From: Alteromonadaceae bacterium
GTDB taxonomy: Bacteria > Pseudomonadota > Gammaproteobacteria > Enterobacterales > Alteromonadaceae
Length of the DNA stretch: 64,000 nucleotides
Reading direction: 5' to 3'
Assembly: GCA_014872785.1 (NCBI GenBank)
Contig: WKFJ01000014.1
Location: 186,001-250,000 of the forward strand
This document shows positions 1-64,000 of the stretch, piece by piece. The first letter of the stretch is position 1. Each line of letters starts with the position of its first letter. The position numbers and the translations under genes are program-made. The notes beneath the pieces were generated by a model that had not been told where the DNA came from, searched no databases, and worked only from the letters and a program-made list of their open reading frames with translations.

Positions 1-1
1 G

Positions 2-148
2 GCTTGTAAAATTTTACCTGCATGTAAACTCAAAGGTGCACTAGCACAAGCTACACATGCATTTTTTGAAGTGCTCGCTGGTTTTACACTTGCAGATTTG
101 CTCGCCGGAAAAGAAGACAGTTTGGTGCAAATTCTGGAGCTGAGTTAA
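2..148 (+). CDS. C-terminal fragment of an unidentified protein
   Basis: An open frame enters from the left edge and stops with TAA at 146-148, giving about 48 residues that end in LVQILELS. The fragment has two cysteines in a CKILPACK-like segment, then an Ala/Phe/Leu-rich stretch that could be helical. I do not recognise the family. It runs towards xylR, which is on the other strand, with 42 bases between the two stops. It could be the tail of a longer gene or a chance open frame at the edge. Confidence 0.4.
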   Translation, partial: ACKILPACKLKGALAQATHAFFEVLAGFTLADLLAGKEDSLVQILELS

Positions 149-190
149 CAGCGATAATTACACCAAACTGAGCAACTGCAATTATTAGGA

Positions 191-1384
191 TTAAAAATTT
201 ACTACGCGCGGTTCATTGTTGTGAAGCGATTCACGGTAGGCTTTTGGCGTTTGGTTAAAGTGTTTCTTAAACACCGCGTACATGTATTGCAGCGAAGGAT
301 AACCACAAATATTGGCAATCTCGGTTGGCGCCACGCTGGTCTCTTCCAACATTTTGCAGGCTCTAGAGAGCTTTTCATTGTGAATTTCGGTATGAATACT
401 GTGTCCGCGCTCTGCCTGAAAACGCTGCTCTAAATTAGAACGAGATATCCCCACATAGTCGGTAACTTGATCCACCTTTATACCTTTGGTGGCGTACTGA
501 CGAATAAAGTGCATTGCTTGAATGACATGGGCATCTTTAAGCGATTTAAAATCGGTAGACTGTCTGCTTGCCACACCCACTGGTGGGATCAAAATTTTCT
601 TGTTGCCAATACTGATATTGTTAAGTTGTTTGTGCAGTAGCTTCGCTGCGCGATAACCCATTTCGAAGCAACCCTGAGTCACTGAACTTAAGCTTATTCG
701 GCTTAAGTGTCGGGCAATATCATCGTCATCAATGCCTATCACTGAAATACGATCCGGTACTTCAATGCCTAAGTGATCACAGGCCTGCAAAATATGACGT
801 GCGCGTGAATCTGTCACTGCAATGATGCCAATCGGAGTTGGCAAGTTTTGGATCCAGTCTGTTAGACGATTCATTGCGTATTGCCAGGTTTCCGGATGCG
901 TTGTATGGCCGCGGTACACCTGACACTCATAGCCTTCTTCTTTGGTGATTTTGAGCAGGGCGTTTTCCCGTTCGCGAGCCCAGCGGTGATTTTCATCTAG
1001 CGGCACGCCGTAGTAGGCAAACCGCTCGATGCCTCTGTGGCGTAAATGTTCATAAGCAGCGCGCACAATGGCTTCGTTATCTGTAGCGATGTATGGGGCA
1101 TTGGGGTAATCCTCTGCGTTTTGATAAGAGCCGCCAACCCCAACGACGGGCACAGGGCTATTTTCTAACGCTTGTTGAATATCAATGTCGTCAAAGTCTG
1201 CAATAATGCCGTCGCCTGCCCATTCCTGTATGTTTTCAAGACGACACAAAAAGTCTTCCTCTAGATAGATATCCCAATCTACTTTGGATGATTGTAGGTA
1301 ATGTCCAATACCTTCGATAACTTGTCTGTCATAAACTTTATTTGCGTTAAACAACAACGTAATACTGTGTCTCGCGTCAAACAT
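191..1384 (-). CDS. xylR: Xylose operon regulator XylR, AraC family
   Basis: A 397-residue regulator, close to the length of E. coli XylR (392). The first ~270 residues look like a LacI-type periplasmic-binding-protein fold (ITLLFNANKVYDRQVIEGIG at the start; VIGIDDDDIARHLS later), which in XylR senses D-xylose. The last ~100 residues are an AraC-type double helix-turn-helix (DYVGISRSNLEQRF, then ANICGYPSLQYMYAVFKKHF, then TPKAYR). It is divergent from xylB with a 251-base gap, so it very probably activates xylB-xylA from that gap when xylose is bound. The fold order and the neighbouring xylose genes make the call firm. Confidence 0.93.
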   Translation of the reverse strand: MFDARHSITLLFNANKVYDRQVIEGIGHYLQSSKVDWDIYLEEDFLCRLENIQEWAGDGIIADFDDIDIQQALENSPVPVVGVGGSYQNAEDYPNAPYIATDNEAIVRAAYEHLRHRGIERFAYYGVPLDENHRWARERENALLKITKEEGYECQVYRGHTTHPETWQYAMNRLTDWIQNLPTPIGIIAVTDSRARHILQACDHLGIEVPDRISVIGIDDDDIARHLSRISLSSVTQGCFEMGYRAAKLLHKQLNNISIGNKKILIPPVGVASRQSTDFKSLKDAHVIQAMHFIRQYATKGIKVDQVTDYVGISRSNLEQRFQAERGHSIHTEIHNEKLSRACKMLEETSVAPTEIANICGYPSLQYMYAVFKKHFNQTPKAYRESLHNNEPRVVNF

Positions 1385-1635
1385 AATAACCTCTATACTT
1401 TGAAAGCATGGCTGTTACTGCTGCAGATAACTGCAGCCAGAACAACACTTGCTTATATGCCCAAACTTACTATTTATGTTTTTTTGTTTTTGTTTGCAGG
1501 CCAATTATAGTGGGAGTTTAGCGTCTATCTTTACAAATAATTAACAATGCTTTTATGAAATTTCGTAATTGTTGTTATGAATTCGAAAAGTGACAATTTA
1601 GCCATTGCAGTAAACAACATTTTGGTTAAGCATTC
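1385..1635. promoter_or_regulatory. xylR-xylB divergent control region
   Basis: This 251-base AT-rich gap separates two divergent genes, so it must hold promoters for both. XylR binding is expected here from what is known of AraC-type XylR. I see T-rich tracts near 1480-1500 and related strings tgaaatttcg (about 1556) and tgaattcga (about 1577) that might be half-sites, but I cannot name -35/-10 boxes with confidence. The ribosome binding site of xylB is weak. Confidence 0.5.
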
Positions 1636-3090
1636 ATGTATTTAGGAATTGATTTAGGTACTTCCGGTTTAAAAGCCATTTTAATGTCAGGGACGGGAGA
1701 TATTTCTCATAGTGTGACTGAGCCTCTTAGCGTGTCTCGACCCAAAACTTTGTGGTCAGAACAAAACCCAGAGGACTGGTGGTTAGCGCTCGATAGCGCG
1801 ATGCGCTCGCTGGGTGAGCAAACAGACTTGACGCAAATACAAGCCATTGGTTTGTCAGGGCAAATGCACGGTGCAACATTATTAGATGCCGACGGCCAAA
1901 TATTGCGTCCCGCTATTTTGTGGAATGATGGGCGCTGTGCGTCGCAGTGTGAACAAATTGAACGTGAAGTGCCTAAAGCACGCGAGATTACCGGCAATAT
2001 TGTGATGCCCGGATTTACTGCGCCAAAGCTTTTGTGGGTGAAACAGAATGAACCTGAGTGCTTTGACAAAATAGCGAAAGTGCTTCTACCTAAAGACTAT
2101 TTGCGTTATCGATTAAGTGGTGATTTTGCCGCTGATATGTCAGACGCGGCGGGCACCGCATGGTTAAATGTAGAAACTCGCACGTGGGATGACGCCTTGT
2201 TAAATGCTTGTGGTTTAACCGAAGCGCAAATGCCTACGTTGTTTGAGGGCTGCCAAGTAACAGGCATGTTGTCAGAAGAACTTGCAGAATCCTGGGGGAT
2301 GAAGGGGGTACCTATTGTTGCTGGAGCAGGCGACAATGCCGCAGGAGCCATTGGGGTGGGGCTTGTTGAATCGGGGCAGGCAATGCTGTCACTGGGTACA
2401 TCGGGAGTGTATTTTGCAGTTTCTGATGGCTTTTCCAGTAATCCTGATTCGGCGGTACATAGTTTTTGCCATGCACTGCCCAACAAGTGGCATTTGATGT
2501 CGGTTGTATTAAGTGCAGCTAATTGCTTGCAGTGGTTTGCCGATAGCATTGCGAAACAGCCCTTAACAGAGCTTTTGCAGCAGCTCGAACAGACGGATAT
2601 TGATGAGGCTAGCACGCCTTATTTTCTACCTTATTTATCAGGTGAACGCACGCCTCACAACAATCCCAACGCGCAAGGTGTGTTCTTTGGTATGACTCAT
2701 GAGACCACTAACTTACATTTATTGCATGCCGTTATGGAAGGTGTCAGTTTCGCCTTTAAGGACGGTGCAACGGCCTTGCATCAAGCAGCGGGTGTGCCTA
2801 ACAGTATTACCTTAATTGGCGGTGGCAGCCGCAGTAGTTATTGGCGTCAATTGCTTTCAGATGTGCTGGATTTGCCGCTTGAATGTCGTGAAGGTGGGGA
2901 AGTGGGGCCAGCATTAGGTGCAGCGCGTCTGGCCATGCTGAGTCAAAAGACAGAGTTAACCTTATTAGACGTTTGCCCAGTGCCGCCACTTAAAGAAATT
3001 CATCAACCGAATATACAAAGAAACGCACTTTTCAATAAACGTTATGAGACTTTCCGTAAGCTATATGAACAACTTCAAGATTTGTTTTGA
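1636..3090 (+). CDS. xylB: Xylulokinase XylB
   Basis: A 484-residue FGGY-family sugar kinase, matching XylB of E. coli in length. It phosphorylates D-xylulose to D-xylulose 5-phosphate in the cytoplasm with ATP, feeding the pentose phosphate pathway. Seen in the sequence: N-terminal phosphate loop YLGIDLGTSGLKAI, substrate-region motif SGQMHGATLLD, the GAGDNAAGAIG segment around residue 230 with the expected catalytic Asp, and the C-terminal ATP-site region ITLIGGGSRSSYWRQ. It is followed by xylA after 114 bases on the same strand and faces xylR. Its order, kinase before isomerase, is the reverse of E. coli xylAB. Confidence 0.95.
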   Translation: MYLGIDLGTSGLKAILMSGTGDISHSVTEPLSVSRPKTLWSEQNPEDWWLALDSAMRSLGEQTDLTQIQAIGLSGQMHGATLLDADGQILRPAILWNDGRCASQCEQIEREVPKAREITGNIVMPGFTAPKLLWVKQNEPECFDKIAKVLLPKDYLRYRLSGDFAADMSDAAGTAWLNVETRTWDDALLNACGLTEAQMPTLFEGCQVTGMLSEELAESWGMKGVPIVAGAGDNAAGAIGVGLVESGQAMLSLGTSGVYFAVSDGFSSNPDSAVHSFCHALPNKWHLMSVVLSAANCLQWFADSIAKQPLTELLQQLEQTDIDEASTPYFLPYLSGERTPHNNPNAQGVFFGMTHETTNLHLLHAVMEGVSFAFKDGATALHQAAGVPNSITLIGGGSRSSYWRQLLSDVLDLPLECREGGEVGPALGAARLAMLSQKTELTLLDVCPVPPLKEIHQPNIQRNALFNKRYETFRKLYEQLQDLF

Positions 3091-3204
3091 TAAATACCGG
3101 AAAAAGCAGAAGTTAGATTGAAAAAATCGTAATTGTGCCATTAACCGATAACTTTCATTATTGAGTTATTAACGGTGACACACGATAAATTGAGAGGAAC
3201 AGTC

Positions 3205-4524
3205 ATGTCGCAGTATTTTGAAAACGTGGATGCTATTCAGTACGAAGGCCCACAGAGCAGCAATCCATTGGCGTTTCGCCACTACCAAGCTGACCAAGTT
3301 GTTCTTGGTAAAACGATGGCTGAACATTTACGTTTTGCGGCGTGTTACTGGCACAACTTCTGTTGGGACGGTGCTGACGTGTTTGGCCAAGGCACTTTTG
3401 GACGTCCTTGGTTGCAAGCGGGCGACGCTATGCAGCGCGCTAAAGAAAAAGCAGAAGTCGCCTTTGAATTCTTCAAAAAATTGGGCGTTGAGTACTATAC
3501 GTTCCACGATATTGATGTATCACCTGAAGGTAATAGCTTCGCTGACTATCAGCGCAACTTTGGTGAAATGGTCGATACTCTTGCGCAAAAGCAAGAACAA
3601 ACGGGTCTTAAATTGTTGTGGGGTACGGCGAACGTATTCAGTAACCCTCGATACGCTGCTGGTGCCGCGTCCAACCCAGATCCAGAAGTCTTCGCCTACG
3701 CGGCCGGCCAAGTGTGTCACGCGATGGAAGCAACTCACCGTTTAGGTGGTGAGAACTACGTGTTGTGGGGCGGCCGTGAGGGGTACGAAACGTTACTTAA
3801 TACCGATTTGCGTCAAGAGCGTGAACAGCTTGGTCGCTTTATGCAAATGGTGGTCGAACACAAAGAAAAAATTGGCTTTAAAGGCGCTTTGCTTATTGAG
3901 CCAAAACCACAAGAACCCACTAAACACCAGTACGATTATGACACAGCAACCGTGTATGGTTTCTTAAAGCAGTTCGGCCTAGAAAAAGAGTTCAAAGTAA
4001 ACATCGAAGCGAACCATGCCACGCTTGCAGGGCACTCGTTCCAACACGAAATTGCCACCGCGTTTTCACTGGGATTGTTTGGCAGCATAGACGCTAACCG
4101 AGGTGACCCACAGCTAGGCTGGGATACAGATCAATACCCTAACAGCGTGGAAGAAATGACCTTGATCATGTACGAAATTCTAAAATCGGGTGGCTTTACC
4201 ACCGGCGGCATGATGTTCGATACCAAACTGCGTCGTCAAAGTACGGATCCAAATGACCTGTTCTACGGACACATTGGTGCAATGGACACCATTGCGCTTG
4301 GTCTTAAAAAAGCCGCAGCGATGATTGAAAACGACTTCTTATCTGATGCCGTTTCTAAGCGTTATGCAGGCTGGAGTCAGGACTTAGGTAAGCAAATCAT
4401 GAGTGGCAATCAGTCTATCGAGTCGCTTAGCAAGCTAGTCGCAGAAAAAGAACTTGCGCCAACTCACAGCAGTGGGCAGCAAGAACTATTAGAAAACCAA
4501 GTTAACGGTATTTTGTATCCGTAA
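3205..4524 (+). CDS. xylA: Xylose isomerase XylA
   Basis: A 439-residue isomerase that converts D-xylose to D-xylulose with two divalent metal ions; E. coli XylA has 440 residues. Diagnostic segments are [10 protein letters not shown] (catalytic His and metal-side Asp), [30 protein letters not shown] (metal Glu) and HEIATAF followed by [16 protein letters not shown] chose the ATG at 3205 because GAGAGGAAC lies just upstream and the N-terminus then fits the family; an in-frame GTG at 3175 would add ten unlikely residues. It is downstream of xylB and is followed by a clear terminator, so xylB-xylA probably form one transcription unit. Confidence 0.96.
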
Positions 4525-4551
4525 CAGCTGCTCTAAGGCATGTTAAAATTG

Positions 4552-4581
4552 AAAAAGCCCGCTTGATTGCGGGTTTTTTTG
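4552..4581 (+). terminator. Rho-independent terminator after xylA
   Basis: The arms AAAAAGCCCGC and GCGGGTTTTTTT pair around a short TTGATT loop and end in a T run, 27 bases after the xylA stop. It closes the xylB-xylA unit. Confidence 0.9.
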
Positions 4582-4657
4582 TAAAAGGAGAAATTAAAAG
4601 AATTAAAGCAAAAAACTGCTCAAACAGTTAGTTCAAGTATCTAAATTGAGTGTTCTA

Positions 4658-5581
4658 TCACTCTGGAATATTTGAGGTGGTGTAGCCTTTTATTTTCTTA
4701 AATGCCCTTCTGAAGGATGATTCTGACAAATACCCAAGACTCTCGATGAAGTCTAGCGTAACTCTTTCCCCGTTTTTAATTCGAAGCTCAGCAACATTCA
4801 TACGCCAAGTAGCCAAATAGTTCATAGGTGTATCGCCAACTAAAGAGGTAAATTGTGTTGCAAACGCGGTGCGTGACATGCCAACTTGTTTTCCAAGTGT
4901 TTCTATAGTCCAGGCAACTTCTGGTTGTTGATGGATAAGAGATAAGGCTTTACCTATTTTGGGCTCTTTTAACGCTTTTAACCACCTACCGTGAAAATCA
5001 TCGCCTTTCATTACCCACTGACGGATGGTTTGAATCATAAGAATGTCCACCAGCCGCGTGATTACCGATTCACCACCTAGGAATTTAGCTTCAGCTTCTT
5101 GAAAGATGAGATTTACGATACCCTCCATTACCGAATCGAAAAGATGTTCTTCTCGAGAAACATGAATGTAGATGGGCATATCGTCAATGAGCATATTGCC
5201 TGATGGGTGCTCTATTTTGACGACGCCACACAACACTATTGTCTTGTTCGCATCCTCAACGTTTAATTCGAGTGTCTCGTATAGCTCACTCACTTTTTGC
5301 ACGGGAAGACTATATAAATCTTTAGCCGCTGAATGTTGACTTCCTATTACCTGATGCCCCTTGGTCTTAGGAAAGAATATGACATCACCAGGGTTTAAAC
5401 AGAGTAGGTCATTGTCAAATTTTATCATACAGCTGCCAGACACCAGTATGTGGAACATGCTGGTGTCTTCATATGCTGGGACGTCTACAGCCCAGTCCTG
5501 ACCACCAAATTGAGAGCGACTATAGTAGACGCTCTCCAATTTTAGATAGTGAAAAAGCTCTTCGAATTTTTCTGAGTTCAT
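4658..5581 (-). CDS. AraC-family regulator with cupin sensor domain
   Basis: Starting at the ATG at 5581 gives 307 residues. Residues 1-180 look like a cupin-type sensor (HILVSGSCMIKFDNDLLCLN, then PGDVIFFPKTKGHQVIG), as in AraC regulators with an N-terminal Cupin_6 domain. The C-terminus is the AraC DNA-binding unit (LGKQVGMSRTAFATQF, TPMNYLATWRM, LGYLSESSFRRAFKK). The frame is open for 84 codons further upstream, but that part overlaps the divergent NmrA-like gene and looks non-coding, so I reject the longer start. The 115-base gap to the NmrA-like gene suggests it controls that gene and the DUF4345 gene behind it. The ligand is unknown. Confidence 0.82.
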   Translation of the reverse strand: MNSEKFEELFHYLKLESVYYSRSQFGGQDWAVDVPAYEDTSMFHILVSGSCMIKFDNDLLCLNPGDVIFFPKTKGHQVIGSQHSAAKDLYSLPVQKVSELYETLELNVEDANKTIVLCGVVKIEHPSGNMLIDDMPIYIHVSREEHLFDSVMEGIVNLIFQEAEAKFLGGESVITRLVDILMIQTIRQWVMKGDDFHGRWLKALKEPKIGKALSLIHQQPEVAWTIETLGKQVGMSRTAFATQFTSLVGDTPMNYLATWRMNVAELRIKNGERVTLDFIESLGYLSESSFRRAFKKIKGYTTSNIPE

Positions 5582-5696
5582 AATTTTACGATAATGAACG
5601 ATCTGCACGTATTCAAGTTCTTTCTGACATACATCATCCGGTAACTCCGCCGCATACTGCACATCAAGATCAACTGAAATCAAAACGGAGAAACTT

Positions 5697-6551
5697 ATGG
5701 AACCTAAAATAGCGTTGGTAACGGCGCCAAATAGCAAAACCGGACGCAGAGTGGTTGAGTTGTTGCAAAGCTCTTCTTGCTTGGTTCGTATTGCATCTCG
5801 AAACACACGTATCAAATTTGATTGGGAAGACATGACTACCTGGGAAACAGTGGTTACTGGAGTCGATTGTGCTTACATCATTATTCCTCCTAATCTTGCG
5901 TTTAAGGACATGCCCGAACGACTCAAAATTTTTATGATGCTTTGTGAAGAAAAAAAGGTGGGGCGGATTGTACTGCTTAGTGGGCGTGGTGAAGTCGAAG
6001 CGAACCGTTGTGAAGAAATTGTCCTGGCAAGCAAGATCCCATCGACGATCGTCAAAGCCAGTTGGTTCTCTCAGAACTTTAGTGAAGGGTTCTTTTTAGA
6101 CAGCATTGTTGCAGGTGAGATTTTCATACCTGTAAACGGAGCCAGAGAACCGTTTATTGACGTAAATGATATTGCAGAGGTTGTGTACCTCTCTTTGTTA
6201 GACACGAGTCCGGAGAATCACATCTATGAACTTACTGGGTCTGAACTACTTACCTTTGAAGATATCGCCAGCATATTTAGCCAAACATTGAATTTTGATG
6301 TAAAGGCGACTTATGTGCCACTTGAACCTTATTTGTCGACGTTGCGTAAGCTTGCGTTTTCTGAGGACGAAGTCGATCTAACAAGGTATCTGTTTGAAGA
6401 ATTATTAGATGGCCGAAATAGTTATTTGACCAAAGACGTAAACACTCTTTTGGGAAGGGAGCCTACGTCATTTCGGCGTTACGTTGAGAGTACTAAAAAC
6501 TCAGGTGTCTGGAATCGTTTAACATTGAAGGAGACAAAAAATGCTACTTAA
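5697..6551 (+). CDS. NmrA-like NAD(P)-binding protein
   Basis: A 284-residue atypical short-chain dehydrogenase. The N-terminus ALVTAPNSKTGRRVVELL is the Rossmann loop of NmrA/azoreductase-like proteins, although the usual GATG form reads APNSKTG. Further typical parts are GVDCAYIIIPPN, VGRIVLLSG, STIVKASWFSQNF and the EPFIDVNDIAEVVY motif near residue 160. Such proteins act as NAD(P)H-dependent reductases or as redox sensors; the substrate cannot be read from the sequence. GGAG precedes the ATG. The end overlaps the DUF4345 gene by 11 bases, so they are one operon, probably controlled by the divergent AraC regulator. Confidence 0.8.
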   Translation: MEPKIALVTAPNSKTGRRVVELLQSSSCLVRIASRNTRIKFDWEDMTTWETVVTGVDCAYIIIPPNLAFKDMPERLKIFMMLCEEKKVGRIVLLSGRGEVEANRCEEIVLASKIPSTIVKASWFSQNFSEGFFLDSIVAGEIFIPVNGAREPFIDVNDIAEVVYLSLLDTSPENHIYELTGSELLTFEDIASIFSQTLNFDVKATYVPLEPYLSTLRKLAFSEDEVDLTRYLFEELLDGRNSYLTKDVNTLLGREPTSFRRYVESTKNSGVWNRLTLKETKNAT

Positions 6552-6957
6552 TACTCGTAAAATCTATCTATTTTTAGCCGGCTCTATTTTGTCATTAGTT
6601 GGATTGTATATTGGACTGATGCCGACAGACTATCTCTCCCAGTTTTTTATTGAAACTGACATAAACGTTGCAGTGCTGAGTGAGATGCGAGGTATGGGAG
6701 GCAACTTATTGGTGTTTGGTATTTTTATACTTGGCGGTGCGTTTTTGAAGCGGTTAGAGAGAGTAACGATGATCATCTCTTGTTTAATTTTTGCTTCTTT
6801 TTCATTGTTTAGAGCACTTGGCATAATATTAGATGGTATGCCCGGACAAAGTATTCTATTAGCTTTGATAATTGAAGTTATCTTCGCGCTACTTGCAATA
6901 CCATTGTTACGCAGACCAAAAACCAGTGGTCTCGATTCAATTGCTACCCAAGATTAA
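6541..6957 (+). CDS. DUF4345 family membrane protein
   Basis: A 138-residue protein with four hydrophobic segments (about residues 8-28, 52-67, 77-96 and 105-122), which matches the DUF4345 family of small four-helix membrane proteins. Typical is the LSEMRGMGGNLLVFGIFIL stretch. It has a good ribosome binding site (GGAG, eight bases upstream) inside the end of the NmrA-like gene and is translationally coupled to it. The family function is not known. Confidence 0.75.
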   Translation: MLLNTRKIYLFLAGSILSLVGLYIGLMPTDYLSQFFIETDINVAVLSEMRGMGGNLLVFGIFILGGAFLKRLERVTMIISCLIFASFSLFRALGIILDGMPGQSILLALIIEVIFALLAIPLLRRPKTSGLDSIATQD

Positions 6958-7068
6958 TTAAGCCTAACATAGAGGGAGAGAGCGTTTACCAATTCTTCTC
7001 CCTTCGATTACTTCTAAAACTATAAACTTCATCACCTTATCTTTTGGGTACTTGGCACAGCGAGAACT

Positions 7069-7196
7069 CGTTAATACCGAATTCTCTTTCTCTACAAAAT
7101 AGGTAGGGTAAAATAATCTGGTTAGGATGTGTAAGTTATTGCCATGATTAGAAAAACTTATAAATTATACGAGTTCCTAAAAACTTGATTTTGGAT
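7069..7196. repeat. Dispersed ~130-bp repeat, copy 1
   Basis: This intergenic stretch resembles 37775-37905 over its whole length. Shared blocks in the same order include ACCGAATTCTC, TAGGGTAAAA, AATCT, AAGTTATTG, ATGATT and TTTTGGAT, with substitutions and small gaps between. It stands directly before the rhomboid gene, and the other copy stands before the DUF4238 gene, in the same orientation. I see no open frame in it. It may be a MITE relic or a transcribed element; the sequence does not decide. Confidence 0.7.
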
Positions 7197-7241
7197 TGGC
7201 GAGATTTTTCTGTGGGAAAACGATCCGCCTCAAGGAAGACT

Positions 7242-7856
7242 ATGAATTCAAAACACACACCCATTTTCAGTATCTTGATATGTCTGGCAACAATAACCGT
7301 TTCTCTGTTTGTTGCTTTCCAGATTTCTGGCTCACCGTTTGGTAAATCTAGAATTATATACTTGGCGGATTACGGCGGGGTAACCATAGAAACTTTAAAG
7401 AATTTTGAATTTTGGCGTCTAATCACGTCTCAGCTGGTTCATGTTCATCAAAAACATATGCTTTATAACGTGTTAAGTATTGCATTGTTATGCACTCATA
7501 TAGAACGCAAAGTTGGCTTTTGGTATGTATTTTTAATTTGGCTAGTTGCCGGTTCAATAGGAACTTTGTTCACTACGCAGTTTGGTACGCCCTCTTGGAA
7601 TACGGGGACAGGTTCTTCACAAGCAGCACTTGGCTTTGCAGGTTTTGCACTGTTGCTCTATTCAACGAGATTCAGACGCGATTACTTACTCTTATTCGGT
7701 GTTTTGTTTGCGCTGCTACCGGCAATGTACTTAGATTTTAAAACCGCTGGCTATCCAAAGCCCGGTCACACATTAAGCTTTGTGCTTGGTATCACAATGG
7801 CGATATATTTTGTCTTTGCAAAACACAGTAAAGCGCAGTGTGATGAAAGCCGTTAA
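7242..7856 (+). CDS. Rhomboid-family intramembrane serine protease
   Basis: Starting at the ATG at 7242 (AAGGAAG upstream) gives 204 residues with about six membrane segments. The second segment carries FWRLITSQLVHVHQKHMLYNVLSI, shown here in two parts: FWRLITSQLVHV and QKHMLYNVLSI, the typical rhomboid WR...H..HxxxN region. The catalytic Ser would be in TGTGSSQAALG and the His in KPGHTLSFVLGITMA, placed as in GlpG helices 4 and 6. The usual GxSG is altered to GSSQ, so activity needs proof. An in-frame TTG at 7185 lies inside the upstream repeat and has a worse ribosome binding site. Substrates are unknown. Confidence 0.72.
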   Translation: MNSKHTPIFSILICLATITVSLFVAFQISGSPFGKSRIIYLADYGGVTIETLKNFEFWRLITSQLVHVHQKHMLYNVLSIALLCTHIERKVGFWYVFLIWLVAGSIGTLFTTQFGTPSWNTGTGSSQAALGFAGFALLLYSTRFRRDYLLLFGVLFALLPAMYLDFKTAGYPKPGHTLSFVLGITMAIYFVFAKHSKAQCDESR

Positions 7857-7970
7857 CAAAACGCTACGGCTAACCCCTATTGGATTCGAGCCTATTAACG
7901 CGAGATTATTTCGCCACTAACACGCGAGTAATTTTGTCACATGGTTTTTTAGGTTTTCAGGAGCAACTAC

Positions 7971-8210
7971 ATGGACGATTTAGATGAAGAAACCGGAAAA
8001 GGGTTATTTCGATTACTCAAGTGGATAGTCATTGATATCTTCATTGAAACAGCCGTTTATTGGTATGGCAGACTGTTCCTAAACATTATTTCTTTTGGTC
8101 GATACCCACAGCAAAATGACGAAGCAGAAACCCGATGCATTCTTGCGGGCGTAGTTGCAATTACCCTGACAATAGCGCTTATAATTTATCTTGAGCAAGG
8201 TGAATTATAA
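7971..8210 (+). CDS. Small membrane protein, unknown
   Basis: A 79-residue protein with an acidic N-terminus (MDDLDEETGKG) and two hydrophobic segments, about residues 18-42 and 56-74. CAGGAG precedes the ATG by seven bases. I do not recognise the family. It lies between the rhomboid gene and a secreted SnoaL-like protein, all on the same strand but with gaps of over 100 bases. Confidence 0.6.
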   Translation: MDDLDEETGKGLFRLLKWIVIDIFIETAVYWYGRLFLNIISFGRYPQQNDEAETRCILAGVVAITLTIALIIYLEQGEL

Positions 8211-8319
8211 CAAATCGACATTGTACAAAACTTGCCGACTTTCGTCCTTTCTGTGCAACTTCAGTCTTTAGCGTACTGCGATTGTTTACCCCTACACCTG
8301 TTTGAAAAAGGAGATTGTT

Positions 8320-8778
8320 TTGAAAGGATTTTTTTTATTTTTGTTGTCGTTCTCAGTTTCGTTATCAATTAGTGCTGATGAAACTGATTTGACAGACTTC
8401 GCGAAGTCATACTTTGCCGCTTGGAAGGACACACAAGCACCAGATGCTAAAGCACAGGACATAGAGCGCTATTTGTCGTTCTTACATGAAGATATAGGGC
8501 ATCAACATCTACCATATGATCCTGATGATGCACGTTTGCCGGATGGCAAAAAAAGCATGCGCAGCGGCATGTTATTTTATCTTGGTGCACATACAAGCTA
8601 TGCAGCTGAACTCAAACAGGTTATCCCCGCAAATAATGTTGTTGTAATTACTTACTCAACAAAAAGTAGTGGTATTCACCCCCAAACTAAAGAGCTAATA
8701 CACCAGAGCTACGACACCATGGAAGTGCTAGAAATTGAAGACGGAAAGGTATCTGTCGTAAGGAAATACTCTGAATAG
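8320..8778 (+). CDS. Secreted SnoaL/NTF2-like protein
   Basis: With the TTG at 8320 as start (AAGGAG six bases upstream) this is a 152-residue protein with a signal peptide (MKGFFLFLLSFSVSLSIS, cut near ADE). The mature part has the helix and strand pattern of SnoaL-like/NTF2-like domains: FAKSYFAAWKDTQAP, YLSFLHEDIGHQHLP, DGKKSMRSGM, ending DGKVSVVRKYSE. Members serve as small-molecule enzymes or binding domains; the role here is unknown. A close paralogue is encoded at 29430-29897 and shares LPDGK, MLFYLGAHT and VVRKY-type segments. Confidence 0.7.
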   Translation: MKGFFLFLLSFSVSLSISADETDLTDFAKSYFAAWKDTQAPDAKAQDIERYLSFLHEDIGHQHLPYDPDDARLPDGKKSMRSGMLFYLGAHTSYAAELKQVIPANNVVVITYSTKSSGIHPQTKELIHQSYDTMEVLEIEDGKVSVVRKYSE

Positions 8779-8885
8779 TAGATGCTATAAAGTGAGGCAT
8801 AACAGAGCAGATCGCTAGTTGATTTATCATATCAAGCCTTATATATGTGGTCGTTACGTTAACGCTATGAGCTTTTTACGAGCCA

Positions 8886-9317
8886 ATGAATACACCTGAA
8901 TATTTTATGCTTAAGGCTCTGGAGGTATCGCGAAATGCCTTGCCTGAATGCCAACCTAATCCGCCTGTTGGCTGTGTTTTGGTGAAAGATAACCAAATTG
9001 TATCTGTTGGCTGCACCCAGCAAATTGGTGGCAATCACGCAGAAATCGAAGCATTAAACAGTTACCAAGGCTCGCTATTCGATGTATCCGCGTTTGTCAC
9101 TTTAGAACCTTGTGCTTTTGTTGGTAGAACACCGTCATGTGCAAAGACACTCGCCAATTCTGGCATTAAAAAGGTATACGTGGCTATTGAAGACCCAGAC
9201 TCTCGAAATAGTGGCAAGGGTATTGAGATATTGCGCGGTGCCGGTGTTAGCGTTACTTTAGGTCTATGCGAAGATAAAGTTCAGCAATTTTTATCTCCCT
9301 ATTTAGGTCTATCTTAA
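8886..9317 (+). CDS. RibD-type deaminase domain protein
   Basis: A 143-residue zinc deaminase of the RibD/cytidine-deaminase fold. It shows PNPPVGCVLVKD, the zinc motif HAEIEAL and the second zinc motif TLEPCAFVGRTPSC, the form characteristic of the pyrimidine deaminase half of RibD. In riboflavin synthesis that half deaminates diaminohydroxyphosphoribosylaminopyrimidine. Bacterial RibD is usually ~360 residues with a C-terminal reductase; here the protein ends after the deaminase. No other riboflavin genes are near. It may be a stand-alone deaminase with another substrate. Confidence 0.78.
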   Translation: MNTPEYFMLKALEVSRNALPECQPNPPVGCVLVKDNQIVSVGCTQQIGGNHAEIEALNSYQGSLFDVSAFVTLEPCAFVGRTPSCAKTLANSGIKKVYVAIEDPDSRNSGKGIEILRGAGVSVTLGLCEDKVQQFLSPYLGLS

Positions 9318-9466
9318 ATAAGGTGTGAGATAAACCGCTCGAACAAAGCCGGTTATTCGTTGGTGCTTTTGTTGTCGTTGTTAAGGTTTCCATAAATTAA
9401 TCCGTTCCAAAATCGACCCTTTCAGGAGCATTTTTTGACATGAAAGGTGCTATAAAGAGTAAATAA

Positions 9467-10087
9467 ATGGCCTTTGAAACGCCGGACATCATTGAGTTTA
9501 CACGGGTATATTTAGCCGTCTTTTATTCTATGGTTGCAGCATTTTATACGGTCAGGATATTTCTAATGAAGCGAGAAACATCGAAAGAGCTCGTGTTTCC
9601 CGGAACTCGTTTCAGTTGCACCTGGTGGAATCACATGGCATTTCGTTTTTTCCGTGTCGCCATTTGGATGGTGTGTTTGATTAGAGTCTTTTTCCCAAAA
9701 TTAGATGATTATCTAGGCATCATTACGCCTCTTGAGCAAGCAGGAGTCATCATAACCGGTGTTGTGTTGTTGACCTTTGGCTTTATTGCTATTGTGGCTG
9801 TGCACTTTCGATTTGGCAATCAGTGGCGTTCAGGCATTGATCCTAGAGGCCCTAAGAACATAATCGAAAATGGACTATACCAATATTCACGCAACCCCAT
9901 GTTTTGCTTTGTGGCTACTGCTCAATTAGGGTTTTTTCTCGCGATTCCTTCGGTGTTCTCATTTGTTTGTTTAGTTATAGGCGTGCTGACATTAAATAGA
10001 CAAGCTAAAGCTGAGGAAGTCCATTTACTGGAGCGTTTCGCCACTGAATACGCTATTTATAAAAGTAAGGTTAGGCGCTGGGTATAG
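9467..10087 (+). CDS. Isoprenylcysteine methyltransferase-like membrane protein
   Basis: A 206-residue membrane protein with about five hydrophobic segments. The C-terminal part matches the ICMT/PEMT methyltransferase superfamily: GLYQYSRNPMF, then a hydrophobic hairpin, then RQAKAEEVHLLERFATEYAIY and a final RRWV. In that superfamily these residues bind S-adenosylmethionine and methylate lipids or prenyl-cysteine; bacterial members mostly have unknown substrates. A stop 114 bases before the convergent TonB receptor gene ends the unit. Confidence 0.72.
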   Translation: MAFETPDIIEFTRVYLAVFYSMVAAFYTVRIFLMKRETSKELVFPGTRFSCTWWNHMAFRFFRVAIWMVCLIRVFFPKLDDYLGIITPLEQAGVIITGVVLLTFGFIAIVAVHFRFGNQWRSGIDPRGPKNIIENGLYQYSRNPMFCFVATAQLGFFLAIPSVFSFVCLVIGVLTLNRQAKAEEVHLLERFATEYAIYKSKVRRWV

Positions 10088-10201
10088 TGAACGTGTCACA
10101 GCACCAGCGCATTCAATAAGGGGCAACCGTTTTACACTGCATCTAGCAAGTGTCCCCAACCGATGAGTCCCCCTTATTAAGCTTTGGTTCTAATCAAACA
10201 A

Positions 10202-12181
10202 CTAGTGGCCAAATCGATAACGCAATCCCGCATTGATAGTAAAGCCATCGTTTCGTGACCAAATGTCGGTTGTCCAACGACCGCTAGCGGCTTGTTGTGG
10301 TAACAACAACGACTCTTCTTTGGTTTGACGCACATTCAGAAGGTTTTCTGCATTGATAAACCAACTAAAGCGTCCGATGGTGATCTGTCCAAGTAATCCA
10401 AGGTGCCAGTATGCATCGCTTTTATCCCTGAACGGGTTGTTTTCCAAATGTTGTGTACCTTTGTAATAGGCTTCAAACCCAACTAAATGACTACCGTGTT
10501 CTTCCCACATAACCACAAGTCCCGCCGAGTGTTGAGGTGTTAGGGGGAGGGGCACTCTATCTATTGCTGTGGGGCTTGCTTTGCTAGCATCGGTGTATAA
10601 ATAACTTCCGGTAAATTTGATATCTCTCCAGCGATAACGCAACAATAGCTCTGCACCTGATATTTGAGTTTCACCCTCAAGATTTTGCAACTCCAGTGTT
10701 TTTCCCGTTTCCACATTACTGCCTGAAAGTTCAACCAACTGTGTTGCCTTCTCAATATCAGATGCGAAGAGCGTCATGCTAGTTTCCATACTTCCTGCGA
10801 TGTAACTGATATCAATTGAGCCAGTTGTTGCACGTTCTGCTTCTAAGTTATCCAGAGGCACCAGTGGCGCTAAACCGACTTCATCTATATCTTCAACAAA
10901 AGGTGTTGGCGCATAGTAGCCTTGCCCAAATGCGGCTCTTACTACCAGATTATCCGGGTTATATAACAAAGAAATTCTGGGACTAATTTGCGTTCCGTAT
11001 TGATTATGCCAATCTGCCCGGGCACTAAGTGATGTAGAAATGGCCTCATTTACTTGATAATCCAATTGAGAAAATAACCCTGGCACTTCAAAGTTATAGT
11101 CGAATTTGGAAAAAGTCATCGAATCAAAATGTTCTGCTTGATATGCGGCACCCACTAACCAAGCCCCATGTTCTGAATATCCAGAAAGACTGGTTTCGAA
11201 TAGCAGACTATCGTGTTTGTCGTCATCGAAACTATCGCCAAATTGGTGTTCGTGTTGCTGATTCATGGCAGAGCCACGCATGTTTAAGCCAACGACATCG
11301 CCTAAGGGTTTATCGTATATTAATCCAATGTCGGTTCTTGATGTTTTTAGGTTTTGCTTAAAGCGATTGCCGTCAACTAGCCTTGCATCATTAATCGTTC
11401 CGCCTTCTCTATTTTCCTGCATCGCGCCTGCTGTGACATAAAGACTAGCACCGCTATCATCTTGCCAGTACAGTCGTGGCCTCATGCTGCCTCGTGAGTA
11501 ACCCGCCATATCAGCCCAACCGTCATTGTCTAAGTCTTGTACTTGCTGATGATGTGCGCCTGCGGTGAGCGATACACTCATCGTGTCGTCAATAGGGGAA
11601 GCAAAATAGGAAGTCACATCCTGCCCATTCTTGCTTGTTAAATTGACTAGAACTTCTCCTTCATATTCATCAGAAGGTGTTTTAGAAATGAGATTAATTA
11701 CGCCTCCAAGTGCGGAGCCTCCATACAGAGAAGACGCAGCACCCTTGATAATTTCAACATTGGCTAAATCAGTAGGTGGAATCTGCAGGAGTCCAATTGA
11801 AGGTGATTGACCACCGTATAATGGTAATCCATCACTTAAAAGTTGAGTGTAGCGCCCAAATAAGCCTTGAAGTCTAATGCTAGCACTGCCCAGTGATGGC
11901 GACGTAGTTTGCACTCTAACGCCGCCCGTTTCCGCTACCAGCATAGAAATATTGCCCGGCCGCATGAGTGCCTTCTCTTGTATTTCTTCGCCATTGATTA
12001 TTTCTGTTCTGGTTGCCGATTCGGTTACAATTCGGCCTAAACGTGAGGCGCTGACCAGAACGCGCTCAATGTTTTTTTCGTGATGTTTTTCGTCGTGATG
12101 ATGGTGGTCTTCGTCACCAGCAAAGGTGAACGTAGGAAGTAACAGTACTGATGCCGCTAGCATAGTTGTTTGACGTAGCAT
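10202..12181 (-). CDS. TonB-dependent receptor with His-rich N-terminus
   Basis: A 659-residue outer-membrane receptor. A signal peptide ends at TFAGD, followed at once by a metal-binding-looking tract DEDHHHHDEKHHEKN, then the TonB box region (IERVLVSASR), the plug domain (residues ~50-170, with LLSDGLPLYGGQSPSIGLLQ and IIKGAASSLYGGSALGGVIN) and a 22-strand type beta-barrel ending in a terminal aromatic-like LRYRFGH. Receptors with His-rich N-termini often take up or sense zinc or copper complexes. The gene just upstream encodes a Cys/His-rich secreted protein, supporting a metal role. The exact ligand is not known. Confidence 0.88.
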   Translation of the reverse strand: MLRQTTMLAASVLLLPTFTFAGDEDHHHHDEKHHEKNIERVLVSASRLGRIVTESATRTEIINGEEIQEKALMRPGNISMLVAETGGVRVQTTSPSLGSASIRLQGLFGRYTQLLSDGLPLYGGQSPSIGLLQIPPTDLANVEIIKGAASSLYGGSALGGVINLISKTPSDEYEGEVLVNLTSKNGQDVTSYFASPIDDTMSVSLTAGAHHQQVQDLDNDGWADMAGYSRGSMRPRLYWQDDSGASLYVTAGAMQENREGGTINDARLVDGNRFKQNLKTSRTDIGLIYDKPLGDVVGLNMRGSAMNQQHEHQFGDSFDDDKHDSLLFETSLSGYSEHGAWLVGAAYQAEHFDSMTFSKFDYNFEVPGLFSQLDYQVNEAISTSLSARADWHNQYGTQISPRISLLYNPDNLVVRAAFGQGYYAPTPFVEDIDEVGLAPLVPLDNLEAERATTGSIDISYIAGSMETSMTLFASDIEKATQLVELSGSNVETGKTLELQNLEGETQISGAELLLRYRWRDIKFTGSYLYTDASKASPTAIDRVPLPLTPQHSAGLVVMWEEHGSHLVGFEAYYKGTQHLENNPFRDKSDAYWHLGLLGQITIGRFSWFINAENLLNVRQTKEESLLLPQQAASGRWTTDIWSRNDGFTINAGLRYRFGH

Positions 12182-12252
12182 TTTTACCTCGTTAATGCCA
12201 AGAAACGCGCGTAAAGAAGCGTTTTCTTAAAGTAAATTTTGATTCATATAGC

Positions 12253-12266
12253 GGTGCAATTGCACC
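12253..12266. promoter_or_regulatory. Perfect 14-bp palindrome in the TonB receptor leader
   Basis: GGTGCAATTGCACC is its own reverse complement and lies between the stop of the Cys-rich gene (12273) and the start of the TonB receptor (12181). It has no T run, so it is more likely an operator or a processing hairpin than a terminator. Confidence 0.4.
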
Positions 12267-12272
12267 AAGGTG

Positions 12273-12644
12273 TTAAGAGGTAAAGATGGGTGGTCTAAAG
12301 GGATGATTCACCAATGGTCTAGTGTTGCCAAATGGTTCTTCATACATTGCATGACTAGTAAAAACATAGTGTGGCAAGTTAGGCGCAGACGCCAACACCA
12401 TGTTTGCGGAGCAAAGGCTTCCCGCACAGACGCAATTTTCTGCACAACACTCAACGTCGCAACAGGCGCCTTCTGCCCCTGCATTATGTTCATCCGTGTG
12501 CTGCATTTCGGTATGTGCCGAATTTGTTGCCTGTGAAACGGCTGAATCATCGCAAGGATTAATAGATGCCGACACCTGTACCTGCCCAAAAGAAAGGGAA
12601 AATACTAAAAAGATAAAGAAAATTCTAAACGGCTTTTTATACAT
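12273..12644 (-). CDS. Small secreted Cys/His-rich protein
   Basis: From the ATG at 12644 this is a 123-residue protein with a signal peptide (MYKKPFRIFFIFLVFSLSFG...). The mature part holds HTEMQHTDEHNAG and a cysteine cluster CCDVECCAENCVCAGSLC, both suited to binding soft metals such as copper. It resembles CopL/DUF2946-type small proteins found beside copper receptors, but I cannot place it firmly. The frame is open further up to 12821, but that extension is not protein-like. It stands 91 bases before the His-rich TonB receptor on the same strand, so the two are probably co-transcribed. Confidence 0.65.
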   Translation of the reverse strand: MYKKPFRIFFIFLVFSLSFGQVQVSASINPCDDSAVSQATNSAHTEMQHTDEHNAGAEGACCDVECCAENCVCAGSLCSANMVLASAPNLPHYVFTSHAMYEEPFGNTRPLVNHPFRPPIFTS

Positions 12645-12959
12645 CAAATTCAATACCAACGGGCGTAATGTATTCACTTTGAGCGAAAAAGTAAATCTCG
12701 CGGTGTAAAAATGGTGACAATCCACTAACCGGCGGTCAGTACATCGAATGTAGTCACAAGTACCAAAACACTTACAGAGTTGTTTTAAATTTATTAGTCC
12801 GCTGTATTCAGCAAATAGCATACTTAGGGCCGTAATCTGTGTTTTTTAATATTGGCTGATACATCAATTCACCCAAGACTGGCAAGCTTCATTGTTTTGT
12901 TGGAAGTACAGTGCTCGTTGTCTATACTCATTGGCTTCATTTAACACGAGCGAAATTTA
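12645..12959. other. Intergenic region without a recognised gene
   Basis: This 315-base gap lies between the divergent Cys-rich gene and the membrane protein gene at 12960. It must contain the promoter of the metal-related pair. I looked for Zur, Fur and CueR-type palindromes and saw no convincing one. Confidence 0.5.
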
Positions 12960-13484
12960 ATGTTTCAACTAAGTGATTTTCAGTTTCAAGCCATTGCATT
13001 TGTTCTGGAGTTTATCGGGTTGAGTCTAGCGTTTATCGAGGTGCGGTTACCCGGAACTGCTCAGAAAATCGCTCGTTTTTTAGCAAAGCTGGCGTCACCC
13101 ATTCAGGAGCTACGCAAAGCAAAAGAGAGTGGTTCAAATGCCTATGAAAGCCTCGCTGGTGGTCTTGGTAAGTTATTGAATACGGTACTTACACTAGGCA
13201 CTATCCCGCTTGTTATTTTATTTGTATTTAATGCCATTGAAGCCGCTAGTGCGGGGACGTTAACTGTATGTTGGTTAGTGCCGCAGTTTATTTCATTTAT
13301 CATTCAGATTGTTGTGGTTACTCTGTGCCTAATTCTGCTCAGCATAATCCTTTATTTCACCGTGGCGGGTGGTTCAGATTTTGCGACTCGATTTGTAGAG
13401 GGGAGGGCAGTTGGTACCTTGGGTATTATGCTGGCAACCATTGGCGTAATGATGGAGTTGTATCAATTAGTCACTGTTATCTAG
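12960..13484 (+). CDS. Membrane protein, unknown
   Basis: A 174-residue protein with four hydrophobic segments (about residues 10-27, 75-93, 105-132 and 150-170). Between the first two is a basic amphipathic loop (LPGTAQKIARFLAKLASPIQ, then ELRKAKESGS). I do not recognise the family. It faces the TMEM175-like gene and seems to be a single-gene unit. The start ATG follows a weak GAGCGAAATTTA leader. Confidence 0.6.
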   Translation: MFQLSDFQFQAIAFVLEFIGLSLAFIEVRLPGTAQKIARFLAKLASPIQELRKAKESGSNAYESLAGGLGKLLNTVLTLGTIPLVILFVFNAIEAASAGTLTVCWLVPQFISFIIQIVVVTLCLILLSIILYFTVAGGSDFATRFVEGRAVGTLGIMLATIGVMMELYQLVTVI

Positions 13485-13600
13485 TTTTATTCTAGAGCGT
13501 AACAGAAACACAGAGTAAACGCTGGGTAAACCAAGCGCTTAGTCAATAACTACACCATAGGCCAAGTGTTTAAGTTATCTTTCGCCAGTGGTTATTACTT

Positions 13601-14263
13601 TTACTGTTGAATAGATTTTCGCAAGTGCAGCCGTCTCAATTTTACTAGGGGCGTGACAACTGCAAATGCGACATAGAAGTAAGCCGCCGCTTTTGTCCAG
13701 AATACTCCGCTTGTCGATACAGCAATAATGACGGAGCCTAATGGCAGCACTGCATTCACTAGCCAAATTTGAATGCTCGACGTCAGATCGAATTTTTCTG
13801 ATTCCGAAAGACCGATCTGCTCTGACAGTCTCAAGGCATGCCAGTTTAATGCGGCAATAATGGCTGAAAGTGAGCTAAATGCGAGCCCAAATACCACCAA
13901 AAGGCCGCTTAAGGCATCAACGCTATCCAGTGCAAATACTGAATAAGAGTCTATTCCAGGGATAAAGTTAAAAGCCCCCGAGTAAATTGCTTTTAAGGGG
14001 TAAACGAATATAAGCACAACAAAAATGAGTAGCAATGACAATACGGTAGAAACACCATCGTCTAAACCAAACCTGCGGCTCCATAGGTGATGTGCGTACC
14101 AAAAAAAGCCAATGCTAGCGAAACACAGCGCGAAGGAGGGCACTTGTTGCATTGCCATTAGAAACTCTTGATAGTTTGACGGGATGTTATCTCCTCCGCC
14201 TATCACAAGCAGTGTTACGGCAAAGGCAAACGCGGCATCAACAAATGACTCTAAGCGAGTCAT
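13601..14263 (-). CDS. TMEM175/DUF1211 family membrane protein
   Basis: A 220-residue protein with six membrane segments. The N-terminal MTRLESFVDAAFAFAVTLLV is the signature of the TMEM175 family (usually R..xFSDAVFAIAITLL), which in studied members forms potassium-selective channels, with the first-helix hydrophobic residues lining the pore. Here the second FSD position is FVD. Bacterial TMEM175 proteins are often ~200 residues, one repeat, consistent with this length. No partner gene is evident. Confidence 0.75.
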   Translation of the reverse strand: MTRLESFVDAAFAFAVTLLVIGGGDNIPSNYQEFLMAMQQVPSFALCFASIGFFWYAHHLWSRRFGLDDGVSTVLSLLLIFVVLIFVYPLKAIYSGAFNFIPGIDSYSVFALDSVDALSGLLVVFGLAFSSLSAIIAALNWHALRLSEQIGLSESEKFDLTSSIQIWLVNAVLPLGSVIIAVSTSGVFWTKAAAYFYVAFAVVTPLVKLRRLHLRKSIQQ

Positions 14264-14431
14264 TTCTGAGCCTCTATTCTTAAAACCGTCGGATGTTGCA
14301 ACGTCTTTTAGCTTATCTATGTTCCTTCTCCATTCTAGCCAGCTTAATTACCCGAGTTCAGAGTATTAATGAATAATGTAAAGTCGGCAACGGTTTGTCT
14401 TGTTAAAACTAAAACCTTTTATGTACTGGCA

Positions 14432-15292
14432 TCATCGAGTCAATGAGGAGTATTCACGTACACCTTTCTTCCAATAAACAATAGCCACAGCTGTTACAAC
14501 TAGGGCTAATATGGCTCCGAACTCATCGATATAGTAGTGAGAGTTATCATTAGTAATCGTGATAGGAGTAAAGACTTTTTGAATGAATACATTTGAAGCT
14601 CCGTGGTACATAACTGCAGTCCAGACACTGCCTGTTTTTAGCCTTATATATGCCATGATGGTGCTAGATGAGATGATGAATAATGTGAAGAAAAAGAGCT
14701 GATAGTAAATCGAAGTACCATCGTTTCCATACAACCCTAATAAGATCAATGGCCAATGAAATAGCGCCCAAACTGACCCGCTAATCAATGCTACCCCAGT
14801 AAATGAGGTCACTTTCGATAACTCCGGAACCAGTAAGCCTCTCCACCCAATTTCTTCTCCAAGAATGGATGGAACTGACATTAAAAACACAACCGTACTA
14901 GTTAACAGGAAGTGAAATATAAATATTTTGAGGTCAGTCCATTCACTTAAGTTGTAACTCTGTTTTTTATCCGCTAAAAATTCGCTGTTATACAGCTCGC
15001 CTCCGCCGATTAGCCAAATCAGTATATAAGCCGCTAAAACTATGAAAAAAGGTATGAGATAACTTTGTTGTTGTATCTTCCAGCTGCCCCACGTCCAACC
15101 TAGCTCATTAATATGCTTTTTTCGAACAAGGCAAGTCACCAAAGTCGCGGCACCAACCGATAGCATCAGTGGCGTAGCTTGACCCATTCTAAATATCATC
15201 CAATAACCCAATAGGTAAAAAACCGTAACTAGCGCTATAAAAACAGCAATAGTTAAATAAGCATTTTTTATTTTACTCATGCTATTTTTCAT
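14432..15292 (-). CDS. CPBP-family intramembrane metalloprotease-like protein
   Basis: About 286 residues with eight hydrophobic segments. The CPBP/Abi motifs are present: GEEIGWRGLLVPEL (EExxxR, motif 1), ALFHWPLILLG (FxxxH) and AVMYHGASNVFI (HxxxN). The family includes Rce1 CAAX proteases and bacteriocin-immunity proteins. ATG at 15292 has AAGGGT eight bases upstream and overlaps the MarR gene end by 11 bases; 15280 and 15322 are alternative starts. The overlap shows co-transcription with the MarR regulator, which may control it. Confidence 0.8.
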   Translation of the reverse strand: MKNSMSKIKNAYLTIAVFIALVTVFYLLGYWMIFRMGQATPLMLSVGAATLVTCLVRKKHINELGWTWGSWKIQQQSYLIPFFIVLAAYILIWLIGGGELYNSEFLADKKQSYNLSEWTDLKIFIFHFLLTSTVVFLMSVPSILGEEIGWRGLLVPELSKVTSFTGVALISGSVWALFHWPLILLGLYGNDGTSIYYQLFFFTLFIISSSTIMAYIRLKTGSVWTAVMYHGASNVFIQKVFTPITITNDNSHYYIDEFGAILALVVTAVAIVYWKKGVREYSSLTR

Positions 15293-15818
15293 CCTTTTTA
15301 CCCTTAGTGATCCTTTTTTCATAGGGAATTAGGTTGTCTGGAAATCGTTCACTAAAAGTTTTTTTGGAAAGGGCAGCTATTGCCGAATTCATCACCAATT
15401 GAATATCAAATCCAATTTCATCTGATAAATCCTTAAATGCGTGGGCGGCATCAAGACAATATAATTCTAAAATTTTAGACTTATCTTTCCCCTTGGAAGT
15501 TAAGTGATAAATGGTTCTTCGTTTATCGTTGGCGTCAGGTACTCCCTGAATTAACTCAAGCTTCAGCAACATTTTAATACGTTGAGAAGTCAATTGATGT
15601 GACAGGTTTAGCCCTTTAGATATCTCCATAATGGATGCGCTTTTAACACGAGAAAGCAGCAATAGTGTTGATGAAGACCAAACCGGAAACCCTAATTCTT
15701 TTTCTAAGTAAAGCTCTTCAGATTGGCTTTGGATTAGGCAATGCAAATCAAAAATAGATTTTGCTAAAAAGGCATAGTTTGATTTTATTTCTCGGCTAAA
15801 TCGTGTGGCGTCGTCCAT
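15282..15818 (-). CDS. MarR-family transcriptional regulator
   Basis: A 178-residue winged-helix regulator. The DNA-binding part is around residues 45-110: LGFPVWSSSTLLLLSRVKSA, then MEISKGLNLSHQLTSQRIKM as recognition helix region, then the wing GVPDANDKRRTIYHLTSKGK. MarR proteins bind DNA as dimers and respond to small phenolic or other ligands. It is the first gene of a two-gene unit with the CPBP protein. Upstream, at 15858-15885, the strings gcgcaagtgcttgcg and attaattgg are short palindromic features that could be its operator. Confidence 0.82.
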   Translation of the reverse strand: MDDATRFSREIKSNYAFLAKSIFDLHCLIQSQSEELYLEKELGFPVWSSSTLLLLSRVKSASIMEISKGLNLSHQLTSQRIKMLLKLELIQGVPDANDKRRTIYHLTSKGKDKSKILELYCLDAAHAFKDLSDEIGFDIQLVMNSAIAALSKKTFSERFPDNLIPYEKRITKGKKDEK

Positions 15819-15854
15819 AAAATCTGGGCTCCTTGTTGATTTTTATTATTCGCA

Positions 15855-15878
15855 ATTAATTGCGCAAGTGCTTGCGAA
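15855..15878. promoter_or_regulatory. Possible MarR operator
   Basis: The sequence around 15862-15876 reads CGCAAGTGCTTGCG, an inverted repeat (CGCAAG...CTTGCG) about 45 bases upstream of the MarR start. MarR-type proteins commonly autoregulate from such a site. Assignment is by position only. Confidence 0.4.
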
Positions 15879-16021
15879 TATTAATTGGATTATCAATCAA
15901 GTAATAGAATTCAATTGTAACTGTATGTTGATTTAGGAAGGTAACTCGTTAATTCGTATCAGAAATTGCGCCCATAACGAAGTAATTTCAATTCGTTCTA
16001 GATGCGTCCACACTGAGGTGT

Positions 16022-16049
16022 AGGGCTAGGCTAAGTGCAGCCTAGCCCT
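16022..16049. terminator. Strong 11-bp hairpin downstream of the GH16 gene
   Basis: AGGGCTAGGCT and AGCCTAGCCCT pair perfectly around a six-base loop and are followed on the plus strand by TTTTG. It lies 17 bases beyond the GH16 stop. The T run suits plus-strand transcripts better than the GH16 transcript, so it may act in both directions or only as an mRNA-stabilising hairpin. Confidence 0.6.
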
Positions 16050-16065
16050 TTTGTTTGGTTTGCTT

Positions 16066-17928
16066 TCAAGAAAATTTTCGCCGGCGGCGAATTACAGCCA
16101 TACCCATCAGCATAAGCAACATCACCGATGATATTCCACCTCCGCTGCTAGAGCCATTATCGACGGGTGGTGCTGGTGTTGTGGTGGGCTGTGTAATACT
16201 TAACGTTATTGAAGCTGAGGCGGTTAGGGCTGGGCTACCAGTGTCGGTAACTGTAGCGGTGATGATGATTTCTGATGCACTAAGATCACTCGGGTCGAAG
16301 CTTAAGAGGTCACCTTCAGCATTAAAACTCGCTAAGTCAGGTGCACTCCATTCAATGCTGTGGGTATCGTTTGTATTCGTATCAGCAATTGATGCGGTAA
16401 CGGTCACCGTACCTGCGTCTGTTGCCACTGATGTTATTGATGCAGAAGACTGCACTGCGGCGAGTGATACTTCTGGAGCGACATTTTGCTCTTGCGTAGC
16501 TTCTTTACTGAAATAGATATTATCCAGGTAAACCGTGCCGTTGCCGGTCATTTTTAACTGAAACACATTCTCTAAATCAGGTTGTGTGTAGACAGATAGC
16601 GGGATCTTTACTGATTGCCAAGATTGCAGGTTAACATCGACACTGTAGGCATTTTCACGTGGGCCTGGACTAATCACATATACGTCTAAACTCGTCGCGT
16701 TGTGAGTCCAATAGTCGACATGCAAAAAGTCCATATCACTGACATCTTGAATATTGTTTTCGAAGTCTGTCCCTTGATAGTTAAAGTTTGCGTATTTTAA
16801 GGTTTTATTGCCGTCAATGAAGACTTCCTCTACCTGCGTCGCCTGTCCCCAATTGGGGTTATAGTTGACGCTTGTAATATTGCTGTAGGTGTCGCTGAAA
16901 ATTGAAATGACATTTTCAAATGGCGCTTCTGGGGTAGGCGCTGCCGTCAAAGGCTCGGTAACTATCTCGCAGCCCACTTGGTCAACAGTTACTCCACTTG
17001 GGGTATTTGGGCATTGGTCATTACCATTACTGACGCCATCGTTATCATCATCGGTAATGACTGGTGTGCTCTCGTTACACATCGTCCAATCGTTTGTATC
17101 GGTTTTTTCGCAATGTGCAACATAGTCAACTTCCATTACTGCACTGTCTAGAGTCGGATCGATCGTGCCACCCAAATTACCGCCCATTGCCACGTTGATG
17201 AGTACGAACATAGGCTCTTGGTATTGGCTACAGTTTGACAGGTCGTGCTCCGCAACAACTTGCTCATTCATAAAGAATTGAATGTTATCGGCGTCCCATT
17301 CAATTGCATAGGTTGCCCACTCGTTCACATCTGGTGCGCCGCCCGGGTAGTTAATGCGTTGTTCCGCACCACAGTTGCCCGTGTTAAAAAAGTTAGTGAT
17401 GTAACGGTCGCCGTTATTGCCATACCACTCCCAAATATCAATTTCACCGGCACCTGGGTTTGGCCAAGGGATGTTGTCATTGTCTCCCGCGACAGGTTGC
17501 TCGTTAATTCGATTTTCGAGCATCCAAAAGGCTGGCCAGGTGCCACCGCGTAATTCTAAAAATCGAATACGCGCCTCAACTCTGCCATACAGGAATTCGC
17601 CTTTGTCTTTGCTGTTAAGTCGCCCAGAAGTCCATTCTCGTTGTTGATTGCCAAGGCCGGTACATGCGACTTGTCCTTTACGAGCGATAATTTTTAGAGT
17701 GCCGTTGGAAACTTCATAATTTCGATTTTCAGTTTCATCATCATCGGTGTAACACTGCACTTCGTTGTTATAGTTGGCTTGTGTTTGGGCTGTCCACTTG
17801 TTGAAGTCGACGCGGTCGCCTGCAAATTTATCTATCCAGGTAACTTCCCAACCGGCGGTTGCGGATAGGCTTGTCAAAATAAGTAAAAGAACAACGACGG
17901 GGGCAATAACGCGGAACGAGGGTTTCAT
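16066..17928 (-). CDS. GH16 endo-beta-glucanase (laminarinase type), GlyGly-CTERM
   Basis: From the ATG at 17928 this is 620 residues. Order: signal peptide (residues 1-25), GH16 catalytic domain (~26-270) with the EIDIWE catalytic motif at about 162-167 and preceding WPAFWML, a thrombospondin-type-3 calcium linker (DDDNDGVSNGNDQCPNTPSG), a beta-sandwich domain resembling carbohydrate-binding ExoP-type modules (~340-480), a cadherin/Ig-like segment, then GSSSGGG, one hydrophobic helix and RRRRK. That tail is of the GlyGly-CTERM sorting type. GH16 members of this form cut beta-1,3- or mixed-linked glucans. Substrate choice cannot be settled here. Confidence 0.88.
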   Translation of the reverse strand: MKPSFRVIAPVVVLLLILTSLSATAGWEVTWIDKFAGDRVDFNKWTAQTQANYNNEVQCYTDDDETENRNYEVSNGTLKIIARKGQVACTGLGNQQREWTSGRLNSKDKGEFLYGRVEARIRFLELRGGTWPAFWMLENRINEQPVAGDNDNIPWPNPGAGEIDIWEWYGNNGDRYITNFFNTGNCGAEQRINYPGGAPDVNEWATYAIEWDADNIQFFMNEQVVAEHDLSNCSQYQEPMFVLINVAMGGNLGGTIDPTLDSAVMEVDYVAHCEKTDTNDWTMCNESTPVITDDDNDGVSNGNDQCPNTPSGVTVDQVGCEIVTEPLTAAPTPEAPFENVISIFSDTYSNITSVNYNPNWGQATQVEEVFIDGNKTLKYANFNYQGTDFENNIQDVSDMDFLHVDYWTHNATSLDVYVISPGPRENAYSVDVNLQSWQSVKIPLSVYTQPDLENVFQLKMTGNGTVYLDNIYFSKEATQEQNVAPEVSLAAVQSSASITSVATDAGTVTVTASIADTNTNDTHSIEWSAPDLASFNAEGDLLSFDPSDLSASEIIITATVTDTGSPALTASASITLSITQPTTTPAPPVDNGSSSGGGISSVMLLMLMGMAVIRRRRKFS

Positions 17929-18170
17929 GTATGGAATTCGATTTGCTGCAGAAATTAAGGGGCGACAGTAACAACGTCGCTGTTTGCAGCGCAATTGAGA
18001 ATCGGTAGAAAGGGTCTGGCTATCGACTAAAACATTGATTTTATGAAGTTAAGTGAGGAATGCTTAGAGGTTATTCAATCCTTGCTGACCTATTTTCCTT
18101 GCAACCGTTGCTTATCCATTTTTTCTAATAGGCGTTAAACTAATCTCAGCACTCGCCATTCTGGAATTCG

Positions 18171-18644
18171 ATGTTATTGATTGTCAGTTTGCTCGCCTTT
18201 ATTGGGATCCACACCTTTGTTATGACGTTAACAGGTGGTTTATCAAATTTTTATAATCTCCCTTCTATTTTGATGGTTTTCCCCACCGCTATTTTGTTTG
18301 GGGTAGGAGCCACTTCTTTTAAAGGTGCAAAGTTAGCACTTCGTATGTGTTTTAAAGAAACAAGTGTTAACCCTTCTTCGGACGTGGAAAATGCGATTCG
18401 ATTTTTTTATGTGACGGGCAGTAGTGCAGTCTATCTGGGGATTGGCGCCTTCTTTTTCGCCTTTGTTTCTGTTTGTTCTAACTTTTTAACTATTTATGAA
18501 AGAATGCCGGAGAGCATAGGCAGTGCAATCGTAATTGTAGTGTTAGCGCCCATGTACGCTGCTTATTTGAAGTTATTGTGCTTTGTTGGCGAACAGCCTA
18601 TCAGAAGCAAGATTGAAGATAGTGGGGTCAGAACCGTTTTATAA
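18171..18644 (+). CDS. MotA/TolQ-like membrane protein fragment
   Basis: A 157-residue protein with four hydrophobic segments. The N-terminal TGGLSNFYNLPSILMVFPTA resembles the MotA start (GG...F.N.PSLLIV.GGT), and a later GSAIVIVVLAPMYAAYLKLL could match its last helices; the large cytoplasmic loop of MotA is short here. It may belong to the MotA/TolQ/ExbB proton-channel superfamily without a motility partner. Its last codons and stop lie within the palindrome at 18624-18664, so its natural C-terminus may have been replaced. Confidence 0.5.
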   Translation: MLLIVSLLAFIGIHTFVMTLTGGLSNFYNLPSILMVFPTAILFGVGATSFKGAKLALRMCFKETSVNPSSDVENAIRFFYVTGSSAVYLGIGAFFFAFVSVCSNFLTIYERMPESIGSAIVIVVLAPMYAAYLKLLCFVGEQPIRSKIEDSGVRTVL

Positions 18645-18664
18645 ATTTAAACGGCTCTGACCCT
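18624..18664. repeat. Palindromic GGGTCAGA element
   Basis: GGGTCAGAaCCGTTT and AAACGGcTCTGACCC pair with one mismatch around a TATAAATTTA loop. It covers the last codons and stop of the MotA-like gene and lies before the convergent secreted-protein gene. GGGTCAGA-type palindromes of this form recur in many gammaproteobacterial genomes and have been linked to REP-type (Y1) transposases; that link is from memory and not shown here. It may also terminate transcription. Confidence 0.65.
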
Positions 18665-18676
18665 AATTTGGAACGA

Positions 18677-19633
18677 CTACTGTTTAATCTGCAATGGTAA
18701 ATACTTCAACGAGTCTTTATCTGCGGATAACGCCTTTCTAACCACATTAATATCATCCTCAGAGACATCTGGCATGAAGACTTCAACTCTGCGTGCAGGT
18801 TGTGAAGTAGATTCCAAACCAGCGCCGTCGCATGGATTATCTTGTTTTTCGCCTCTGGCTACGCTGATAAATCGAGTGCAGTTATCTAACACATTCCCAG
18901 CTCCGTCTACCGGCTCGGCCTCTTTAAATATTAAGCGGCCACCAAAGTAAGTTTGACCTGCGGTGACGGTGACGGGCATTAACTTGTCTTGTAAAACATC
19001 AAATGACTGTTGTGCCTTGCCGGTGCGGCACATCACATCGCCGAACGAGAATTCACCAGCTGGTAATGCGGCTGAGGCAAACGCGCTCTTAGTAAACTCA
19101 ATGAAATGGCTTTGGCCCTTAGCGCTTAACTCAATAGTTAATACATCGCACCCTAGGTCGCTCGACACTTGCAACAGGTAGTTTGCGGTTGGTGGTTGAG
19201 ACTCAGATACATCAATTTGAATCACCCTGGAGGCGTTGTCGATTATTGTCGATGCAATGAAGGGTTTTCCAATAGGGTGGTTGTTAATGCTGCTGATGTT
19301 TTTCTTATCACCGTTTAGAAGATTGATATCAATATTGTATGTCTTGGAGGCTTTGTCGGAAAGCACCAGCACTTCGAGAATGGAACCTTCAGAGTCATTC
19401 TCGTTTTTGTAGTTAAATTGGATCCCGGCTTGTTTACCATATTCTGCTAGTACTCGAGGGTTGTGCTCTAATTTTGCGCCCGCCAATAATTCCTTTAAAC
19501 CAATCGCGGTATTAAGCGAATTTATTTTGTATACCTTGGCATCAATAAGCACCTCTGTGTCTTCATCGGCCCATGTAACTGGGACATATGCAACAGGTAT
19601 CAATAATGTAAGCATGAGAAGTAGTTTACGCAC
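18677..19633 (-). CDS. Secreted protein, unknown
   Basis: A 318-residue protein with a signal peptide (MRKLLLMLTLLIPVAYVPVTWA). The mature part is mostly beta-like and contains five Cys, among them LGCDVLTIEL, DVMCRTGKAQQ, LDNCTRF and NPCDGAG. No known domain is recognised. It is divergent from the membrane-bound HTH gene at 19823 and may be its regulatory target or sensing partner. Confidence 0.65.
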   Translation of the reverse strand: MRKLLLMLTLLIPVAYVPVTWADEDTEVLIDAKVYKINSLNTAIGLKELLAGAKLEHNPRVLAEYGKQAGIQFNYKNENDSEGSILEVLVLSDKASKTYNIDINLLNGDKKNISSINNHPIGKPFIASTIIDNASRVIQIDVSESQPPTANYLLQVSSDLGCDVLTIELSAKGQSHFIEFTKSAFASAALPAGEFSFGDVMCRTGKAQQSFDVLQDKLMPVTVTAGQTYFGGRLIFKEAEPVDGAGNVLDNCTRFISVARGEKQDNPCDGAGLESTSQPARRVEVFMPDVSEDDINVVRKALSADKDSLKYLPLQIKQ

Positions 19634-19713
19634 TACGAGTTACCTCTTTTGGTATTTTATTGGACAGCTTAATCACATCACGTTCGGTTGCGTGGAATCA
19701 AGTTAAGTGTTTG

Positions 19714-19727
19714 ATATTCATGAATAT
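19714..19727. promoter_or_regulatory. Candidate operator between two divergent genes
   Basis: ATATTCATGAATAT is a perfect 14-bp palindrome. More ATTCAT-type half-sites follow within 90 bases (around 19727, 19735, 19776 and 19793). The cluster sits between the secreted-protein gene and the HTH gene, where a regulator would bind. The natural candidate is the HTH protein encoded at 19823. Confidence 0.55.
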
Positions 19728-19822
19728 TCATATTATTCATAGAGTTGTAAGTGATATTCGTCTTTGCTTCTTGTTATTCATAATCGATAATATATTCAAA
19801 ATATCTCATAGGATGGAAACCT

Positions 19823-20395
19823 TTGAAACTGGCTGAACAACTGGTTGCGTTGAGAAAAGAAAAAGGATGGACCCAGGCCGAAGCGGCTCGCATTATTTCG
19901 ATCCAGCAATCCTATCTTTCCAAACTCGAAAACGGGCATTTTGTGCCGTCTGATGATGTGCTTGAAAAGTTGAGCAAGGCTTACGGCACTAAATTAAAAA
20001 GTGCTCGTCAGCCAGGTAACGGATTGCCTCGTTTTGTCCCTATTCTGCTTTTGCCGTTGCTGGGGATTTTCCTGCTAATCAGCGGCTCAAACGCACTGTT
20101 GTTTTCGTCTACTTATTACACCTACAAAACTGAGCCAATGTCACCCATTGACGAAACAGAACTGTATCTAAATTACCATTTGTCAGATACCTACAAAGGT
20201 GAAAAATATGTGTCAGATGAGTCGGGCACTAAGTACCACTTTGAACTGATCGCAACAAGGGAAGTAGAGCGCAGGGAGAACAAACTACAAACAATATTTG
20301 GTATTGCACTGCTGCTGATTAGCTTGGGGTTAAACTTCACTCGTTTGCAATCATTTGTGAAGCGTGCTCTTAACAAAAGTGCAGATGAAAGTTAG
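19823..20395 (+). CDS. Membrane-anchored XRE-type HTH protein
   Basis: A 190-residue protein. Residues 1-58 are a Cro/CI helix-turn-helix (LVALRKEKGWTQAEAARIIS, then QQSYLSKLENGHFVPSDDVL). Residues ~70-92 form a first membrane helix, 93-155 a segment with no cysteine that could face outward, and 157-172 a second helix. So the DNA-binding part is tethered to the membrane. TTG start at 19823 has AGGATGG seven bases upstream. It is divergent from a secreted protein with half-sites between, which suggests it regulates that pair. Confidence 0.72.
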   Translation: MKLAEQLVALRKEKGWTQAEAARIISIQQSYLSKLENGHFVPSDDVLEKLSKAYGTKLKSARQPGNGLPRFVPILLLPLLGIFLLISGSNALLFSSTYYTYKTEPMSPIDETELYLNYHLSDTYKGEKYVSDESGTKYHFELIATREVERRENKLQTIFGIALLLISLGLNFTRLQSFVKRALNKSADES

Positions 20396-20458
20396 CTGTT
20401 TGCGCAGCAAGAGTGTTTAGAAAATAGTAAGCCCAAGGGCTGTGGGCAAAGGACTGTC

Positions 20459-22069
20459 TTAAGACAGTCCTTCGTAGTTAAAATAATCAAAGTCAGCGTA
20501 TTGGGTTTGATTGACCAGGTCTTGGCAGCAAATACCCACAAACGCACCGGTAAAGTTGGGTTCCGCACCGCCGTCGCCCACTTCGTCGGAAAGTACGCTG
20601 TAATCGAGTTCTAACGGTAATCTAATCCATTGCTCATCAAGGGCATAGGAAAATACTAACTTATCAAATACCACTTCGGCTTTTAGTTTAACCTTGCCTG
20701 TTTCTGGAAGTTGAATAGGTGCGTCCATTGGATATTGGCTATGCCAGTTGTTACAGCACATGGATACATCTAGCACCCGGCCTTTTTCAGCATCGTGAGT
20801 TAGGTGCAAATAGAAGTATTTTTTACTGTTGTAGTAACACACAAGTCCCGCCATGTGCTGACTGCTTGAAGGACTGAAACTCACGCACGTTTCCGCGCTA
20901 AATGTGAAATCTTGCTGGCGTCTTGCAAGCAGGCTTTGTTCAAACCAAGAGCCAAGTGACTCCTTGCCATACATTCTCAAACTGCCCGGGCAATCTGTTT
21001 GATTTACCACATTGCTTGGTAGTGGGTAGCGCAGAGATTGAAAGTTAAGCGGCAAATCAGTGCCATCGAATATTATGTGTTGTTTTCGTGGGGGAACTGC
21101 GGTTACGCCGTTGTGTAACTCCACCGTAGTTTCTGGGTGCTGGCTGCCGTTACTCAGTCTTGGCCATCCTTCATCGTTCCAATACATAGGCTGTATCGCT
21201 GTTTCCCGGCCCATTACCGAGCGGCCGCGGTAGGGCAGCGGTCGACTGCACAAATGCACGAAGTAACACTCGCCGGTTGGACTTTGCACCCAATCACCAT
21301 GACCCGCGCGTTTTAATTCGGTGTTTGGCGCGAAATGACTCGTGACTAGCGGTCCTTGCGGGTCAGTTTCATAAGGCCCCCATATATCTTTCGAGCGAGC
21401 AAAGGTGGATGCGTGGTGAATACCTGTGCCACCCTCGGCAACGACAATGTAATAGTACTCGCCTCGCTTGTATAAATGCGGTCCTTCGGATAGGCCAATG
21501 CTCGAGCCCGGATAAATTAACTTAGGTTCGCCAAGTAAGGTCTCGTGTTCAAAATCGTACTTTTGCATCACCATGCCGGCAAAGTATTTAGCGGGTGAAA
21601 AGTTGTTGCGCCCAGATGTGGGTAAGTGGCTCCAGACCATGTTGAGATAATATGTCTGTCCGTCTTCGTCGTGATAGAACGACGGGTCGAAACCGCTGGA
21701 ATTTAGATACACTGGGTCTGACCACTCGCCGGTAATGGAATCACCGGTGACGTAATAATTATGGGTGTCTTTAAAGTCTCCGGCGAATCGCTTTACGTCG
21801 GTAAACACCAGGTAAAACGTGCCATCTTTGTAACTTAAGCAAGGAGCCCACACTCCGCAGGAGTCGGGGTTGCCGCGCATATCCAGCTGAGACAGACGAT
21901 CTAGCGGCTGAGCGACGAGTTCCCAGTTAGCTAAATCTGTTGAATGATAAATGCACACGCCTGGATACCATTCGAAGGTCGAGGTGGCGATGTAATAATC
22001 ATCACCGACGCGAATGATGGACGGATCCGGATGAAAACCCGGTAAAATGGGGTTGTTAACTGTATTCAT
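20459..22069 (-). CDS. xynB: GH43 beta-xylosidase
   Basis: From the ATG at 22069 this is 536 residues, the normal length for bacterial GH43 beta-xylosidase (XynB type). The five-blade propeller starts PILPGFHPDPSIIRVGDDYY, in which the Asp in HPDPS is the general base; SSGFDPSFYHDEDGQTY holds the pKa-modulating Asp and SEGPHLYKRGEYYY the general-acid Glu. The C-terminal ~190 residues are the beta-sandwich of this subfamily (SSSQHMAGLVCYYN). It splits xylose from xylo-oligosaccharides in the cytoplasm, as no signal peptide is present, and so feeds XylA and XylB. No transporter gene is adjacent. Confidence 0.93.
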   Translation of the reverse strand: MNTVNNPILPGFHPDPSIIRVGDDYYIATSTFEWYPGVCIYHSTDLANWELVAQPLDRLSQLDMRGNPDSCGVWAPCLSYKDGTFYLVFTDVKRFAGDFKDTHNYYVTGDSITGEWSDPVYLNSSGFDPSFYHDEDGQTYYLNMVWSHLPTSGRNNFSPAKYFAGMVMQKYDFEHETLLGEPKLIYPGSSIGLSEGPHLYKRGEYYYIVVAEGGTGIHHASTFARSKDIWGPYETDPQGPLVTSHFAPNTELKRAGHGDWVQSPTGECYFVHLCSRPLPYRGRSVMGRETAIQPMYWNDEGWPRLSNGSQHPETTVELHNGVTAVPPRKQHIIFDGTDLPLNFQSLRYPLPSNVVNQTDCPGSLRMYGKESLGSWFEQSLLARRQQDFTFSAETCVSFSPSSSQHMAGLVCYYNSKKYFYLHLTHDAEKGRVLDVSMCCNNWHSQYPMDAPIQLPETGKVKLKAEVVFDKLVFSYALDEQWIRLPLELDYSVLSDEVGDGGAEPNFTGAFVGICCQDLVNQTQYADFDYFNYEGLS

Positions 22070-22124
22070 TGAGTTACTCGTTGTACCGCTTCCGGTCGAT
22101 TCTTTAATTTTGGCTAAGACCACA

Positions 22125-22171
22125 ATTACCATATTAATCAATACTATGACCATTTTTTGTCATATGGTAAT
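22125..22171. promoter_or_regulatory. Inverted repeat upstream of GH43 gene
   Basis: ATTACCATAT (22125-22134) and ATATGGTAAT (22162-22171) form a perfect inverted repeat; the nested strings ATGAC (22146-22150) and GTCAT (22159-22163) also pair. It lies 56-102 bases upstream of the GH43 start, a likely operator position. I did not find the same arms in the xylR-xylB gap. Confidence 0.5.
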
Positions 22172-22741
22172 CAAGCGCGTTTATAAAACATGGTGAATAG
22201 CGCTGAACTCTAGCATCACGTTCCTTAATTAGGCTCGCTCAACTTTACCGATTATCTTGATTTGTTACTTCCGCAACTTCGCTAATGTGAGATAATTTTC
22301 ATAAAACTATGTATTTTTTAAACCGCGTTATAACGAGTTGTCAAAAGAAACGAGCAATGAACGTGCAACGTAAATTGAGGAACGAATGTAGTCAATATTG
22401 GTCTTGATGCACACCTTTATGTCTCTGGAGAGATTGATTTTCGGAGGGGGACTCATCAGGGATTTTCTGAACACTTAATTTGGTTGTGAATGAGGTGAAT
22501 TGTCACCCGTTGAACTTGGGAGTTGAAACTGCGCAACTGGGCTTATGTCATTTGCAAGGACGGTTATATTGTTATTTCCGATTTTGTTTCGCGCTGCATT
22601 GCTTCTGGGCAATTGGAATCTGATGTGGTGCTACATCAAGATTCACTGGCATTTCAAAGACACATTCAAACGATTTTGACTGGTTTCTAATCCTGTGAAG
22701 GATGAATGTTGGGAATATCCCTTGGCAAGTATTGAAAGAAC
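22172..22741. other. Intergenic region without an intact gene
   Basis: No credible intact gene is seen in these 570 bases. Around 22380-22690 several short frames have protein-like composition (for example one ending DVVLHQDSLAFQRHIQTIL before a stop at 22690), broken by stops in all frames. This might be a decayed gene, but I cannot name its family. Confidence 0.35.
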
Positions 22742-22930
22742 CTATTTGGTTTGGCGTTGATTTATGTTTACCAGAAGCTTAACTGAACAGGCTAGTGCGA
22801 TAATAACAAGACCTACAATTGAAATAGTGTTCAAATTTAGGTTTCCAAAAAATAACAAATCATTGGCTAGTAACGCTGTGCAAACTGCAAAACCTGCAAT
22901 ATAACTTGTGTCAGTATTTTTTATTTTCAT
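22742..22930 (-). CDS. Small membrane protein, unknown
   Basis: A 62-residue frame with two hydrophobic segments (about residues 10-27 and 33-54) and polar ends (MKIKNTDTSY; NINQRQTK). The ends and the hydrophobic spans look like a real small membrane protein, but there is no recognised family. A second small membrane protein gene follows upstream on the same strand. Confidence 0.45.
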   Translation of the reverse strand: MKIKNTDTSYIAGFAVCTALLANDLLFFGNLNLNTISIVGLVIIALACSVKLLVNINQRQTK

Positions 22931-23035
22931 CGCTATATCCGCATTTTTTTTCTTGTCTAACTGGCATTGTTACTATCATGTGCTTTTGCTGAAATTAACC
23001 TACCAAAGGCCATACCTTTAGCATTTAGGTAGTCG

Positions 23036-23236
23036 CTATTTTCCTGGTAGTGGACTCTTAAATGACCAAGCCATCACATAGAGCAATGCTAAAGGAAAGC
23101 AGAAAATAGTTAGTACAGCCGAGATAAAGGTCATGATTTTGGGGCTATCTGAGCGGCGACTAGTCAGTTTATACGTTAAGGCAGGAACAACTAGTAAAGT
23201 AATTACCATCATTGCCAGTAAAATTGTGAAAATCAT
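23036..23236 (-). CDS. Small membrane protein, related to 39149-39367
   Basis: A 66-residue protein with two membrane segments. Its middle, YKLTSRRSDSPKIMTFISAV, and the following FPLALLYVMAWSFK resemble YILGKRKTETPKLTAFVGF and PPLAIIFLMVLVLK in the protein at 39149-39367, in the same order. Sharing this layout suggests a small two-helix family. Function unknown. Confidence 0.55.
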   Translation of the reverse strand: MIFTILLAMMVITLLVVPALTYKLTSRRSDSPKIMTFISAVLTIFCFPLALLYVMAWSFKSPLPGK

Positions 23237-23660
23237 TTTTTCTTAATCCTTGTGTTGTGTTTGGGTGCTCCGTGCACCTATGTTGCATTTTTGCCGAGCT
23301 GCCTTTTTGCCAATTTGTAAAACTAAAGTGCTCAATAAAATAGAAGAACATAATTTTGCTTAATCAATAAATTTTGGTCAAATAATTTGCCGTTTTTCAT
23401 TTTTAAAAAATTCACTAGATGACTATTCCATTGCGCTTAACCTAATAAGCTAAGCAGGTAGCCACTGCGTCATATACATCGCCCCAGATTCCCCTGAAAT
23501 TTTAGGCTACCGATTACGTGCAGCAAGATAAGGCAAGCTCTTAACCCAATTACAGGTTGAGTATAAATTCGGGCTGCAAACGTATTCATTGCCAAAGGTG
23601 ATGCTAACCACTTGTTATTCCTGCACTAAATGCAAAAAATGTGTCTATGAAAAGCCCATC
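23237..23660. other. Intergenic region before the beta-amylase gene
   Basis: No gene is recognised in this AT-rich stretch. It should contain the promoter of the beta-amylase gene. Upstream in-frame starts of that gene (for example 23589) extend a Cys/Lys-rich leader that does not look like a signal peptide. Confidence 0.4.
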
Positions 23661-25142
23661 ATGGACAAGGGAATGAAAAACTTTTTCGGTCGTAATTTCG
23701 CGGCGTTGTGCGCATCTTTGTTGAGCGCACTATTGCTTATTGGGTGTCAGCAGTATTCGCATACAGAGCTGTTAACCAAATCAACAATTCAATCTACATC
23801 AGTTCAATCATCATTTAATGCCATGGCTCCACTGCTACTCACCAATGACGCACAGTGGCAGGCATTTGAGTCAGATTTACAAACCGCGAAGAACATAGGG
23901 CTTGATGGTATTTCGGTTGATGTCTGGTGGGGGCTGGTGGAAGGCAAGGGCGACCAGCAGTTTGACTGGCGCTACTATCACAAAATGGTGAATTTGCTAG
24001 CCAAGTATCAGTTGCAGTGGATACCAATAATGTCATTTCACCAATGCGGTGGCAACGTGGGAGACACCTGCGACATTCCCATTCCGAGCTGGATTTGGAC
24101 ACACTTCGAAGGCGTTACAGCAGATGAGTTGAAGTTCAAATCGGAACAAGGCAATTACGCTTCAGAGACCTTATCTATCTGGCAATCGCCAGCCGTACTT
24201 GCCGAAACCCTCAAACAATATCAGCAGTTTATGGAAGCATTCGAAGCTGAGTTTGCACACAAGAAAGACATGATCCAGGAGCTGAATATTTCCATGGGCT
24301 CAGCCGGAGAATTGCGCTATCCATCTTATAACGGGCATGACCTAGGCACGGGTTACCCCACACGCGGCGGTATTCAAGGATTTTCGCAACAAGCGTTAGC
24401 CTCCTTTGAAGACTATTTACTTGCCAAGTACCAGACGTCTGAAAATGTAGTGAAAACACTTCAGTTATCAGATTTGCCACTCATGCAACAAATTACGGCG
24501 CTTGACTTCGAAAGTGTATTTAACCAAGGACGTCATTTAAAAGCGGGATTAGCGCAAGAGTATCTCACGTGGTATAACCAATCGCTTACAGCCCATGGTA
24601 AACGTATGTTAACTGCCGGACATAGCGCTTTTGACGGCGAGTTTGAAGAGATTCCATTGGGATACAAAATACCGGGTATTCACTGGACAATAGCCGCCCC
24701 CGATGGCTTAACAAGGTCGGCTGAGCTTGCAGCTGGGCTAATTGCACCCATGGACTATAAGCGCGCTAACGCCTGGGGCTATAAAGCCATGTTGTCGATA
24801 GCCAAGGGCTTTGAAATGGAAAATGGCAGACAAGTGATTGTGCATTTTACGGCACTGGAAATGTCAAACGAACCTTTAGCACCTGCATACAGTCGAGCCA
24901 AGACGTTGGTGAACTGGATGGCGCAAGGCGCTGAAGATCTTGGTGTGACCATCAAAGGCGAAAACGCTCTGGCGGCAGGAGTATACAGTGAACAAGGCTG
25001 GGACAACATAGAAACTGCCTTGGCCACACACTACAGCGGGCTGACAGTCCTTAGAGTCACAGATATCGCTAACTTTGAGCGCAATGCATTGGGGCTTGAG
25101 CGTTACCGCAAGCTCATTGCAAAAGCCAAAAAGTCGAATTGA
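23661..25142 (+). CDS. GH14 beta-amylase, lipoprotein
   Basis: About 493 residues. It releases maltose from the non-reducing ends of starch-type alpha-glucans. GH14 signatures: SVDVWWGLVEGK, MSFHQCGGNVGDTCDIPIP, then GSAGELRYPSY with the catalytic acid Glu at about residue 217, GIHWTI and TALEMSN with the catalytic base Glu at about 400. The N-terminus has basic residues, a hydrophobic stretch and a lipobox LLIGC, so it is probably a lipoprotein. The start is uncertain: 23661 and 23673 both precede the lipobox, and longer starts are in frame. It overlaps the next gene's frame by a few bases. GH14 is common in plants and rare in gammaproteobacteria. Confidence 0.88.
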   Translation: MDKGMKNFFGRNFAALCASLLSALLLIGCQQYSHTELLTKSTIQSTSVQSSFNAMAPLLLTNDAQWQAFESDLQTAKNIGLDGISVDVWWGLVEGKGDQQFDWRYYHKMVNLLAKYQLQWIPIMSFHQCGGNVGDTCDIPIPSWIWTHFEGVTADELKFKSEQGNYASETLSIWQSPAVLAETLKQYQQFMEAFEAEFAHKKDMIQELNISMGSAGELRYPSYNGHDLGTGYPTRGGIQGFSQQALASFEDYLLAKYQTSENVVKTLQLSDLPLMQQITALDFESVFNQGRHLKAGLAQEYLTWYNQSLTAHGKRMLTAGHSAFDGEFEEIPLGYKIPGIHWTIAAPDGLTRSAELAAGLIAPMDYKRANAWGYKAMLSIAKGFEMENGRQVIVHFTALEMSNEPLAPAYSRAKTLVNWMAQGAEDLGVTIKGENALAAGVYSEQGWDNIETALATHYSGLTVLRVTDIANFERNALGLERYRKLIAKAKKSN

Positions 25143-25156
25143 ATAAGGGACTGAGC

Positions 25157-25915
25157 ATGGACAAGGTTTTTAAGTTAAAGCAGCGACTGCAACAAATCGC
25201 AGACAGTCTTAAAACCAATCCAAATGGATTAGGATTACTCGGCCTTGGCTCGGCAGGTAAAGAAATCGAGAGGATGGATGAATATTCTGATCTCGACTTC
25301 TTTGCCATTGTCGCAGAGGGGTACAAACAAGCCTTTATTGATGACTTATCCTGGCTGTCCGATCTTCATGATATTGCCTGGTGTTTTAAGAACACGGTCG
25401 ATGGCTACAAGTTACTATTTTCTGATGGCGTATTTTGTGAGTTTGCGGTTTTCGAACCCAATGAACTGGCTCACATCGAGTATTCTGAAGGCCAGTTTGT
25501 CTGGCGTGATGCCTCAGTCAATGAAACGCTGAAGGTACCTCTAAAACAGTCCAATTCGTTTAACACTGATGAAGCTTATTTACTTGGAGAGCTACTGAGT
25601 AACCTCTATGTGGGGTTGTGTCGCATGAAACGCGGTGAACTGATTTCCGCCACGCGATTTATTCAGGTATATGCACTAGATCGCCTGATTAATTTATTGG
25701 ATCTGCGATTTCCTGGTGCTCAATCCCATCTAACAGACAAGTTTTGTTTAGACCGTCGCGTCGAACAAAGGCATCCGCAACTGCAACCATTATTACTGGA
25801 GTGTAGCCAAGGGGCGGCCGGTAATATCGAATCAGCAAGGGCTATGCTAACGTATGTCTGTGAGCACTATTGTGTCAACGCTGACTTAGAAGCAGAAATC
25901 AAAGCCCTTTTGTAG
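25157..25915 (+). CDS. Nucleotidyltransferase-like protein
   Basis: From the ATG at 25157 (AAGGGA six bases upstream) this is 252 residues. The N-terminal LGLGSAGKEIERMDEYSDLD has the GS...D.D pattern of polymerase-beta-type nucleotidyltransferases such as lincosamide and aminoglycoside modifying enzymes; a third Asp/Glu may lie in VFCEFAVFE. The C-terminal part is helical (RFIQVYALDRLINLLDL). Substrate unknown. It lies 14 bases after the beta-amylase stop and may share its transcript. Confidence 0.65.
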   Translation: MDKVFKLKQRLQQIADSLKTNPNGLGLLGLGSAGKEIERMDEYSDLDFFAIVAEGYKQAFIDDLSWLSDLHDIAWCFKNTVDGYKLLFSDGVFCEFAVFEPNELAHIEYSEGQFVWRDASVNETLKVPLKQSNSFNTDEAYLLGELLSNLYVGLCRMKRGELISATRFIQVYALDRLINLLDLRFPGAQSHLTDKFCLDRRVEQRHPQLQPLLLECSQGAAGNIESARAMLTYVCEHYCVNADLEAEIKALL

Positions 25916-25979
25916 CCTTTCTTTTGTCAGCTAAACTTGTCCCACGTGAAAAGACTCGGCTAGCACATTTTTAAAGGCA

Positions 25980-26330
25980 TTGTATTTGAGACCTGTAAAC
26001 CTTCTCATCGTTATTTGTTTTATCGGTTTGGTGCTGCTGCAACTGTGGTGGTTGGCGCTTAATATTCTGCCGATGTATTTTCTTATTTTGGCTGTGCTAA
26101 GTTTGTCTGTGCCGGGGGCTATTTGCTATCCCGATAGAAGGTGGCTGCGTTATCCCGCTTATTTTATATGCAGCCTATTCATGCTCTGTGGCGTGCTATT
26201 TATCACAATGATGGTGTCGACGTTCTTTAATCACGAATACGATTCTCTTTCACCCATAATATTGGCGAGCCTCGGCGTCTTAGGCGCTATTAGTTTTTTC
26301 TCCCTGCGACGACAACATCCATCCAGCTAG
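25980..26330 (+). CDS. Small membrane protein, unknown
   Basis: About 116 residues with four hydrophobic segments (around residues 4-20, 25-42, 55-76 and 87-104) and no recognised family. It begins at a TTG (25980 or, with better spacing from AAAGG, 25986). It precedes the Zur-box region but runs on its own. Confidence 0.5.
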   Translation: MYLRPVNLLIVICFIGLVLLQLWWLALNILPMYFLILAVLSLSVPGAICYPDRRWLRYPAYFICSLFMLCGVLFITMMVSTFFNHEYDSLSPIILASLGVLGAISFFSLRRQHPSS

Positions 26331-26379
26331 CAAGTGCTGGTGTGCTGCACGTAACATTAAATTTCGATTAATAGCCTTG

Positions 26380-26402
26380 AAAATGTGATAATGTAACATT
26401 AC
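26380..26402. promoter_or_regulatory. Predicted Zur box
   Basis: The 23-bp site contains AATGT (26382-26386) and ACATT (26396-26400) as mirrored halves around 26391. Against the known gammaproteobacterial Zur consensus (GAAATGTTATA N TATAACATTTC type) I count about four mismatches. It lies 41-63 bases upstream of the dksA-like start. A second half, GTAACATTA, repeats at 26351-26359. Zur represses zinc-starvation genes when zinc is plentiful, which fits both genes downstream. Confidence 0.75.
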
Positions 26403-26442
26403 ATTGTTCGGATACCTGAAGTTACGGCTGCGACCTAAACCC

Positions 26443-26874
26443 ATGCAATCAGAAACGACAATATCTGCCACTATGTCCAAGGAAGAACTCTTAAATGCAC
26501 CTGAGTCGAACTATATGAACGACGAGCAGCACGCATTTTTTAGAAATCTGCTTGTTGAGTTACATGACAGCACACGCGAGCGCATTCGAGAAGCTAAGGA
26601 TGAAATGTTAAGTCCGCCGGATTTAAGCGACGAAAGCGATAGAGCGTCTTGGGAAGAGCAGTGTGCCCTGAGCATGCGCATTGTTGATAGGGAGCAGATA
26701 TTGTTGCCGAAAATTCAGCAAGCGCTGGAGCGTATTCGCCATGGTGAATATGGCTACTGCATGGAGACCGGGGAGCCAATCGGCATACCGCGTTTGCTGC
26801 TGCGTCCCACCGCAGAATACTGCGCCGATGTGAAGGTCTTCAAAGAAATGAAAGAACACATTTATCGAAAATAA
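26443..26874 (+). CDS. dksA2: DksA-type transcription factor with two-cysteine site
   Basis: From the ATG at 26443 it is 143 residues, near DksA length (151). DksA binds RNA polymerase in its secondary channel and, with ppGpp, adjusts rRNA and biosynthetic promoters. The coiled-coil tip motif DESDRA (Asp63, Asp66, Ala68) is intact. The zinc site is not: canonical C..C and C..C read YCMETG and YCADVK, leaving Cys106 and Cys127 with Thr109 and Val130. Pseudomonas DksA2 likewise lacks the full Cys4 site and works when zinc is short. A Zur box upstream and a zinc GTPase downstream support the same role. The longer start at 26404 overlaps the Zur box and is rejected. Confidence 0.85.
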   Translation: MQSETTISATMSKEELLNAPESNYMNDEQHAFFRNLLVELHDSTRERIREAKDEMLSPPDLSDESDRASWEEQCALSMRIVDREQILLPKIQQALERIRHGEYGYCMETGEPIGIPRLLLRPTAEYCADVKVFKEMKEHIYRK

Positions 26875-26938
26875 ACCGCGGCAAGACCAGTCGCCGTTGT
26901 TTATTCGCAATCTACACAATTACTAATAGGTTTATACC

Positions 26939-28144
26939 ATGTCTATGCTTACCTCTAAACTGCCCGTCACCGTGTTATCCGGTTTTTTAGGTGCAGGTAA
27001 AACCACTGTTCTCAATCATATATTGAACAATCGAGAAGGGTTAAAAGTCGCTGTTATCGTTAATGACATGAGCGAAATAAATATTGATGCATCGACAGTG
27101 CAAAACGAAGTGAGCTTCAACCGCTCGGAAGAAAAGCTGGTTGAAATGAGCAATGGCTGTATCTGTTGTACCTTGCGCGAGGACTTATTAGAAGAAGTCA
27201 CACGTTTAGCGAATGACGGTAAATATGACTATTTGGTGATTGAATCCACGGGAATTTCTGAGCCGTTGCCGGTGGCAGAAACATTTACTTTTGCTGACGA
27301 AGACGGCATCAGCTTGTCAGACGTTGCCACGCTAGACACCATGGTAACCGTCGTCGATGCCCTCAATTTCTTAACTGATTATGACGAGGCAAAATCGCTG
27401 CAAGACGTGGGTGAAAGCTTAGGTGAAGAAGATGAGCGCAGCGTCGCTGATTTGCTGGTAGAGCAGGTAGAATTCGCCGATGTTATCCTAATCAACAAAA
27501 TCGACCTGGTGTCTGAGAAAGAGCTGGAGAGACTTAAAAGCATATTGAAAACCCTGAACACTGACGCCGAACAGATTACCGTGCAGCAGGGGAGTGTGCC
27601 ACTTAAGCAAGTTCTGGAAACCAAGAAGTTCAGTTTTGAAAAAGCCCAACAAGCACCGGGTTGGTTGAAGGAGCTTCGCGGAGAACACGTTCCTGAAACC
27701 GAAGAATTTGGAATCAGTAGTTTTGTCTTTGAAGCCAGGCGCCCATTTGATCCGCAGAAGTTTTATGAGTTTCTACACAGCAAAGATATTGCCGGTAAGT
27801 TGATTCGTTCCAAAGGTTTCTTTTGGTTAGCAACACGTCCAAATTTTGCTGGGAGCTGGAGTCAGGCCGGCGGCATGGCGCGTTATGGTGCTGCGGGATT
27901 GTTTTGGAAGGCAGTGCCGGAAGATCAATGGCCAGAAGACCCTGAGTATTTAGAGGCCATCAAAAAACATTGGGTAGAGCCTTTTGGTGACATGCGCCAA
28001 GAACTGGTATTCATTGGGCAAGGTCTAGATAAAGACGACATCATCGACCGCTTGAATGATTGTTTGCTTACTGAAGAACAGGTGCTGATGGGTAAAGACG
28101 AGTGGGCAAAACTTGCCGACCCATTCCCTCGCTGGGGTCACTAA
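26939..28144 (+). CDS. COG0523 G3E GTPase, zinc metallochaperone type
   Basis: A 401-residue G3E-family P-loop GTPase of the ZigA/YeiR/CobW group. It shows Walker [10 protein letters not shown] (residues 15-23), the metal-binding CxCC in [12 protein letters not shown] (Cys74, 76, 77), switch-region [17 protein letters not shown], the NKID specificity motif and a C-terminal CobW_C domain with a WLATRP-type segment. The family delivers metal ions; Zur-controlled members act in zinc starvation. It is 64 bases downstream of the DksA-like gene on the same strand, and both probably depend on the Zur box. A terminator follows. Confidence 0.9.
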
Positions 28145-28173
28145 TAGTACGAGCAATATAGACCCTAAATAAC

Positions 28174-28201
28174 AAAAGCACCTTAATTAAGGTGCTTTTT
28201 T
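28174..28201 (+). terminator. Rho-independent terminator after the zinc unit
   Basis: AAAAGCACCTTAATTAAGGTGCTTTTTT folds into a near-perfect hairpin (AAAGCACCTT / AAGGTGCTTT) with T run, about 30 bases after the GTPase stop. The A run on the other side lets it also end the convergent phytanoyl-CoA dioxygenase-like gene. Confidence 0.9.
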
Positions 28202-28224
28202 GTATCTGCTGTAGACGTCGATTG

Positions 28225-28932
28225 CTAACGTTCTTGCACCACTTGATTAGTGGAAAATTGATAACGCATATTGCGATAAACACAGATATCGGTGATGTCA
28301 TCTGCAGCAGTTTTTGGTGCGCAGCGGTAGTTGGTCGACACTCTGTATTCGCCCTTGATTGGGGTAATTCGGTGCCAACAGTGACCGTGTAAAAGAACCA
28401 AAGTACCGCGTTTAGGGCACAACACCACTTGGTCGTCAAAATCTTCATCAACCGGCCCCTGTGACAGTTCACCATTGAGGTGGGTTTTAGGCCGGATAAT
28501 GACTTTGCCGCCGGTTTCGTCGTTAATATCCATGGTATAAACCAAACGATTCATATTGAATTGGGTTTTGTCCTCGGGCGGGCAGTCCTGATGCCATGCC
28601 TGGCCTTTGGTACCTGCTTTAGAAAACATCACCATAGAATACTGTGATTGCCACTTGCCCAATATTTCGCTACTGAGCTCGCACAAAGCTGTGTGGTTTT
28701 CTACTTGATCAAACAAGATGTGTCCTTCGCGCTGCGGAAACCAGGGGATCACTTCTGTGGCAGATTTAGAGATGAATTCTTGATTGTGGGAAAAATCCGG
28801 ATCCTGACCAAAATGGGTCAAGATGGCCTTGTGCATTTCTTGCATCAGACTGTCTTCAAAGAAGTCTTCCAGCACTAAATAACCCTGCTGCCAAAACTGT
28901 TTGGCAAGTGACTTGATATCTTGTTCTTGCAT
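28225..28932 (-). CDS. Phytanoyl-CoA dioxygenase (PhyH) family protein
   Basis: A 235-residue Fe(II)/2-oxoglutarate oxygenase. The iron-binding facial triad is visible as HQD in GQAWHQDCPP and the distal His in HGHCWHRI, with the 2-oxoglutarate-binding Arg probably in YRVSTNYR. PhyH-family enzymes hydroxylate a wide range of small molecules, so the substrate is open. A GAGAGAAG ribosome binding site precedes ATG 28932. It runs convergently to the zinc unit and shares its terminator. Confidence 0.78.
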   Translation of the reverse strand: MQEQDIKSLAKQFWQQGYLVLEDFFEDSLMQEMHKAILTHFGQDPDFSHNQEFISKSATEVIPWFPQREGHILFDQVENHTALCELSSEILGKWQSQYSMVMFSKAGTKGQAWHQDCPPEDKTQFNMNRLVYTMDINDETGGKVIIRPKTHLNGELSQGPVDEDFDDQVVLCPKRGTLVLLHGHCWHRITPIKGEYRVSTNYRCAPKTAADDITDICVYRNMRYQFSTNQVVQER

Positions 28933-29429
28933 ATTCTTCTCTCAAAAAAAGAAGAGTCGCACGAGCGACCCTTCTACCTCGGGAAAACATCGAATTTGAA
29001 GTTTAACACTTACCCATTCAGAAGCATGTTTGCAGCGCTTTTTCAGGATGTGGGACAGCACATGTTTTATGATTTATGCTCAAAATACTGAGTTAAAGTT
29101 GACCCTTCCAGTTAACCCAATACTTCTCAAACGCGAAAACCATCCCCAAAGTAGCGATACACTCATGCCTTCGATATTCAGATTAGTTGAATGAGTTTTA
29201 GATGCATTTATGAAATTTGGTAACTCAGTGTTGATTCTTTTCTGTCCAACAAAACTGAAAATTTTTGAGTCTTTTTTAGCACAAAAAACAGAGATAGGAT
29301 AAATGGTTCCAAATTGCTACCGTTTTTTCAAACTGAGGGTTTGTGTAGTACATTGTCAACTTTAAGGAATAGTCAGTCTCTGAAATCTTAAGGTAGTTAT
29401 TTTTGAATTGAGATATTGCACTTTCATTT
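28933..29429. other. Intergenic region without a recognised gene
   Basis: About 500 bases of AT-rich DNA. A 60-residue frame at 29276-29458 is present on the minus strand but lacks protein-like features and overlaps the SnoaL-like gene. I see nothing else to annotate. Confidence 0.4.
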
Positions 29430-29897
29430 TCACTCGTGATACTTGCGAATGACGACAATTTGATTTTTCTCTAATTCAAGAACTTCCATAAATATTTTTG
29501 AGTACTCAATGTCTTGTCCACTTTGCGGATGTTTACCCTTTGCCGTTTTTTTATATCTAATGGCAATAGCAGAATCATTAAAAGTAAAAACATTCAGCAG
29601 TTTAGCTCTATATTCAGTATGTGCTCCCAAATAGAACAACATTCCTTCTCTCATTTTCCCTTTGCCATCAGGTAATCTAGTATCATCGACCACCCAAGGA
29701 AGGTGAGAATGTCCCACATCGTCAGCAAGCAAATCTAGATAGGCCTCTACGTCTTGCTTATTAGCATTTGGAGCCTGAGTTTTATTGAATTTTTCAAAGT
29801 ATTCCTGCGCAAAATCTTTCAAGTTATCAGTTTCAGCCAAAGTCGCATTGGACATAAGGCCAATAGCTATAACCAAAATAAATGACAAAATTTTCAT
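29430..29897 (-). CDS. Secreted SnoaL/NTF2-like protein, paralogue
   Basis: A 155-residue protein with signal peptide (MKILSFILVIAIGLMSNATL, cut at AET). It is a clear relative of the protein at 8320-8778: both have FAxxYFxxxxxTQAP, LPDGK, a Met-rich MxxGMLFYLGAHT-type stretch and end in VVIRKYHE or VVRKYSE. The pair shows that this small secreted family has been duplicated in the genome. It is the last of three co-oriented genes for secreted proteins (with 29971-30981 and 31022-32170). Confidence 0.7.
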   Translation of the reverse strand: MKILSFILVIAIGLMSNATLAETDNLKDFAQEYFEKFNKTQAPNANKQDVEAYLDLLADDVGHSHLPWVVDDTRLPDGKGKMREGMLFYLGAHTEYRAKLLNVFTFNDSAIAIRYKKTAKGKHPQSGQDIEYSKIFMEVLELEKNQIVVIRKYHE

Positions 29898-29970
29898 ACC
29901 TAACCCTTTATTATTTGCTAATTAGAATTATGACTCAAAGAACCTGTTTAATTGAGTTAAGCCCCTAAAT

Positions 29971-30981
29971 TTAGTCAGTCTCGTTTTTCCGTAGGAATGT
30001 TTCTACAACATCTATAAATCTTTTGTTTTCTTCTACCCATGGCCAATGCCCACTTTTTTCAAACATATGTATTTCTGCTACTCTTGGCGGTAGCATCTCT
30101 AAAAACCGATGGACTATCTTCGGTGTTGTTATTTGGTCATATCGACCAGCTATTATCAACGTTGGAATATTGAAACCCTTTAAATCTTTCTCAACTTCAA
30201 GACCCTGTAAAGTGCCGCCTAAGGACCATTCAGCATCATCTCCAATAATGTCAAAGTAGGTTTGCAAAGCGAACCCATCCAGTCTATTCCATGTTCTTAA
30301 CTTTCTTAGTCGGTGGCTGTTTTCTGGGTTATACCAGTACATATCTGCTCCCAAAGAAAGTAATTCATTGTACCTTTCATCCGTTCCTGGAACGCCTTGT
30401 TTGCGAAGTTTTAAGAGTTCTTTCCAACGAAGTGGATAACGATTCTCAGTAACATGTTTAACGTGCTCTATGTTCATCGCATGGCTTTGAGCATCATAGG
30501 AAGCATTTACCATAATTAACTTCTCAACATGTTGGGGGTATTGCAAAGCATATTGAAGACCTTGAATGCCGCCATAAGAATGGGCAAGTACAATGATTTT
30601 TTCTGCGTTCAAATGCTTTCTTAGTGCTTCTAAATCGTCCACTCCCATCTGTGGAGTGATCGGTCTATCTATTTTTCTTGTGGCTCTACCTCTTCCCGTC
30701 TCATCGAAATACACCAATTGGAAATCACTTTTTAGTAAAAATTCAAACCATCCTAGAAAAACGGTATGCCCAGCACCTGGGCCTCCATTTATAATCACTA
30801 CTGGGGTACCATTTCCTTGAGCCTCAAAATACAGATCACCATAGGTGCCTTTGAATACTTCTCCATCTCCATAGGTGATGCCATTTGCAATGACTTTAGG
30901 TAAGTAACAGGAAATTGAAAATAATATAATCCACAGATACTTACTTAATCTTCTTAGGTGAGCTATTAAATTTAATTTCAT
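29971..30981 (-). CDS. Secreted alpha/beta hydrolase
   Basis: From the ATG at 30981 (AAGGAG eight bases upstream) it is 336 residues. After a signal/anchor segment (LSKYLWIILFSISCYL) comes the alpha/beta-hydrolase fold: oxyanion-hole region VVINGGPGAGHTVFL, nucleophile elbow LAHSYGGIQGL, acid IIAGRYDQITTP and His FEKSGHWPWVEE. The GGPG and overall layout match proline-iminopeptidase-like enzymes. The longer start at 31038 overlaps the next gene and is less likely. It lies 40 bases after the esterase-like gene on the same strand. Confidence 0.82.
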   Translation of the reverse strand: MKLNLIAHLRRLSKYLWIILFSISCYLPKVIANGITYGDGEVFKGTYGDLYFEAQGNGTPVVIINGGPGAGHTVFLGWFEFLLKSDFQLVYFDETGRGRATRKIDRPITPQMGVDDLEALRKHLNAEKIIVLAHSYGGIQGLQYALQYPQHVEKLIMVNASYDAQSHAMNIEHVKHVTENRYPLRWKELLKLRKQGVPGTDERYNELLSLGADMYWYNPENSHRLRKLRTWNRLDGFALQTYFDIIGDDAEWSLGGTLQGLEVEKDLKGFNIPTLIIAGRYDQITTPKIVHRFLEMLPPRVAEIHMFEKSGHWPWVEENKRFIDVVETFLRKNETD

Positions 30982-31021
30982 GTTTCTTTCTCCTTTTGAG
31001 GTTTCTATATCCATGTAACCT

Positions 31022-32170
31022 TTACTCAGCATGCGCAAGTTTGCGGTGTAACTCTTTTTGCATATCCATAAGTATTGGCGATTTCGGGTAATAGGAAATT
31101 GCCATACTCAACCATTTTTGGAGTTGGGAGTTTCGTTCTTGACGTCCCAGTATCTCCGCTGTTTTAACTAAATTGTTTACTGAGTAAAATGCCGACTCAA
31201 TTGGGACTACTTCGAAACCATAGTCATTTGTCAATTGCTCATAGACCTCTATAAGAGCATTTGTAGGTTCGTCGCCACGCCAAAAGTCTTTGTAGTTAAT
31301 GTCCCATAGCTCGGGTGGGTAGATAGTTCTCAAGCCGTTATGAACGCCTTTGATTGCCATTCCGTAATTATCTTCGTCTTGAAGGAGTTCAAACTTGTAA
31401 TTAAGGTTTTCATAATTTTTGTTTTGTTGAACGACCTTTAGGTCTGAATAAAGCTTTGCTTCTTCCAGACCTTTATTGGCTACATCCTTACTTGATGTGC
31501 CAATATAAATGGCTGATTTATCTCTATTCTTTAGTTTAAAAGAATTAAGTAGTTTATCTGCTATTCTCTCACCATTTTTTAAGTATTTACCTATTTCTGC
31601 AGCCAATACGATATAGCCTCTAAACAGGTCGGGTTGGTTCCAAAACGCCTCAAGCACAGGTCCAAAAGTTGGCGACATCCCGATAATAGTTCTATGGCTA
31701 TTAATGCGATATTGCTTCTCTAAACTAGGTATCAATTCTTCTTTAAAAAAAGCAAGATATTTGTCTGGTTGGCCTAAATTTTCACCAAAGAAAAAGGGCG
31801 CGCCGTCTTCATGAAAGATTTCCATAGCCATCTCCATTCTTTTTCCGGTGTTATTTGAGATTCCCACCACAATACTTTCAGGCATGTAATTTCTCGATGC
31901 CTGATGCTTAACTATTGAAGTAACAAGCGGGAATAAATACTCTCCATCTAAAACAATAATTACTGGATACTTATGTACTGAATGGCTGTAATTTGCTGGA
32001 AATGATATATAAATCTCTCGTTCTTCTTTGAGAATTTCTGAAGCAAAGGAAAACACGTTTCCAGTGTTAATTTGTCTTGAATTCTTAAAGGGGTCGGCAA
32101 ACGAAACAGAACTTACTTGTAATAAAACCAAAAGTATTAAAGTACTAAGATTAATTTTTATTTTTTTCAT
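31022..32170 (-). CDS. Secreted putative esterase (Esterase_D-like)
   Basis: From the ATG at 32170 it is 382 residues with a signal peptide (MKKIKINLSTLILLVLLQVS). The core resembles the enterochelin-esterase-like family: YPVIIVLDGEYLFPL, PESIVVGISN, and ELIPSLEKQYRINSHRTIIG. The nucleophile elbow reads GMSPTFG instead of GxSxGG, with the Ser in place but the glycines changed. The last ~90 residues are helical. It opens a three-gene unit of secreted proteins. The in-frame ATG at 32200 is an alternative start without a better ribosome binding site. Confidence 0.68.
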   Translation of the reverse strand: MKKIKINLSTLILLVLLQVSSVSFADPFKNSRQINTGNVFSFASEILKEEREIYISFPANYSHSVHKYPVIIVLDGEYLFPLVTSIVKHQASRNYMPESIVVGISNNTGKRMEMAMEIFHEDGAPFFFGENLGQPDKYLAFFKEELIPSLEKQYRINSHRTIIGMSPTFGPVLEAFWNQPDLFRGYIVLAAEIGKYLKNGERIADKLLNSFKLKNRDKSAIYIGTSSKDVANKGLEEAKLYSDLKVVQQNKNYENLNYKFELLQDEDNYGMAIKGVHNGLRTIYPPELWDINYKDFWRGDEPTNALIEVYEQLTNDYGFEVVPIESAFYSVNNLVKTAEILGRQERNSQLQKWLSMAISYYPKSPILMDMQKELHRKLAHAE

Positions 32171-32886
32171 AAAATCTGTGGTTGGCCAGCTAGTATGCAT
32201 AAATCTTGGTGTATATGTGCTAATCGCTATTTAGCGTAATGTAAAGGATGAATGAGGCGTTACGCAGGTGTCTACGATGCACAAGAACAACATCGAGTAG
32301 GTTCAAGGCAGCATTGGCGAGAGAAGATCTGAGAGCACCTAGTAATTAGAGTCTTAGGTGTTCACAATTTTTCACCTGTGTATTTTCCTCTTACAGATTG
32401 TATTGTTTCATGGGTATTACACATCCATTGCTGAACAGGCGTTTGATATCTGTGACACCATTCTTTCCTCCAGTCATTTCAAGTTTATAGCCATCGTTTT
32501 CGAAGATAATAAAAGGCTTTTTTTTGATTGCCTGCATTTGAGAAAGACCACTTTTGTCGGTTCCTTAGCCAAAATTTCTGCCCTCAGGTTTTATATACTT
32601 TTCTTAATCCGTTAATACTGAACAGCCCTACCTATGAATTACCGATATTATAAATTTAATCTGGTCGAAGAAGCTGTTTAGATGCTTCCTAAGATATCAA
32701 AGGGCTTCACATTCTGTGGAATTAATCGATGAACATGCTAAATTTTCCGGTCGATGCGCAATAACAATCGACTGAAGGGATAAAAAACTAGTTTCTTTTA
32801 TGGCAAAGTAGTTTCAATGTTCTAAAAGCCTTGGTCTTTGCTTTTTAAACACCCAACTGTAAATAAGTATAAAAAAGTCATAGAAC
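32171..32886. other. Long intergenic region without a recognised gene
   Basis: No convincing gene is seen in these 716 bases. An 85-residue frame at 32358-32615 on the plus strand has a Cys/Leu-rich start but no ribosome binding site and no known features. The region should contain the promoter of the esterase unit. Confidence 0.4.
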
Positions 32887-33372
32887 TTAGCTTACACCTG
32901 AGTTGGAATATTTTCTCTGAAGCAAATAATAATGACTAGCCACCATGCAAACAGCGAACATTTCAGCGTCTTTGTAGGCTTCGTTTTTTCTCAGTGTTGA
33001 TACCATGCCCGCGAGAATAGGATAGAGGTTTTGTTCAAAAGCGTCGGCTTGGCTGTATTTAACTAACAACGAAGCGTAGTGATCGGCAACGTCATTGTTG
33101 TCTTGGTAGAGGGCAGCCCACAGCCCTGTAACATAGGCATCCACTTTTGTCTGCGGTGCACTGGTTTCAATAATCGTTTTGTTGTCGACAAGTATTTGCA
33201 GCGATGTAGCAGGTTTGTATTTTAAATAGTCTTTTGCTTCCTGTACCAGCGTCTTCGCATCCTCAGCGATAACTTGCGTAGACAGGCAAATAAAAACGAG
33301 GAACACGGCGGCTCGCCGTGCCCAAGAGTGTTTGTATCCTTCGCCATGTCGTGTTTTTAATCTTAAAAACAA
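32887..33372 (-). CDS. Secreted protein, possible sensor remnant
   Basis: A 161-residue protein with a hydrophobic signal (AAVFLVFICLSTQVIA, cut near EDAKT). The mature part is helical (TLVQEAKDYLKYKPATSLQI, then ALYQDNNDVADHYASLLVKY), reminiscent of the N-terminal helical domains of periplasmic TPR or GGDEF sensor proteins. Nothing follows, so it may be a truncated sensor. No family can be named. Confidence 0.5.
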   Translation of the reverse strand: MFLRLKTRHGEGYKHSWARRAAVFLVFICLSTQVIAEDAKTLVQEAKDYLKYKPATSLQILVDNKTIIETSAPQTKVDAYVTGLWAALYQDNNDVADHYASLLVKYSQADAFEQNLYPILAGMVSTLRKNEAYKDAEMFAVCMVASHYYLLQRKYSNSGVS

Positions 33373-33709
33373 GCTTATGCCATTGCCTAAAACAGGGTTT
33401 GTAGTCTTGAGTATAGTCGATTTTTATACCGCGCACGGTCGGCAATTCGCTACATTTTGTATAACCGATTTATCTGTTGTCAGCTTCTTTATTAATGCCA
33501 ACCGCTGCTACAGACAATGAAATTTTCAAACTGTTTAAATGATCAATTCACTAAGAAAGCCTGTAAGATTTTAGTGAGGCGTGCTGACAGTGGGAGCGAG
33601 AAACTGAGGCATAGCAACGAGCGAAAAGTCCTGCGTAAATTGGCTCTACGTCAACCACAATTGTTAGCCGAAGTATATTTTTTAAAACGTGAAATTAGGA
33701 AGCAATATT
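33373..33709. other. Intergenic region without a recognised gene
   Basis: A 70-residue frame (33517-33729, plus strand) with many Arg/Lys and no ribosome binding site overlaps the next gene; I do not accept it. No other gene is seen here. Confidence 0.4.
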
Positions 33710-34129
33710 ATGTTCAGATTAACCTCTAGCGTTTACCGTAAACTAGTTTTCGTCTCGCTATTCATTGCTGCTTCTTTCGCAGCCAATGCAAGCGACACAT
33801 CGACGCAAACGAAGTTGAAGGAAAATTTGCTCGGAGAGTGGAACGTTGCGTTGTATTTCTCCCCGTCCAATCCTCCTTTAAGCACAACGATGAACATTTC
33901 TAAAATTAATGATGACGGCACACTTGAAGGAACATTTTATCAGACAGCATTTGAAACGGCGCGCTATACATTTATAGACGACAGCCTTATTTTTGTTATT
34001 GTGACTGCTGATAACAGTGGATCATACTCTACATCTGGACGCCTCGACCTAAATGGAAACATTGATGGTCAAACATTGTCTACCGGCCGAAATTTTTTGA
34101 TGGCATGGAAGGCAACTAAATCGAAGTGA
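33710..34129 (+). CDS. Secreted protein, unknown
   Basis: From the ATG at 33710 (AGGAAG eight bases upstream) this is 139 residues with a signal peptide (KLVFVSLFIAASFAANA). The mature part appears to be a small beta-rich domain (LLGEWNVALYFSPSNPPLST, DGTLEGTFYQT, GRLDLNGNIDGQTL) of the kind seen in lipocalin-like or DUF secreted proteins. No family is certain. Confidence 0.6.
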   Translation: MFRLTSSVYRKLVFVSLFIAASFAANASDTSTQTKLKENLLGEWNVALYFSPSNPPLSTTMNISKINDDGTLEGTFYQTAFETARYTFIDDSLIFVIVTADNSGSYSTSGRLDLNGNIDGQTLSTGRNFLMAWKATKSK

Positions 34130-34239
34130 TAAAGTTGTTATTGAAGTTAATTTTTCCAACAATGGGACTGACCTCACTTGTGTACCTCAATTATGTGACT
34201 CCAAATATGCTTAGGGGCTAAATGTGCAAGGAGCAAACG

Positions 34240-34716
34240 TTGACTAAAACTTATCTTTTTGACTGGGGCGATACGCTAATGGTCGACTTCCCAGACCAAG
34301 AAGGGAAAATGTGTCACTGGGCAAAAGTAGAAGCTGTAAAGGGAGCATTTGAAGCGCTGGAATCTATTGCCACCCACCACGATATTTACATTGCGACGAA
34401 TGCGGCAGAATCCACTGAATCAGAAATTGAAGCCGCATTTGCAAAAGTAGACCTTTCAAAGTTTATAACGGGGTACTTTGGTAGGTGTAACTTAGGTATT
34501 GCAAAAGGCAGTAAAGACTTCTACCTAAGAATAGCCGAGCGTTTAAACCTAATACCATCAAACATGGTTATGGTTGGAGACAGCTTGGAAAGAGATATTG
34601 CTCCTGCAATAGAAGCAGGCTTAGAGGCGATTTGGCTGAATCAATCCAACTTACCACTTCCGTCAAATTTAAAGTGCAAGCAAATCAGACGTTTAAATGA
34701 GCTTTGCACAGAGTAA
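34240..34716 (+). CDS. HAD-family hydrolase
   Basis: From the TTG at 34240 (AAGGAG six bases upstream) this is 158 residues. It shows motif 1 FDWGDTL (normally DxDGT; here the nucleophile Asp is kept), motif 2 IATNAAES, the Lys in AKGSKDFYLR and motif 4 VGDSLERDIAPA. HAD proteins of this size are phosphatases or related phosphotransferases; the substrate is open. No close partner gene is evident. Confidence 0.78.
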   Translation: MTKTYLFDWGDTLMVDFPDQEGKMCHWAKVEAVKGAFEALESIATHHDIYIATNAAESTESEIEAAFAKVDLSKFITGYFGRCNLGIAKGSKDFYLRIAERLNLIPSNMVMVGDSLERDIAPAIEAGLEAIWLNQSNLPLPSNLKCKQIRRLNELCTE

Positions 34717-34896
34717 TAAGACGCTGAACATAATTATGGAGGGGGAGTTAAGCACGTTGGCAGGTTAAAGAGAATTGATGGTGGCCAAAGAGACACAAGA
34801 CATAAATTCAGCTAAAAATCAGGGAAAAGTCATGTTTTTCTAGCACCTACTCTTAAGATTGCAGCCAGTTTTAACTTTCAATTAGGTTTTTGTTTA

Positions 34897-35823
34897 ATGT
34901 CAGTAAAAATATTACTACTTTCATTTTTTACGCTGTGTTTAACAACAATAGGTCATGCTAACGCTAAGGATATGTCTGCTTCACTAGCCATTATTTATGG
35001 CGGTGTAGATGAAACCGGAACTAAAGCTCTGTTTTTAAGCGACGAATCCGGCAAAAGACGGGTAAAGATTATTAGTGCAACATTAAGTGATGGCTACCCG
35101 GCAGTATCGCCAAACGGAAAGCAAGTCGCTTTTTATGGTAAATACGATAAATACAAAACATGGTCTATTCATACGGTAGACGCAGATGGCAATAACTTGC
35201 GTCGTTTAACCCATGTACAGCATGTTTGGGATAGTTCTCCTACTTGGTCTCCTGATGGTAAAACCATTGCATTCGCTAGAGAATACCGAGCTGAAGACGG
35301 CGAGATGCAAGAAGAGATCTGGTTGATGAATGCCGATGGCTCTAACAAGCGAAAAATCAAGGCCTTAAAAGGACGTTCGCCTGAATTTATGCCTGATGGT
35401 CGTTTGCTTTTTCAAACAAAATCGGGTCCAAGCCAAATTAGTATTGCCAACATTGATGGTAGCAATGTTATTCAACTTACCAATGATGATAGTAATAACA
35501 TGTCACCTAAAATTTCTCCTGATGGCTCAAGAATCGCTTACTTATCGAATAGAGATGGCAACCAAGAGGTTTACATCATGGATTTAGATGGAAGCAATCA
35601 GCACCGCATTACTGATAACAGTATCACTGAGTGGGATCCTGCTTGGTCTGTAGACGGTAATAAAGTCTTTTTTTCGTCGCAAAATGTGCATGGGTTTTAT
35701 GACATCAATAGGGCCAATATAGACGGCTCATCAATAGAGAGAGTTGTAATTAATGGTTCCCAGTCAGGTTCATTGTCCAACGTTGATAGAAGTGCGTTAG
35801 AAAAATTAGTTAAAATTAAATGA
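34897..35823 (+). CDS. Secreted TolB-like beta-propeller protein
   Basis: A 308-residue protein with a signal peptide (MSVKILLLSFFTLCLTTIGH). It contains about five TolB/WD40-like PD40 repeats, visible as YPAVSPNGKQVAFYG, SPTWSPDGKTIAFAREY, SPEFMPDGRLLFQ, SPKISPDGSRIAYLSNRDG and DPAWSVDGNKVFFSS, each followed by an ADGSN-type blade turn. Such propellers bind proteins or act in the periplasm; TolB of the Tol-Pal system is larger (~430). Specific role unknown. Confidence 0.8.
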   Translation: MSVKILLLSFFTLCLTTIGHANAKDMSASLAIIYGGVDETGTKALFLSDESGKRRVKIISATLSDGYPAVSPNGKQVAFYGKYDKYKTWSIHTVDADGNNLRRLTHVQHVWDSSPTWSPDGKTIAFAREYRAEDGEMQEEIWLMNADGSNKRKIKALKGRSPEFMPDGRLLFQTKSGPSQISIANIDGSNVIQLTNDDSNNMSPKISPDGSRIAYLSNRDGNQEVYIMDLDGSNQHRITDNSITEWDPAWSVDGNKVFFSSQNVHGFYDINRANIDGSSIERVVINGSQSGSLSNVDRSALEKLVKIK

Positions 35824-35899
35824 CTTCACAATAACCAAAGTAGTTCTTCGAATCTAAATATTAAGCACGATTGTTGATTCACCCTTATTTACTTAAGTA

Positions 35900-35931
35900 C
35901 CGATATGAGGATATTTATATCCTCATATCGG
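35900..35931. repeat. Perfect 15-bp-stem hairpin
   Basis: CCGATATGAGGATAT and ATATCCTCATATCGG are perfectly complementary around two T bases. No T run follows. It lies between the propeller gene and the S41 peptidase gene, about 80 bases after the former, and may stop or stabilise transcripts. Confidence 0.55.
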
Positions 35932-36058
35932 GAAATTAGCCCACCCCCTATAATTAATTCCTTTATTTTTCATTGCCTTATGTGCTGGCATTGCTTTTGC
36001 TGTTACTGGCGACATTTAATTCGAAGTATTTGAACCAAAGCAATAAAAGGTATTTTTA

Positions 36059-37465
36059 ATGAAATCAGCGTTGGCATTGGCCGTATCTTGCGGTATCGCG
36101 TTATTAACCTCCTTGCCCTCTCAGGCGGATAGTCAATCATTCGAGAAGCAACATAAAACTGATGTAATCCATCGTGTCGCGAAAGCGCTAGAAGACAGAT
36201 ATGTTCTGATCGACAAAGGGAAATTATTTAGCGAGGAGTTATTGTCGCTGAATGCAAAAGGCGCCTTTGATGAAACAATCACGAAAGATGATTTTATAAA
36301 ACAACTTAATAGTTATTTAAGAACCATTACCAACGACAAGCATGTTAGCGTTAGACCTGAACAAAATGGTCAAAGCAATAGTCGACGCATGATAAGGAGA
36401 GTCGCATCTTCTGATTCAGGTACGACAAATGGTGGCCAAAGAAGAGTGGTGAGAGTCGCAACCCCAGCTGAAATGGATCGGAATATTTCAATGCGCAGCA
36501 TGATGGGGATGCCAGAAGGTAAAAGCATTCGATCGGAGATTCTGCCCGGTAATATCGGTGTACTAACGGTTTCAGATCTCATGGGCAGCATGAGTGAAAT
36601 AGACTCAGCCATGGCAAAAATTTCCGATGCCGACGGCATATTGATAGACCTGCGTCAATGTCCAGGTGGCAGTGGCACATTGTCGGGTTTGATCAACAGT
36701 TACTTCTTACCTGAAGGTGTCGAAATCAATCGATTAAAACGGCGCGGACAAGAAGATCTGATCAGCATGAGCCAAAAATTACCTGAAGGTGCCAAGCGTC
36801 AACTGAACAAGCCGCTTTACTTGGTTACCTCGTCATTCACTGGATCAGCATGTGAAGCGTTGAGTTTTGCGCAAAAATATCATCAAACGGGGATCCTAAT
36901 CGGCGAAACAACGGCCGGAGCAGGGCACGCCTCTACACAAGGTTTAGCACCAGTCGGTCATGGCTTATCTGTCTTTGTGCCAGACTCTATGCCGGTTCAC
37001 CCTAAAGTGAAGGGCGGTTTTGAAAAATCGGGTGTCACTCCACAAATTGAAATCAATGCATCAATGGCATTAGACGTTGCGTATCAAACTATGCTTTCTC
37101 GTCTGATATCGGAACAAGGTAAAAAACCTGTTTTGGTTAACGCTTTGACTAATGTTGGGACAAAGATAAATCGGCACATAACTCAACATGTCACTGACTC
37201 CTTAGACCATAAAGATTTTGTCGGTCAATATGACCAGCAGAATAGAATTGTCATGAGAAAAGGCCAATTGCACTGGGTAAGTGCTCAAGGGCGCTATTAC
37301 CCGTTGGTTTCTGAAAGTAAAGATACCTTTCTCAGCTTGTTATCGAGCAAAGATATCAGTGTTCGAATAGAAAGAGACGAAACAGACAAGATTGTTGGAT
37401 TAAGTATTAGAGTCGGCACACAATCACCAGATTGGCAATATCGAGCAAAGGTCGACGCAGCGTAA
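36059..37465 (+). CDS. Secreted S41-family peptidase
   Basis: A 468-residue protein with a signal peptide (ALALAVSCGIALLTSLPSQA). Layout: an N-terminal helical domain (~25-95), a short Arg/Ser-rich linker, then the S41 catalytic core: GNIGVLTVSDLMG, GILIDLRQCPGGSGTLSG, SSFTGSACEALSFAQ with the nucleophile Ser and GETTAGAGHAS, followed by a beta-rich C-terminus. It resembles IRBP/tricorn-type S41 members, with no PDZ domain visible. Typical family role is processing of periplasmic proteins or peptides. Confidence 0.8.
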   Translation: MKSALALAVSCGIALLTSLPSQADSQSFEKQHKTDVIHRVAKALEDRYVLIDKGKLFSEELLSLNAKGAFDETITKDDFIKQLNSYLRTITNDKHVSVRPEQNGQSNSRRMIRRVASSDSGTTNGGQRRVVRVATPAEMDRNISMRSMMGMPEGKSIRSEILPGNIGVLTVSDLMGSMSEIDSAMAKISDADGILIDLRQCPGGSGTLSGLINSYFLPEGVEINRLKRRGQEDLISMSQKLPEGAKRQLNKPLYLVTSSFTGSACEALSFAQKYHQTGILIGETTAGAGHASTQGLAPVGHGLSVFVPDSMPVHPKVKGGFEKSGVTPQIEINASMALDVAYQTMLSRLISEQGKKPVLVNALTNVGTKINRHITQHVTDSLDHKDFVGQYDQQNRIVMRKGQLHWVSAQGRYYPLVSESKDTFLSLLSSKDISVRIERDETDKIVGLSIRVGTQSPDWQYRAKVDAA

Positions 37466-37774
37466 ACTGTTGGACTTATAGGATACTTGAATTACAAAAG
37501 CGGTCCTAGTCTTAAAACTAAGGCCGTTCTTCTTCCAAAGGGTGCGTTTACTCCATGGTTATCCTTGCTTTTAATCGGAATATTGAAAGTCAAATTTCTT
37601 TCGCAACTGCAAGATTTTCAACACCGTATGAAAATACAGTTATAAGTTAATTTAGTGAAAATAGGCTCAAAAATTCTCACTTTCACGCACGTTAATTCTT
37701 ACTTTCTCAAAAGCTGAAATCATAAGGTTATGATTTATATAGCCGTATTCTCAGAGTAATTTACATATCGAGGT
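37466..37774. other. Intergenic region without a recognised gene
   Basis: No gene is seen here. Near 37500-37530 an imperfect hairpin (GGTCCTAGT / ACTAAGGCC) follows the S41 stop and may act as a terminator. The dispersed repeat follows. Confidence 0.4.
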
Positions 37775-37905
37775 CTTGTTAAAACCGAATTCTCACTTTC
37801 CAAAAACAGGATAGGGTAAAAAAATCTAGCGAGGGTGATTAAGTTATTGCTATGATTGGAGAAATTTAAAGAATTAAGCGAATTCAAGCATGCTGAGTTT
37901 TGGAT
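37775..37905. repeat. Dispersed ~130-bp repeat, copy 2
   Basis: It is the counterpart of 7069-7196, with shared blocks ACCGAATTCTC, ATAGGGTAAAA, AATCT, AAGTTATTG, TATGATTGGAG and GTTTTGGAT in the same order and direction. It ends about 28 bases before the GTTAGGT heptamer that opens the DUF4238 unit. Confidence 0.7.
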
Positions 37906-37961
37906 ATGCACGGAACTCGCGGTAATAACACTGTTAGGTTAAATCGCACATTAGGGTGTAT

Positions 37962-39053
37962 ATGGCATCGAATAAAAATCAACATTTTGTTCCTCAATGT
38001 TATCTTCGTCAGTTTGCTGCTGAAAACACAATGACTGCTATTAACCTGTTTAATATTGATAGAGAGAGATTTATTAATTGTGCGCCGCTGAAGAAACAGT
38101 GCTCAAAAAGTTATTTTTATGGTGATGATCTTGAGCTAGAAAAAGCGCTTCAACCCATTGAGGGCCGTTATGCTGGAATAGTTAGAGAAATTAAAAGCCA
38201 GAATTATCACTTAACAGATGAGCATCGCGAGTTTTTAATCCTCTTCTGGCAATTACAATATATAAGGACTGAAGCTGCCTCACGTCGCAGTATTGAAATG
38301 ACAGAAGGCATGGGTGAGGTAGCGGGGCTTGAACCGAAAGACTTTAAAATGGAGATGAAAGAAGCAGTCCAGCTTTCCATGAGAAACTTTGTACGAGAAA
38401 GGCATGTAATTAGCGATCTTAAAGTCTGCCTGATTAGGAATAAAACTAAAATCGACTTTGTTTCTTCAGATGACCCTGCTGTCTTAACTAATAAATGGCA
38501 CTTCCTAGACAAGAGAACCTCTGGGAGTAATTTTGGATTGGAATCTGCAGGAGTAGTTATCTTTCTTCCTATAACTCCTCGAATTTTATGTGTTGGGTTT
38601 GATCCTGATGTTTATAGTATTCCTCACAAGAAAGGCTGGGTTGATGCGAATAACGAGCGTGAGGTAAATCTATTTAATGAACACCAGTATCTAAATAGTC
38701 GAGCAAATATATTCTACCAAGACAAGAACTCGGAAGATCAGGTCTTGGCTTCATTTACTCCAGTCAAGAGGATTAGGCCTAAAGCAAGACATAAAATCAA
38801 TTATGCAATTTTAGATGAAAAATCTGATGGGTACGCAAGATATAAAGTGGTTGATCGGCATGAAGCAGAACTACATAAAGAAGCTGTTATTCATACTGAA
38901 ATGGTTAATCCAACTCCATCTGGGTGGCCACATACTATAAGGTGGAAGCGAAAAGGTTTTGTGTATACTAATGGCTCTGGAGTTGGATATATACGAAAAA
39001 GCAGGATAGATCCTGCAACAAATCACGATTTTGTAAAAGAAAGCGCAAGGTAA
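37962..39053 (+). CDS. DUF4238 family protein
   Basis: From the ATG at 37962 (AGGGTG a few bases upstream) this is 363 residues. It begins with the DUF4238 signature NKNQHFVPQCYLRQFA, followed by the NLFNIDRERF segment, an acidic helical middle (FLILFWQLQYIRTEAASRRS) and a second conserved-looking part DFVSSDDPAVLTN. The family function is not known; it is often found in accessory DNA. The gene is framed by a GTTAGGT heptamer (37933-37939) and an attC-like site (39058-39112). Confidence 0.8.
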   Translation: MASNKNQHFVPQCYLRQFAAENTMTAINLFNIDRERFINCAPLKKQCSKSYFYGDDLELEKALQPIEGRYAGIVREIKSQNYHLTDEHREFLILFWQLQYIRTEAASRRSIEMTEGMGEVAGLEPKDFKMEMKEAVQLSMRNFVRERHVISDLKVCLIRNKTKIDFVSSDDPAVLTNKWHFLDKRTSGSNFGLESAGVVIFLPITPRILCVGFDPDVYSIPHKKGWVDANNEREVNLFNEHQYLNSRANIFYQDKNSEDQVLASFTPVKRIRPKARHKINYAILDEKSDGYARYKVVDRHEAELHKEAVIHTEMVNPTPSGWPHTIRWKRKGFVYTNGSGVGYIRKSRIDPATNHDFVKESAR

Positions 39054-39057
39054 ATGA

Positions 39058-39112
39058 GCCTAATATGGGCGCAATTTGACGTCTAACGGCGCAAATTAGC
39101 CCGGCGTTAGAT
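39058..39112. other. Candidate attC-like site after the DUF4238 gene
   Basis: The 55 bases start GCCTAAT and end GTTAGAT, with internal arms GGGCgcAATTTG and CAAATTaGCCC. The outer CTAA/TTAG and the inner arms can fold as an imperfect hairpin, as attC sites do. The GTTAGGT at 37933 would be the matching 5' junction (complement ACCTAAC, five of seven agree). The gene's stop lies five bases before it. Confidence 0.45.
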
Positions 39113-39148
39113 ACTTGTCAGCGATAATCAATATAAAAGGAATTTGTT

Positions 39149-39367
39149 ATGAATATAAATGCAACATTTTTAGGTCAAGTGGTTTTCTTCTTGGCTATTG
39201 TTATGGTTATTTTCGGCTACATTCTCGGTAAAAGGAAAACTGAAACGCCTAAACTCACGGCATTTGTTGGCTTTCTTACCGCTTTTGTCCCGCCATTAGC
39301 GATTATTTTTCTTATGGTCTTGGTGCTGAAAAGTGATGTTCGGCGCGACAAAGACATAAGTGTTTAA
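39149..39367 (+). CDS. Small membrane protein, unknown
   Basis: A 72-residue protein with two membrane segments (about residues 8-26 and 40-60). AAAGGAA precedes the ATG. It is related in layout to the protein at 23036-23236. Its stop codon overlaps the heptamer GTTTAAC (39360-39366), as gene ends often do at attC sites, but the rest of an attC is not convincing there. Confidence 0.6.
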   Translation: MNINATFLGQVVFFLAIVMVIFGYILGKRKTETPKLTAFVGFLTAFVPPLAIIFLMVLVLKSDVRRDKDISV

Positions 39368-39491
39368 CGCATGTATTTCTTTTAAGATAAAAGGAGTCGA
39401 TTCGTTTAAAGCCGTTGGGCTATCGAGTTTCGGACGCGGTGTAAAGCGTTCGCACGTTAACGTATTAGGCTCGATTTGTAGATGTGAGTGG

Positions 39492-39520
39492 CGGAGCGTA
39501 GGCAATACGCTCCGATTTTT
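39492..39520. terminator. Bidirectional terminator
   Basis: CGGAGCGT and ACGCTCCG pair around AGGCAAT, followed by ATTTTT. It lies between the small membrane gene on the plus strand and the convergent secreted-protein gene at 39534. Confidence 0.75.
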
Positions 39521-39533
39521 AATCTGCGGTGAA

Positions 39534-39995
39534 TTAGGCTTTTTGTCTTAGGCGTATGGTTCTAACTAGTTTCACTGGCTTATCGCCTTCTTTGCCGTCA
39601 ATGCGCACAGTGATAATGTGGCTGCCTTCTTTTTCAACCGAAAAAGGCACAGGGGTGGTGCCGGTGGCATTGTTTAGGTCTATCGCGGTATCGCCAAGTA
39701 ATTTAACGCCTTCCACCGAGCTGATGGTCATTTTGGCTTCATTCAAATCCGCTGGAATGCTGTAGCGAATATTGAAGCTGCCTTCTTCTTCCATTTGATA
39801 GTTTTTAGTGAAAGGATGAAACATCTTAATGGGTGAAGGTGTCCATTTGTCTTTTGCTTGACTGTGCATAGGCATGCCTTTGGCAAACACGCCAAAGCCC
39901 ATAGCGCCATGCTGGTCGCAGGCTAGGGTGGCATTGGTACTAAATAGCAACACCAATGCTGAGGTCGCAATAGTTTTTCGCAGGTTTAGTATCAT
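39534..39995 (-). CDS. Secreted protein next to DUF3299, unknown
   Basis: A 153-residue protein with a signal peptide (KTIATSALVLLFSTNATLA). The mature part starts CDQHGAMGFGVFAKGMPMHS, rich in Cys, His and Met residues, then a beta-sandwich-like stretch (KLLGDTAIDLNNATG, SHIITVRIDGKEG). No known domain. It is six bases downstream of the DUF3299 gene and certainly shares its transcript. The Cys/His/Met start raises a metal-binding possibility. Confidence 0.65.
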   Translation of the reverse strand: MILNLRKTIATSALVLLFSTNATLACDQHGAMGFGVFAKGMPMHSQAKDKWTPSPIKMFHPFTKNYQMEEEGSFNIRYSIPADLNEAKMTISSVEGVKLLGDTAIDLNNATGTTPVPFSVEKEGSHIITVRIDGKEGDKPVKLVRTIRLRQKA

Positions 39996-40001
39996 ATTCT
40001 T

Positions 40002-40562
40002 TTACTCTTCGTAAGGCATGGCGTTGTCTAGCATTAGTGTATACGCAGACGTGCCCAGTTCATTAGAATTCATTGCTATATCAAGCGTACCTTCAAACCA
40101 GAACGGGTCATAAAGGCTGTTTAATTGAATACCTTCTTTGTGTTTTACGTAGATGATTTGATTAGGCGGCGGTGGCGGTAAATGCAAACAAGCGCCGAAA
40201 TACGGAACGATAAAAAACTCTGTGACCCGTTGTTGGTCGTCACTTTCCAAAGGGACAATAAAGCCTGGGAGCTTAATGGCTTTGCCATTGAATGCGGGTA
40301 CAACTTCGGCTGAGGTTAATGCCTGTTGGTAGCGGGCAATTTCTTCAGATTCGCTATTTTCGAGCGCTGCCAAATCATCTTCAGACGAGCCATCTTCAAT
40401 GCCTGCAATAAATTCAGGTGGATTTAAAATAGCTTCCAAATCTTCGGCTGGCATTAACGCTTGCCATTCGATCATTTCATAATCTTTCGCGTGGGCAATG
40501 CTTGCGAAGACCAGAAAAACGGCTGGCACTAGCGCCTTAAGCCAAAAAGATTTAGTGAGCAT
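40002..40562 (-). CDS. DUF3299 family periplasmic protein
   Basis: From the ATG at 40562 it is 186 residues with a signal peptide (LKALVPAVFLVFASIAHA). It ends with the DUF3299 core: IKLPGFIVPLESDDQQRVTE, then FFIVPYFGACLHLPPPPPNQ and IIYV, and the HKEGI..YDPFWFEG part. The family is widespread and linked to exporter or metal loci, without a defined role. The longer start at 40649 adds a leader that is not signal-like. It is upstream of, and coupled to, the secreted protein at 39534. Confidence 0.82.
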   Translation of the reverse strand: MLTKSFWLKALVPAVFLVFASIAHAKDYEMIEWQALMPAEDLEAILNPPEFIAGIEDGSSEDDLAALENSESEEIARYQQALTSAEVVPAFNGKAIKLPGFIVPLESDDQQRVTEFFIVPYFGACLHLPPPPPNQIIYVKHKEGIQLNSLYDPFWFEGTLDIAMNSNELGTSAYTLMLDNAMPYEE

Positions 40563-40724
40563 ACTTATTCGTCGCTTATCAATGAATTGTTTTGTTGCAG
40601 ATTTATACCATAAAACGCTGAATACGGTAACAACCCGCCTAAGGTTCACCTCCAGTTAAATGTCACAAAGTTTAAATACTTACATTGTGTCGAATTGTGA
40701 CCGCATGATTTCCCGCGTGAGTTA

Positions 40725-41501
40725 TCACATTTGCTGTAATTGCATTGCATCATTGCGCTTGTCTACCTTGTGTTGTTCGTCTGAACGGCCGAACTTCCAA
40801 TAGCTGCTTAAATAAAGCTCATTTCGCGATACCGAAAACCGTTCTGCAAACAACGCCCGCATTTCACGCATTTGCGAAAATTCCGCCGCTGCCCAGATAG
40901 AGGGCGTTGAGTCTGGAAAGCTAGCACCAGATATGCGACTGGCTAGCCCACCACTGTTTTGGTCAACCCAGATAACATCGATATCCTTGGGTTTTACCAA
41001 TGCTCTAATGTCGTTTTCTGATCCTACGCTGATAAATGCATAGCCTTTAGTGTCCTTGGGAATACTCTCTAGATGGCTTTCAATGGCGGGTAATGCTGTG
41101 GTATCGCCTGCTAATAGTACCCAGTCTGCCTTGGTATCGACTTGCTTAACACTGCCTGGACCGGCGATGGCAATTTCATCTCCCAGCTTTGCCTTGGCAG
41201 CCCAGGTTGCCGCCGGACCACTAACACCATTGTGAGCATGCAACACCATGTCTATCTGCAGCTGCCCTTTGTTTTTGTCCAATTTACGAATGGTGTAGGT
41301 GCGCATCATTCTTGGTGTATCTTGATGACTTGAAGAGGTAAAGGGCACGCCCGAGGCCTCAAAAATGAGTTTGATGTAAGCTCCGGGCTGTACGGCTGGG
41401 AATTGCTTTAAACGCTCACTTTCAAGGATTACCGATTGCATATTTTCACTTAATCTTGATGTGTCTTTGACACGAGTGATGATAGGGATGGGTTTACTCA
41501 T
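40725..41501 (-). CDS. Siderophore-interacting protein (ferric reductase)
   Basis: A 258-residue flavoprotein of the ViuB/SIP family, which reduces ferric siderophores in the cytoplasm. The FAD part contains PGAYIKLIFEA and RMMRTYTIRK (FAD-binding RxYTxR), and HNGVSGPAATWAAKAKLGDE. The NAD(P)-site part is WVLLAGDTTALPAIESHLE, and the end WAAAEFSQMREMRALF, SSYWKFGRSDEQH is characteristic. A Fur-box match lies 35-55 bases upstream, so it is probably iron-repressed. The siderophore and its uptake genes are not in the window. Confidence 0.92.
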   Translation of the reverse strand: MSKPIPIITRVKDTSRLSENMQSVILESERLKQFPAVQPGAYIKLIFEASGVPFTSSSHQDTPRMMRTYTIRKLDKNKGQLQIDMVLHAHNGVSGPAATWAAKAKLGDEIAIAGPGSVKQVDTKADWVLLAGDTTALPAIESHLESIPKDTKGYAFISVGSENDIRALVKPKDIDVIWVDQNSGGLASRISGASFPDSTPSIWAAAEFSQMREMRALFAERFSVSRNELYLSSYWKFGRSDEQHKVDKRNDAMQLQQM

Positions 41502-41536
41502 ACTTGTCTCCTTTAATTACGCACCCTCTATTTAAT

Positions 41537-41555
41537 AAAAATAATAATCATTCTC
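41537..41555. promoter_or_regulatory. Predicted Fur box
   Basis: On the minus strand the 19 bases read GAGAATGATTATTATTTTT, about 15 of 19 matches to the known Fur consensus GATAATGATTATCATTATC. It lies 36-54 bases upstream of the siderophore-interacting protein start. Confidence 0.75.
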
Positions 41556-41690
41556 ATTAAAGTGATAGAGACAATTATTTAGACTAATTAATTCGATTAA
41601 ATCGAAAAACTTTATTGCGATTTGCCGCGTAACATTTTCTACTAGATAGGGTAAGACCCTACCAACGTTAACAAAAACAAAAGGAAGCAT

Positions 41691-42071
41691 ATGTTTAGTC
41701 ATGTCATGCTAGGTGCGAACGATGTTGAGGCATCGAAAAAGTTTTATGATGCGGTATTAGGCGCAATCGGTTACAAACCGGGAGTAATGGACGATAAAGG
41801 TCGCGTGTTTTACTACACCAAGACGGGCGTTTTTGCGATTACAAAACCGATAAATGGCGAAGAAGCTTGCCACGGCAATGGTTCAACCATTGGCTTCGCT
41901 GTACCTAATGCCGAAGTTGCTCAAGCGTTTCACGCAGCCGGTGTGGAAAACGGTGGTGTTGCTTGTGAAGATCCACCGGGGATTCGAGAAGGTGGCGGCA
42001 AGGCCTTGTACTTAGCCTACCTAAGAGATCCTTCAGGCAATAAAATCTGTGCGTTGCAGCTTGTGAAATAG
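41691..42071 (+). CDS. VOC-family (glyoxalase-like) protein
   Basis: A 126-residue protein with two beta-alpha-beta-beta-beta units. It begins with HVMLGANDVEASKKFYDAVL, then FAITKPINGEEAC, and ends YLAYLRDPSGNKICALQL, typical of glyoxalase/bleomycin-resistance-like proteins. Possible metal residues are His4, Glu in the N-terminal half, and others of the second half. AGGAAG precedes the ATG. The substrate is unknown. Confidence 0.8.
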   Translation: MFSHVMLGANDVEASKKFYDAVLGAIGYKPGVMDDKGRVFYYTKTGVFAITKPINGEEACHGNGSTIGFAVPNAEVAQAFHAAGVENGGVACEDPPGIREGGGKALYLAYLRDPSGNKICALQLVK

Positions 42072-42096
42072 TTCCGCAAAGATCAACAAGCCCTAA

Positions 42097-42471
42097 TTAC
42101 ATTGAAGGGAACGCCTCACATGGTGTTCCCTGATGAAACTTTATTTGCCAGCCAGTGCTGGTTTTTACCCACAGTGAACTTCTTCTGCTGTGTTGTGACT
42201 TATGCCCTTCAATATCTTCTACAAATAACTCGTACGTCAGCAATTTAGCGTTATCAGAAATACCTTCCTCGGCGAAGCGCTGGCCAACAATGGATGTGTT
42301 TTCGTTTTGCTCTTGCGATAACTCCGCGATGATTTGTTCGCGATTAAAGCGGCGGCCGGAAGCGCCGATTTCAATAAATTCAGGGTGTAATAATCGCTCC
42401 AATTCAGCGCGGCTCTTGCGAGTATCGTTAGCAAACAGTGCTTGTTCTTGCTCGATGATGACGTGCGTCAT
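42097..42471 (-). CDS. DUF4440/NTF2-like protein
   Basis: A 124-residue cytoplasmic protein: an N-terminal helix (EQEQALFANDTRKSRAELER), LLHPEFIEIGASGRRFNR, then beta strands ending RRSSLWVKTSTGWQIKFHQG. This fits NTF2-like DUF4440 proteins. It starts nine bases after the acyltransferase stop, and the two form an operon. Confidence 0.72.
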   Translation of the reverse strand: MTHVIIEQEQALFANDTRKSRAELERLLHPEFIEIGASGRRFNREQIIAELSQEQNENTSIVGQRFAEEGISDNAKLLTYELFVEDIEGHKSQHSRRSSLWVKTSTGWQIKFHQGTPCEAFPSM

Positions 42472-42480
42472 AAGTGTTTA

Positions 42481-43335
42481 TTATTGTTGTTTTCGAATAC
42501 CAGTATCTTGCACTTTTTGGTAGAGGAACTCAGTAAGTTCTTGTCGGCCATTGCAGTGCGCCATCTGTTCCCACGTGATAGGGTCGCCAATATCGAGCTC
42601 GATATCGTCATTAAACTTATTCAGTGCTTCATGCACTAAAAGCGCCATGCGCAAAGGCTCGGCGATGTGCGATGCAACGTGGAATTTACGACTGTTGCTG
42701 CCATAAAAATGCACAGGGATAACCGTGGGTTTAGCATCATTAATCAGTTTGGCGGCAAAGGTGCTCCAAGGGCCATCTTCGATTGCGCCAAAGCCAAAAC
42801 GATCTGCGGTTGATACCATGCCCGACGGGAAAATCAGTACCGGAACTTCTTCTTTTAAGAAATGTTGGGCGCACCGTTTAGATTTGATGTTGGTTTTAAT
42901 TGCTTGTTTGTTATTGGCAAAATCTACCGGCAGAAAGTAGGGTGCCAAGTCCCGGTCTTGGCACAGCAGCGAATTGAGCATAATGCGAAAGTCTCCGCGC
43001 GTTTTTACTGCCAAGTCACACAAAATTATGCCATCTACGACACCAAAAGGGTGATTCGCCAAAAACATAACCGGCCCGGTTTTGGGTATTTTTGCCAGTT
43101 GAGATGCATTGTATTTAGGTGTGATATTGGCGCGCACCAAGGCGTTGGCAAAGAAGGTTTCAATATTAAAGGTTTGTGACTTTAGCTCATTGTAGATAGC
43201 TTCTATTTTGCGTCGGCCAAACATGACTTCCAGAGAAGAAACTAACTTTTGAGTGACCCAAGGGTCGTTGGGTTCTACGTAGGAAATACGCGGCTTATCC
43301 CGTACATAAGGCGCTGCAGCAAAGCTTTCAGTCAT
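42481..43335 (-). CDS. Lysophospholipid acyltransferase-family protein
   Basis: A 284-residue protein of the PlsC-like acyltransferase superfamily. The NHPFGVVDGI motif corresponds to the HxxxxD-type block (His and Asp of the catalytic pair) and VLIFPSGMVST to the phosphate-binding block III. It has no strong membrane helix and resembles COG3176-type acyltransferases. It probably makes or remodels lipids. The ATG at 43335 opens a two-gene operon with the DUF4440 protein. Confidence 0.78.
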   Translation of the reverse strand: MTESFAAAPYVRDKPRISYVEPNDPWVTQKLVSSLEVMFGRRKIEAIYNELKSQTFNIETFFANALVRANITPKYNASQLAKIPKTGPVMFLANHPFGVVDGIILCDLAVKTRGDFRIMLNSLLCQDRDLAPYFLPVDFANNKQAIKTNIKSKRCAQHFLKEEVPVLIFPSGMVSTADRFGFGAIEDGPWSTFAAKLINDAKPTVIPVHFYGSNSRKFHVASHIAEPLRMALLVHEALNKFNDDIELDIGDPITWEQMAHCNGRQELTEFLYQKVQDTGIRKQQ

Positions 43336-43577
43336 TAAACATCTCTTATCGTGATACCTCAGGTAAGACTTTGTATAGGGCGATTTAGTTCCAGCTATTT
43401 GTCGCTGAGGTATGACGTTGGGTCTGTAACATAAATTGACGTAAGATGAACATTATTCAATGACAGATAAATGACAATCGGTAGTATTGTGTATGCTTGG
43501 TTAGTTGCCTACTCCAACTAACTGAATATTGGGATATTTAGGCGATATTTCACAGGTGGAAGGTAATTGTTAAGAAC

Positions 43578-44114
43578 ATGGACACTCGTTTTAGTATCTT
43601 AAAATCCTTAAATGCAGGGGATTTTCAGCACCTTAACGGCTCATTAGAAATCCATTTAAAAGGAACTGCAGCGCTGCTTAAACAGTGGGGCGCGTCTGAA
43701 GTTTTGCAAACCGCAGGGCTGTTTCATGCCGCTTATGGCACTGCTGGGCTCAGTCAGCACATGGTGTCTTTAGAGCAGAGGCAGTCTATTGCACAAACTA
43801 TTGGCAAAGACGCAGAAGCGCTTGTGTATTTATATTGCTCTTGTGATAGAAACTTCGTGTTTCCGCAGTTTGGCAAAGGGCAAAACATTGTTTTTCGCGA
43901 CAGGTTTACTGGCACTGATTTTGAACTGTCTAACGATGATGCACTTATGTTTTGCGAGCTGACGGTGGCCAATGAATTGGAGCTGGTTTATGCCAGTGAC
44001 GCCTTTAAAAAACAACATGGGCACGGCTTGTATGAGCTATTTAATCGCATGGAAAAGTACTTATCTCAGTGCGCAAAAGCAGAGTATAAAACGGCGTTAA
44101 GAGATATCATCTAG
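43578..44114 (+). CDS. DUF6817 family protein
   Basis: A 178-residue cytoplasmic protein. It has FQHLNGSLEIHLKGTAALL, WGASEVLQTAGLFHAAYGT, and ALVYLYCSCDRN, matching the DUF6817 family, which is HD-like in layout (HL..GT, AGLFH). The reaction is not known. It is followed by a small membrane protein gene on the same strand. Confidence 0.65.
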   Translation: MDTRFSILKSLNAGDFQHLNGSLEIHLKGTAALLKQWGASEVLQTAGLFHAAYGTAGLSQHMVSLEQRQSIAQTIGKDAEALVYLYCSCDRNFVFPQFGKGQNIVFRDRFTGTDFELSNDDALMFCELTVANELELVYASDAFKKQHGHGLYELFNRMEKYLSQCAKAEYKTALRDII

Positions 44115-44148
44115 CGCTTTATAAAAATCGGTAACGGATTGCCAAGCC

Positions 44149-44583
44149 ATGTTCGACATACATACACGCCTAACTAAACTAGCTTGCTGGCTAATGGCAT
44201 TTAACTGCGTTGTTGGCGCCATTACATTGGCCATTGTGTTACCGACATTTCAATCAGTCGTCGAAGATTTTTCCGCTTCTGCAATTCTGGTAGTGCTGTT
44301 TATCATGCTGCTGGTGTTCAACTTCTACCTTGTTTATCGGGTTTATCAGAAAAGTGTTCGGGCACTTAAAATCAGTGTATGGCTTTATGTCTTACAAATT
44401 ATCAGTATTGAAACTGAGTTCTTTTCGTTTTATCTAAACACTGGTCTGCAGCTTACCCTGTCTTGGTCTTTCGAAAATGTGGTGTTGTCCATTAATTTCG
44501 CCGCATTGGCGATAAGTTTGTTGCTACATAAGGCCTACAAGGGAGTCGCTTACCAAAATGAAACGGTTGCCCCTGTGCCTTAA
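44149..44583 (+). CDS. Membrane protein, unknown
   Basis: A 144-residue protein with four hydrophobic segments (about 10-32, 42-65, 75-95 and 105-125). No family is recognised. It is 34 bases after the DUF6817 gene on the same strand and overlaps the stop of the convergent AraC gene by four bases. Confidence 0.55.
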   Translation: MFDIHTRLTKLACWLMAFNCVVGAITLAIVLPTFQSVVEDFSASAILVVLFIMLLVFNFYLVYRVYQKSVRALKISVWLYVLQIISIETEFFSFYLNTGLQLTLSWSFENVVLSINFAALAISLLLHKAYKGVAYQNETVAPVP

Positions 44584-45482
44584 TTAACAAGCGAAGTCTT
44601 GGTTTCTTCTGAAGGGGAGACGCCAAAGTGGCGTTTGTATTCTCGGCTAAATTGCCCAGCGTTGTTGTAACCCACACTGTTAAAAGCAGCGCTCACGCTT
44701 TCACCTTGCATTATTAAGCTGCGGGCACGTCCTAATTTCACTTGCTTGGCATACTGCACAGGTGAGATATGCATGACCTCTTTGAAGCGCTTCTGAAACC
44801 CAGAATTGCTCATATTGACTTGTTTAGCGAGCTCTTCCACCGAGGTTGCGCTTTGAATATTCTGATGAATAAATTCAACAGCTTTGGATATTTGATGCAC
44901 CTTGCCACTGTTGTGAACAAAGTCTATCAGCGGTGCATTGGCAGGTTGCGAGAGCAATCTAAAATACAGTTCGTCTTCTAAATTCTCGCCGAGCACCGCC
45001 ATTTCCAATGGGTTTTGGCACCTGCGCAATATACTTAATAAAGTTGCCAAAAGCTCGCTATCAAGCGGTGAGCTGTATATGACTGAATGGTGTTTGTGTT
45101 GTTCTCTAGGGGCGGCAAAGTTAGCGTGTTGCATGCGCATAAGCACGTTTGCCAGCTTTACCTTGTTGATGTAAATACCAATGCCAAACAAGGGCGAGTC
45201 GCTATTGCCTTCAAGTGTTTCAAAGCGCACCGGCATAGGGGTTAACAAGGTCAAATAATTGGGAGGCGATTGCACATAACTCTTGCCTTCCACCGTTACC
45301 CTTTTTTTGCCTTGTAGAATAATGCTGATACCGGCATCGCATACGTCAGTGGTTTTTTCATGAGCGTCGGTGTGTTTAAAAATTACCAGACCTGGCATCG
45401 GTAGTTCCAGCATACCTGTATCCGAGATCAGGCCGTTTATCTCGTCACATAGGCTGTTTATTAGCGATTGTTGCTGAGCCAT
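44580..45482 (-). CDS. AraC-family regulator (AraC_N type)
   Basis: A 300-residue regulator with an N-terminal cupin-like AraC_N domain (IILQGKKRVTVEGKSYVQSP, then YLTLLTPMPVRFETLEG) and a C-terminal AraC DNA-binding unit (LAKQVNMSNSGFQKRFKEV, SPVQYAKQVKLGRARSL, GYNNAGQFSREYKRHFG). AraC_N regulators often control dehydrogenases. It is divergent from the iorAB-type genes with a 176-base gap, so it probably regulates them. Confidence 0.88.
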   Translation of the reverse strand: MAQQQSLINSLCDEINGLISDTGMLELPMPGLVIFKHTDAHEKTTDVCDAGISIILQGKKRVTVEGKSYVQSPPNYLTLLTPMPVRFETLEGNSDSPLFGIGIYINKVKLANVLMRMQHANFAAPREQHKHHSVIYSSPLDSELLATLLSILRRCQNPLEMAVLGENLEDELYFRLLSQPANAPLIDFVHNSGKVHQISKAVEFIHQNIQSATSVEELAKQVNMSNSGFQKRFKEVMHISPVQYAKQVKLGRARSLIMQGESVSAAFNSVGYNNAGQFSREYKRHFGVSPSEETKTSLVN

Positions 45483-45658
45483 CGTTTTCTCCTATTTATG
45501 CTGGATAGTGTAAGTAATAAAACAAAAATTACCAAAATTTAATAATTGTTTGCTGGAATGTGTAAGAGATTAATCGTTTTGTGTACGTGTTTTTTATCTA
45601 TTTAAGGCTAGAATTTAAACAATTGAATAGGCATCCAGAGCAGAAGAGGTCGTTTAAT

Positions 45659-46186
45659 ATGATCAGTTTTTCCTTAAACGGAGAGCAAGTCTCCACTGAC
45701 GTATCTCCCGATACCCCATTATTGTGGGTAGTTAGAGAACACTTTGCGTTAACCGGTCCTAAATTTGGTTGTGGTATGGGGCTTTGCGGTGCATGTACTA
45801 TGCATTTCAATGGTACCGCTGTACGCACCTGCGTGTTACCTGTGGCGGCGGTGGCCAATAGTGAAGTGACTACTATAGAAGGAGTGGGTACGCCTGAAGA
45901 CCTACATGTAGTGCAGCAGGCGTGGATTAAGAACAACGTGCCTCAATGTGGTTATTGCCAATCTGGTCAAATTATGTCGGCGATATCACTGCTAAAGACC
46001 AATCCTAATCCCAGTGACAAAGAGATTGATGATGCTATGAGTGGCAACATATGCCGCTGCGGTACTTACCCTAGAATCAAGCAAGCGATTCACGATGCTG
46101 CAGGGGCGATGCAAACAGGCGTCGTGCTGTTTGACCCGAAAAAAGAGCTCGAACTTGAGCCAACTGAACAAGGAGAGCTCGCATGA
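45659..46186 (+). CDS. iorA: 2Fe-2S subunit of an Ior-type aldehyde/isoquinoline oxidoreductase
   Basis: From the ATG at 45659 (GAGG upstream) it is 175 residues. The plant-type 2Fe-2S cluster ligands are CGMGLCGAC...C (from about residue 40), and the second cluster motif CGYCQSGQ and [12 protein letters not shown] follow. Such small subunits pair with a large molybdenum subunit to form xanthine-oxidase-type hydroxylases. It overlaps iorB by four bases (ATGA), so translation is coupled. The AraC gene is divergent upstream. Confidence 0.9.
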
Positions 46187-48393
46187 CACAGGCTGTGAAT
46201 ATCTCATTATCCAGAAGAAGCTTTCTCAAAGCCTCTGGGGTTGCAACTGGTGGTTTAGTCGTGGCAACGTCATTGCAAGGTTGTGGTTCATCGGCCAAGC
46301 CTGTCCCTTATGCCAAGGACTTTCAGCCAAATGCGTTTTTGCAGGTAAGCGCAAAAGGCGATGTCTTGTTTCTAATTCCCAATGCCGAAATGGGGCAGGG
46401 AATCAAAATGGGCTTAAGCACACTGGTGGCGGAAGAACTCAATATGGCACCAGCGGCAGTTGAAACCAAATTTGCCGGGTCTCACAAAGCCTATAACATG
46501 CCAAGTATGGGCGCGCAGATCACAGGTGGCAGCACTACCATCAAAGAGCGCTTTTTACCGCTGCGTCAGGCCGCCGCGTCGGTTGCAGATGTAATGCTCA
46601 GTGCTGCTGCACGAGATTTAGGTGTAGCGAAATCCGAACTTACACTACGCAATAAACAGATAGTTCACGCCGGCAAGCAATACGACTGGGCTCAGTTTAT
46701 TGCAACTGCGAAAACGCTACCCGTCGCTGAATCCATAGCTCTTAAGTCGCCGAAAGACTTTACCCTTATTGGTAAAGATCGCACACCTCGTACAGATGCG
46801 ATTGCCAAGGTAACCGGAAGCGCCGAGTTTGGCATGGATGTAAAAGTGCCAAATGCAAAAGTAGCGGTCGTCGTGGCTTCGCCAGTTTATGGTGGCTCGG
46901 TTAAAAGCTTTGATGCTACAAATGCTAAATCAATGTCGGGCGTTCAGCACGTTGTCACTATTTTTAACGGGGTGGCGATAGTTGCCGACACTTACTGGCA
47001 AGCGCGACAGGCCGCAAAAAGCGTTAGCGTTGAGTGGAACAATCCTGAACTAGCCAAATATTCAAACAGCAATCTGGAGACAGAATTGCAACAAGCGCTT
47101 GATAGCGAAGAAGGGTTAAATGCCTTCGAGCAAGGCGACACAGAAAAAGCGTTTGCTAAGGCCAAGAAAACACATTCTGCGCAATACAAAGCGCCTTATT
47201 TGGCGCATGCGACGATGGAGCCTATGAATTGCACGGTACAAATTAAAAATGGTGCAATGGATGTGTGGATCCCGACACAAGCACCGGGACTGGCTGCTCA
47301 AGTCGCCTCAGAGCACAGCGGCATTTCCAGAGAAAATATTCGCATCCACAGTACCTTTCTAGGCGGAGGTTTCGGCAGACGGGCAGGGCATGATTACCTT
47401 GCGCAAGCGGCCGAAATTGCGCTCCAAACAGGAGAAACCATTCAGCTGGTATGGAGTCGTGAAGACGACACCCAACAGGGTTACTACCGTCCTATCTCTT
47501 GGGTTAAGTTTGACGCGGGGCTAGACGATGCCGGTAAGCTATCTGCCTGGCAGGTAAAAAGAGCCGGTCCCAACGTATTTCCTTATCTTGCCGATGAAGT
47601 CTTTGGCGCATTAGTGCCTGAGTTCTTGCCTAAAGGTATGGTTGATTGGATTAGTAAGCGTCCATACGGCGTATTTGCCGATTGGACGACGGATCATTCT
47701 AGCGTCGAGGGTCTATACGAAGACTACGATATCGAGAATAAAACAGCATTACACGAAACGGTTGACCCAGGGCTGAGGTGCGGCTTTTGGCGTTCGGTAG
47801 GACATTCCTTTTCAGGATTTTTCAAAGAGTGTTTTATGGATGAAATGGCGCATGAAGCAGGCGCCGATCCTGTTGCATTCAGACTCTCGCATCTCGATGG
47901 CAATCCAAGACTAAAACGAACGGTGGAATTAGCGGCCGAAAAAGCCGGCTGGGCAACTCCCAAAGCAGGACGCGCATTGGGTATTGCCACTCATAAGAGT
48001 TTTGAGTCTTATGTAGCGCAAGTAGCGGAAGTATCTGTAAGTGGCGGGCAAATCAAGGTGCATAAGGTGGTTTGCGTGATTGACTGCGGTATCGCGGTGA
48101 ACCCAGATATTGTGAAATCGCAAATGGAAAGCGGTATTAACTTTGGTTTAAGTGCGGCATTGCATCAGAAAGTCACCTTGAAAGACGGTGCAATAGAACA
48201 GAGCAATTTTCATGACTTCCAGATTTTGCGTATGAACGAAGCGCCAGACATTGAGGTGCACATTGTGCAAAGTGAAGAAGCGCCCACTGGAGTAGGTGAA
48301 CCCGGCACACCACCTATCGCGGCAGCTGTGGCCAATGCGGTGTTCGCAGCTAGCGGTAAGCGTTTACGCGAGCTGCCTTTGTCTATGGCGTGA
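46183..48393 (+). CDS. iorB: Molybdenum subunit of an Ior-type oxidoreductase, Tat signal
   Basis: A 736-residue subunit with a Tat signal ([20 protein letters not shown]). It carries the xanthine-oxidase-family large fold: [20 protein letters not shown], the [20 protein letters not shown] segment, the [11 protein letters not shown] molybdopterin contact, [20 protein letters not shown] and the C-terminal [18 protein letters not shown] containing the catalytic Glu. It oxidises aldehydes or aromatic N-heterocycles in isoquinoline 1-oxidoreductase type enzymes. Cytochrome and insertion proteins are not adjacent. A terminator follows. Confidence 0.92.
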
Positions 48394-48421
48394 TTGATGT
48401 AATCGCGGTTAAAACAGCAAT

Positions 48422-48448
48422 AAAAAAGTCCCTTTCGGGACTTTTTTT
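48422..48448. terminator. Terminator after iorB
   Basis: AAAAAAGTCCC and GGGACTTTTTTT pair around TTTC. The arms are A- and T-rich on both sides, so it serves iorB and the convergent methyltransferase gene. Confidence 0.9.
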
Positions 48449-48464
48449 GACTGTACGCTGTGGC

Positions 48465-49286
48465 TTATATTTTTTCGAATAACAAGGTCATTCGATTGGA
48501 TTCGCCGACTTTCTTCAGCTTTTCTGCGTTGGCTTCGTCACGCAGACTTGGCGGTAAAGACCAAACACCCCATTCGAGGTTATCGCGAATAACATTGTCT
48601 TTGGGGTTATTGTGGAAATACGCTTCAGCCACGAGTTTAAATCCGTGTGCTTTTGCGACAGAAATCACGTAGCTTTTCGGTAGATAACCTTTACGAGCTG
48701 TCGCAACCGGGTCAAAACCTTCAGGTGCCTGATGTTGTACGATGCCTAATTTGCCGCCTTTTTTCAGCATCTCGTTATATTGTGCAAACGCCACACCTAG
48801 TTGGTTGCTGTTTTGTAGCCCGTGTAGACCGCGGAAGGTCAGTACCACATCAGCGTCTTTTGCACCTTCAGCGACGGGTAAGTCAGTGCCAAAATCCACT
48901 ACCTGTACGTTGCCGTACACAGCTGCATTATCAGCTAGTTTTTTGTCATAGTTATTTCTTGAGCGAGCTCGGTATTCAGACTTGTTGTCCTTACTGTAAT
49001 GCGCTGCAACGAAGGTACCTTTGTCTTTGAGCATAGGTGCCAAAATTTCAGTGTACCAACCGCCACCAGGCATGATTTCAACCACTTTGCTATCGGGTTT
49101 TACACCGAAAAAGGCCAACGTTTGAAAAGGTTTGCGAAACTCATCACGCAGTTTGTTTTTGTCGCTGCGATGGCTGTGGTCAAACGCTTCTGCTGAATGC
49201 GCACCATGACCATCGGCAAAGGTTGGCGTGGCTAGACCTAAGCTTGCTGTTGCCAAAAGGCTGAGGGTGAGAGCCTTAAATTTCAT
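48465..49286 (-). CDS. Secreted SAM-dependent methyltransferase-like protein
   Basis: A 273-residue protein with a signal peptide (KALTLSLLATASLGLATPTFA) followed by DGHGAHSAEAFDHSHR. The methyltransferase fold reads FFGVKPDSKVVEIMPGGGWYTEIL, DADVVLTFRGLHGLQ and KLGIVQHQAPEG, as in COG4798 proteins, which are exported although SAM is cytoplasmic. Substrate and SAM binding are unproven. Confidence 0.75.
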   Translation of the reverse strand: MKFKALTLSLLATASLGLATPTFADGHGAHSAEAFDHSHRSDKNKLRDEFRKPFQTLAFFGVKPDSKVVEIMPGGGWYTEILAPMLKDKGTFVAAHYSKDNKSEYRARSRNNYDKKLADNAAVYGNVQVVDFGTDLPVAEGAKDADVVLTFRGLHGLQNSNQLGVAFAQYNEMLKKGGKLGIVQHQAPEGFDPVATARKGYLPKSYVISVAKAHGFKLVAEAYFHNNPKDNVIRDNLEWGVWSLPPSLRDEANAEKLKKVGESNRMTLLFEKI

Positions 49287-49420
49287 CCTGTATCTCCGTG
49301 TTAGGTTGGTTTAATTTATTCTACTTATTAACGCATCTAACGATGCACAAATTTATTGATTGAGCACTACTACGTATCAAGCTCACTTTTAGCGCACTGC
49401 TATGTTTTGATGAACTTGAT

Positions 49421-50737
49421 TTATTTGGCAACTAAAGGCACCAAAACTAATTCTTGCTGCGGCGGTATTAGGTATCGAGCGCCATCGTCAGTAATTACCA
49501 CCATTTCTTCGACCGAAATGGTTTTTGTGGTGCCATCAGGGCGTTTCCACGCGTGAAAACCATCGAACGCGAAGGTCATACCCGCTTTTAACTTTTTATG
49601 TGCCGCAGGGCGAACCATTTTGGCACGTGAACCACCCAGGTTTGGGCCGGTGTCATGAGCAACATAGCCAACGGGGTGTCCCGTACTCCACATCACATAT
49701 TCTGACCCGGTTCGTTTCATAACTTCGCTTTGGGCCGCGTCAACATCAAAGCCAGTGACGCCCGGTTTCATTGCGTTAAAGGCGGCAAAACCACCGTCTC
49801 GACCTGATTCCCAGTAATATTGAATATCTTTTGGTGGCTTAGTTTCACCTGGTTTTAGCACGTAGGCGAAGCGTTGAATGTCGGTTACCCAACGATCGAA
49901 CACGCGAATGCCAAAATCTGTTTGAATGACATCGCCGGGCATGATGACCTTATTGGTGGAATGGGAATGGCCTCTGTCAGGCCCTGAATTAACATTGGGG
50001 TTTTGCTCAGGTGCCCAGGCATCGGTAACGCCATGTTCCGCCATTTTGCGTTTTAGAAACTTGGCGACATCGGCATCTGTGGTTTTGCCGGGAATAATCT
50101 GTTGGTAGGCTTCAATTTGCCATTTGGCGGTAAGCGCCGCCGCGTGGGTCATGATTTCGACCTCTGCAGGCAACTTAATTGACAACCACTCGTATACCAG
50201 TTCTTCGGCACTGACTAAGCGTTGGCTGTACTTATCGCCCAACAAGCTTTCAAGTGTCATACGTTGACTGTAGCTGAGCCCATCGGCTTGTGCGTTACTG
50301 GACGATGAATTAACGGCAATGCGTTTAAATGGTTTATTCAATATGAAATCTACAGCCATTTTTAATGCCGAGTCACCACGTGGCACGGCAATGACCTTGT
50401 CGTGTATTTTTTGTTCGGCCAAGGCGGTGGCTTCCCCGATGGGTGAGAATACCAAAGAGTGAAACTTATTCTGTTCTAAATAAAAAAGATACGCTGTGGT
50501 TGAGCCTGCATTTTCACAACCTATGTGATCGGCAAGTGGGTCGTTGTTATTTTCACGGCAAACTCCCAGCCACAAGTCGACGTTGGCTGCTTGCATGGCG
50601 TTAGGCAAGAGTTCACTAATCCGCTGTTTGCGTATATCTGGCCATGGATTGGGTTGGTCTAAAAACGAAGTGGCATGAGTGGCCAGCGGATGTAAAAAAA
50701 GTACGAATAAACAATAGCCTAGTAGTGGTTTAAACAC
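49421..50737 (-). CDS. Secreted M24-family (Xaa-Pro type) peptidase
   Basis: With the GTG at 50737 as start it is 438 residues with a signal peptide (LLGYCLFVLFLHPLATHA). The C-terminal part is the pita-bread M24 fold: PNVNSGPDRGHSH, VIQTDFGIR (first metal Asp; second Asp in VTDIQRFAY), GHPVGYVAHDTGPN (metal His), ending GMTFAFDGFHAW and ISVEEMVVI (metal Glu). It probably cleaves Xaa-Pro peptides in the periplasm. An ATG at 50851 would add a leader that hides the signal, so I prefer GTG. Confidence 0.82.
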   Translation of the reverse strand: MFKPLLGYCLFVLFLHPLATHATSFLDQPNPWPDIRKQRISELLPNAMQAANVDLWLGVCRENNNDPLADHIGCENAGSTTAYLFYLEQNKFHSLVFSPIGEATALAEQKIHDKVIAVPRGDSALKMAVDFILNKPFKRIAVNSSSSNAQADGLSYSQRMTLESLLGDKYSQRLVSAEELVYEWLSIKLPAEVEIMTHAAALTAKWQIEAYQQIIPGKTTDADVAKFLKRKMAEHGVTDAWAPEQNPNVNSGPDRGHSHSTNKVIMPGDVIQTDFGIRVFDRWVTDIQRFAYVLKPGETKPPKDIQYYWESGRDGGFAAFNAMKPGVTGFDVDAAQSEVMKRTGSEYVMWSTGHPVGYVAHDTGPNLGGSRAKMVRPAAHKKLKAGMTFAFDGFHAWKRPDGTTKTISVEEMVVITDDGARYLIPPQQELVLVPLVAK

Positions 50738-50864
50738 AGTATCGCCCCGTTTTTTGATTGCGCAATACCTTAGCCGAGGTGAAATGATTTGGCAAAGAAT
50801 ACTGAGTAGAACAATGAATTTACGACACTCCGTAATGAGGGAGTGCCGCAAAGGTCAACGGGCT

Positions 50865-51695
50865 CTATATCGCGCCAAATTTGCCCATTTGATAATCCAT
50901 GACTGCTTGGCGCAATTCATGTTGATGATTCATAACAAATGGTCCCATATGGGCGATAGGCTCCTGCAACGGGTTGCCTTTGAAGATCAAGGCTCCTGCA
51001 CCCAGTTCACCGCCTTTGAGCTCTGTTAGTTCTGAATTATCTAGCAGAATCATATTGCCGGCGGCAATACCATTCAGTGAGCCTGTATGCACATATATCA
51101 TAGCAAGTGTACGGTCGGATAAATCCAGTTTGGCACTGCCATTAGCCTCAAGGGTAATGTCAGCAATGGCAGCATCAGCCGCCAAATTATTTATCGGTGA
51201 TTCCACGTTATTGCCAGCTAAATGCCAATCGCCTGCAAGGGCTTTTAACTGCGCGCCTGTATTATTGCTCGCTACTGGCAGGCCAGTTTCGGTAGAGTCT
51301 TGATATAATGCTGGGCGCAACTTATCTTTCGCTGGCATATTGACCCAGATTTGGAAACCGTGCATGCCTGCTTCGGCATCGGCTATAGGCATTTCCGAAT
51401 GAACGACGCCAAAACCTGTGCTCATCCATTGGACATCGCCATCTGCAATAACTTTTTTATTGCCCATTTGATCTTGGTGTTCGAATCCGCCCTTAATAAT
51501 GTAGGTAAAGGTTTCCATGCCTCTGTGAGGATGCGCAGGAAAGCCTCCCATGTAGTCCGCTTTGTCATCAGATTTTAATTCATCAACCATCAGGAAGGGA
51601 TCTAACAGCTTCCCAGCAAAATCGGCTACACGCGCGATTTTTACACCGTCACCGTCTTGCGTTGCCTGACTTGGTATCGTCTGTAAAATTTTCAT
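50865..51695 (-). CDS. Pirin-family protein
   Basis: A 276-residue bicupin of the pirin family. The N-terminal cupin shows MGGFPAHPHRGMETFTYIIK, DGDVQWMSTGFGVVHSEMP with the metal ligands His, His, His and Glu, and the C-terminal part GSLNGIAAGNMILLD and GNPLQEPIAHMGPFVMNH. Pirins bind Fe or other metals, and the E. coli homologue YhhW has quercetinase activity. The role here is open. Confidence 0.87.
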   Translation of the reverse strand: MKILQTIPSQATQDGDGVKIARVADFAGKLLDPFLMVDELKSDDKADYMGGFPAHPHRGMETFTYIIKGGFEHQDQMGNKKVIADGDVQWMSTGFGVVHSEMPIADAEAGMHGFQIWVNMPAKDKLRPALYQDSTETGLPVASNNTGAQLKALAGDWHLAGNNVESPINNLAADAAIADITLEANGSAKLDLSDRTLAMIYVHTGSLNGIAAGNMILLDNSELTELKGGELGAGALIFKGNPLQEPIAHMGPFVMNHQHELRQAVMDYQMGKFGAI

Positions 51696-51892
51696 AATGT
51701 CATCCTGTTTGATTTCAATGACCTTAGTTTATTTTCTTTATATGCGAATTAAAATTGCAAAATAATGACAATAAAGTTCTAAATATTAGAACTAACTCTT
51801 TCTGAATCTTAGAGCCAACTCGTTCTAAATATTAGAATTAATTCGTTGTAAATATTTGCATCTGTGAGGCTGCATCCCATAACTATGAAGTT

Positions 51893-52159
51893 AGAGCCTG
51901 TTGAACTTTGCAGTATAAGTTTTGTTCAATCTGAGCGCTTTCTGGTCGCGGCATTGCTTTGTAGGCCTAGTGGACTAAGTCAAAAAGCAACAACAAAGAG
52001 CAGGATGCGCACAGGAAGAACCCTTCGGGCAGCGCTTGTTTGGTATTTCTACTGCGTTATCGCCTTTTTATGTAGAGCAACTACACTACAAAGACTCTGC
52101 CTTATATAAATACCAAACAAACTGCTGCAAAATAATACTGCAAAGTTCAACAGGCTCTT
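51893..52159. mobile_element. 267-bp MITE-like element with 24-bp terminal inverted repeats
   Basis: The left end AGAGCCTGTTGAACTTTGCA continues to 51916 and is exactly repeated, inverted, at 52136-52159. Inside, TTGTTTGGTATTT (about 52038) and AAATACCAAACAA form a second inverted pair. No open frame for a transposase is seen. The short length and nested pairs are those of a non-autonomous element. No clear target duplication was found. It lies between pirin and a secreted hydrolase gene and displaced no gene. Confidence 0.8.
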
Positions 52160-52195
52160 GTATGTAGAGCATTAAATTGAGGGAAGAAACATAAA

Positions 52196-52873
52196 ATGAT
52201 AATAAGGAAACTCTGCACTGCGCTACTGTTTTCAGCGGTTGCCACGGTTACTAATGCAGGAGAGGTGTATAGCCAACTGCCAAGCGAAATAAAAGCGTCT
52301 GATGCCTACGTATTTTATTCTCATGGCTATATTGTCGAAGGTGACAATCCAACGCCCAGAGATTCTCGTTTTGGTTGGGGAAAGTATGACTTTCCTGCAA
52401 TTAAAAAAAGTTTAGCTGATTCGCCGTTTCACGTTATCGCGACCCACAGGTCAAAAAATACCAACCCATTTGACTACTCAAAATCACTTGCAAAACAAGT
52501 GAGAACCTTGCTTGAGGCCGGTGTTAAGCCTTCTAATATTACCATCATGGGTTTTTCTCGCGGCGCATTTATCACCGGGCTCACCTCAAATTTACTGAAG
52601 GACACGCCTGTAAATACCATCATTCTTGCGGGGTGTGGACGTTTGGTGACCAGACAACACGATGATATTTCGGTGTACGGTGATGTGCTATCGGTTTACG
52701 AGGCATCAGACCGCGCCAGCACCTGCGCGCGATTAAAAGACAAAAGCCCAGATGTGAAGTCTTATCAGGAAATCAGTATTAATACTGGATTATCACATGG
52801 TGCGTTTTACCGTCCCATTCCAGAATGGATAGAGCCAGTGAAGCAGTGGATTGTTGATAAGATGCAAAAATAG
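52196..52873 (+). CDS. Secreted alpha/beta-hydrolase-fold protein
   Basis: A 225-residue protein with a signal peptide (LCTALLFSAVATVTNA). It has YVFYSHGYIVEG and a GFSRGAF nucleophile elbow with the Ser, then a helical and strand core (TIILAGCGRLV) and GLSHGAFY where His may be catalytic. The reaction is unknown. It starts 36 bases after the MITE and may be transcribed from it. A terminator overlaps its end. Confidence 0.65.
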   Translation: MIIRKLCTALLFSAVATVTNAGEVYSQLPSEIKASDAYVFYSHGYIVEGDNPTPRDSRFGWGKYDFPAIKKSLADSPFHVIATHRSKNTNPFDYSKSLAKQVRTLLEAGVKPSNITIMGFSRGAFITGLTSNLLKDTPVNTIILAGCGRLVTRQHDDISVYGDVLSVYEASDRASTCARLKDKSPDVKSYQEISINTGLSHGAFYRPIPEWIEPVKQWIVDKMQK

Positions 52874-52895
52874 GGCACATTAGCCCTATTTTTTT
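52869..52895 (+). terminator. Terminator after the hydrolase gene
   Basis: AATAGGGC and GCCCTATT pair around ACATTA, followed by TTTTT. It begins inside the last codon of the gene. Confidence 0.85.
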
Positions 52896-52925
52896 AGGTT
52901 TCTAGAGTTTTGCGGCGTAAACGCT

Positions 52926-54263
52926 CTATTGCTGATTTGCCTTTGCATTGAGCTCTTTCGCCCAACGAATCAGTTGATTACTGATTCGCTCATCCCATTT
53001 GCCCGGTTTGCCAGAAAACGAATCGATGGCAGCCTCGTGTATTGTATCCCAATGGTCTAACCCCGGAAATTTATACACTTCGAAGTTTTGGTGATTATTT
53101 TTTGTTAGCACCTCTGCAATCATATCAATATCGTATTCAGACATGATCCAATCATTAGTACCCCAACGAATTTTGGCTGGCACCGTCAGTTTTGACCATT
53201 CTCCCGCAAAATTAAAGTCCTGTACTTGATGGTAGTAGCTGACGGGGCGGCCATACATATGCGCGTCGCCATGATAGTTGTGCTCAGCTAACAGAGGATT
53301 GCTATCGACAACTTGTTTATAGGTTTTCTTCTCAATCAGCATCCCGTAGTAAAGCGGAATATAAACCTTGTTAATTAGCTCGTTGACCTCTTCTTGAGTT
53401 TTGCCTTGCATGGTTTTAATTCGGCGCTCTATCTCTAACATATGTTCAAACCAGCTGCGATAGAAAGTGCCATCTGCAATGATGCCATTGAGTTTGTACT
53501 TGTTGGCAAGATAGGGCGCAAGCGCGCTACCCATACTACTGCCGTAGACAATAACTCTGTTGCTATCGACCAGGGGATGTTTAAGCAACTGTTGCAGCGC
53601 GACTTCAATACCGTTTAGCTCGACGTGAAAGTCGGTTTTTGAGCAATCTCCTTCGCTGTCACCCACGCCTGGCTTTTCAATGCGTTTTACCAGCATGCCT
53701 GATTGTTCAATGAGATTGCGAACCGAGCGAACAAAGTTGGACTTTCGTCCCGGCAGGTATTCCATGCTCGAACAACTCAAACCACCAACAATGAATATTG
53801 CCGGTAACTTGGTAGAAGTATTGGAAGGGTAGGTAATGATGCTGCGCTGTTTTATGTTGAAGTCATTTACAAAGAAGTCGTAGTCAACCTCAAGACCCGA
53901 ATAACTCTCTTTGGGTGCCGGTTCGAAGGTCACATCTGTTTGGCTGACAACGCCATTTCTCTTGTAGGTTATCCTGTAGTTTTTGTTGGCTCTGAGACCA
54001 TAAGATATTTCCCACCATACGTTGCCGTCGGTCACTAGTTGTCCATCAACGGCAATAATAATGTCGCCTTTTTGTAATTCTGTTTTTTGTAGTGCTGACT
54101 CAGGTTCAATTAACGTGATTTCTCTGCCTGTTGGTGATTGGGGTGCGAAGCTGGCGAGCCATCGAGCCCGTCTATCTTGGTTATTTTCGGCGGCGCTTAC
54201 ATTTGTACCTGATATTGGTAGAAGCCCTGTAATTATTGATATCAATAGCTTATTCATAAACAA
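52926..54263 (-). CDS. Secreted alpha/beta hydrolase with PDZ domain
   Basis: About 445 residues (ATG at 54263, or 54257). After a signal peptide (KLLISIITGLLPISGTNVSA) comes a PDZ-like domain (residues ~50-120: LQKGDIIIAVDGQLVTDG), then an alpha/beta-hydrolase domain: IFIVGGLSCSSMEYL, VVVYGSSMGSALAPYLANK (shown with nucleophile elbow GSSMGS), and a final LDHWDTIHEAA with the His. PDZ plus hydrolase is an uncommon order and may bind a peptide end and then cleave an ester or peptide bond. It is divergent from the LytTR regulator. Confidence 0.75.
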   Translation of the reverse strand: MFMNKLLISIITGLLPISGTNVSAAENNQDRRARWLASFAPQSPTGREITLIEPESALQKTELQKGDIIIAVDGQLVTDGNVWWEISYGLRANKNYRITYKRNGVVSQTDVTFEPAPKESYSGLEVDYDFFVNDFNIKQRSIITYPSNTSTKLPAIFIVGGLSCSSMEYLPGRKSNFVRSVRNLIEQSGMLVKRIEKPGVGDSEGDCSKTDFHVELNGIEVALQQLLKHPLVDSNRVIVYGSSMGSALAPYLANKYKLNGIIADGTFYRSWFEHMLEIERRIKTMQGKTQEEVNELINKVYIPLYYGMLIEKKTYKQVVDSNPLLAEHNYHGDAHMYGRPVSYYHQVQDFNFAGEWSKLTVPAKIRWGTNDWIMSEYDIDMIAEVLTKNNHQNFEVYKFPGLDHWDTIHEAAIDSFSGKPGKWDERISNQLIRWAKELNAKANQQ

Positions 54264-54390
54264 ATCCTTACCTCTTTGTCGTCGTTGAGTACTTGTGACA
54301 TTTGTTTTGCCAGCTCATACTAGTGCTCCCCGGTAAGAACCATTTATGTATTATTTGAATGACTGAAAAATTGATGCGAAACGGACGAAA

Positions 54391-55194
54391 ATGATGACGA
54401 AGCTCAGCGATTTTTCACCCACATTTCCCAGTGGCTATATAGCGGGTTCACGTTTTTTGACCCATTCATTGTTTTGGGTGGGGTATTACATCCTTTTCAG
54501 TATTATTTGGATGAAGCCTGACATTGGCTATTTTGCCTCTTTCTTTCTCGAGTTTATTTTGATGCCGGTTCGCATTCTATCTGCCTATTGCATGATTTAT
54601 GTGTTGATACCCGGCTACCTGGTCAAACAACGTTACAGGCTGTTCTTCGGCCACTACTTTTTACTCATATTGTTGGCTGGTGCGTTACAAACCATATTTG
54701 GTTATTTCTTTTACGAGAAGTTGTTACTGAATTCACAGGCGAGTTCGCTGTTCTCAGTGTCGGGCTTGATTCGCAACTGCATATTGGTCAATACCACCGT
54801 TTTACTGCTTGGAACCGCGAAGGTGTTTCAGCTTTATATACAATTGCAGAATGATATTGAAAATAAATCCAATGGTGATACCCATGATTACATTGAAGTT
54901 AAGTCTGATAGGGCGGTGCACAGACTAAAAACCGACTCAATCGCCTACGTCCAAGGCATGGGTAACTATGTAACTTACTATTTGGTGGATGGCGATAAAA
55001 AGCTTGTTTATGGCTCGTTAAAAGAGGCGCAAAAACAACTGCCTGCCCATTTTATCCGAATTCACCGATCTTACATTGCTAATCGCGAACTAATTGAAGC
55101 TTACACTCAGGAACAGGTGACCATTTCAGGTCTCACTGTTCCAAGAGGTGCCAGTATCACAGATGCCGAGTTGTCCTTGACATCCGCGTCTTAG
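54391..55194 (+). CDS. Membrane-bound LytTR DNA-binding protein
   Basis: A 267-residue protein with four or five N-terminal membrane helices (residues ~25-150) and a C-terminal LytTR domain (HDYIEVKSDRAVHRLKTDSI, then YVQGMGNYVTYYL, LPAHFIRIHRSYIANRELI). There is no kinase or receiver domain, so it joins a sensor in the membrane to a DNA-binding domain. It is 127 bases from the divergent PDZ hydrolase gene, a likely target. Confidence 0.82.
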   Translation: MMTKLSDFSPTFPSGYIAGSRFLTHSLFWVGYYILFSIIWMKPDIGYFASFFLEFILMPVRILSAYCMIYVLIPGYLVKQRYRLFFGHYFLLILLAGALQTIFGYFFYEKLLLNSQASSLFSVSGLIRNCILVNTTVLLLGTAKVFQLYIQLQNDIENKSNGDTHDYIEVKSDRAVHRLKTDSIAYVQGMGNYVTYYLVDGDKKLVYGSLKEAQKQLPAHFIRIHRSYIANRELIEAYTQEQVTISGLTVPRGASITDAELSLTSAS

Positions 55195-55223
55195 TTTGAA
55201 AAGACTCATAATTTGTAAGGGGC

Positions 55224-56015
55224 TCATAGTTTGTAAGGGATTGTGGGGTCTTGCGTTTCGCGTTTTCGGGCAATTTTGACATTCTCGCCAACAATGACTT
55301 TTATCTGATAGCCACTTTCTCTGGCCAGTAAACCTGCGTCACTGCGATTGGGAAACTGACGATACAGCTTTTTGATTGCCGCGATACTGTCTGGCGATCG
55401 GTTCATTAGCTTTTCCGCCATAAGTTTGGCTGCTTCAAGTGGTTCGTCGGCAACTTCGGTAATGAGGTTAGTACTAAGAGCGTCTTGAGCTGAAATTTCC
55501 TCTGCGGTCATGGCCCACAGCATAGATTTGTCGGTGGGCAGTTGTTCACGCAAAGCTAGTGAGCCGCCCATGTCCGGAATTAAGCCCCATTTGTTCTCCA
55601 TAATGGCAAAAGAAGCATCTGGCGTAGCGATTCTAAAGTCCCCCCCTAGAGCAATTTGCAGTCCGCCGCCCCAACACCTGCCGTGAATTGCCATAATCAC
55701 TGGAAATGGCACCTTGCGCCAGTTGGTGCTGACTCGTTGTGCCTTGTTGGAAGAGCCAGGCCACCATTTCCATAACAAACTCATGGCTTTTTTCTGACTG
55801 GCTAATACTGATTTAACATCAATTCCGGTACAAAAGTCGGCGCCTTCGCCTGAAACAATGGCAACACGCAAGTCGCTACGCGAGCGTAAGTGTTTTGACA
55901 CATGGTCTATTTCGTCAAACATTTGCATGTCGATTGCGTTGAGTTTATCTGGACGATTAATGACGACATGAGCGATGTGATTTTCGACATAGAACTTGAG
56001 GCGTTGATAAGACAT
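55224..56015 (-). CDS. Enoyl-CoA hydratase/isomerase family protein
   Basis: A 263-residue crotonase-fold protein: HVVINRPDKLNAIDMQMFDE, AIVSGEGADFCTGIDVKSVL and HGRCWGGGLQIALGGDFRIA form the CoA-binding and oxyanion-hole signature. It ends PTIPYKL. Catalytic acidic residues of hydratases are partly replaced, so it may be an isomerase or another crotonase. The last codons are partly repeated just outside the gene at 55205-55223. Confidence 0.85.
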   Translation of the reverse strand: MSYQRLKFYVENHIAHVVINRPDKLNAIDMQMFDEIDHVSKHLRSRSDLRVAIVSGEGADFCTGIDVKSVLASQKKAMSLLWKWWPGSSNKAQRVSTNWRKVPFPVIMAIHGRCWGGGLQIALGGDFRIATPDASFAIMENKWGLIPDMGGSLALREQLPTDKSMLWAMTAEEISAQDALSTNLITEVADEPLEAAKLMAEKLMNRSPDSIAAIKKLYRQFPNRSDAGLLARESGYQIKVIVGENVKIARKRETQDPTIPYKL

Positions 56016-56168
56016 ATAGGCACACTTTTGTTTTAGTTTTGCTCAAGCTTATTAGAGTCTTGGAGGAAATTCGAGAGATAATTAACAAGTTTTATACACT
56101 TGTTTGAATTTGCTCAGTTGTTTCTCTGAATCTTAGTGTAGATGCCGTTCCATGGCCTGGGATTAGGG

Positions 56169-56471
56169 CTACTTGCTGGGTTGCTTGAGTAGTTCTCTTA
56201 TGAGTGCCGAGCGGCTTATTTGTTTTTCCTGTGCGAGCTTGAATAGTTGCTCGCGGGCTTGCTTGTCTAGGGTAAAACAATGTCGGCTCATTTTATTAGC
56301 AGAGGAGGTAACTTCCAGCACTTCCACGTTAGAGCCGTCGATAGATATAACATTGTTTATTACCGGCAAATTTCCAGTGTATACGTCCTTTGCTTGTTCA
56401 ATAAACTCGTCAAAGTCGACTTTGCGTTTTTCAGGCACAGACGCTTTGCGCTTCAAGGTTAATAAACTCAT
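56169..56471 (-). CDS. RHH-type partner of ParA, candidate ParB-like
   Basis: About 100 residues. The last 45 (RHCFTLDKQAREQLFKLAQE, then KQISRSALIRELLKQ) look like a ribbon-helix-helix DNA-binding domain, as in ParG-type partners of ParA. The N-terminus is basic (MSLLTLKRKASVPEKRK). The start is inside the end of the ParA gene. Together they may form a small partition or positioning pair. Confidence 0.65.
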   Translation of the reverse strand: MSLLTLKRKASVPEKRKVDFDEFIEQAKDVYTGNLPVINNVISIDGSNVEVLEVTSSANKMSRHCFTLDKQAREQLFKLAQEKQISRSALIRELLKQPSK

Positions 56472-57129
56472 TGGCAATCTCGTGATGTGAAGCTTGAATT
56501 AACTCATGGAAAATGGCTTGAATTTCCATACTGGCTTTGCCACTAACGTCTTTTTCCATTACCGACATACCGCTTTCTTCACTGTCATCGTAAATATTTC
56601 GAGAAAATGTGATGGCATTAAGCACGGGTAAATCGAAAGAGCGACACACTTCTTTAGCTTCCAATATGCGACTCGCCATTGAAGGCAGAGAAGGGCACTG
56701 AGTAATCACAAAGGCAACATTCATTTTGGGATTAACCATTTTACAGGTTGAGACAATGTCTTCCATATGCACAACGGTTTTCAAATCTCTGCGTTTAGGA
56801 CGCAGAGGGAGCAATATATGGTCGGCTACTGCCATCGAGGAGCGCAACGCAAGATTGTCCTGACCGCCACAATCAATGATGACGTAGTCAAACGAGTTGT
56901 TTAAGCTGATGAGCTCGTTGCGAATTTTGCCATAAAGTTGCACGCAATTAATTTTGCTCAATGACTCATCATTGTTTCGCTCTTGGATCCAATCAGAGGT
57001 GGTGCGCTGTGGGTCGCAATCCACCATCATTAATGAATCGCTGATATGGTTTTTAATGTATACGGCGATATTTTGTGCCAGACAACTTTTGCCGCTGCCA
57101 CCTTTTTCGCCACCAACGAGAATAATCAT
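56431..57129 (-). CDS. ParA-family ATPase
   Basis: A 232-residue ParA/Soj-type ATPase: deviant Walker A KGGSGKSCLAQN (residues ~9-20), Walker B-like YVIIDCGGQDNLAL, and a switch segment LLPLRPKRRDLKTVVHMED. ParA binds DNA and moves cargo with a partner. This one is small, resembling plasmid or accessory ParA, not chromosomal Soj (~260). It overlaps the RHH gene by 41 bases. A ParA-type parS-like site was not recognised nearby. Confidence 0.82.
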   Translation of the reverse strand: MIILVGGEKGGSGKSCLAQNIAVYIKNHISDSLMMVDCDPQRTTSDWIQERNNDESLSKINCVQLYGKIRNELISLNNSFDYVIIDCGGQDNLALRSSMAVADHILLPLRPKRRDLKTVVHMEDIVSTCKMVNPKMNVAFVITQCPSLPSMASRILEAKEVCRSFDLPVLNAITFSRNIYDDSEESGMSVMEKDVSGKASMEIQAIFHELIQASHHEIANEFINLEAQSVCA

Positions 57130-57247
57130 ATGATCACTCCAAAATGTTTCTTACTGCTTTTACATAATACGCAGTAAGAAAAATTTGCAGTGATTAATAA
57201 ATGTACAATGTGATGCCTTTCAATACCTTTTTGGAGCAGTGACTTGC

Positions 57248-58144
57248 TTATTGGAAAAAGTAACCAACACTCGTCGACCAAGAAGTAGAGTTGTCGTCAG
57301 TACCAAAATCAAACGATGCGTCTACGTCCCACACTAGGTTGTCAGTCACATCGACCGAAAGGTAAAGATTGACCTGACCATAACTTTCAGAGCCAACGGC
57401 GGCGAAAGCATTAATCTGATCTCTAATGTCTACATCGCGAATTTGGCTCACGTTAGTGCCATTGCGACTGATGGCCGCTGAACCACTGTCGGTAAGCTCA
57501 TTCCAGCTGATAAAAGAACCAATTAGTACAGAGCGGTTATCCGTCAATGACCAGTAGTGACTGATGCCGCCACCTAACGATACGAACAAGGAGTCGCCCT
57601 CGTCGACAGAGGTTTCCAGAGGTCTGTCTGGATCAGGAGCATCAATAACTGAGTCTTGTTCCCAATCGGAGTAATGCACACCCGTATAAAGACTGAACTG
57701 CCAATCATCGCTGCTAAAGTAACGACTCAGACCTATAGAGTGCGTATTGGCTTTTGCTTCAATTTGTGAATTTGGCTGATTCTGGGTTAATACAACAGAA
57801 AACTCTTTATCGCTGTATTGAGAATACTGGTAGTAAGTAGACCAATTTTCTAGGTTGTAAGAAATACCCGCACCCAAGGTTTCCACTTCATAGTCAACCT
57901 GAATGAGGTTGTTTTGTGTGACGTTGTCGCTGTAGCGGGAAGAGTCAATCGACACTGAAATCTCTTCAGTAACATCAAAATCTGCCATTAAAGACACACC
58001 ACTTGGCGTTAAATTGAGTGTTTGCTCACCCACAGAGGTGGTGAGTTCAGTTTCCCCATAGCCAATGTAAATTGAATTTCCCCAGCATAGAGCCGGAAGT
58101 GCAGAAAATAAGAGTGTGCTTGCTTTTAGGGAGAGTTGCTTCAT
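57248..58144 (-). CDS. Outer-membrane beta-barrel protein, unknown
   Basis: A 298-residue protein with a signal peptide (MKQLSLKASTLLFSALPALC) and alternating beta strands such as ISYNLENWSTYYQYSQY, DWQFSLYTGVHYS and a terminal Phe-Gln (WSTSVGYFFQ), which together suggest a porin-like or autotransporter-like barrel. No family is named. It precedes the cassette region on the other strand. Confidence 0.65.
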   Translation of the reverse strand: MKQLSLKASTLLFSALPALCWGNSIYIGYGETELTTSVGEQTLNLTPSGVSLMADFDVTEEISVSIDSSRYSDNVTQNNLIQVDYEVETLGAGISYNLENWSTYYQYSQYSDKEFSVVLTQNQPNSQIEAKANTHSIGLSRYFSSDDWQFSLYTGVHYSDWEQDSVIDAPDPDRPLETSVDEGDSLFVSLGGGISHYWSLTDNRSVLIGSFISWNELTDSGSAAISRNGTNVSQIRDVDIRDQINAFAAVGSESYGQVNLYLSVDVTDNLVWDVDASFDFGTDDNSTSWSTSVGYFFQ

Positions 58145-58350
58145 CTAATTTGGGTTTGTGAGAATTTGTTAGCTAATCTAAGTGGCGAGAAGAGAAAAAT
58201 CAAATGTAAGTGCGTCGATGGCGTTGTGAACAAACCCATTGGCTCAATAGTTGTTATCAATATTCCACAAAAATACATTCATAGAAGAATTTGTTCTCAA
58301 CTTTAGTAAGTGTTGACTGATTAAAACAAGCGTTTGCCCCGGTAGTCATG

Positions 58351-58374
58351 AAAACGACCCATTGGGTCGTTTTT
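58351..58374. terminator. Terminator-like hairpin
   Basis: AAAACGACCC and GGGTCGTTTT pair around ATT and end in TTTT. It could stop transcription into the array from the left. Confidence 0.6.
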
Positions 58375-58481
58375 GCGCAACAGCCAATAATAGTGAGCAT
58401 TAATCCAGACTAGAGCTAGTCTTGACCGGATAAATTTGTTATCGATTGCCTCGAGAATAAAAACGACCCAACGGCTTGCAG

Positions 58482-58501
58482 AAAAACGACCCGTTGGGTC
58501 G
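58482..58501. repeat. Partial hairpin copy near the array start
   Basis: CGACCC and GGGTCG pair around GTT, preceded by AAAAA. It is a variant of the 58351 hairpin. A broken copy (AAAAACGACCCA) is at 58459-58470. Confidence 0.5.
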
Positions 58502-58533
58502 ATATTAAATTGTTAGGTTTCAAGGAGAGTGTT

Positions 58534-58881
58534 GTGAAATTGGTTGGCTCTAAAACTGAAAAGGAAATAAGGCTGGAGCTTATAAAAAATACTTCATCCG
58601 TATTTTCAAAATCGGTTGAGACTCACGTAAAAACCTTCTTTTTAGATAATGACTTGGATACAACTAAAGCCATTGTTTTAGACTCCTTTCCGGATGACAG
58701 ATTTGTTTATTATTGGTTACTTATTGATTCTCGGATGGTTGGTAGAGTAGAAGTCGAGCTAGACTGTCCTGAATGTACAGGCATGGATACTTTTACTCTT
58801 CTAGAATATCGCCATAAATTAAGTAAGATCCAACAAATAAAGTTAGCTGTCGCAATGGAGTTATTAGCAACTGAAACCTAA
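58534..58881 (+). CDS. Cassette 1 protein, unknown
   Basis: From the GTG at 58534 (AAGGAG six bases upstream) it is 115 residues, acidic and soluble, with VETHVKTFFLDNDLDTTKAI, FPDDRFVYYWLLIDSRMVG and LDCPECTGMD. No family is recognised. The stop TAA lies inside the attC heptamer ACCTAAC, as is usual for cassette genes. A promoterless cassette gene depends on readthrough. Confidence 0.65.
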   Translation: MKLVGSKTEKEIRLELIKNTSSVFSKSVETHVKTFFLDNDLDTTKAIVLDSFPDDRFVYYWLLIDSRMVGRVEVELDCPECTGMDTFTLLEYRHKLSKIQQIKLAVAMELLATET

Positions 58882-58976
58882 CAAGAATTTCAAGCGGGAC
58901 TGCTAACAGTTTGCTCGGTTTCGCTTCGCTACACATTTTAGCAAACTATTATCAGCCCTTTAAATGGGCGTTATGT
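58876..58976 (+). other. attC site 1
   Basis: It starts ACCTAAC (58876-58882) and ends GTTATGT (58970-58976), 101 bases, with inner AGTTTGCTCGG / TTTTAGCAAACT-type complementarity, close in layout to Vibrio VCR sites (AACAA..., GGGACTG, TATCAGCCC, GGGCGTTA). ACCTAAC is the exact complement of GTTAGGT at 58512-58518, so the cassette spans 58513 to 58970. Confidence 0.85.
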
Positions 58977-58999
58977 TTCTCTCGTATAGGGAGTGAAAT

Positions 59000-59515
59000 T
59001 TGTTTAAAAAGCTCACACTGCTACTTTTGTTACTTTGCTTGATCTTAGGAGCGACTGTTGGCTCCTACGTCTATGGTGTGACCGTTGGTCGCGAACTCCA
59101 GTTCCTCAACCAGGAAGCAGTACTCGCACATAAACTAGCATGGGATATTGATCTAGACTTTAGTGAAAACATTGAACTCACAAGGCTTCAAAAAGAACAA
59201 GAGATAAATGAGAAAATAGTCACCTTTGGGAAATATATTACCTTAAAACATCCCTCCCCCTTTTTTGAAGAGCTATTTCAAGCCTCAGCAGACTTGTTCA
59301 AGACAGTTGTGGAACATAGACTCCAGAATCCTGATTATTATGTAGACTCGGGAAAGCCTGCTCCCTACAGCGACAAAGCTTTTGTTCGATTAGAGAACTT
59401 ATTTAAAACAGATGATTTTGCAGACGAACATGGAAAAGAGTTCGCTCAAAGAGAACTAGCAAAATACAAACAGGATTCTGAGTACTATCACAGAGCTTTA
59501 GAATACTTTAGGTAG
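59000..59515 (+). CDS. Cassette 2 protein, membrane-anchored, unknown
   Basis: A 171-residue protein starting at TTG 59000 (AGGGAG upstream). Residues 5-27 form one membrane helix (LTLLLLLLCLILGATVGSYV); the rest is soluble and largely helical (ELTRLQKEQEINEKIVTFG, FFEELFQASADLFKTVVEHR). No family is named. It probably faces the periplasm. Confidence 0.65.
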   Translation: MFKKLTLLLLLLCLILGATVGSYVYGVTVGRELQFLNQEAVLAHKLAWDIDLDFSENIELTRLQKEQEINEKIVTFGKYITLKHPSPFFEELFQASADLFKTVVEHRLQNPDYYVDSGKPAPYSDKAFVRLENLFKTDDFADEHGKEFAQRELAKYKQDSEYYHRALEYFR

Positions 59516-59523
59516 ACCACGAA

Positions 59524-59626
59524 ACATAACAAAAGCAATCAATCTCGGACAAAAACTCGCTGGCACCCCCTCATTCTTCGGGTATTATAGCCAACAAGTT
59601 TGTGCCGTTTAATTTAAACGTTAGCA
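59524..59626 (+). other. attC site 2
   Basis: ACATAAC (59524-59530) to GTTAGCA (59620-59626). The inner arms CGGACAAAAACTCGCTGGC and GCCAACAAGTTTGTGCCG are complementary with bulges. ACATAAC exactly complements GTTATGT at 58970-58976, the junction of its own cassette. This is as expected for a cassette bounded by its attC. Confidence 0.88.
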
Positions 59627-59671
59627 TATTTGGAGACAAACCATCCTATTTTTTCAAAGGGAAAATTCTGC

Positions 59672-60505
59672 ATGGGAAAATATTTTAGAAAAACCAAAGA
59701 AGAGCAAAAAAGAATTAACAGACATGGAAAGATTGAACGATATGATCTTCCTCCCGAATTTGCAGATACCGATGAAGTCCGTAATTTTTGGGCTAATAAT
59801 GTAAATGCTGAAAGATTACGCGGTAAGATAGTATCCGATGCTGAACGTGGTTCGTTTAGATATTTTGCACAAATCGAAGAGCAACGTTTTCGGTCACATC
59901 GACATCTTATGCCTTGGATTATGGGAATTCCGCCGCAATCCAAAGTTTTGGAGATTGGATGTGGAATTGGATTGGATAGTTTACAGATAGCTAAAATCGG
60001 GCACACTTTGACAGCCATTGATCTCACTGATGTAGCTGTTGAAACTGCGCGCAAGCGGTTTGATGATTTAGGAATGAATGCGACCTTTAAAGTTGGAGAT
60101 GCTATGGCTCTTGAGTTTGACGATAACACCTTCGATTGTGTCTACTCCTTCGGGGTTTTGCACCATGCACCTGATACAGAAAAAGGAATTAATGAAGCTT
60201 TTCGTGTACTAAAACCTGGAGGGGAAGCGCGAATTATGTTGTATAACCGACACTCGCTTAACGAGTTGGTGCATCGAATAACAGGCATACCATTCGAGGA
60301 ACGTGATGAACTATGTCCAGTTGTGCGGCGTTATACGGTAAACGAGGTAATGCAACTGTTCAATAATTTTTCTTCGGTTCAAATAAACCGTGATTTTCTT
60401 TTTGGCGAAGGTTACGGAGTCCTATTCAAATTTATACCACGATGGTTATACGATACCCTATCACGATATCTTGGTTGGCATTTGATGATTATAGCAAAAA
60501 AATAA
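59672..60505 (+). CDS. Cassette 3 class I methyltransferase
   Basis: From the ATG at 59672 it is 277 residues. Motif I is VLEIGCGIGLDSLQIAK, the acidic loop TAIDLTDVAVE, motif II FDCVYSFGVLHHAP and post II RVLKPGGEARIMLYNR, so it uses SAM. The C-terminal part is specific (LNELVHRITGIPFEERDEL) and might bind the acceptor. Substrate unknown. TTG at 59630 is a possible longer start with a weaker ribosome binding site. Confidence 0.8.
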   Translation: MGKYFRKTKEEQKRINRHGKIERYDLPPEFADTDEVRNFWANNVNAERLRGKIVSDAERGSFRYFAQIEEQRFRSHRHLMPWIMGIPPQSKVLEIGCGIGLDSLQIAKIGHTLTAIDLTDVAVETARKRFDDLGMNATFKVGDAMALEFDDNTFDCVYSFGVLHHAPDTEKGINEAFRVLKPGGEARIMLYNRHSLNELVHRITGIPFEERDELCPVVRRYTVNEVMQLFNNFSSVQINRDFLFGEGYGVLFKFIPRWLYDTLSRYLGWHLMIIAKK

Positions 60506-60530
60506 ATTGAGATAATTGGGGAAAATTGAC

Positions 60531-60590
60531 TGCTTACATGGCGCTTCACCGGAGCGCAAAAAAACGCGCCCGGTGAACTTTCCGTTATAA
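60531..60590 (+). other. Candidate attC site 3 (degenerate)
   Basis: TGCTTAC (60531-60537) differs by one base from the expected complement (TGCTAAC) of GTTAGCA at cassette 3's 5' end, and GTTATAA (60584-60590) closes the site. In between, CTTCACCGG/CCGGTGAA and GCGC/GCGC pair. At 60 bases it has the length of short attC sites. The altered AAC may make it a poor recombination site. Confidence 0.6.
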
Positions 60591-60610
60591 CCAGAATTTG
60601 GAAACTGTTT

Positions 60611-61362
60611 ATGGAAGCACCTTTTTATAATTTGATTATTTTTTTCTGGATAATTGCGTTTGCGGCCACTTCTTTTTCTCAATCGGCTGGCGCAATATCA
60701 ATGATGTAGCCCCGAAAGAGATTCATGTCACCGTTGATAGATTCCAAAAGTCTAGTTGGAGTCTTGGGGTAGGAGACAAGAGAATCAATGGTTCGGATTT
60801 TGTTGTTTCTAACTGGGCAAACACCCATAACCACATTGTTGTCTTAGACGGCATTCTAGGTGTGATAATAGAAGATTCAGCATCAGAAAAAATACTTAAA
60901 AGCGAAGTAGAAAAAATATTAACAAATGATTTTAATCTTCAGCTTTTATTGAAGAGCAAGATTGAAAACGGTCAGGACTTCAATAATCTTGTTGGTGGCA
61001 TCGGAAAAACTACCGTGAAGAGGAAATATTCATTAGTCCTTCAATCATATTCGCTTATTTATGCAAACGAAGATGGAGTAATATTTAATCCTCAAATATT
61101 GGCAAAATTATTTGATGAAAATAATAACCTTATATGGTCATCAGTTTACGGAGAAATGAGCGATAGAAAGAAGTGGGCTGGTGAAGGCAACTCATGGAAC
61201 CTAGCTTCTGTTGATGCAATGCTAAATGAAATTTATGAGCTTTTAATTTTGGATATAAAAGCGAACATGAACGGCTTTGAGAACGAGTTTCAAAGACAAA
61301 GAGAGAAAAAAATTATCGAAAAAATTATAGAAGGTATAGAAATAACGCTACCTGAATTTTGA
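60611..61362 (+). pseudogene. Frameshifted cassette gene, lipoprotein or secreted type
   Basis: ATG 60611 opens a 32-residue frame with a hydrophobic signal-like start (MEAPFYNLIIFFWIIAFAAT) that stops at 60707. The neighbouring frame, open from 60631 to 61362, reads NINDVAPKEIHVTVDRFQ and goes on for some 220 residues (its first usable start codon is GTG at 60862). A single-base shift near 60680-60710 would join them. So the gene looks broken; 166 residues from 60862 remain readable. No family is named. Confidence 0.55.
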
Positions 61363-61463
61363 CATAACAAGCGCATTAACACTCGCTGTGCTCGATGGGG
61401 ACAAAAACACGTAGGCTCCCCTCGCTTCGCTCGGTATTAGAGCTCGTTATGTTGGTGTTAGCC
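61362..61463 (+). other. attC site 4
   Basis: ACATAAC (61362-61368) pairs with GTTATGT (61446-61452), and a further GTTAGCC (61457-61463) follows. It carries the ACAAAAAC, GGGGAC and CTCGTTATG parts of VCR-like sites. The end could be at either GTT; GTTAGCC fits the next attC better. The broken cassette gene stops at its first base. Confidence 0.7.
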
Positions 61464-61482
61464 ACAAGTAGGAGATCGAACC

Positions 61483-62079
61483 TTGTTCGGGTTATTCAAG
61501 AAAAAGGAAAAGAACGTAAAGGTTAAGCCAGAATTTATTGTGGTCACAATTAACGCTCGTATTCTGCCGATGCACAGAGGTGAAATATACGGAGATCCTC
61601 TTGACGAAATTCTCTCAAAAAACTCTATCGGTGAGGTTTCTGGTGGTGGCACTCTTAAATCCCAATCTGGTGAGATCGAGTATTGTGATGTAGAAATTCA
61701 GGTCAACAATTCAAGTAACGATACTGTCGAATTAATTAGAACATCACTTGAAGAGATAGGCGTACCTAAAGGGTCAAAAATCAAAGTAGAAGCCACTGAC
61801 TCCGAAATTAAGTTTGGCACTTTAGAAGGGCTAGCAATTTCCTTAAATGGTACCGATTTGGACGACGAGGTATACGCAAACAGCGACTCCAATTATGTTT
61901 ACAGTGAGCTTGATCGGCTTACGCAAGGTAATGGCAAGGTCTACAGTTACTGGCAAGGTTCAACCGAAACTGCTTTTTATTTGTACGGCACTTCGTTTTC
62001 TCAAATGAAATCACAAATATCGGAGTTAGTTAATAACTATCCTCTGTGCCAAAAATGCAGAATTGAACAAATCGCATAA
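61483..62079 (+). CDS. Cassette 5 protein, unknown
   Basis: From the TTG at 61483 (AGGAG upstream) it is 198 residues, soluble. Features: FLFKKKEKNVKVKPEF-type basic start, IEYCDVEIQVNNSSNDTVEL, VEATDSEIKFGTLEG and VYSYWQGSTETAFYLYG, ending in CQKCRIEQIA. It may be one domain with a beta-sandwich look. No family is recognised. Confidence 0.65.
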   Translation: MFGLFKKKEKNVKVKPEFIVVTINARILPMHRGEIYGDPLDEILSKNSIGEVSGGGTLKSQSGEIEYCDVEIQVNNSSNDTVELIRTSLEEIGVPKGSKIKVEATDSEIKFGTLEGLAISLNGTDLDDEVYANSDSNYVYSELDRLTQGNGKVYSYWQGSTETAFYLYGTSFSQMKSQISELVNNYPLCQKCRIEQIA

Positions 62080-62083
62080 ATAT

Positions 62084-62185
62084 CGCTAACAAGGTAAATC
62101 AAACATGGACAAATACTCGCTGATTCCGCTCGTGCATCGCAAATAATAGCCAGCAATTAACCGCCCTTTATTGCGGCCGTTATTC
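62084..62185 (+). other. attC site 5
   Basis: CGCTAAC (62084-62090) to GTTATTC (62179-62185), 102 bases, with GGACAAATACTCGCTG and AGCCAGCAATTAACCG complementary in part. CGCTAAC differs in one base from the complement of GTTAGCC at cassette 5's 5' end (GGCTAAC). Confidence 0.75.
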
Positions 62186-62262
62186 GATTGACGTAGTAAT
62201 ATCTGATTCCATAGTTGGAGCGGGGCAATATGGCGTTGTTTTGCATCAAAAGGAATTATTGA

Positions 62263-62649
62263 TTGAAGTTAGAAAACTATTGGCTATTTGCACTAGGTGC
62301 ATTGTTCATGGGACTCGTTTTTGTTGGGCAGGTGTACTATCGTCCATGGGTAGTTGAAAACGCATTAGATGATTTTGGTTTGGCAAATTACTGGCCAAGC
62401 TTATTTGGTTGTTTTTGTGCGATATTTTTTGCCACTTCTTTTGTGAAGAAACGAGAACTAATTAGATGTAGTTTTTGGACTGGTGTTGGCTGCGCAGTAT
62501 ACGAAATCTTGCAACCAATGCTTGGGACTGGAGTGTTTGATTGGGCTGATTTAGTTGCAGTTTGTTTAGCAGGTACTGCGTGCTCGCTAGGATTGCTAGT
62601 TAAATCAAGAATGTCACAGTCGATCAGTGACAGGAAGAAGGTAGGTTGA
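62263..62649 (+). CDS. Membrane protein after the last attC, unknown
   Basis: A 128-residue protein with four hydrophobic segments (around 8-24, 45-60, 72-86 and 95-112). TTG at 62263 has AAAGGAA upstream. No attC follows it within 100 bases, so it is either the flanking chromosomal gene or a cassette that lost its attC. No family is recognised (the motif YEILQPMLGTGVFDWAD recalls VanZ-like proteins only weakly). Confidence 0.55.
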   Translation: MKLENYWLFALGALFMGLVFVGQVYYRPWVVENALDDFGLANYWPSLFGCFCAIFFATSFVKKRELIRCSFWTGVGCAVYEILQPMLGTGVFDWADLVAVCLAGTACSLGLLVKSRMSQSISDRKKVG

Positions 62650-62751
62650 TACTACAATGGCAGTTTCGATGGGAATGGGCGATCTGCACATCCTGTACAC
62701 ATCACCCACCGAAACACAACAACTAGGTATAAGGGACCAATTAATTAGACA

Positions 62752-63387
62752 TTAAACAATGTCTTCTTCTTCCAGTTCTTCAATACATTCGCGTACCGCC
62801 TGGCGCGTGGCTTTGCGGCTTTCACCAGCAGCTTGTACTTCTTCGAATGTAATTAAACCGTCTTCGTCCGCGTCAATGCTATCAAACGCATCCGTTTTTT
62901 TGCTCAGTGCGCTTGCTTGCGCTTCTTCTAAGTCAATAAATCCATCGCCTGAGGTGTCTACTGCGTTGAAACGATCTTCTGGCGACTGAAACTTATCTGC
63001 ATCAGGTACAACAATGCTGTCATCTTCTGCGGCCAAATCCGCTACACAGGCAATAATGTCTTCTGCAATGTCAGAGTAGTCCGCGGCGGCTTCGCCATTG
63101 CGACGTGTCGTTGCTTCTTCTAGGCTTAATAAACCGTCTTCATCGCTGTCTTTACGAGTGAATCGACGTTCGGTGTTTTCAGCGACATTCGCTGTGAATT
63201 CGTCTAACGATAAAACCGCATCGCCATTGGTATCTAGGTTATTAAATCTTTGTTCTGCGCGCTGCTCGCCGTCTCTGTCACCGCGTTTGCCACCTTTGGC
63301 ATGAACTGCTGCGCTTGCGATTAGTGACGTGATCAATAATGAACCGACTAATACTGCGACTTTTGACTTGTTATGTACCTTGAACAT
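62752..63387 (-). CDS. Secreted EF-hand calcium-binding protein
   Basis: A 211-residue protein with signal peptide (KVAVLVGSLLITSLIASAAVHA). Four EF-hand loops are visible: DTNGDAVLSLDE, DSDEDGLLSLEE, DTSGDGFIDLEE and DADEDGLITFEE, all with Asp at positions 1, 3 and 5 and Glu at 12 (first with Asp-Asn). It binds calcium in the periplasm or outside. It is flanked by the cassette region and murJ, and runs towards the array. Confidence 0.85.
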   Translation of the reverse strand: MFKVHNKSKVAVLVGSLLITSLIASAAVHAKGGKRGDRDGEQRAEQRFNNLDTNGDAVLSLDEFTANVAENTERRFTRKDSDEDGLLSLEEATTRRNGEAAADYSDIAEDIIACVADLAAEDDSIVVPDADKFQSPEDRFNAVDTSGDGFIDLEEAQASALSKKTDAFDSIDADEDGLITFEEVQAAGESRKATRQAVRECIEELEEEDIV

Positions 63388-63569
63388 ACTACTCTCCAGT
63401 TGGGTTAAATGTTGAGCGTGCTAAGATAATGTTGTGCTTAGCAATACTCTTGTTTCAGTGTCTAAAACGGACTCAGGACGGAGGCGTTGACAAAAAAATA
63501 AAAAAAATCTGATTTATTTTTTAAGTAGCTGATTTATTGCATAATAATAAAAAATGTACGGAACCTCCT

Positions 63570-64000
63570 TTGTCTAAAAAATTACTTAAATCTGGCGCCA
63601 TTGTTTCCATTATGACCTTTGTGTCTCGTATTTTGGGGCTGGTTCGCGACGTGGTTATCGCCAATGTTATGGGCGCAGGGGTGGCTGCCGATGTATTCTT
63701 TTTTGCCAACAAAATTCCTAACTTTCTACGACGTTTATTTGCTGAAGGGGCGTTTGCCCAGGCGTTTGTACCGGTATTGGCGGAAGTTCAAAACGAAAAC
63801 GACCAACAAAGCTTAAGGCTTTTTATTGCCCGGGTTGCAGGCACGCTTGGGGTCATAGTTACCTTGGTGACAATATTAGGTGTTATCGGCTCTCCAATAC
63901 TGGTGGCCCTGTTCGGAACCGGTTGGTTTTGGGATTATCTCAACGATGGTGAGCAGGCCGATAAGTTTGTAATGGCATCTGCCATGCTCAAGATTACTTT
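63570..64000 (+). CDS. murJ: Lipid II flippase MurJ, N-terminal part
   Basis: The gene runs off the right edge after 143 residues. It begins with SKKLLKSGAIVSIMTFVSRI, then LGLVRDVVIANVMGAG and FFANKIPNFLRRLFAEGAFAQA, the signature of MurJ (MviN), which flips lipid II across the inner membrane. TTG start at 63570 matches the family start better than the ATG at 63612. Its presence suggests ordinary chromosomal DNA resumes here. Confidence 0.92.
   Translation, partial: MSKKLLKSGAIVSIMTFVSRILGLVRDVVIANVMGAGVAADVFFFANKIPNFLRRLFAEGAFAQAFVPVLAEVQNENDQQSLRLFIARVAGTLGVIVTLVTILGVIGSPILVALFGTGWFWDYLNDGEQADKFVMASAMLKIT

Follow-up and report, generated by a model that had tools for sequence, protein, structure and literature searches.

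Integron gene cassettes are found in several settings away from an integrase gene. In CALINs, as delimited by a definition of the IntegronFinder type, several attC sites with their cassettes lie where no intI is nearby. According to one survey, 2961 CALINs stand beside 2760 complete integrons, making the two about equally common, and off-target insertion, loss of intI and rearrangement are the origins under discussion in the sources consulted. A search for attI sites other than those of class 1 is not part of IntegronFinder as described there. A second setting is insertion into non-classical genomic sites (attG), through which cassettes come to lie distant from the intI locus (Loot et al. 2024). 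In Xanthomonas, intI has been inactivated while cassettes are kept and CALINs occur at several loci; attI copies at the head of dispersed CALINs are not described in the accessible part of that report (PMC12444791). Sedentary chromosomal integrons, in turn, have an attI, a G|TT junction, genus-typical attC sites and an array read away from attI.

The locus described here lies in the window, that is, the whole stretch of 64 kb that was analysed, and resembles each of these systems in part. Like a CALIN, it has several attC sites with cassettes and no intI nearby, but it has an attI of its own. It shares the listed features of sedentary chromosomal integrons, yet it lacks intI, and several attI-headed units occur per genome rather than one. 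As with attG-inserted cassettes, its array stands apart from any intI locus; its acceptor, however, appears to be an attI. We consider it probable (roughly 0.8) that the window holds an integrase-less integron, composed of an attI at 58332-58515 and a small cassette array, which is now probably a relic and is one of several copies.

The attI element and its junction with cassette 1

The left part of the unit comprises the following features:

58145-62751, no strand: interval from the left-flank outer-membrane-like gene to an EF-hand gene, holding attI and array (from the spacing in relatives)
58332-58515, plus strand: attI module with its G|TT crossover at 58512|58513 (identity to G001:C3 and junction test)
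58351-58374, no strand: palindrome AAAACGACCCATTGGGTCGTTTTT, outer region of attI (a similar sequence recurs at this distance in many other copies)
58487-58501, no strand: hairpin CGACCCGTTGGGTCG adjoining the crossover (pairing and covariation over 23 copies)

The stretch 58332-58515 is predicted to be the attI that heads the window array. It is 77% identical over 189 aligned positions to G001:C3:3958-4144, the segment that separates intI from the first cassette in a complete integron of the same genus; it carries CGACCC..GGGTCG repeats, and its end lies at about the G|TT that precedes cassette 1. In an alignment of seven attI copies, the final 14 nt up to the junction average 92% identity and TTA follows the junction directly in all seven, while the 30 nt beyond are 27% identical, the crossover motif being fused to a different sequence in every copy. 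The hairpin adjoining the crossover is paired in 78% of cells across 23 copies, compared with 60% in shuffles, and its covariation score of 0.417 (0.155 in shuffles) was reached by none of 500 shuffles; the count of pairs with double changes, four of six, is not above that of shuffles. The stretch also contains a terminator-like palindrome.

A model of this element (R2), built with the genera of G029 and G033 left out, finds its match directly upstream of intI in both: at C3:56512-56594 before intI C3:56753-57700 in G029, and at C5:42140-42216 before intI C5:41028-41975 in G033. The SOS box is the usual operator of intI; it is absent from the window copy and present in three intI-linked copies of the same attI type. 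A consensus scan of 58145-58600 gave no sigma-70-like plus-strand site for a cassette promoter Pc, and Rfam gave no match over the window at gathering thresholds.

Cassettes and attC sites

Beyond the junction, genes and predicted recombination sites alternate as follows:

58534-58881, plus strand: cassette 1 ORF, no family over the curated cut-off
58876-58976, minus strand: attC of cassette 1, folded bottom strand (64.5 bits, E 4.5e-15)
59000-59515, plus strand: cassette 2 ORF, no family match
59524-59626, minus strand: attC of cassette 2 (81.3 bits, E 7.8e-20)
59630-60505, plus strand: cassette 3 ORF, class I SAM-dependent methyltransferase (Pfam Methyltransf_25, 5.5e-25)
60862-61362, plus strand: ORF4, frame open from 60712 (ORF list and sequence read by eye)
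61362-61452, minus strand: truncated attC that keeps the 5' arm and lacks the 3' arm (blastn, G002-type attC query)
61483-62079, plus strand: cassette 5 ORF, no family match
62084-62185, minus strand: attC of cassette 5 (67.5 bits, E 6.2e-16)
62263-62649, plus strand: ORF6, last gene in the interval, followed by no attC (ORF list; attC model)

An earlier note on this DNA had described a cassette array with matching heptamers, and reading the sequence bears this out: the two ends of a cassette are exact reverse complements in GTTAGGT (58512) with ACCTAAC (58876) and in GTTATGT (58970) with ACATAAC (59524). It had also placed the gene stops in or near the heptamers, as is the case for ORF1, whose stop at 58881 falls inside the R'' box; ORF2, ORF4 and ORF5 stop at 59515, 61362 and 62079. 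Its view that only the methyltransferase has a recognisable function agrees with the family searches of cassettes 1, 2, 3 and 5. ORF4 is possibly a frameshifted gene, given an upstream ATG frame at 60611 that is out of phase with it. The ORF6 protein occurs in 3 of 345 genomes of the order, its own genome counted.

The attC bit scores above come from a covariance model (R1) of 19 attC sites of relatives, the window sequence being excluded; of the 25 candidates, six that were incomplete or degenerate were omitted (three on L045 and one each on L029, L034 and L035). In this training set, double changes occur at 18 of 30 predicted pairs, a raw count taken without a shuffle control. Run on the entire 64-kb window with filters off, the model matches 58876, 59524 and 62084 (E 5e-15 to 8e-20), the very positions at which, by the earlier note, a lack of attC hits would have refuted the array. 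The fourth-best match (E 0.06) is one of these three sites read on the opposite strand, and beyond those the whole window has no match better than E 2.6. The truncated site at 61362-61452 has no match to the model; its positions 61364-61443 match a G002-type attC at E 8.9e-9 (blastn, with a query differing by one letter). At 60584, the heptamer GTTATAA is accompanied by a strong hairpin and by no attC match of the model at E up to 10. The five attC sites originally proposed therefore reduce to three good predicted sites, one truncated and one unsupported. Bottom-strand folding z-scores for the five, in order, are -2.4, -2.8, -2.9, -1.3 and +0.9, and folding energy by itself does not separate attC from non-sites.

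With three matches of E below 1e-14 inside 3.3 kb, the window has the at least two clustered attC sites of a CALIN. The earlier assignment to this class stands under the working definition of two or more attC with intI absent from the vicinity; it had overlooked the attI. Two simpler attC scores, each a regular expression plus stem, were dropped in favour of R1: one missed the array, and the other gave 17.5 matches per 10 kb around the array compared with 8.5 to 16 in the other stretches listed.

Integrase genes and satellite integrons

The genome to which the window belongs (G000, window on contig C47) is a draft of 66 contigs, 93.9% complete, where several attI and attC copies are found at the ends of contigs C3, C16 and C20. 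No contig has a match over the IntI family cut-off, and contig C47 has no IntI-family match. The best match in the genome is a C-terminal remnant of 74 codons on contig C12; over the roughly 2.1 kb that precede the window attI, nothing intI-like scores better than E 0.91. The absence of an intact intI, as the earlier note had read it from the window, holds for the assembled draft genome; an intact copy may still lie in a gap. The window has an attI with cassettes joined at G|TT, and no functional intI beside it.

The attI model gave 27 matches at E up to 0.01 in this and related genomes, of which 24 were examined (left out were G000:C16, cut by a contig end, and the weak matches G027:C37 and G008:C1). 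No intI lies alongside 21 of the 24, and in four genera such attI copies are more numerous than intI. Correctly oriented attC sites stand behind 14 of the 21 intI-less copies, and none was found behind the other seven; the window unit is one of several such copies in G000. We propose the name satellite integrons for intI-less, attI-headed arrays. Upstream of nine intI-less copies (seven of the window attI type and two of a second type; about 2 kb or more each), nothing intI-like better than E 0.075 was found, with all three positive controls recovered, and 15 further satellite loci gave no intI. Taken as a pattern across four genera, these observations suggest that attI and cassette heads multiply or persist in these genomes without an integrase gene.

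Many satellite attC sites bear no close resemblance to the attC of the intI-linked array; the lowest identity is 57%. In G000 none of the ten attC sites exceeds 74% identity to an attC of a different array of that genome, whereas identities between separate arrays run up to 91-95% in three genomes with intI retained, a contrast that favours decay in G000. An upstream segment of about 230-275 bp is common to G001 C14, C11 and C15:170558 and to G000 C16 and C20, and the intI-linked G001:C3 is without it. In G033, the satellite at C45 has a perfect SOS box at -202 and C41:255850 has a 7/8 box at -202. We weighed whether copying stopped exactly at a conserved GTTT near -181 and decided against it in view of the perfect box: homology must once have extended further, and the GTTT may simply be where a constrained region ends.

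Origin of the integrase-less unit

The attI and array unit as a whole is absent from the corresponding locus in three relatives. The flanking gene pair, 4607 bp apart in the window, is separated by about 230-350 bp in G001, G002 and G015, three of the five other genomes having both genes. Intergenic DNA at the flanks has diverged between the window and these relatives, and the exact ends of the insert are therefore not fixed. Repeats of the kind that would flank a mobile (transposon- or plasmid-borne) integron were sought in 57500-64000; among the matches listed (20 of 23 direct families and 25 of 26 inverted pairs), those pairing the two flanks are 12-14 nt long and chance-like. Apart from attI and attC, this DNA is matched nowhere else in G000-G002 up to an E of 0.001. 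One array in G001 has repeats of about 250 bp on both sides, of which none was seen at the window array.

In the reading that we prefer, cassettes would have been loaded singly at G58512|T58513, with IntI recombining double-stranded attI with each attC in the form of a folded bottom strand. The IntI responsible may have been encoded formerly beside the window attI or, acting in trans, at another locus. By now the array has probably frozen and begun to decay, as is suggested by one attC lacking an arm, one unreadable cassette boundary and a last gene without attC, and the 74-codon remnant would be all that remains of intI. With an attI and cassettes but no intI, the unit would be the leftover half of an integron.

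A recognisable attI before cassette 1 points to an integrase-less integron rather than to cassettes at a random attG site. Off-target insertion, in which an IntI encoded elsewhere places cassettes one by one into a chromosomal attG to give a CALIN without attI, is a known route (PMC8618304, as far as consulted), and it suits two clusters of these genomes: G002:C1:787029-793824, with ten attC and no attI within 2 kb upstream by blastn, and G000:C50, with two attC and no attI by the attI model. At the window it is improbable, since an attI of recognisable family stands directly before cassette 1 and the shared sequence stops at G|TT. It is less probable still, indeed barely credible, that 58332-58515 is an unrelated mobile repeat or terminator placed before the array by chance. 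The terminator-like palindrome, the several copies and the seven intI-less copies without a detected attC would suit such an element; against this, in G001:C3 it separates intI from the first cassette, two more genera have it directly upstream of intI, its crossover motif joins a different sequence in each copy, and rightly oriented attC sites follow two thirds of the intI-less copies (14/21).

How an integrase-less integron came to stand here is a narrower matter. A complete integron may once have occupied the locus and lost intI alone by deletion in place, which is a narrower form of the preferred reading and a rival only to copying. The SOS boxes surviving in G033 and the intI remnant on G000:C12 favour such decay, but no intI trace is left upstream of the window attI, and the upstream sequence common to the five G001 and G000 satellites and not to G001:C3 suggests, for these two genomes, copying from intI-less copies; we regard independent decay as rather unlikely. 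More tentatively than the integron reading itself, we offer the possibility that satellites multiply within genomes of several genera and that one IntI, acting in trans, loads them and so serves several expression platforms; copies would lose the SOS-regulated integrase promoter, keep the attI core and hairpin, and die once the last intI is lost, as may have happened in the window genome.

Where a CALIN is seen to begin with an attI, the three proposed origins of CALINs become easier to separate locus by locus. If one IntI does load several attI platforms, the integron would be a distributed system and not one array, with consequences for any tally of cassette expression and array size.

Array, flanking genes and attC sites

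The cassette array considered here follows an attI at 58332-58515 (window positions, unless a contig is named), with a G|TT crossover between 58512 and 58513. The window is C47:186001-250000 of a draft assembly (G000) of 4.66 Mb in 66 contigs, 93.9% complete, and the array lies between two genes:

57248-58144, minus strand: left-flank gene, OmpA-like by eye; Pfam gives no family
62752-63387, minus strand: right-flank EF-hand gene (Pfam search), with murJ (by eye) next

The left-flank protein is present in 6 of the 59 genomes searched, G000 among them. Since the OmpA-like and EF-hand genes are adjacent, about 230-350 bp apart, in two genomes of the same genus (G001 and G002) and one of the same family (G015), and G001 has the order enoyl-CoA hydratase, OmpA-like, EF-hand, murJ (by eye) intact, the 4.6 kb between them was most likely gained in the window's lineage. 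Other genes separate the pair in the compared genomes G024 and G031 (loci L057 and L058), with no attC found in that interval by blastn. Between the enoyl-CoA hydratase and OmpA-like genes of the window (both by eye) lie, at 56169-57129, a small ORF and a gene for a ParA-like partition ATPase, which matches NCBIfam ParA_partition at 1.5e-38, short of the family cut-off. They appear to form a second insertion in the same neighborhood, as the two bordering genes are adjacent in G001.

A covariance model of relatives' attC (R1) takes in 19 of 25 candidates (6 were excluded), from G001, G002 and a further four family genomes, and no window sequence; both sides have changed in 18 of the 30 pairs predicted for its alignment. 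Run with filters off across the window, it matched 59524-59626 (81.3 bits), 62084-62185 (67.5 bits) and 58876-58976 (64.5 bits), all on the bottom strand, bearing out the sites that the earlier note had placed at 58876, 59524 and 62084. The next-best match (E 0.06) is the other strand of one of these sites, and the remainder have E 2.6 or worse. The claimed total of five attC stands in part: the site at 61362 was matched by blastn with a G002-type attC over 61364-61443 (E 9e-9) and lacks its 3' arm, while either strand of the candidate that ends at 60590 forms a strong hairpin, yet R1 matches no attC there. In the whole of G000, R1 at E up to 1 found at least ten attC (three in the window, two each on contigs C3, C20 and C50, one on C63), a lower bound obtained with 150 of 2077 first-look candidates scored; nine have E 1.2e-8 or better and one on C50 has E 0.007.

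The cassette genes had been described as being of no assigned function bar a methyltransferase, and searches of Pfam, NCBIfam and PADLOC agree. Cassette 3, a class I SAM methyltransferase, is the sole one with a recognised family, and the other ORFs of the array gave no family above the curated cut-off or at E 0.01. Plasmid matches to the methyltransferase are distant (573 of 573 records below 60% identity), and ORF6 is present in 3 of 345 genomes of the order, including G000. By eye, ORF4 (60611-61362) resembles a single gene in which the reading frame shifts near 60670, unless the shift is a sequencing error.

Integrase and attI

The absence of an integrase, claimed from the window, extends to the contigs of G000: the IntI family model found nothing over its cut-off, and its best match, next to sucD (by eye) at C12:67261-67482, covers 74 codons of the C-terminal part. 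This remnant (L009 9247-9510) is followed by small ORFs and then by degenerate attC-like stretches, seen by eye, in which R1 has no match; together, and judged partly by eye, they make up a dead integron elsewhere in the genome. The same model places two intI over cut-off in G001 and one in G002. In the compared genome G027, attC matches with E of 0.001 or better number 90 and IntI has none at 1e-20 or better, so that it appears to be rich in cassettes and to have no recognised integrase.

The window sequence at 58330-58512 (183 bp) is 77% identical to G001:C3:3964-4144, and a second alignment pairs 58332-58518 with 3958-4144. The G001 stretch belongs to a complete integron, in which it separates the intI start (4194) from the first cassette. 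Further copies occur in G001 (C19, C14, C11) and G000 (C63, C3), with left parts at the ends of G000 C16 and C20; that on C20 is located behind two attC of another array, and thus attI copies can also sit within or after arrays. Seven of the copies include the right end. In these, the final 14 nt before the junction are 92% identical on average and TTA follows it in all seven, and the next 30 nt are 27% identical, near chance. A conserved end with divergent downstream sequence has the appearance of attI loaded with different first cassettes.

These seven copies gave a sequence-only model of 88 nt (R2), which matches the window copy by construction, since that copy is in it. R2 was run on 35 family genomes, with 126 first-look candidates scored per genome. 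In G029 and G033, of genera outside its input, one match each lies directly upstream of the sole intI over cut-off, an independent check which argues that the element is attI. In G013, whose intI is interrupted by a single in-frame stop, the R2 matches lie away from that gene. On this sequence evidence, the window array is a real integrase-less integron that retains its attI, and it is probably a relic in G000.

attI copies without an adjoining intI

The part worth following is the multi-copy attI pattern across genera. Among the papers listed by searches of an open-access library, with few subscription papers, none described a genome in which more than one attI copy stands at the head of an array without integrase. 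IntegronFinder 2.0 is described as not detecting non-class-1 attI, which are poorly described, the origins of CALIN (attC clusters without an integron integrase) are set out in PMC8618304, and scattered CALINs are reported in Shewanella and Xanthomonas.

We examined 24 copies (G001 eight, G033 seven, and three each in G000, G029 and G013). Three adjoin intI (G001:C3, G033:C5, G029:C3) and 21 are satellites. Around the satellites no intI came up in tblastn searches that used the remnant and three IntI proteins as queries; the upstream sequence covered is at least 2.2 kb in 18 of the 21, and the contig ends sooner in G000:C3, G033:C14 and G033:C32. A short match at G001:C17 is not intI, the query having reached upstream from the start codon into attI. 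At least one R1 attC (E up to 1e-3) in the right orientation lies downstream of 14 satellites, and none behind the other seven (G001 C19, C15:170558, C17:61195 and C20:94262; G033 C41:216849, C5:111093 and C32); wrong-direction matches at the same threshold were only other strands of the same sites. The junction is G|TT in 22 of 24 copies, the exceptions being G001:C20 and G013:C1, and the weakest copies (24-25 bits; G001 C17:61195 and C20:94262, G033:C32) are doubtful.

There is also a second type of attI, which adjoins intI in G001:C15 and G002. It too has copies without intI and with attC behind them: G001:C17:116475-116665, which matches at 94% across 191 bp, and G002:C1:2213201-2213358, at 82% across 158 bp. 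Two small toxin-antitoxin-like genes (by eye) lie between an intI-less attI of this second type and attC in G002 (L093 7319-7977). At G001:C19 (L086 212-3624), a Gabija pair (PADLOC GajA 1e-244, GajB 2e-200) starts about 60 bp past an intI-less attI junction, with no attC found behind it. The reverse of the window case is seen at G002:C1:787029-793824 (L091), where ten attC have neither intI nor recognisable attI.

Origin of the integrase-less heads

On a FastTree tree of the 24 copies, satellites mostly cluster by genus with other copies of their own genus, many inner nodes are weakly supported, and G001 C17:61195 and C20:94262 and G033:C32 have long branches. Homology between intI-linked copies and satellites often reaches no further than 176-181 bp on the upstream side of the junction (the window copy against G001:C3; G001 C19 and C11; G033 C41:255850 and C5:111093; G029:C1), with other limits at 203 (G033:C45), 122 (G033 C41:216849) and 95 bp (G029:C8). 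About 230-275 bp are common to satellites G001 C14, C11 and C15:170558 and G000 C16 and C20 and are absent from G001:C3, and the three G013 copies have about 240-355 bp in common. SOS control of intI is described in PMC3108266. Each of the three copies linked to intI carries a perfect E. coli-type SOS box, located at -201 to -205. Among the 19 satellites with sequence at that position, the box is perfect in G033:C45 and 7/8 in G033 C41:255850 (both at -202), and G033:C32 has a 7/8 match at a different position; the remaining 16, including the window copy, have 6/8 or less, a level that about a fifth or more of shuffles attain.

The reading we prefer has the intI-less heads arise from complete integrons, either by copying that left intI behind or by its loss, with some of these copies then becoming the source of others and the unused integrase promoter decaying as the attI core persisted. 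The best identities of satellite attC to attC of intI-linked arrays are 0.91 and 0.88 at G001:C17, 0.91 at the G002 satellite, 0.94, 0.93 and 0.88 at G029:C1 (three of seven attC) and 0.88 at G029:C8 (one of five); for other satellite attC in intI-bearing genomes they go down to 0.57. In G000, which has no intI, none of the ten attC exceeds 0.74 identity with attC of another array. This pattern would fit loading in trans under IntI followed by decay once it was lost, and copying of whole arrays fits it as well.

A hairpin 12-26 nt before the junction has 78% of cells paired in 23 copies vs 60% in shuffles, 30 cells changed on both sides vs 15.6, and a covariation score of 0.417 vs 0.155, with 0 of 500 shuffles as high and slid versions at 0.03-0.20. 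Its double-change pairs (4 of 6; reached by 485 of 500 shuffles) and pair types (11; reached by 51 of 500) are not clearly above shuffles. Because related sequences can beat such shuffles without structure, retention of the pairing is suggestive only.

Genes or fragments that all look like a single REP-associated Y1 transposase (by eye) lie beside three intI-less arrays (L093 8563-9546, L088 1641-2036, L090 6406-6747). Related repeats of about 200-250 bp flank an intI-less array of G001 (L087 6198-6769 and 10135-10732) and occur near two further attC- or attI-bearing loci (L092 5468-5690, L111 4352-4565), and these repeats are possibly a mobility element.
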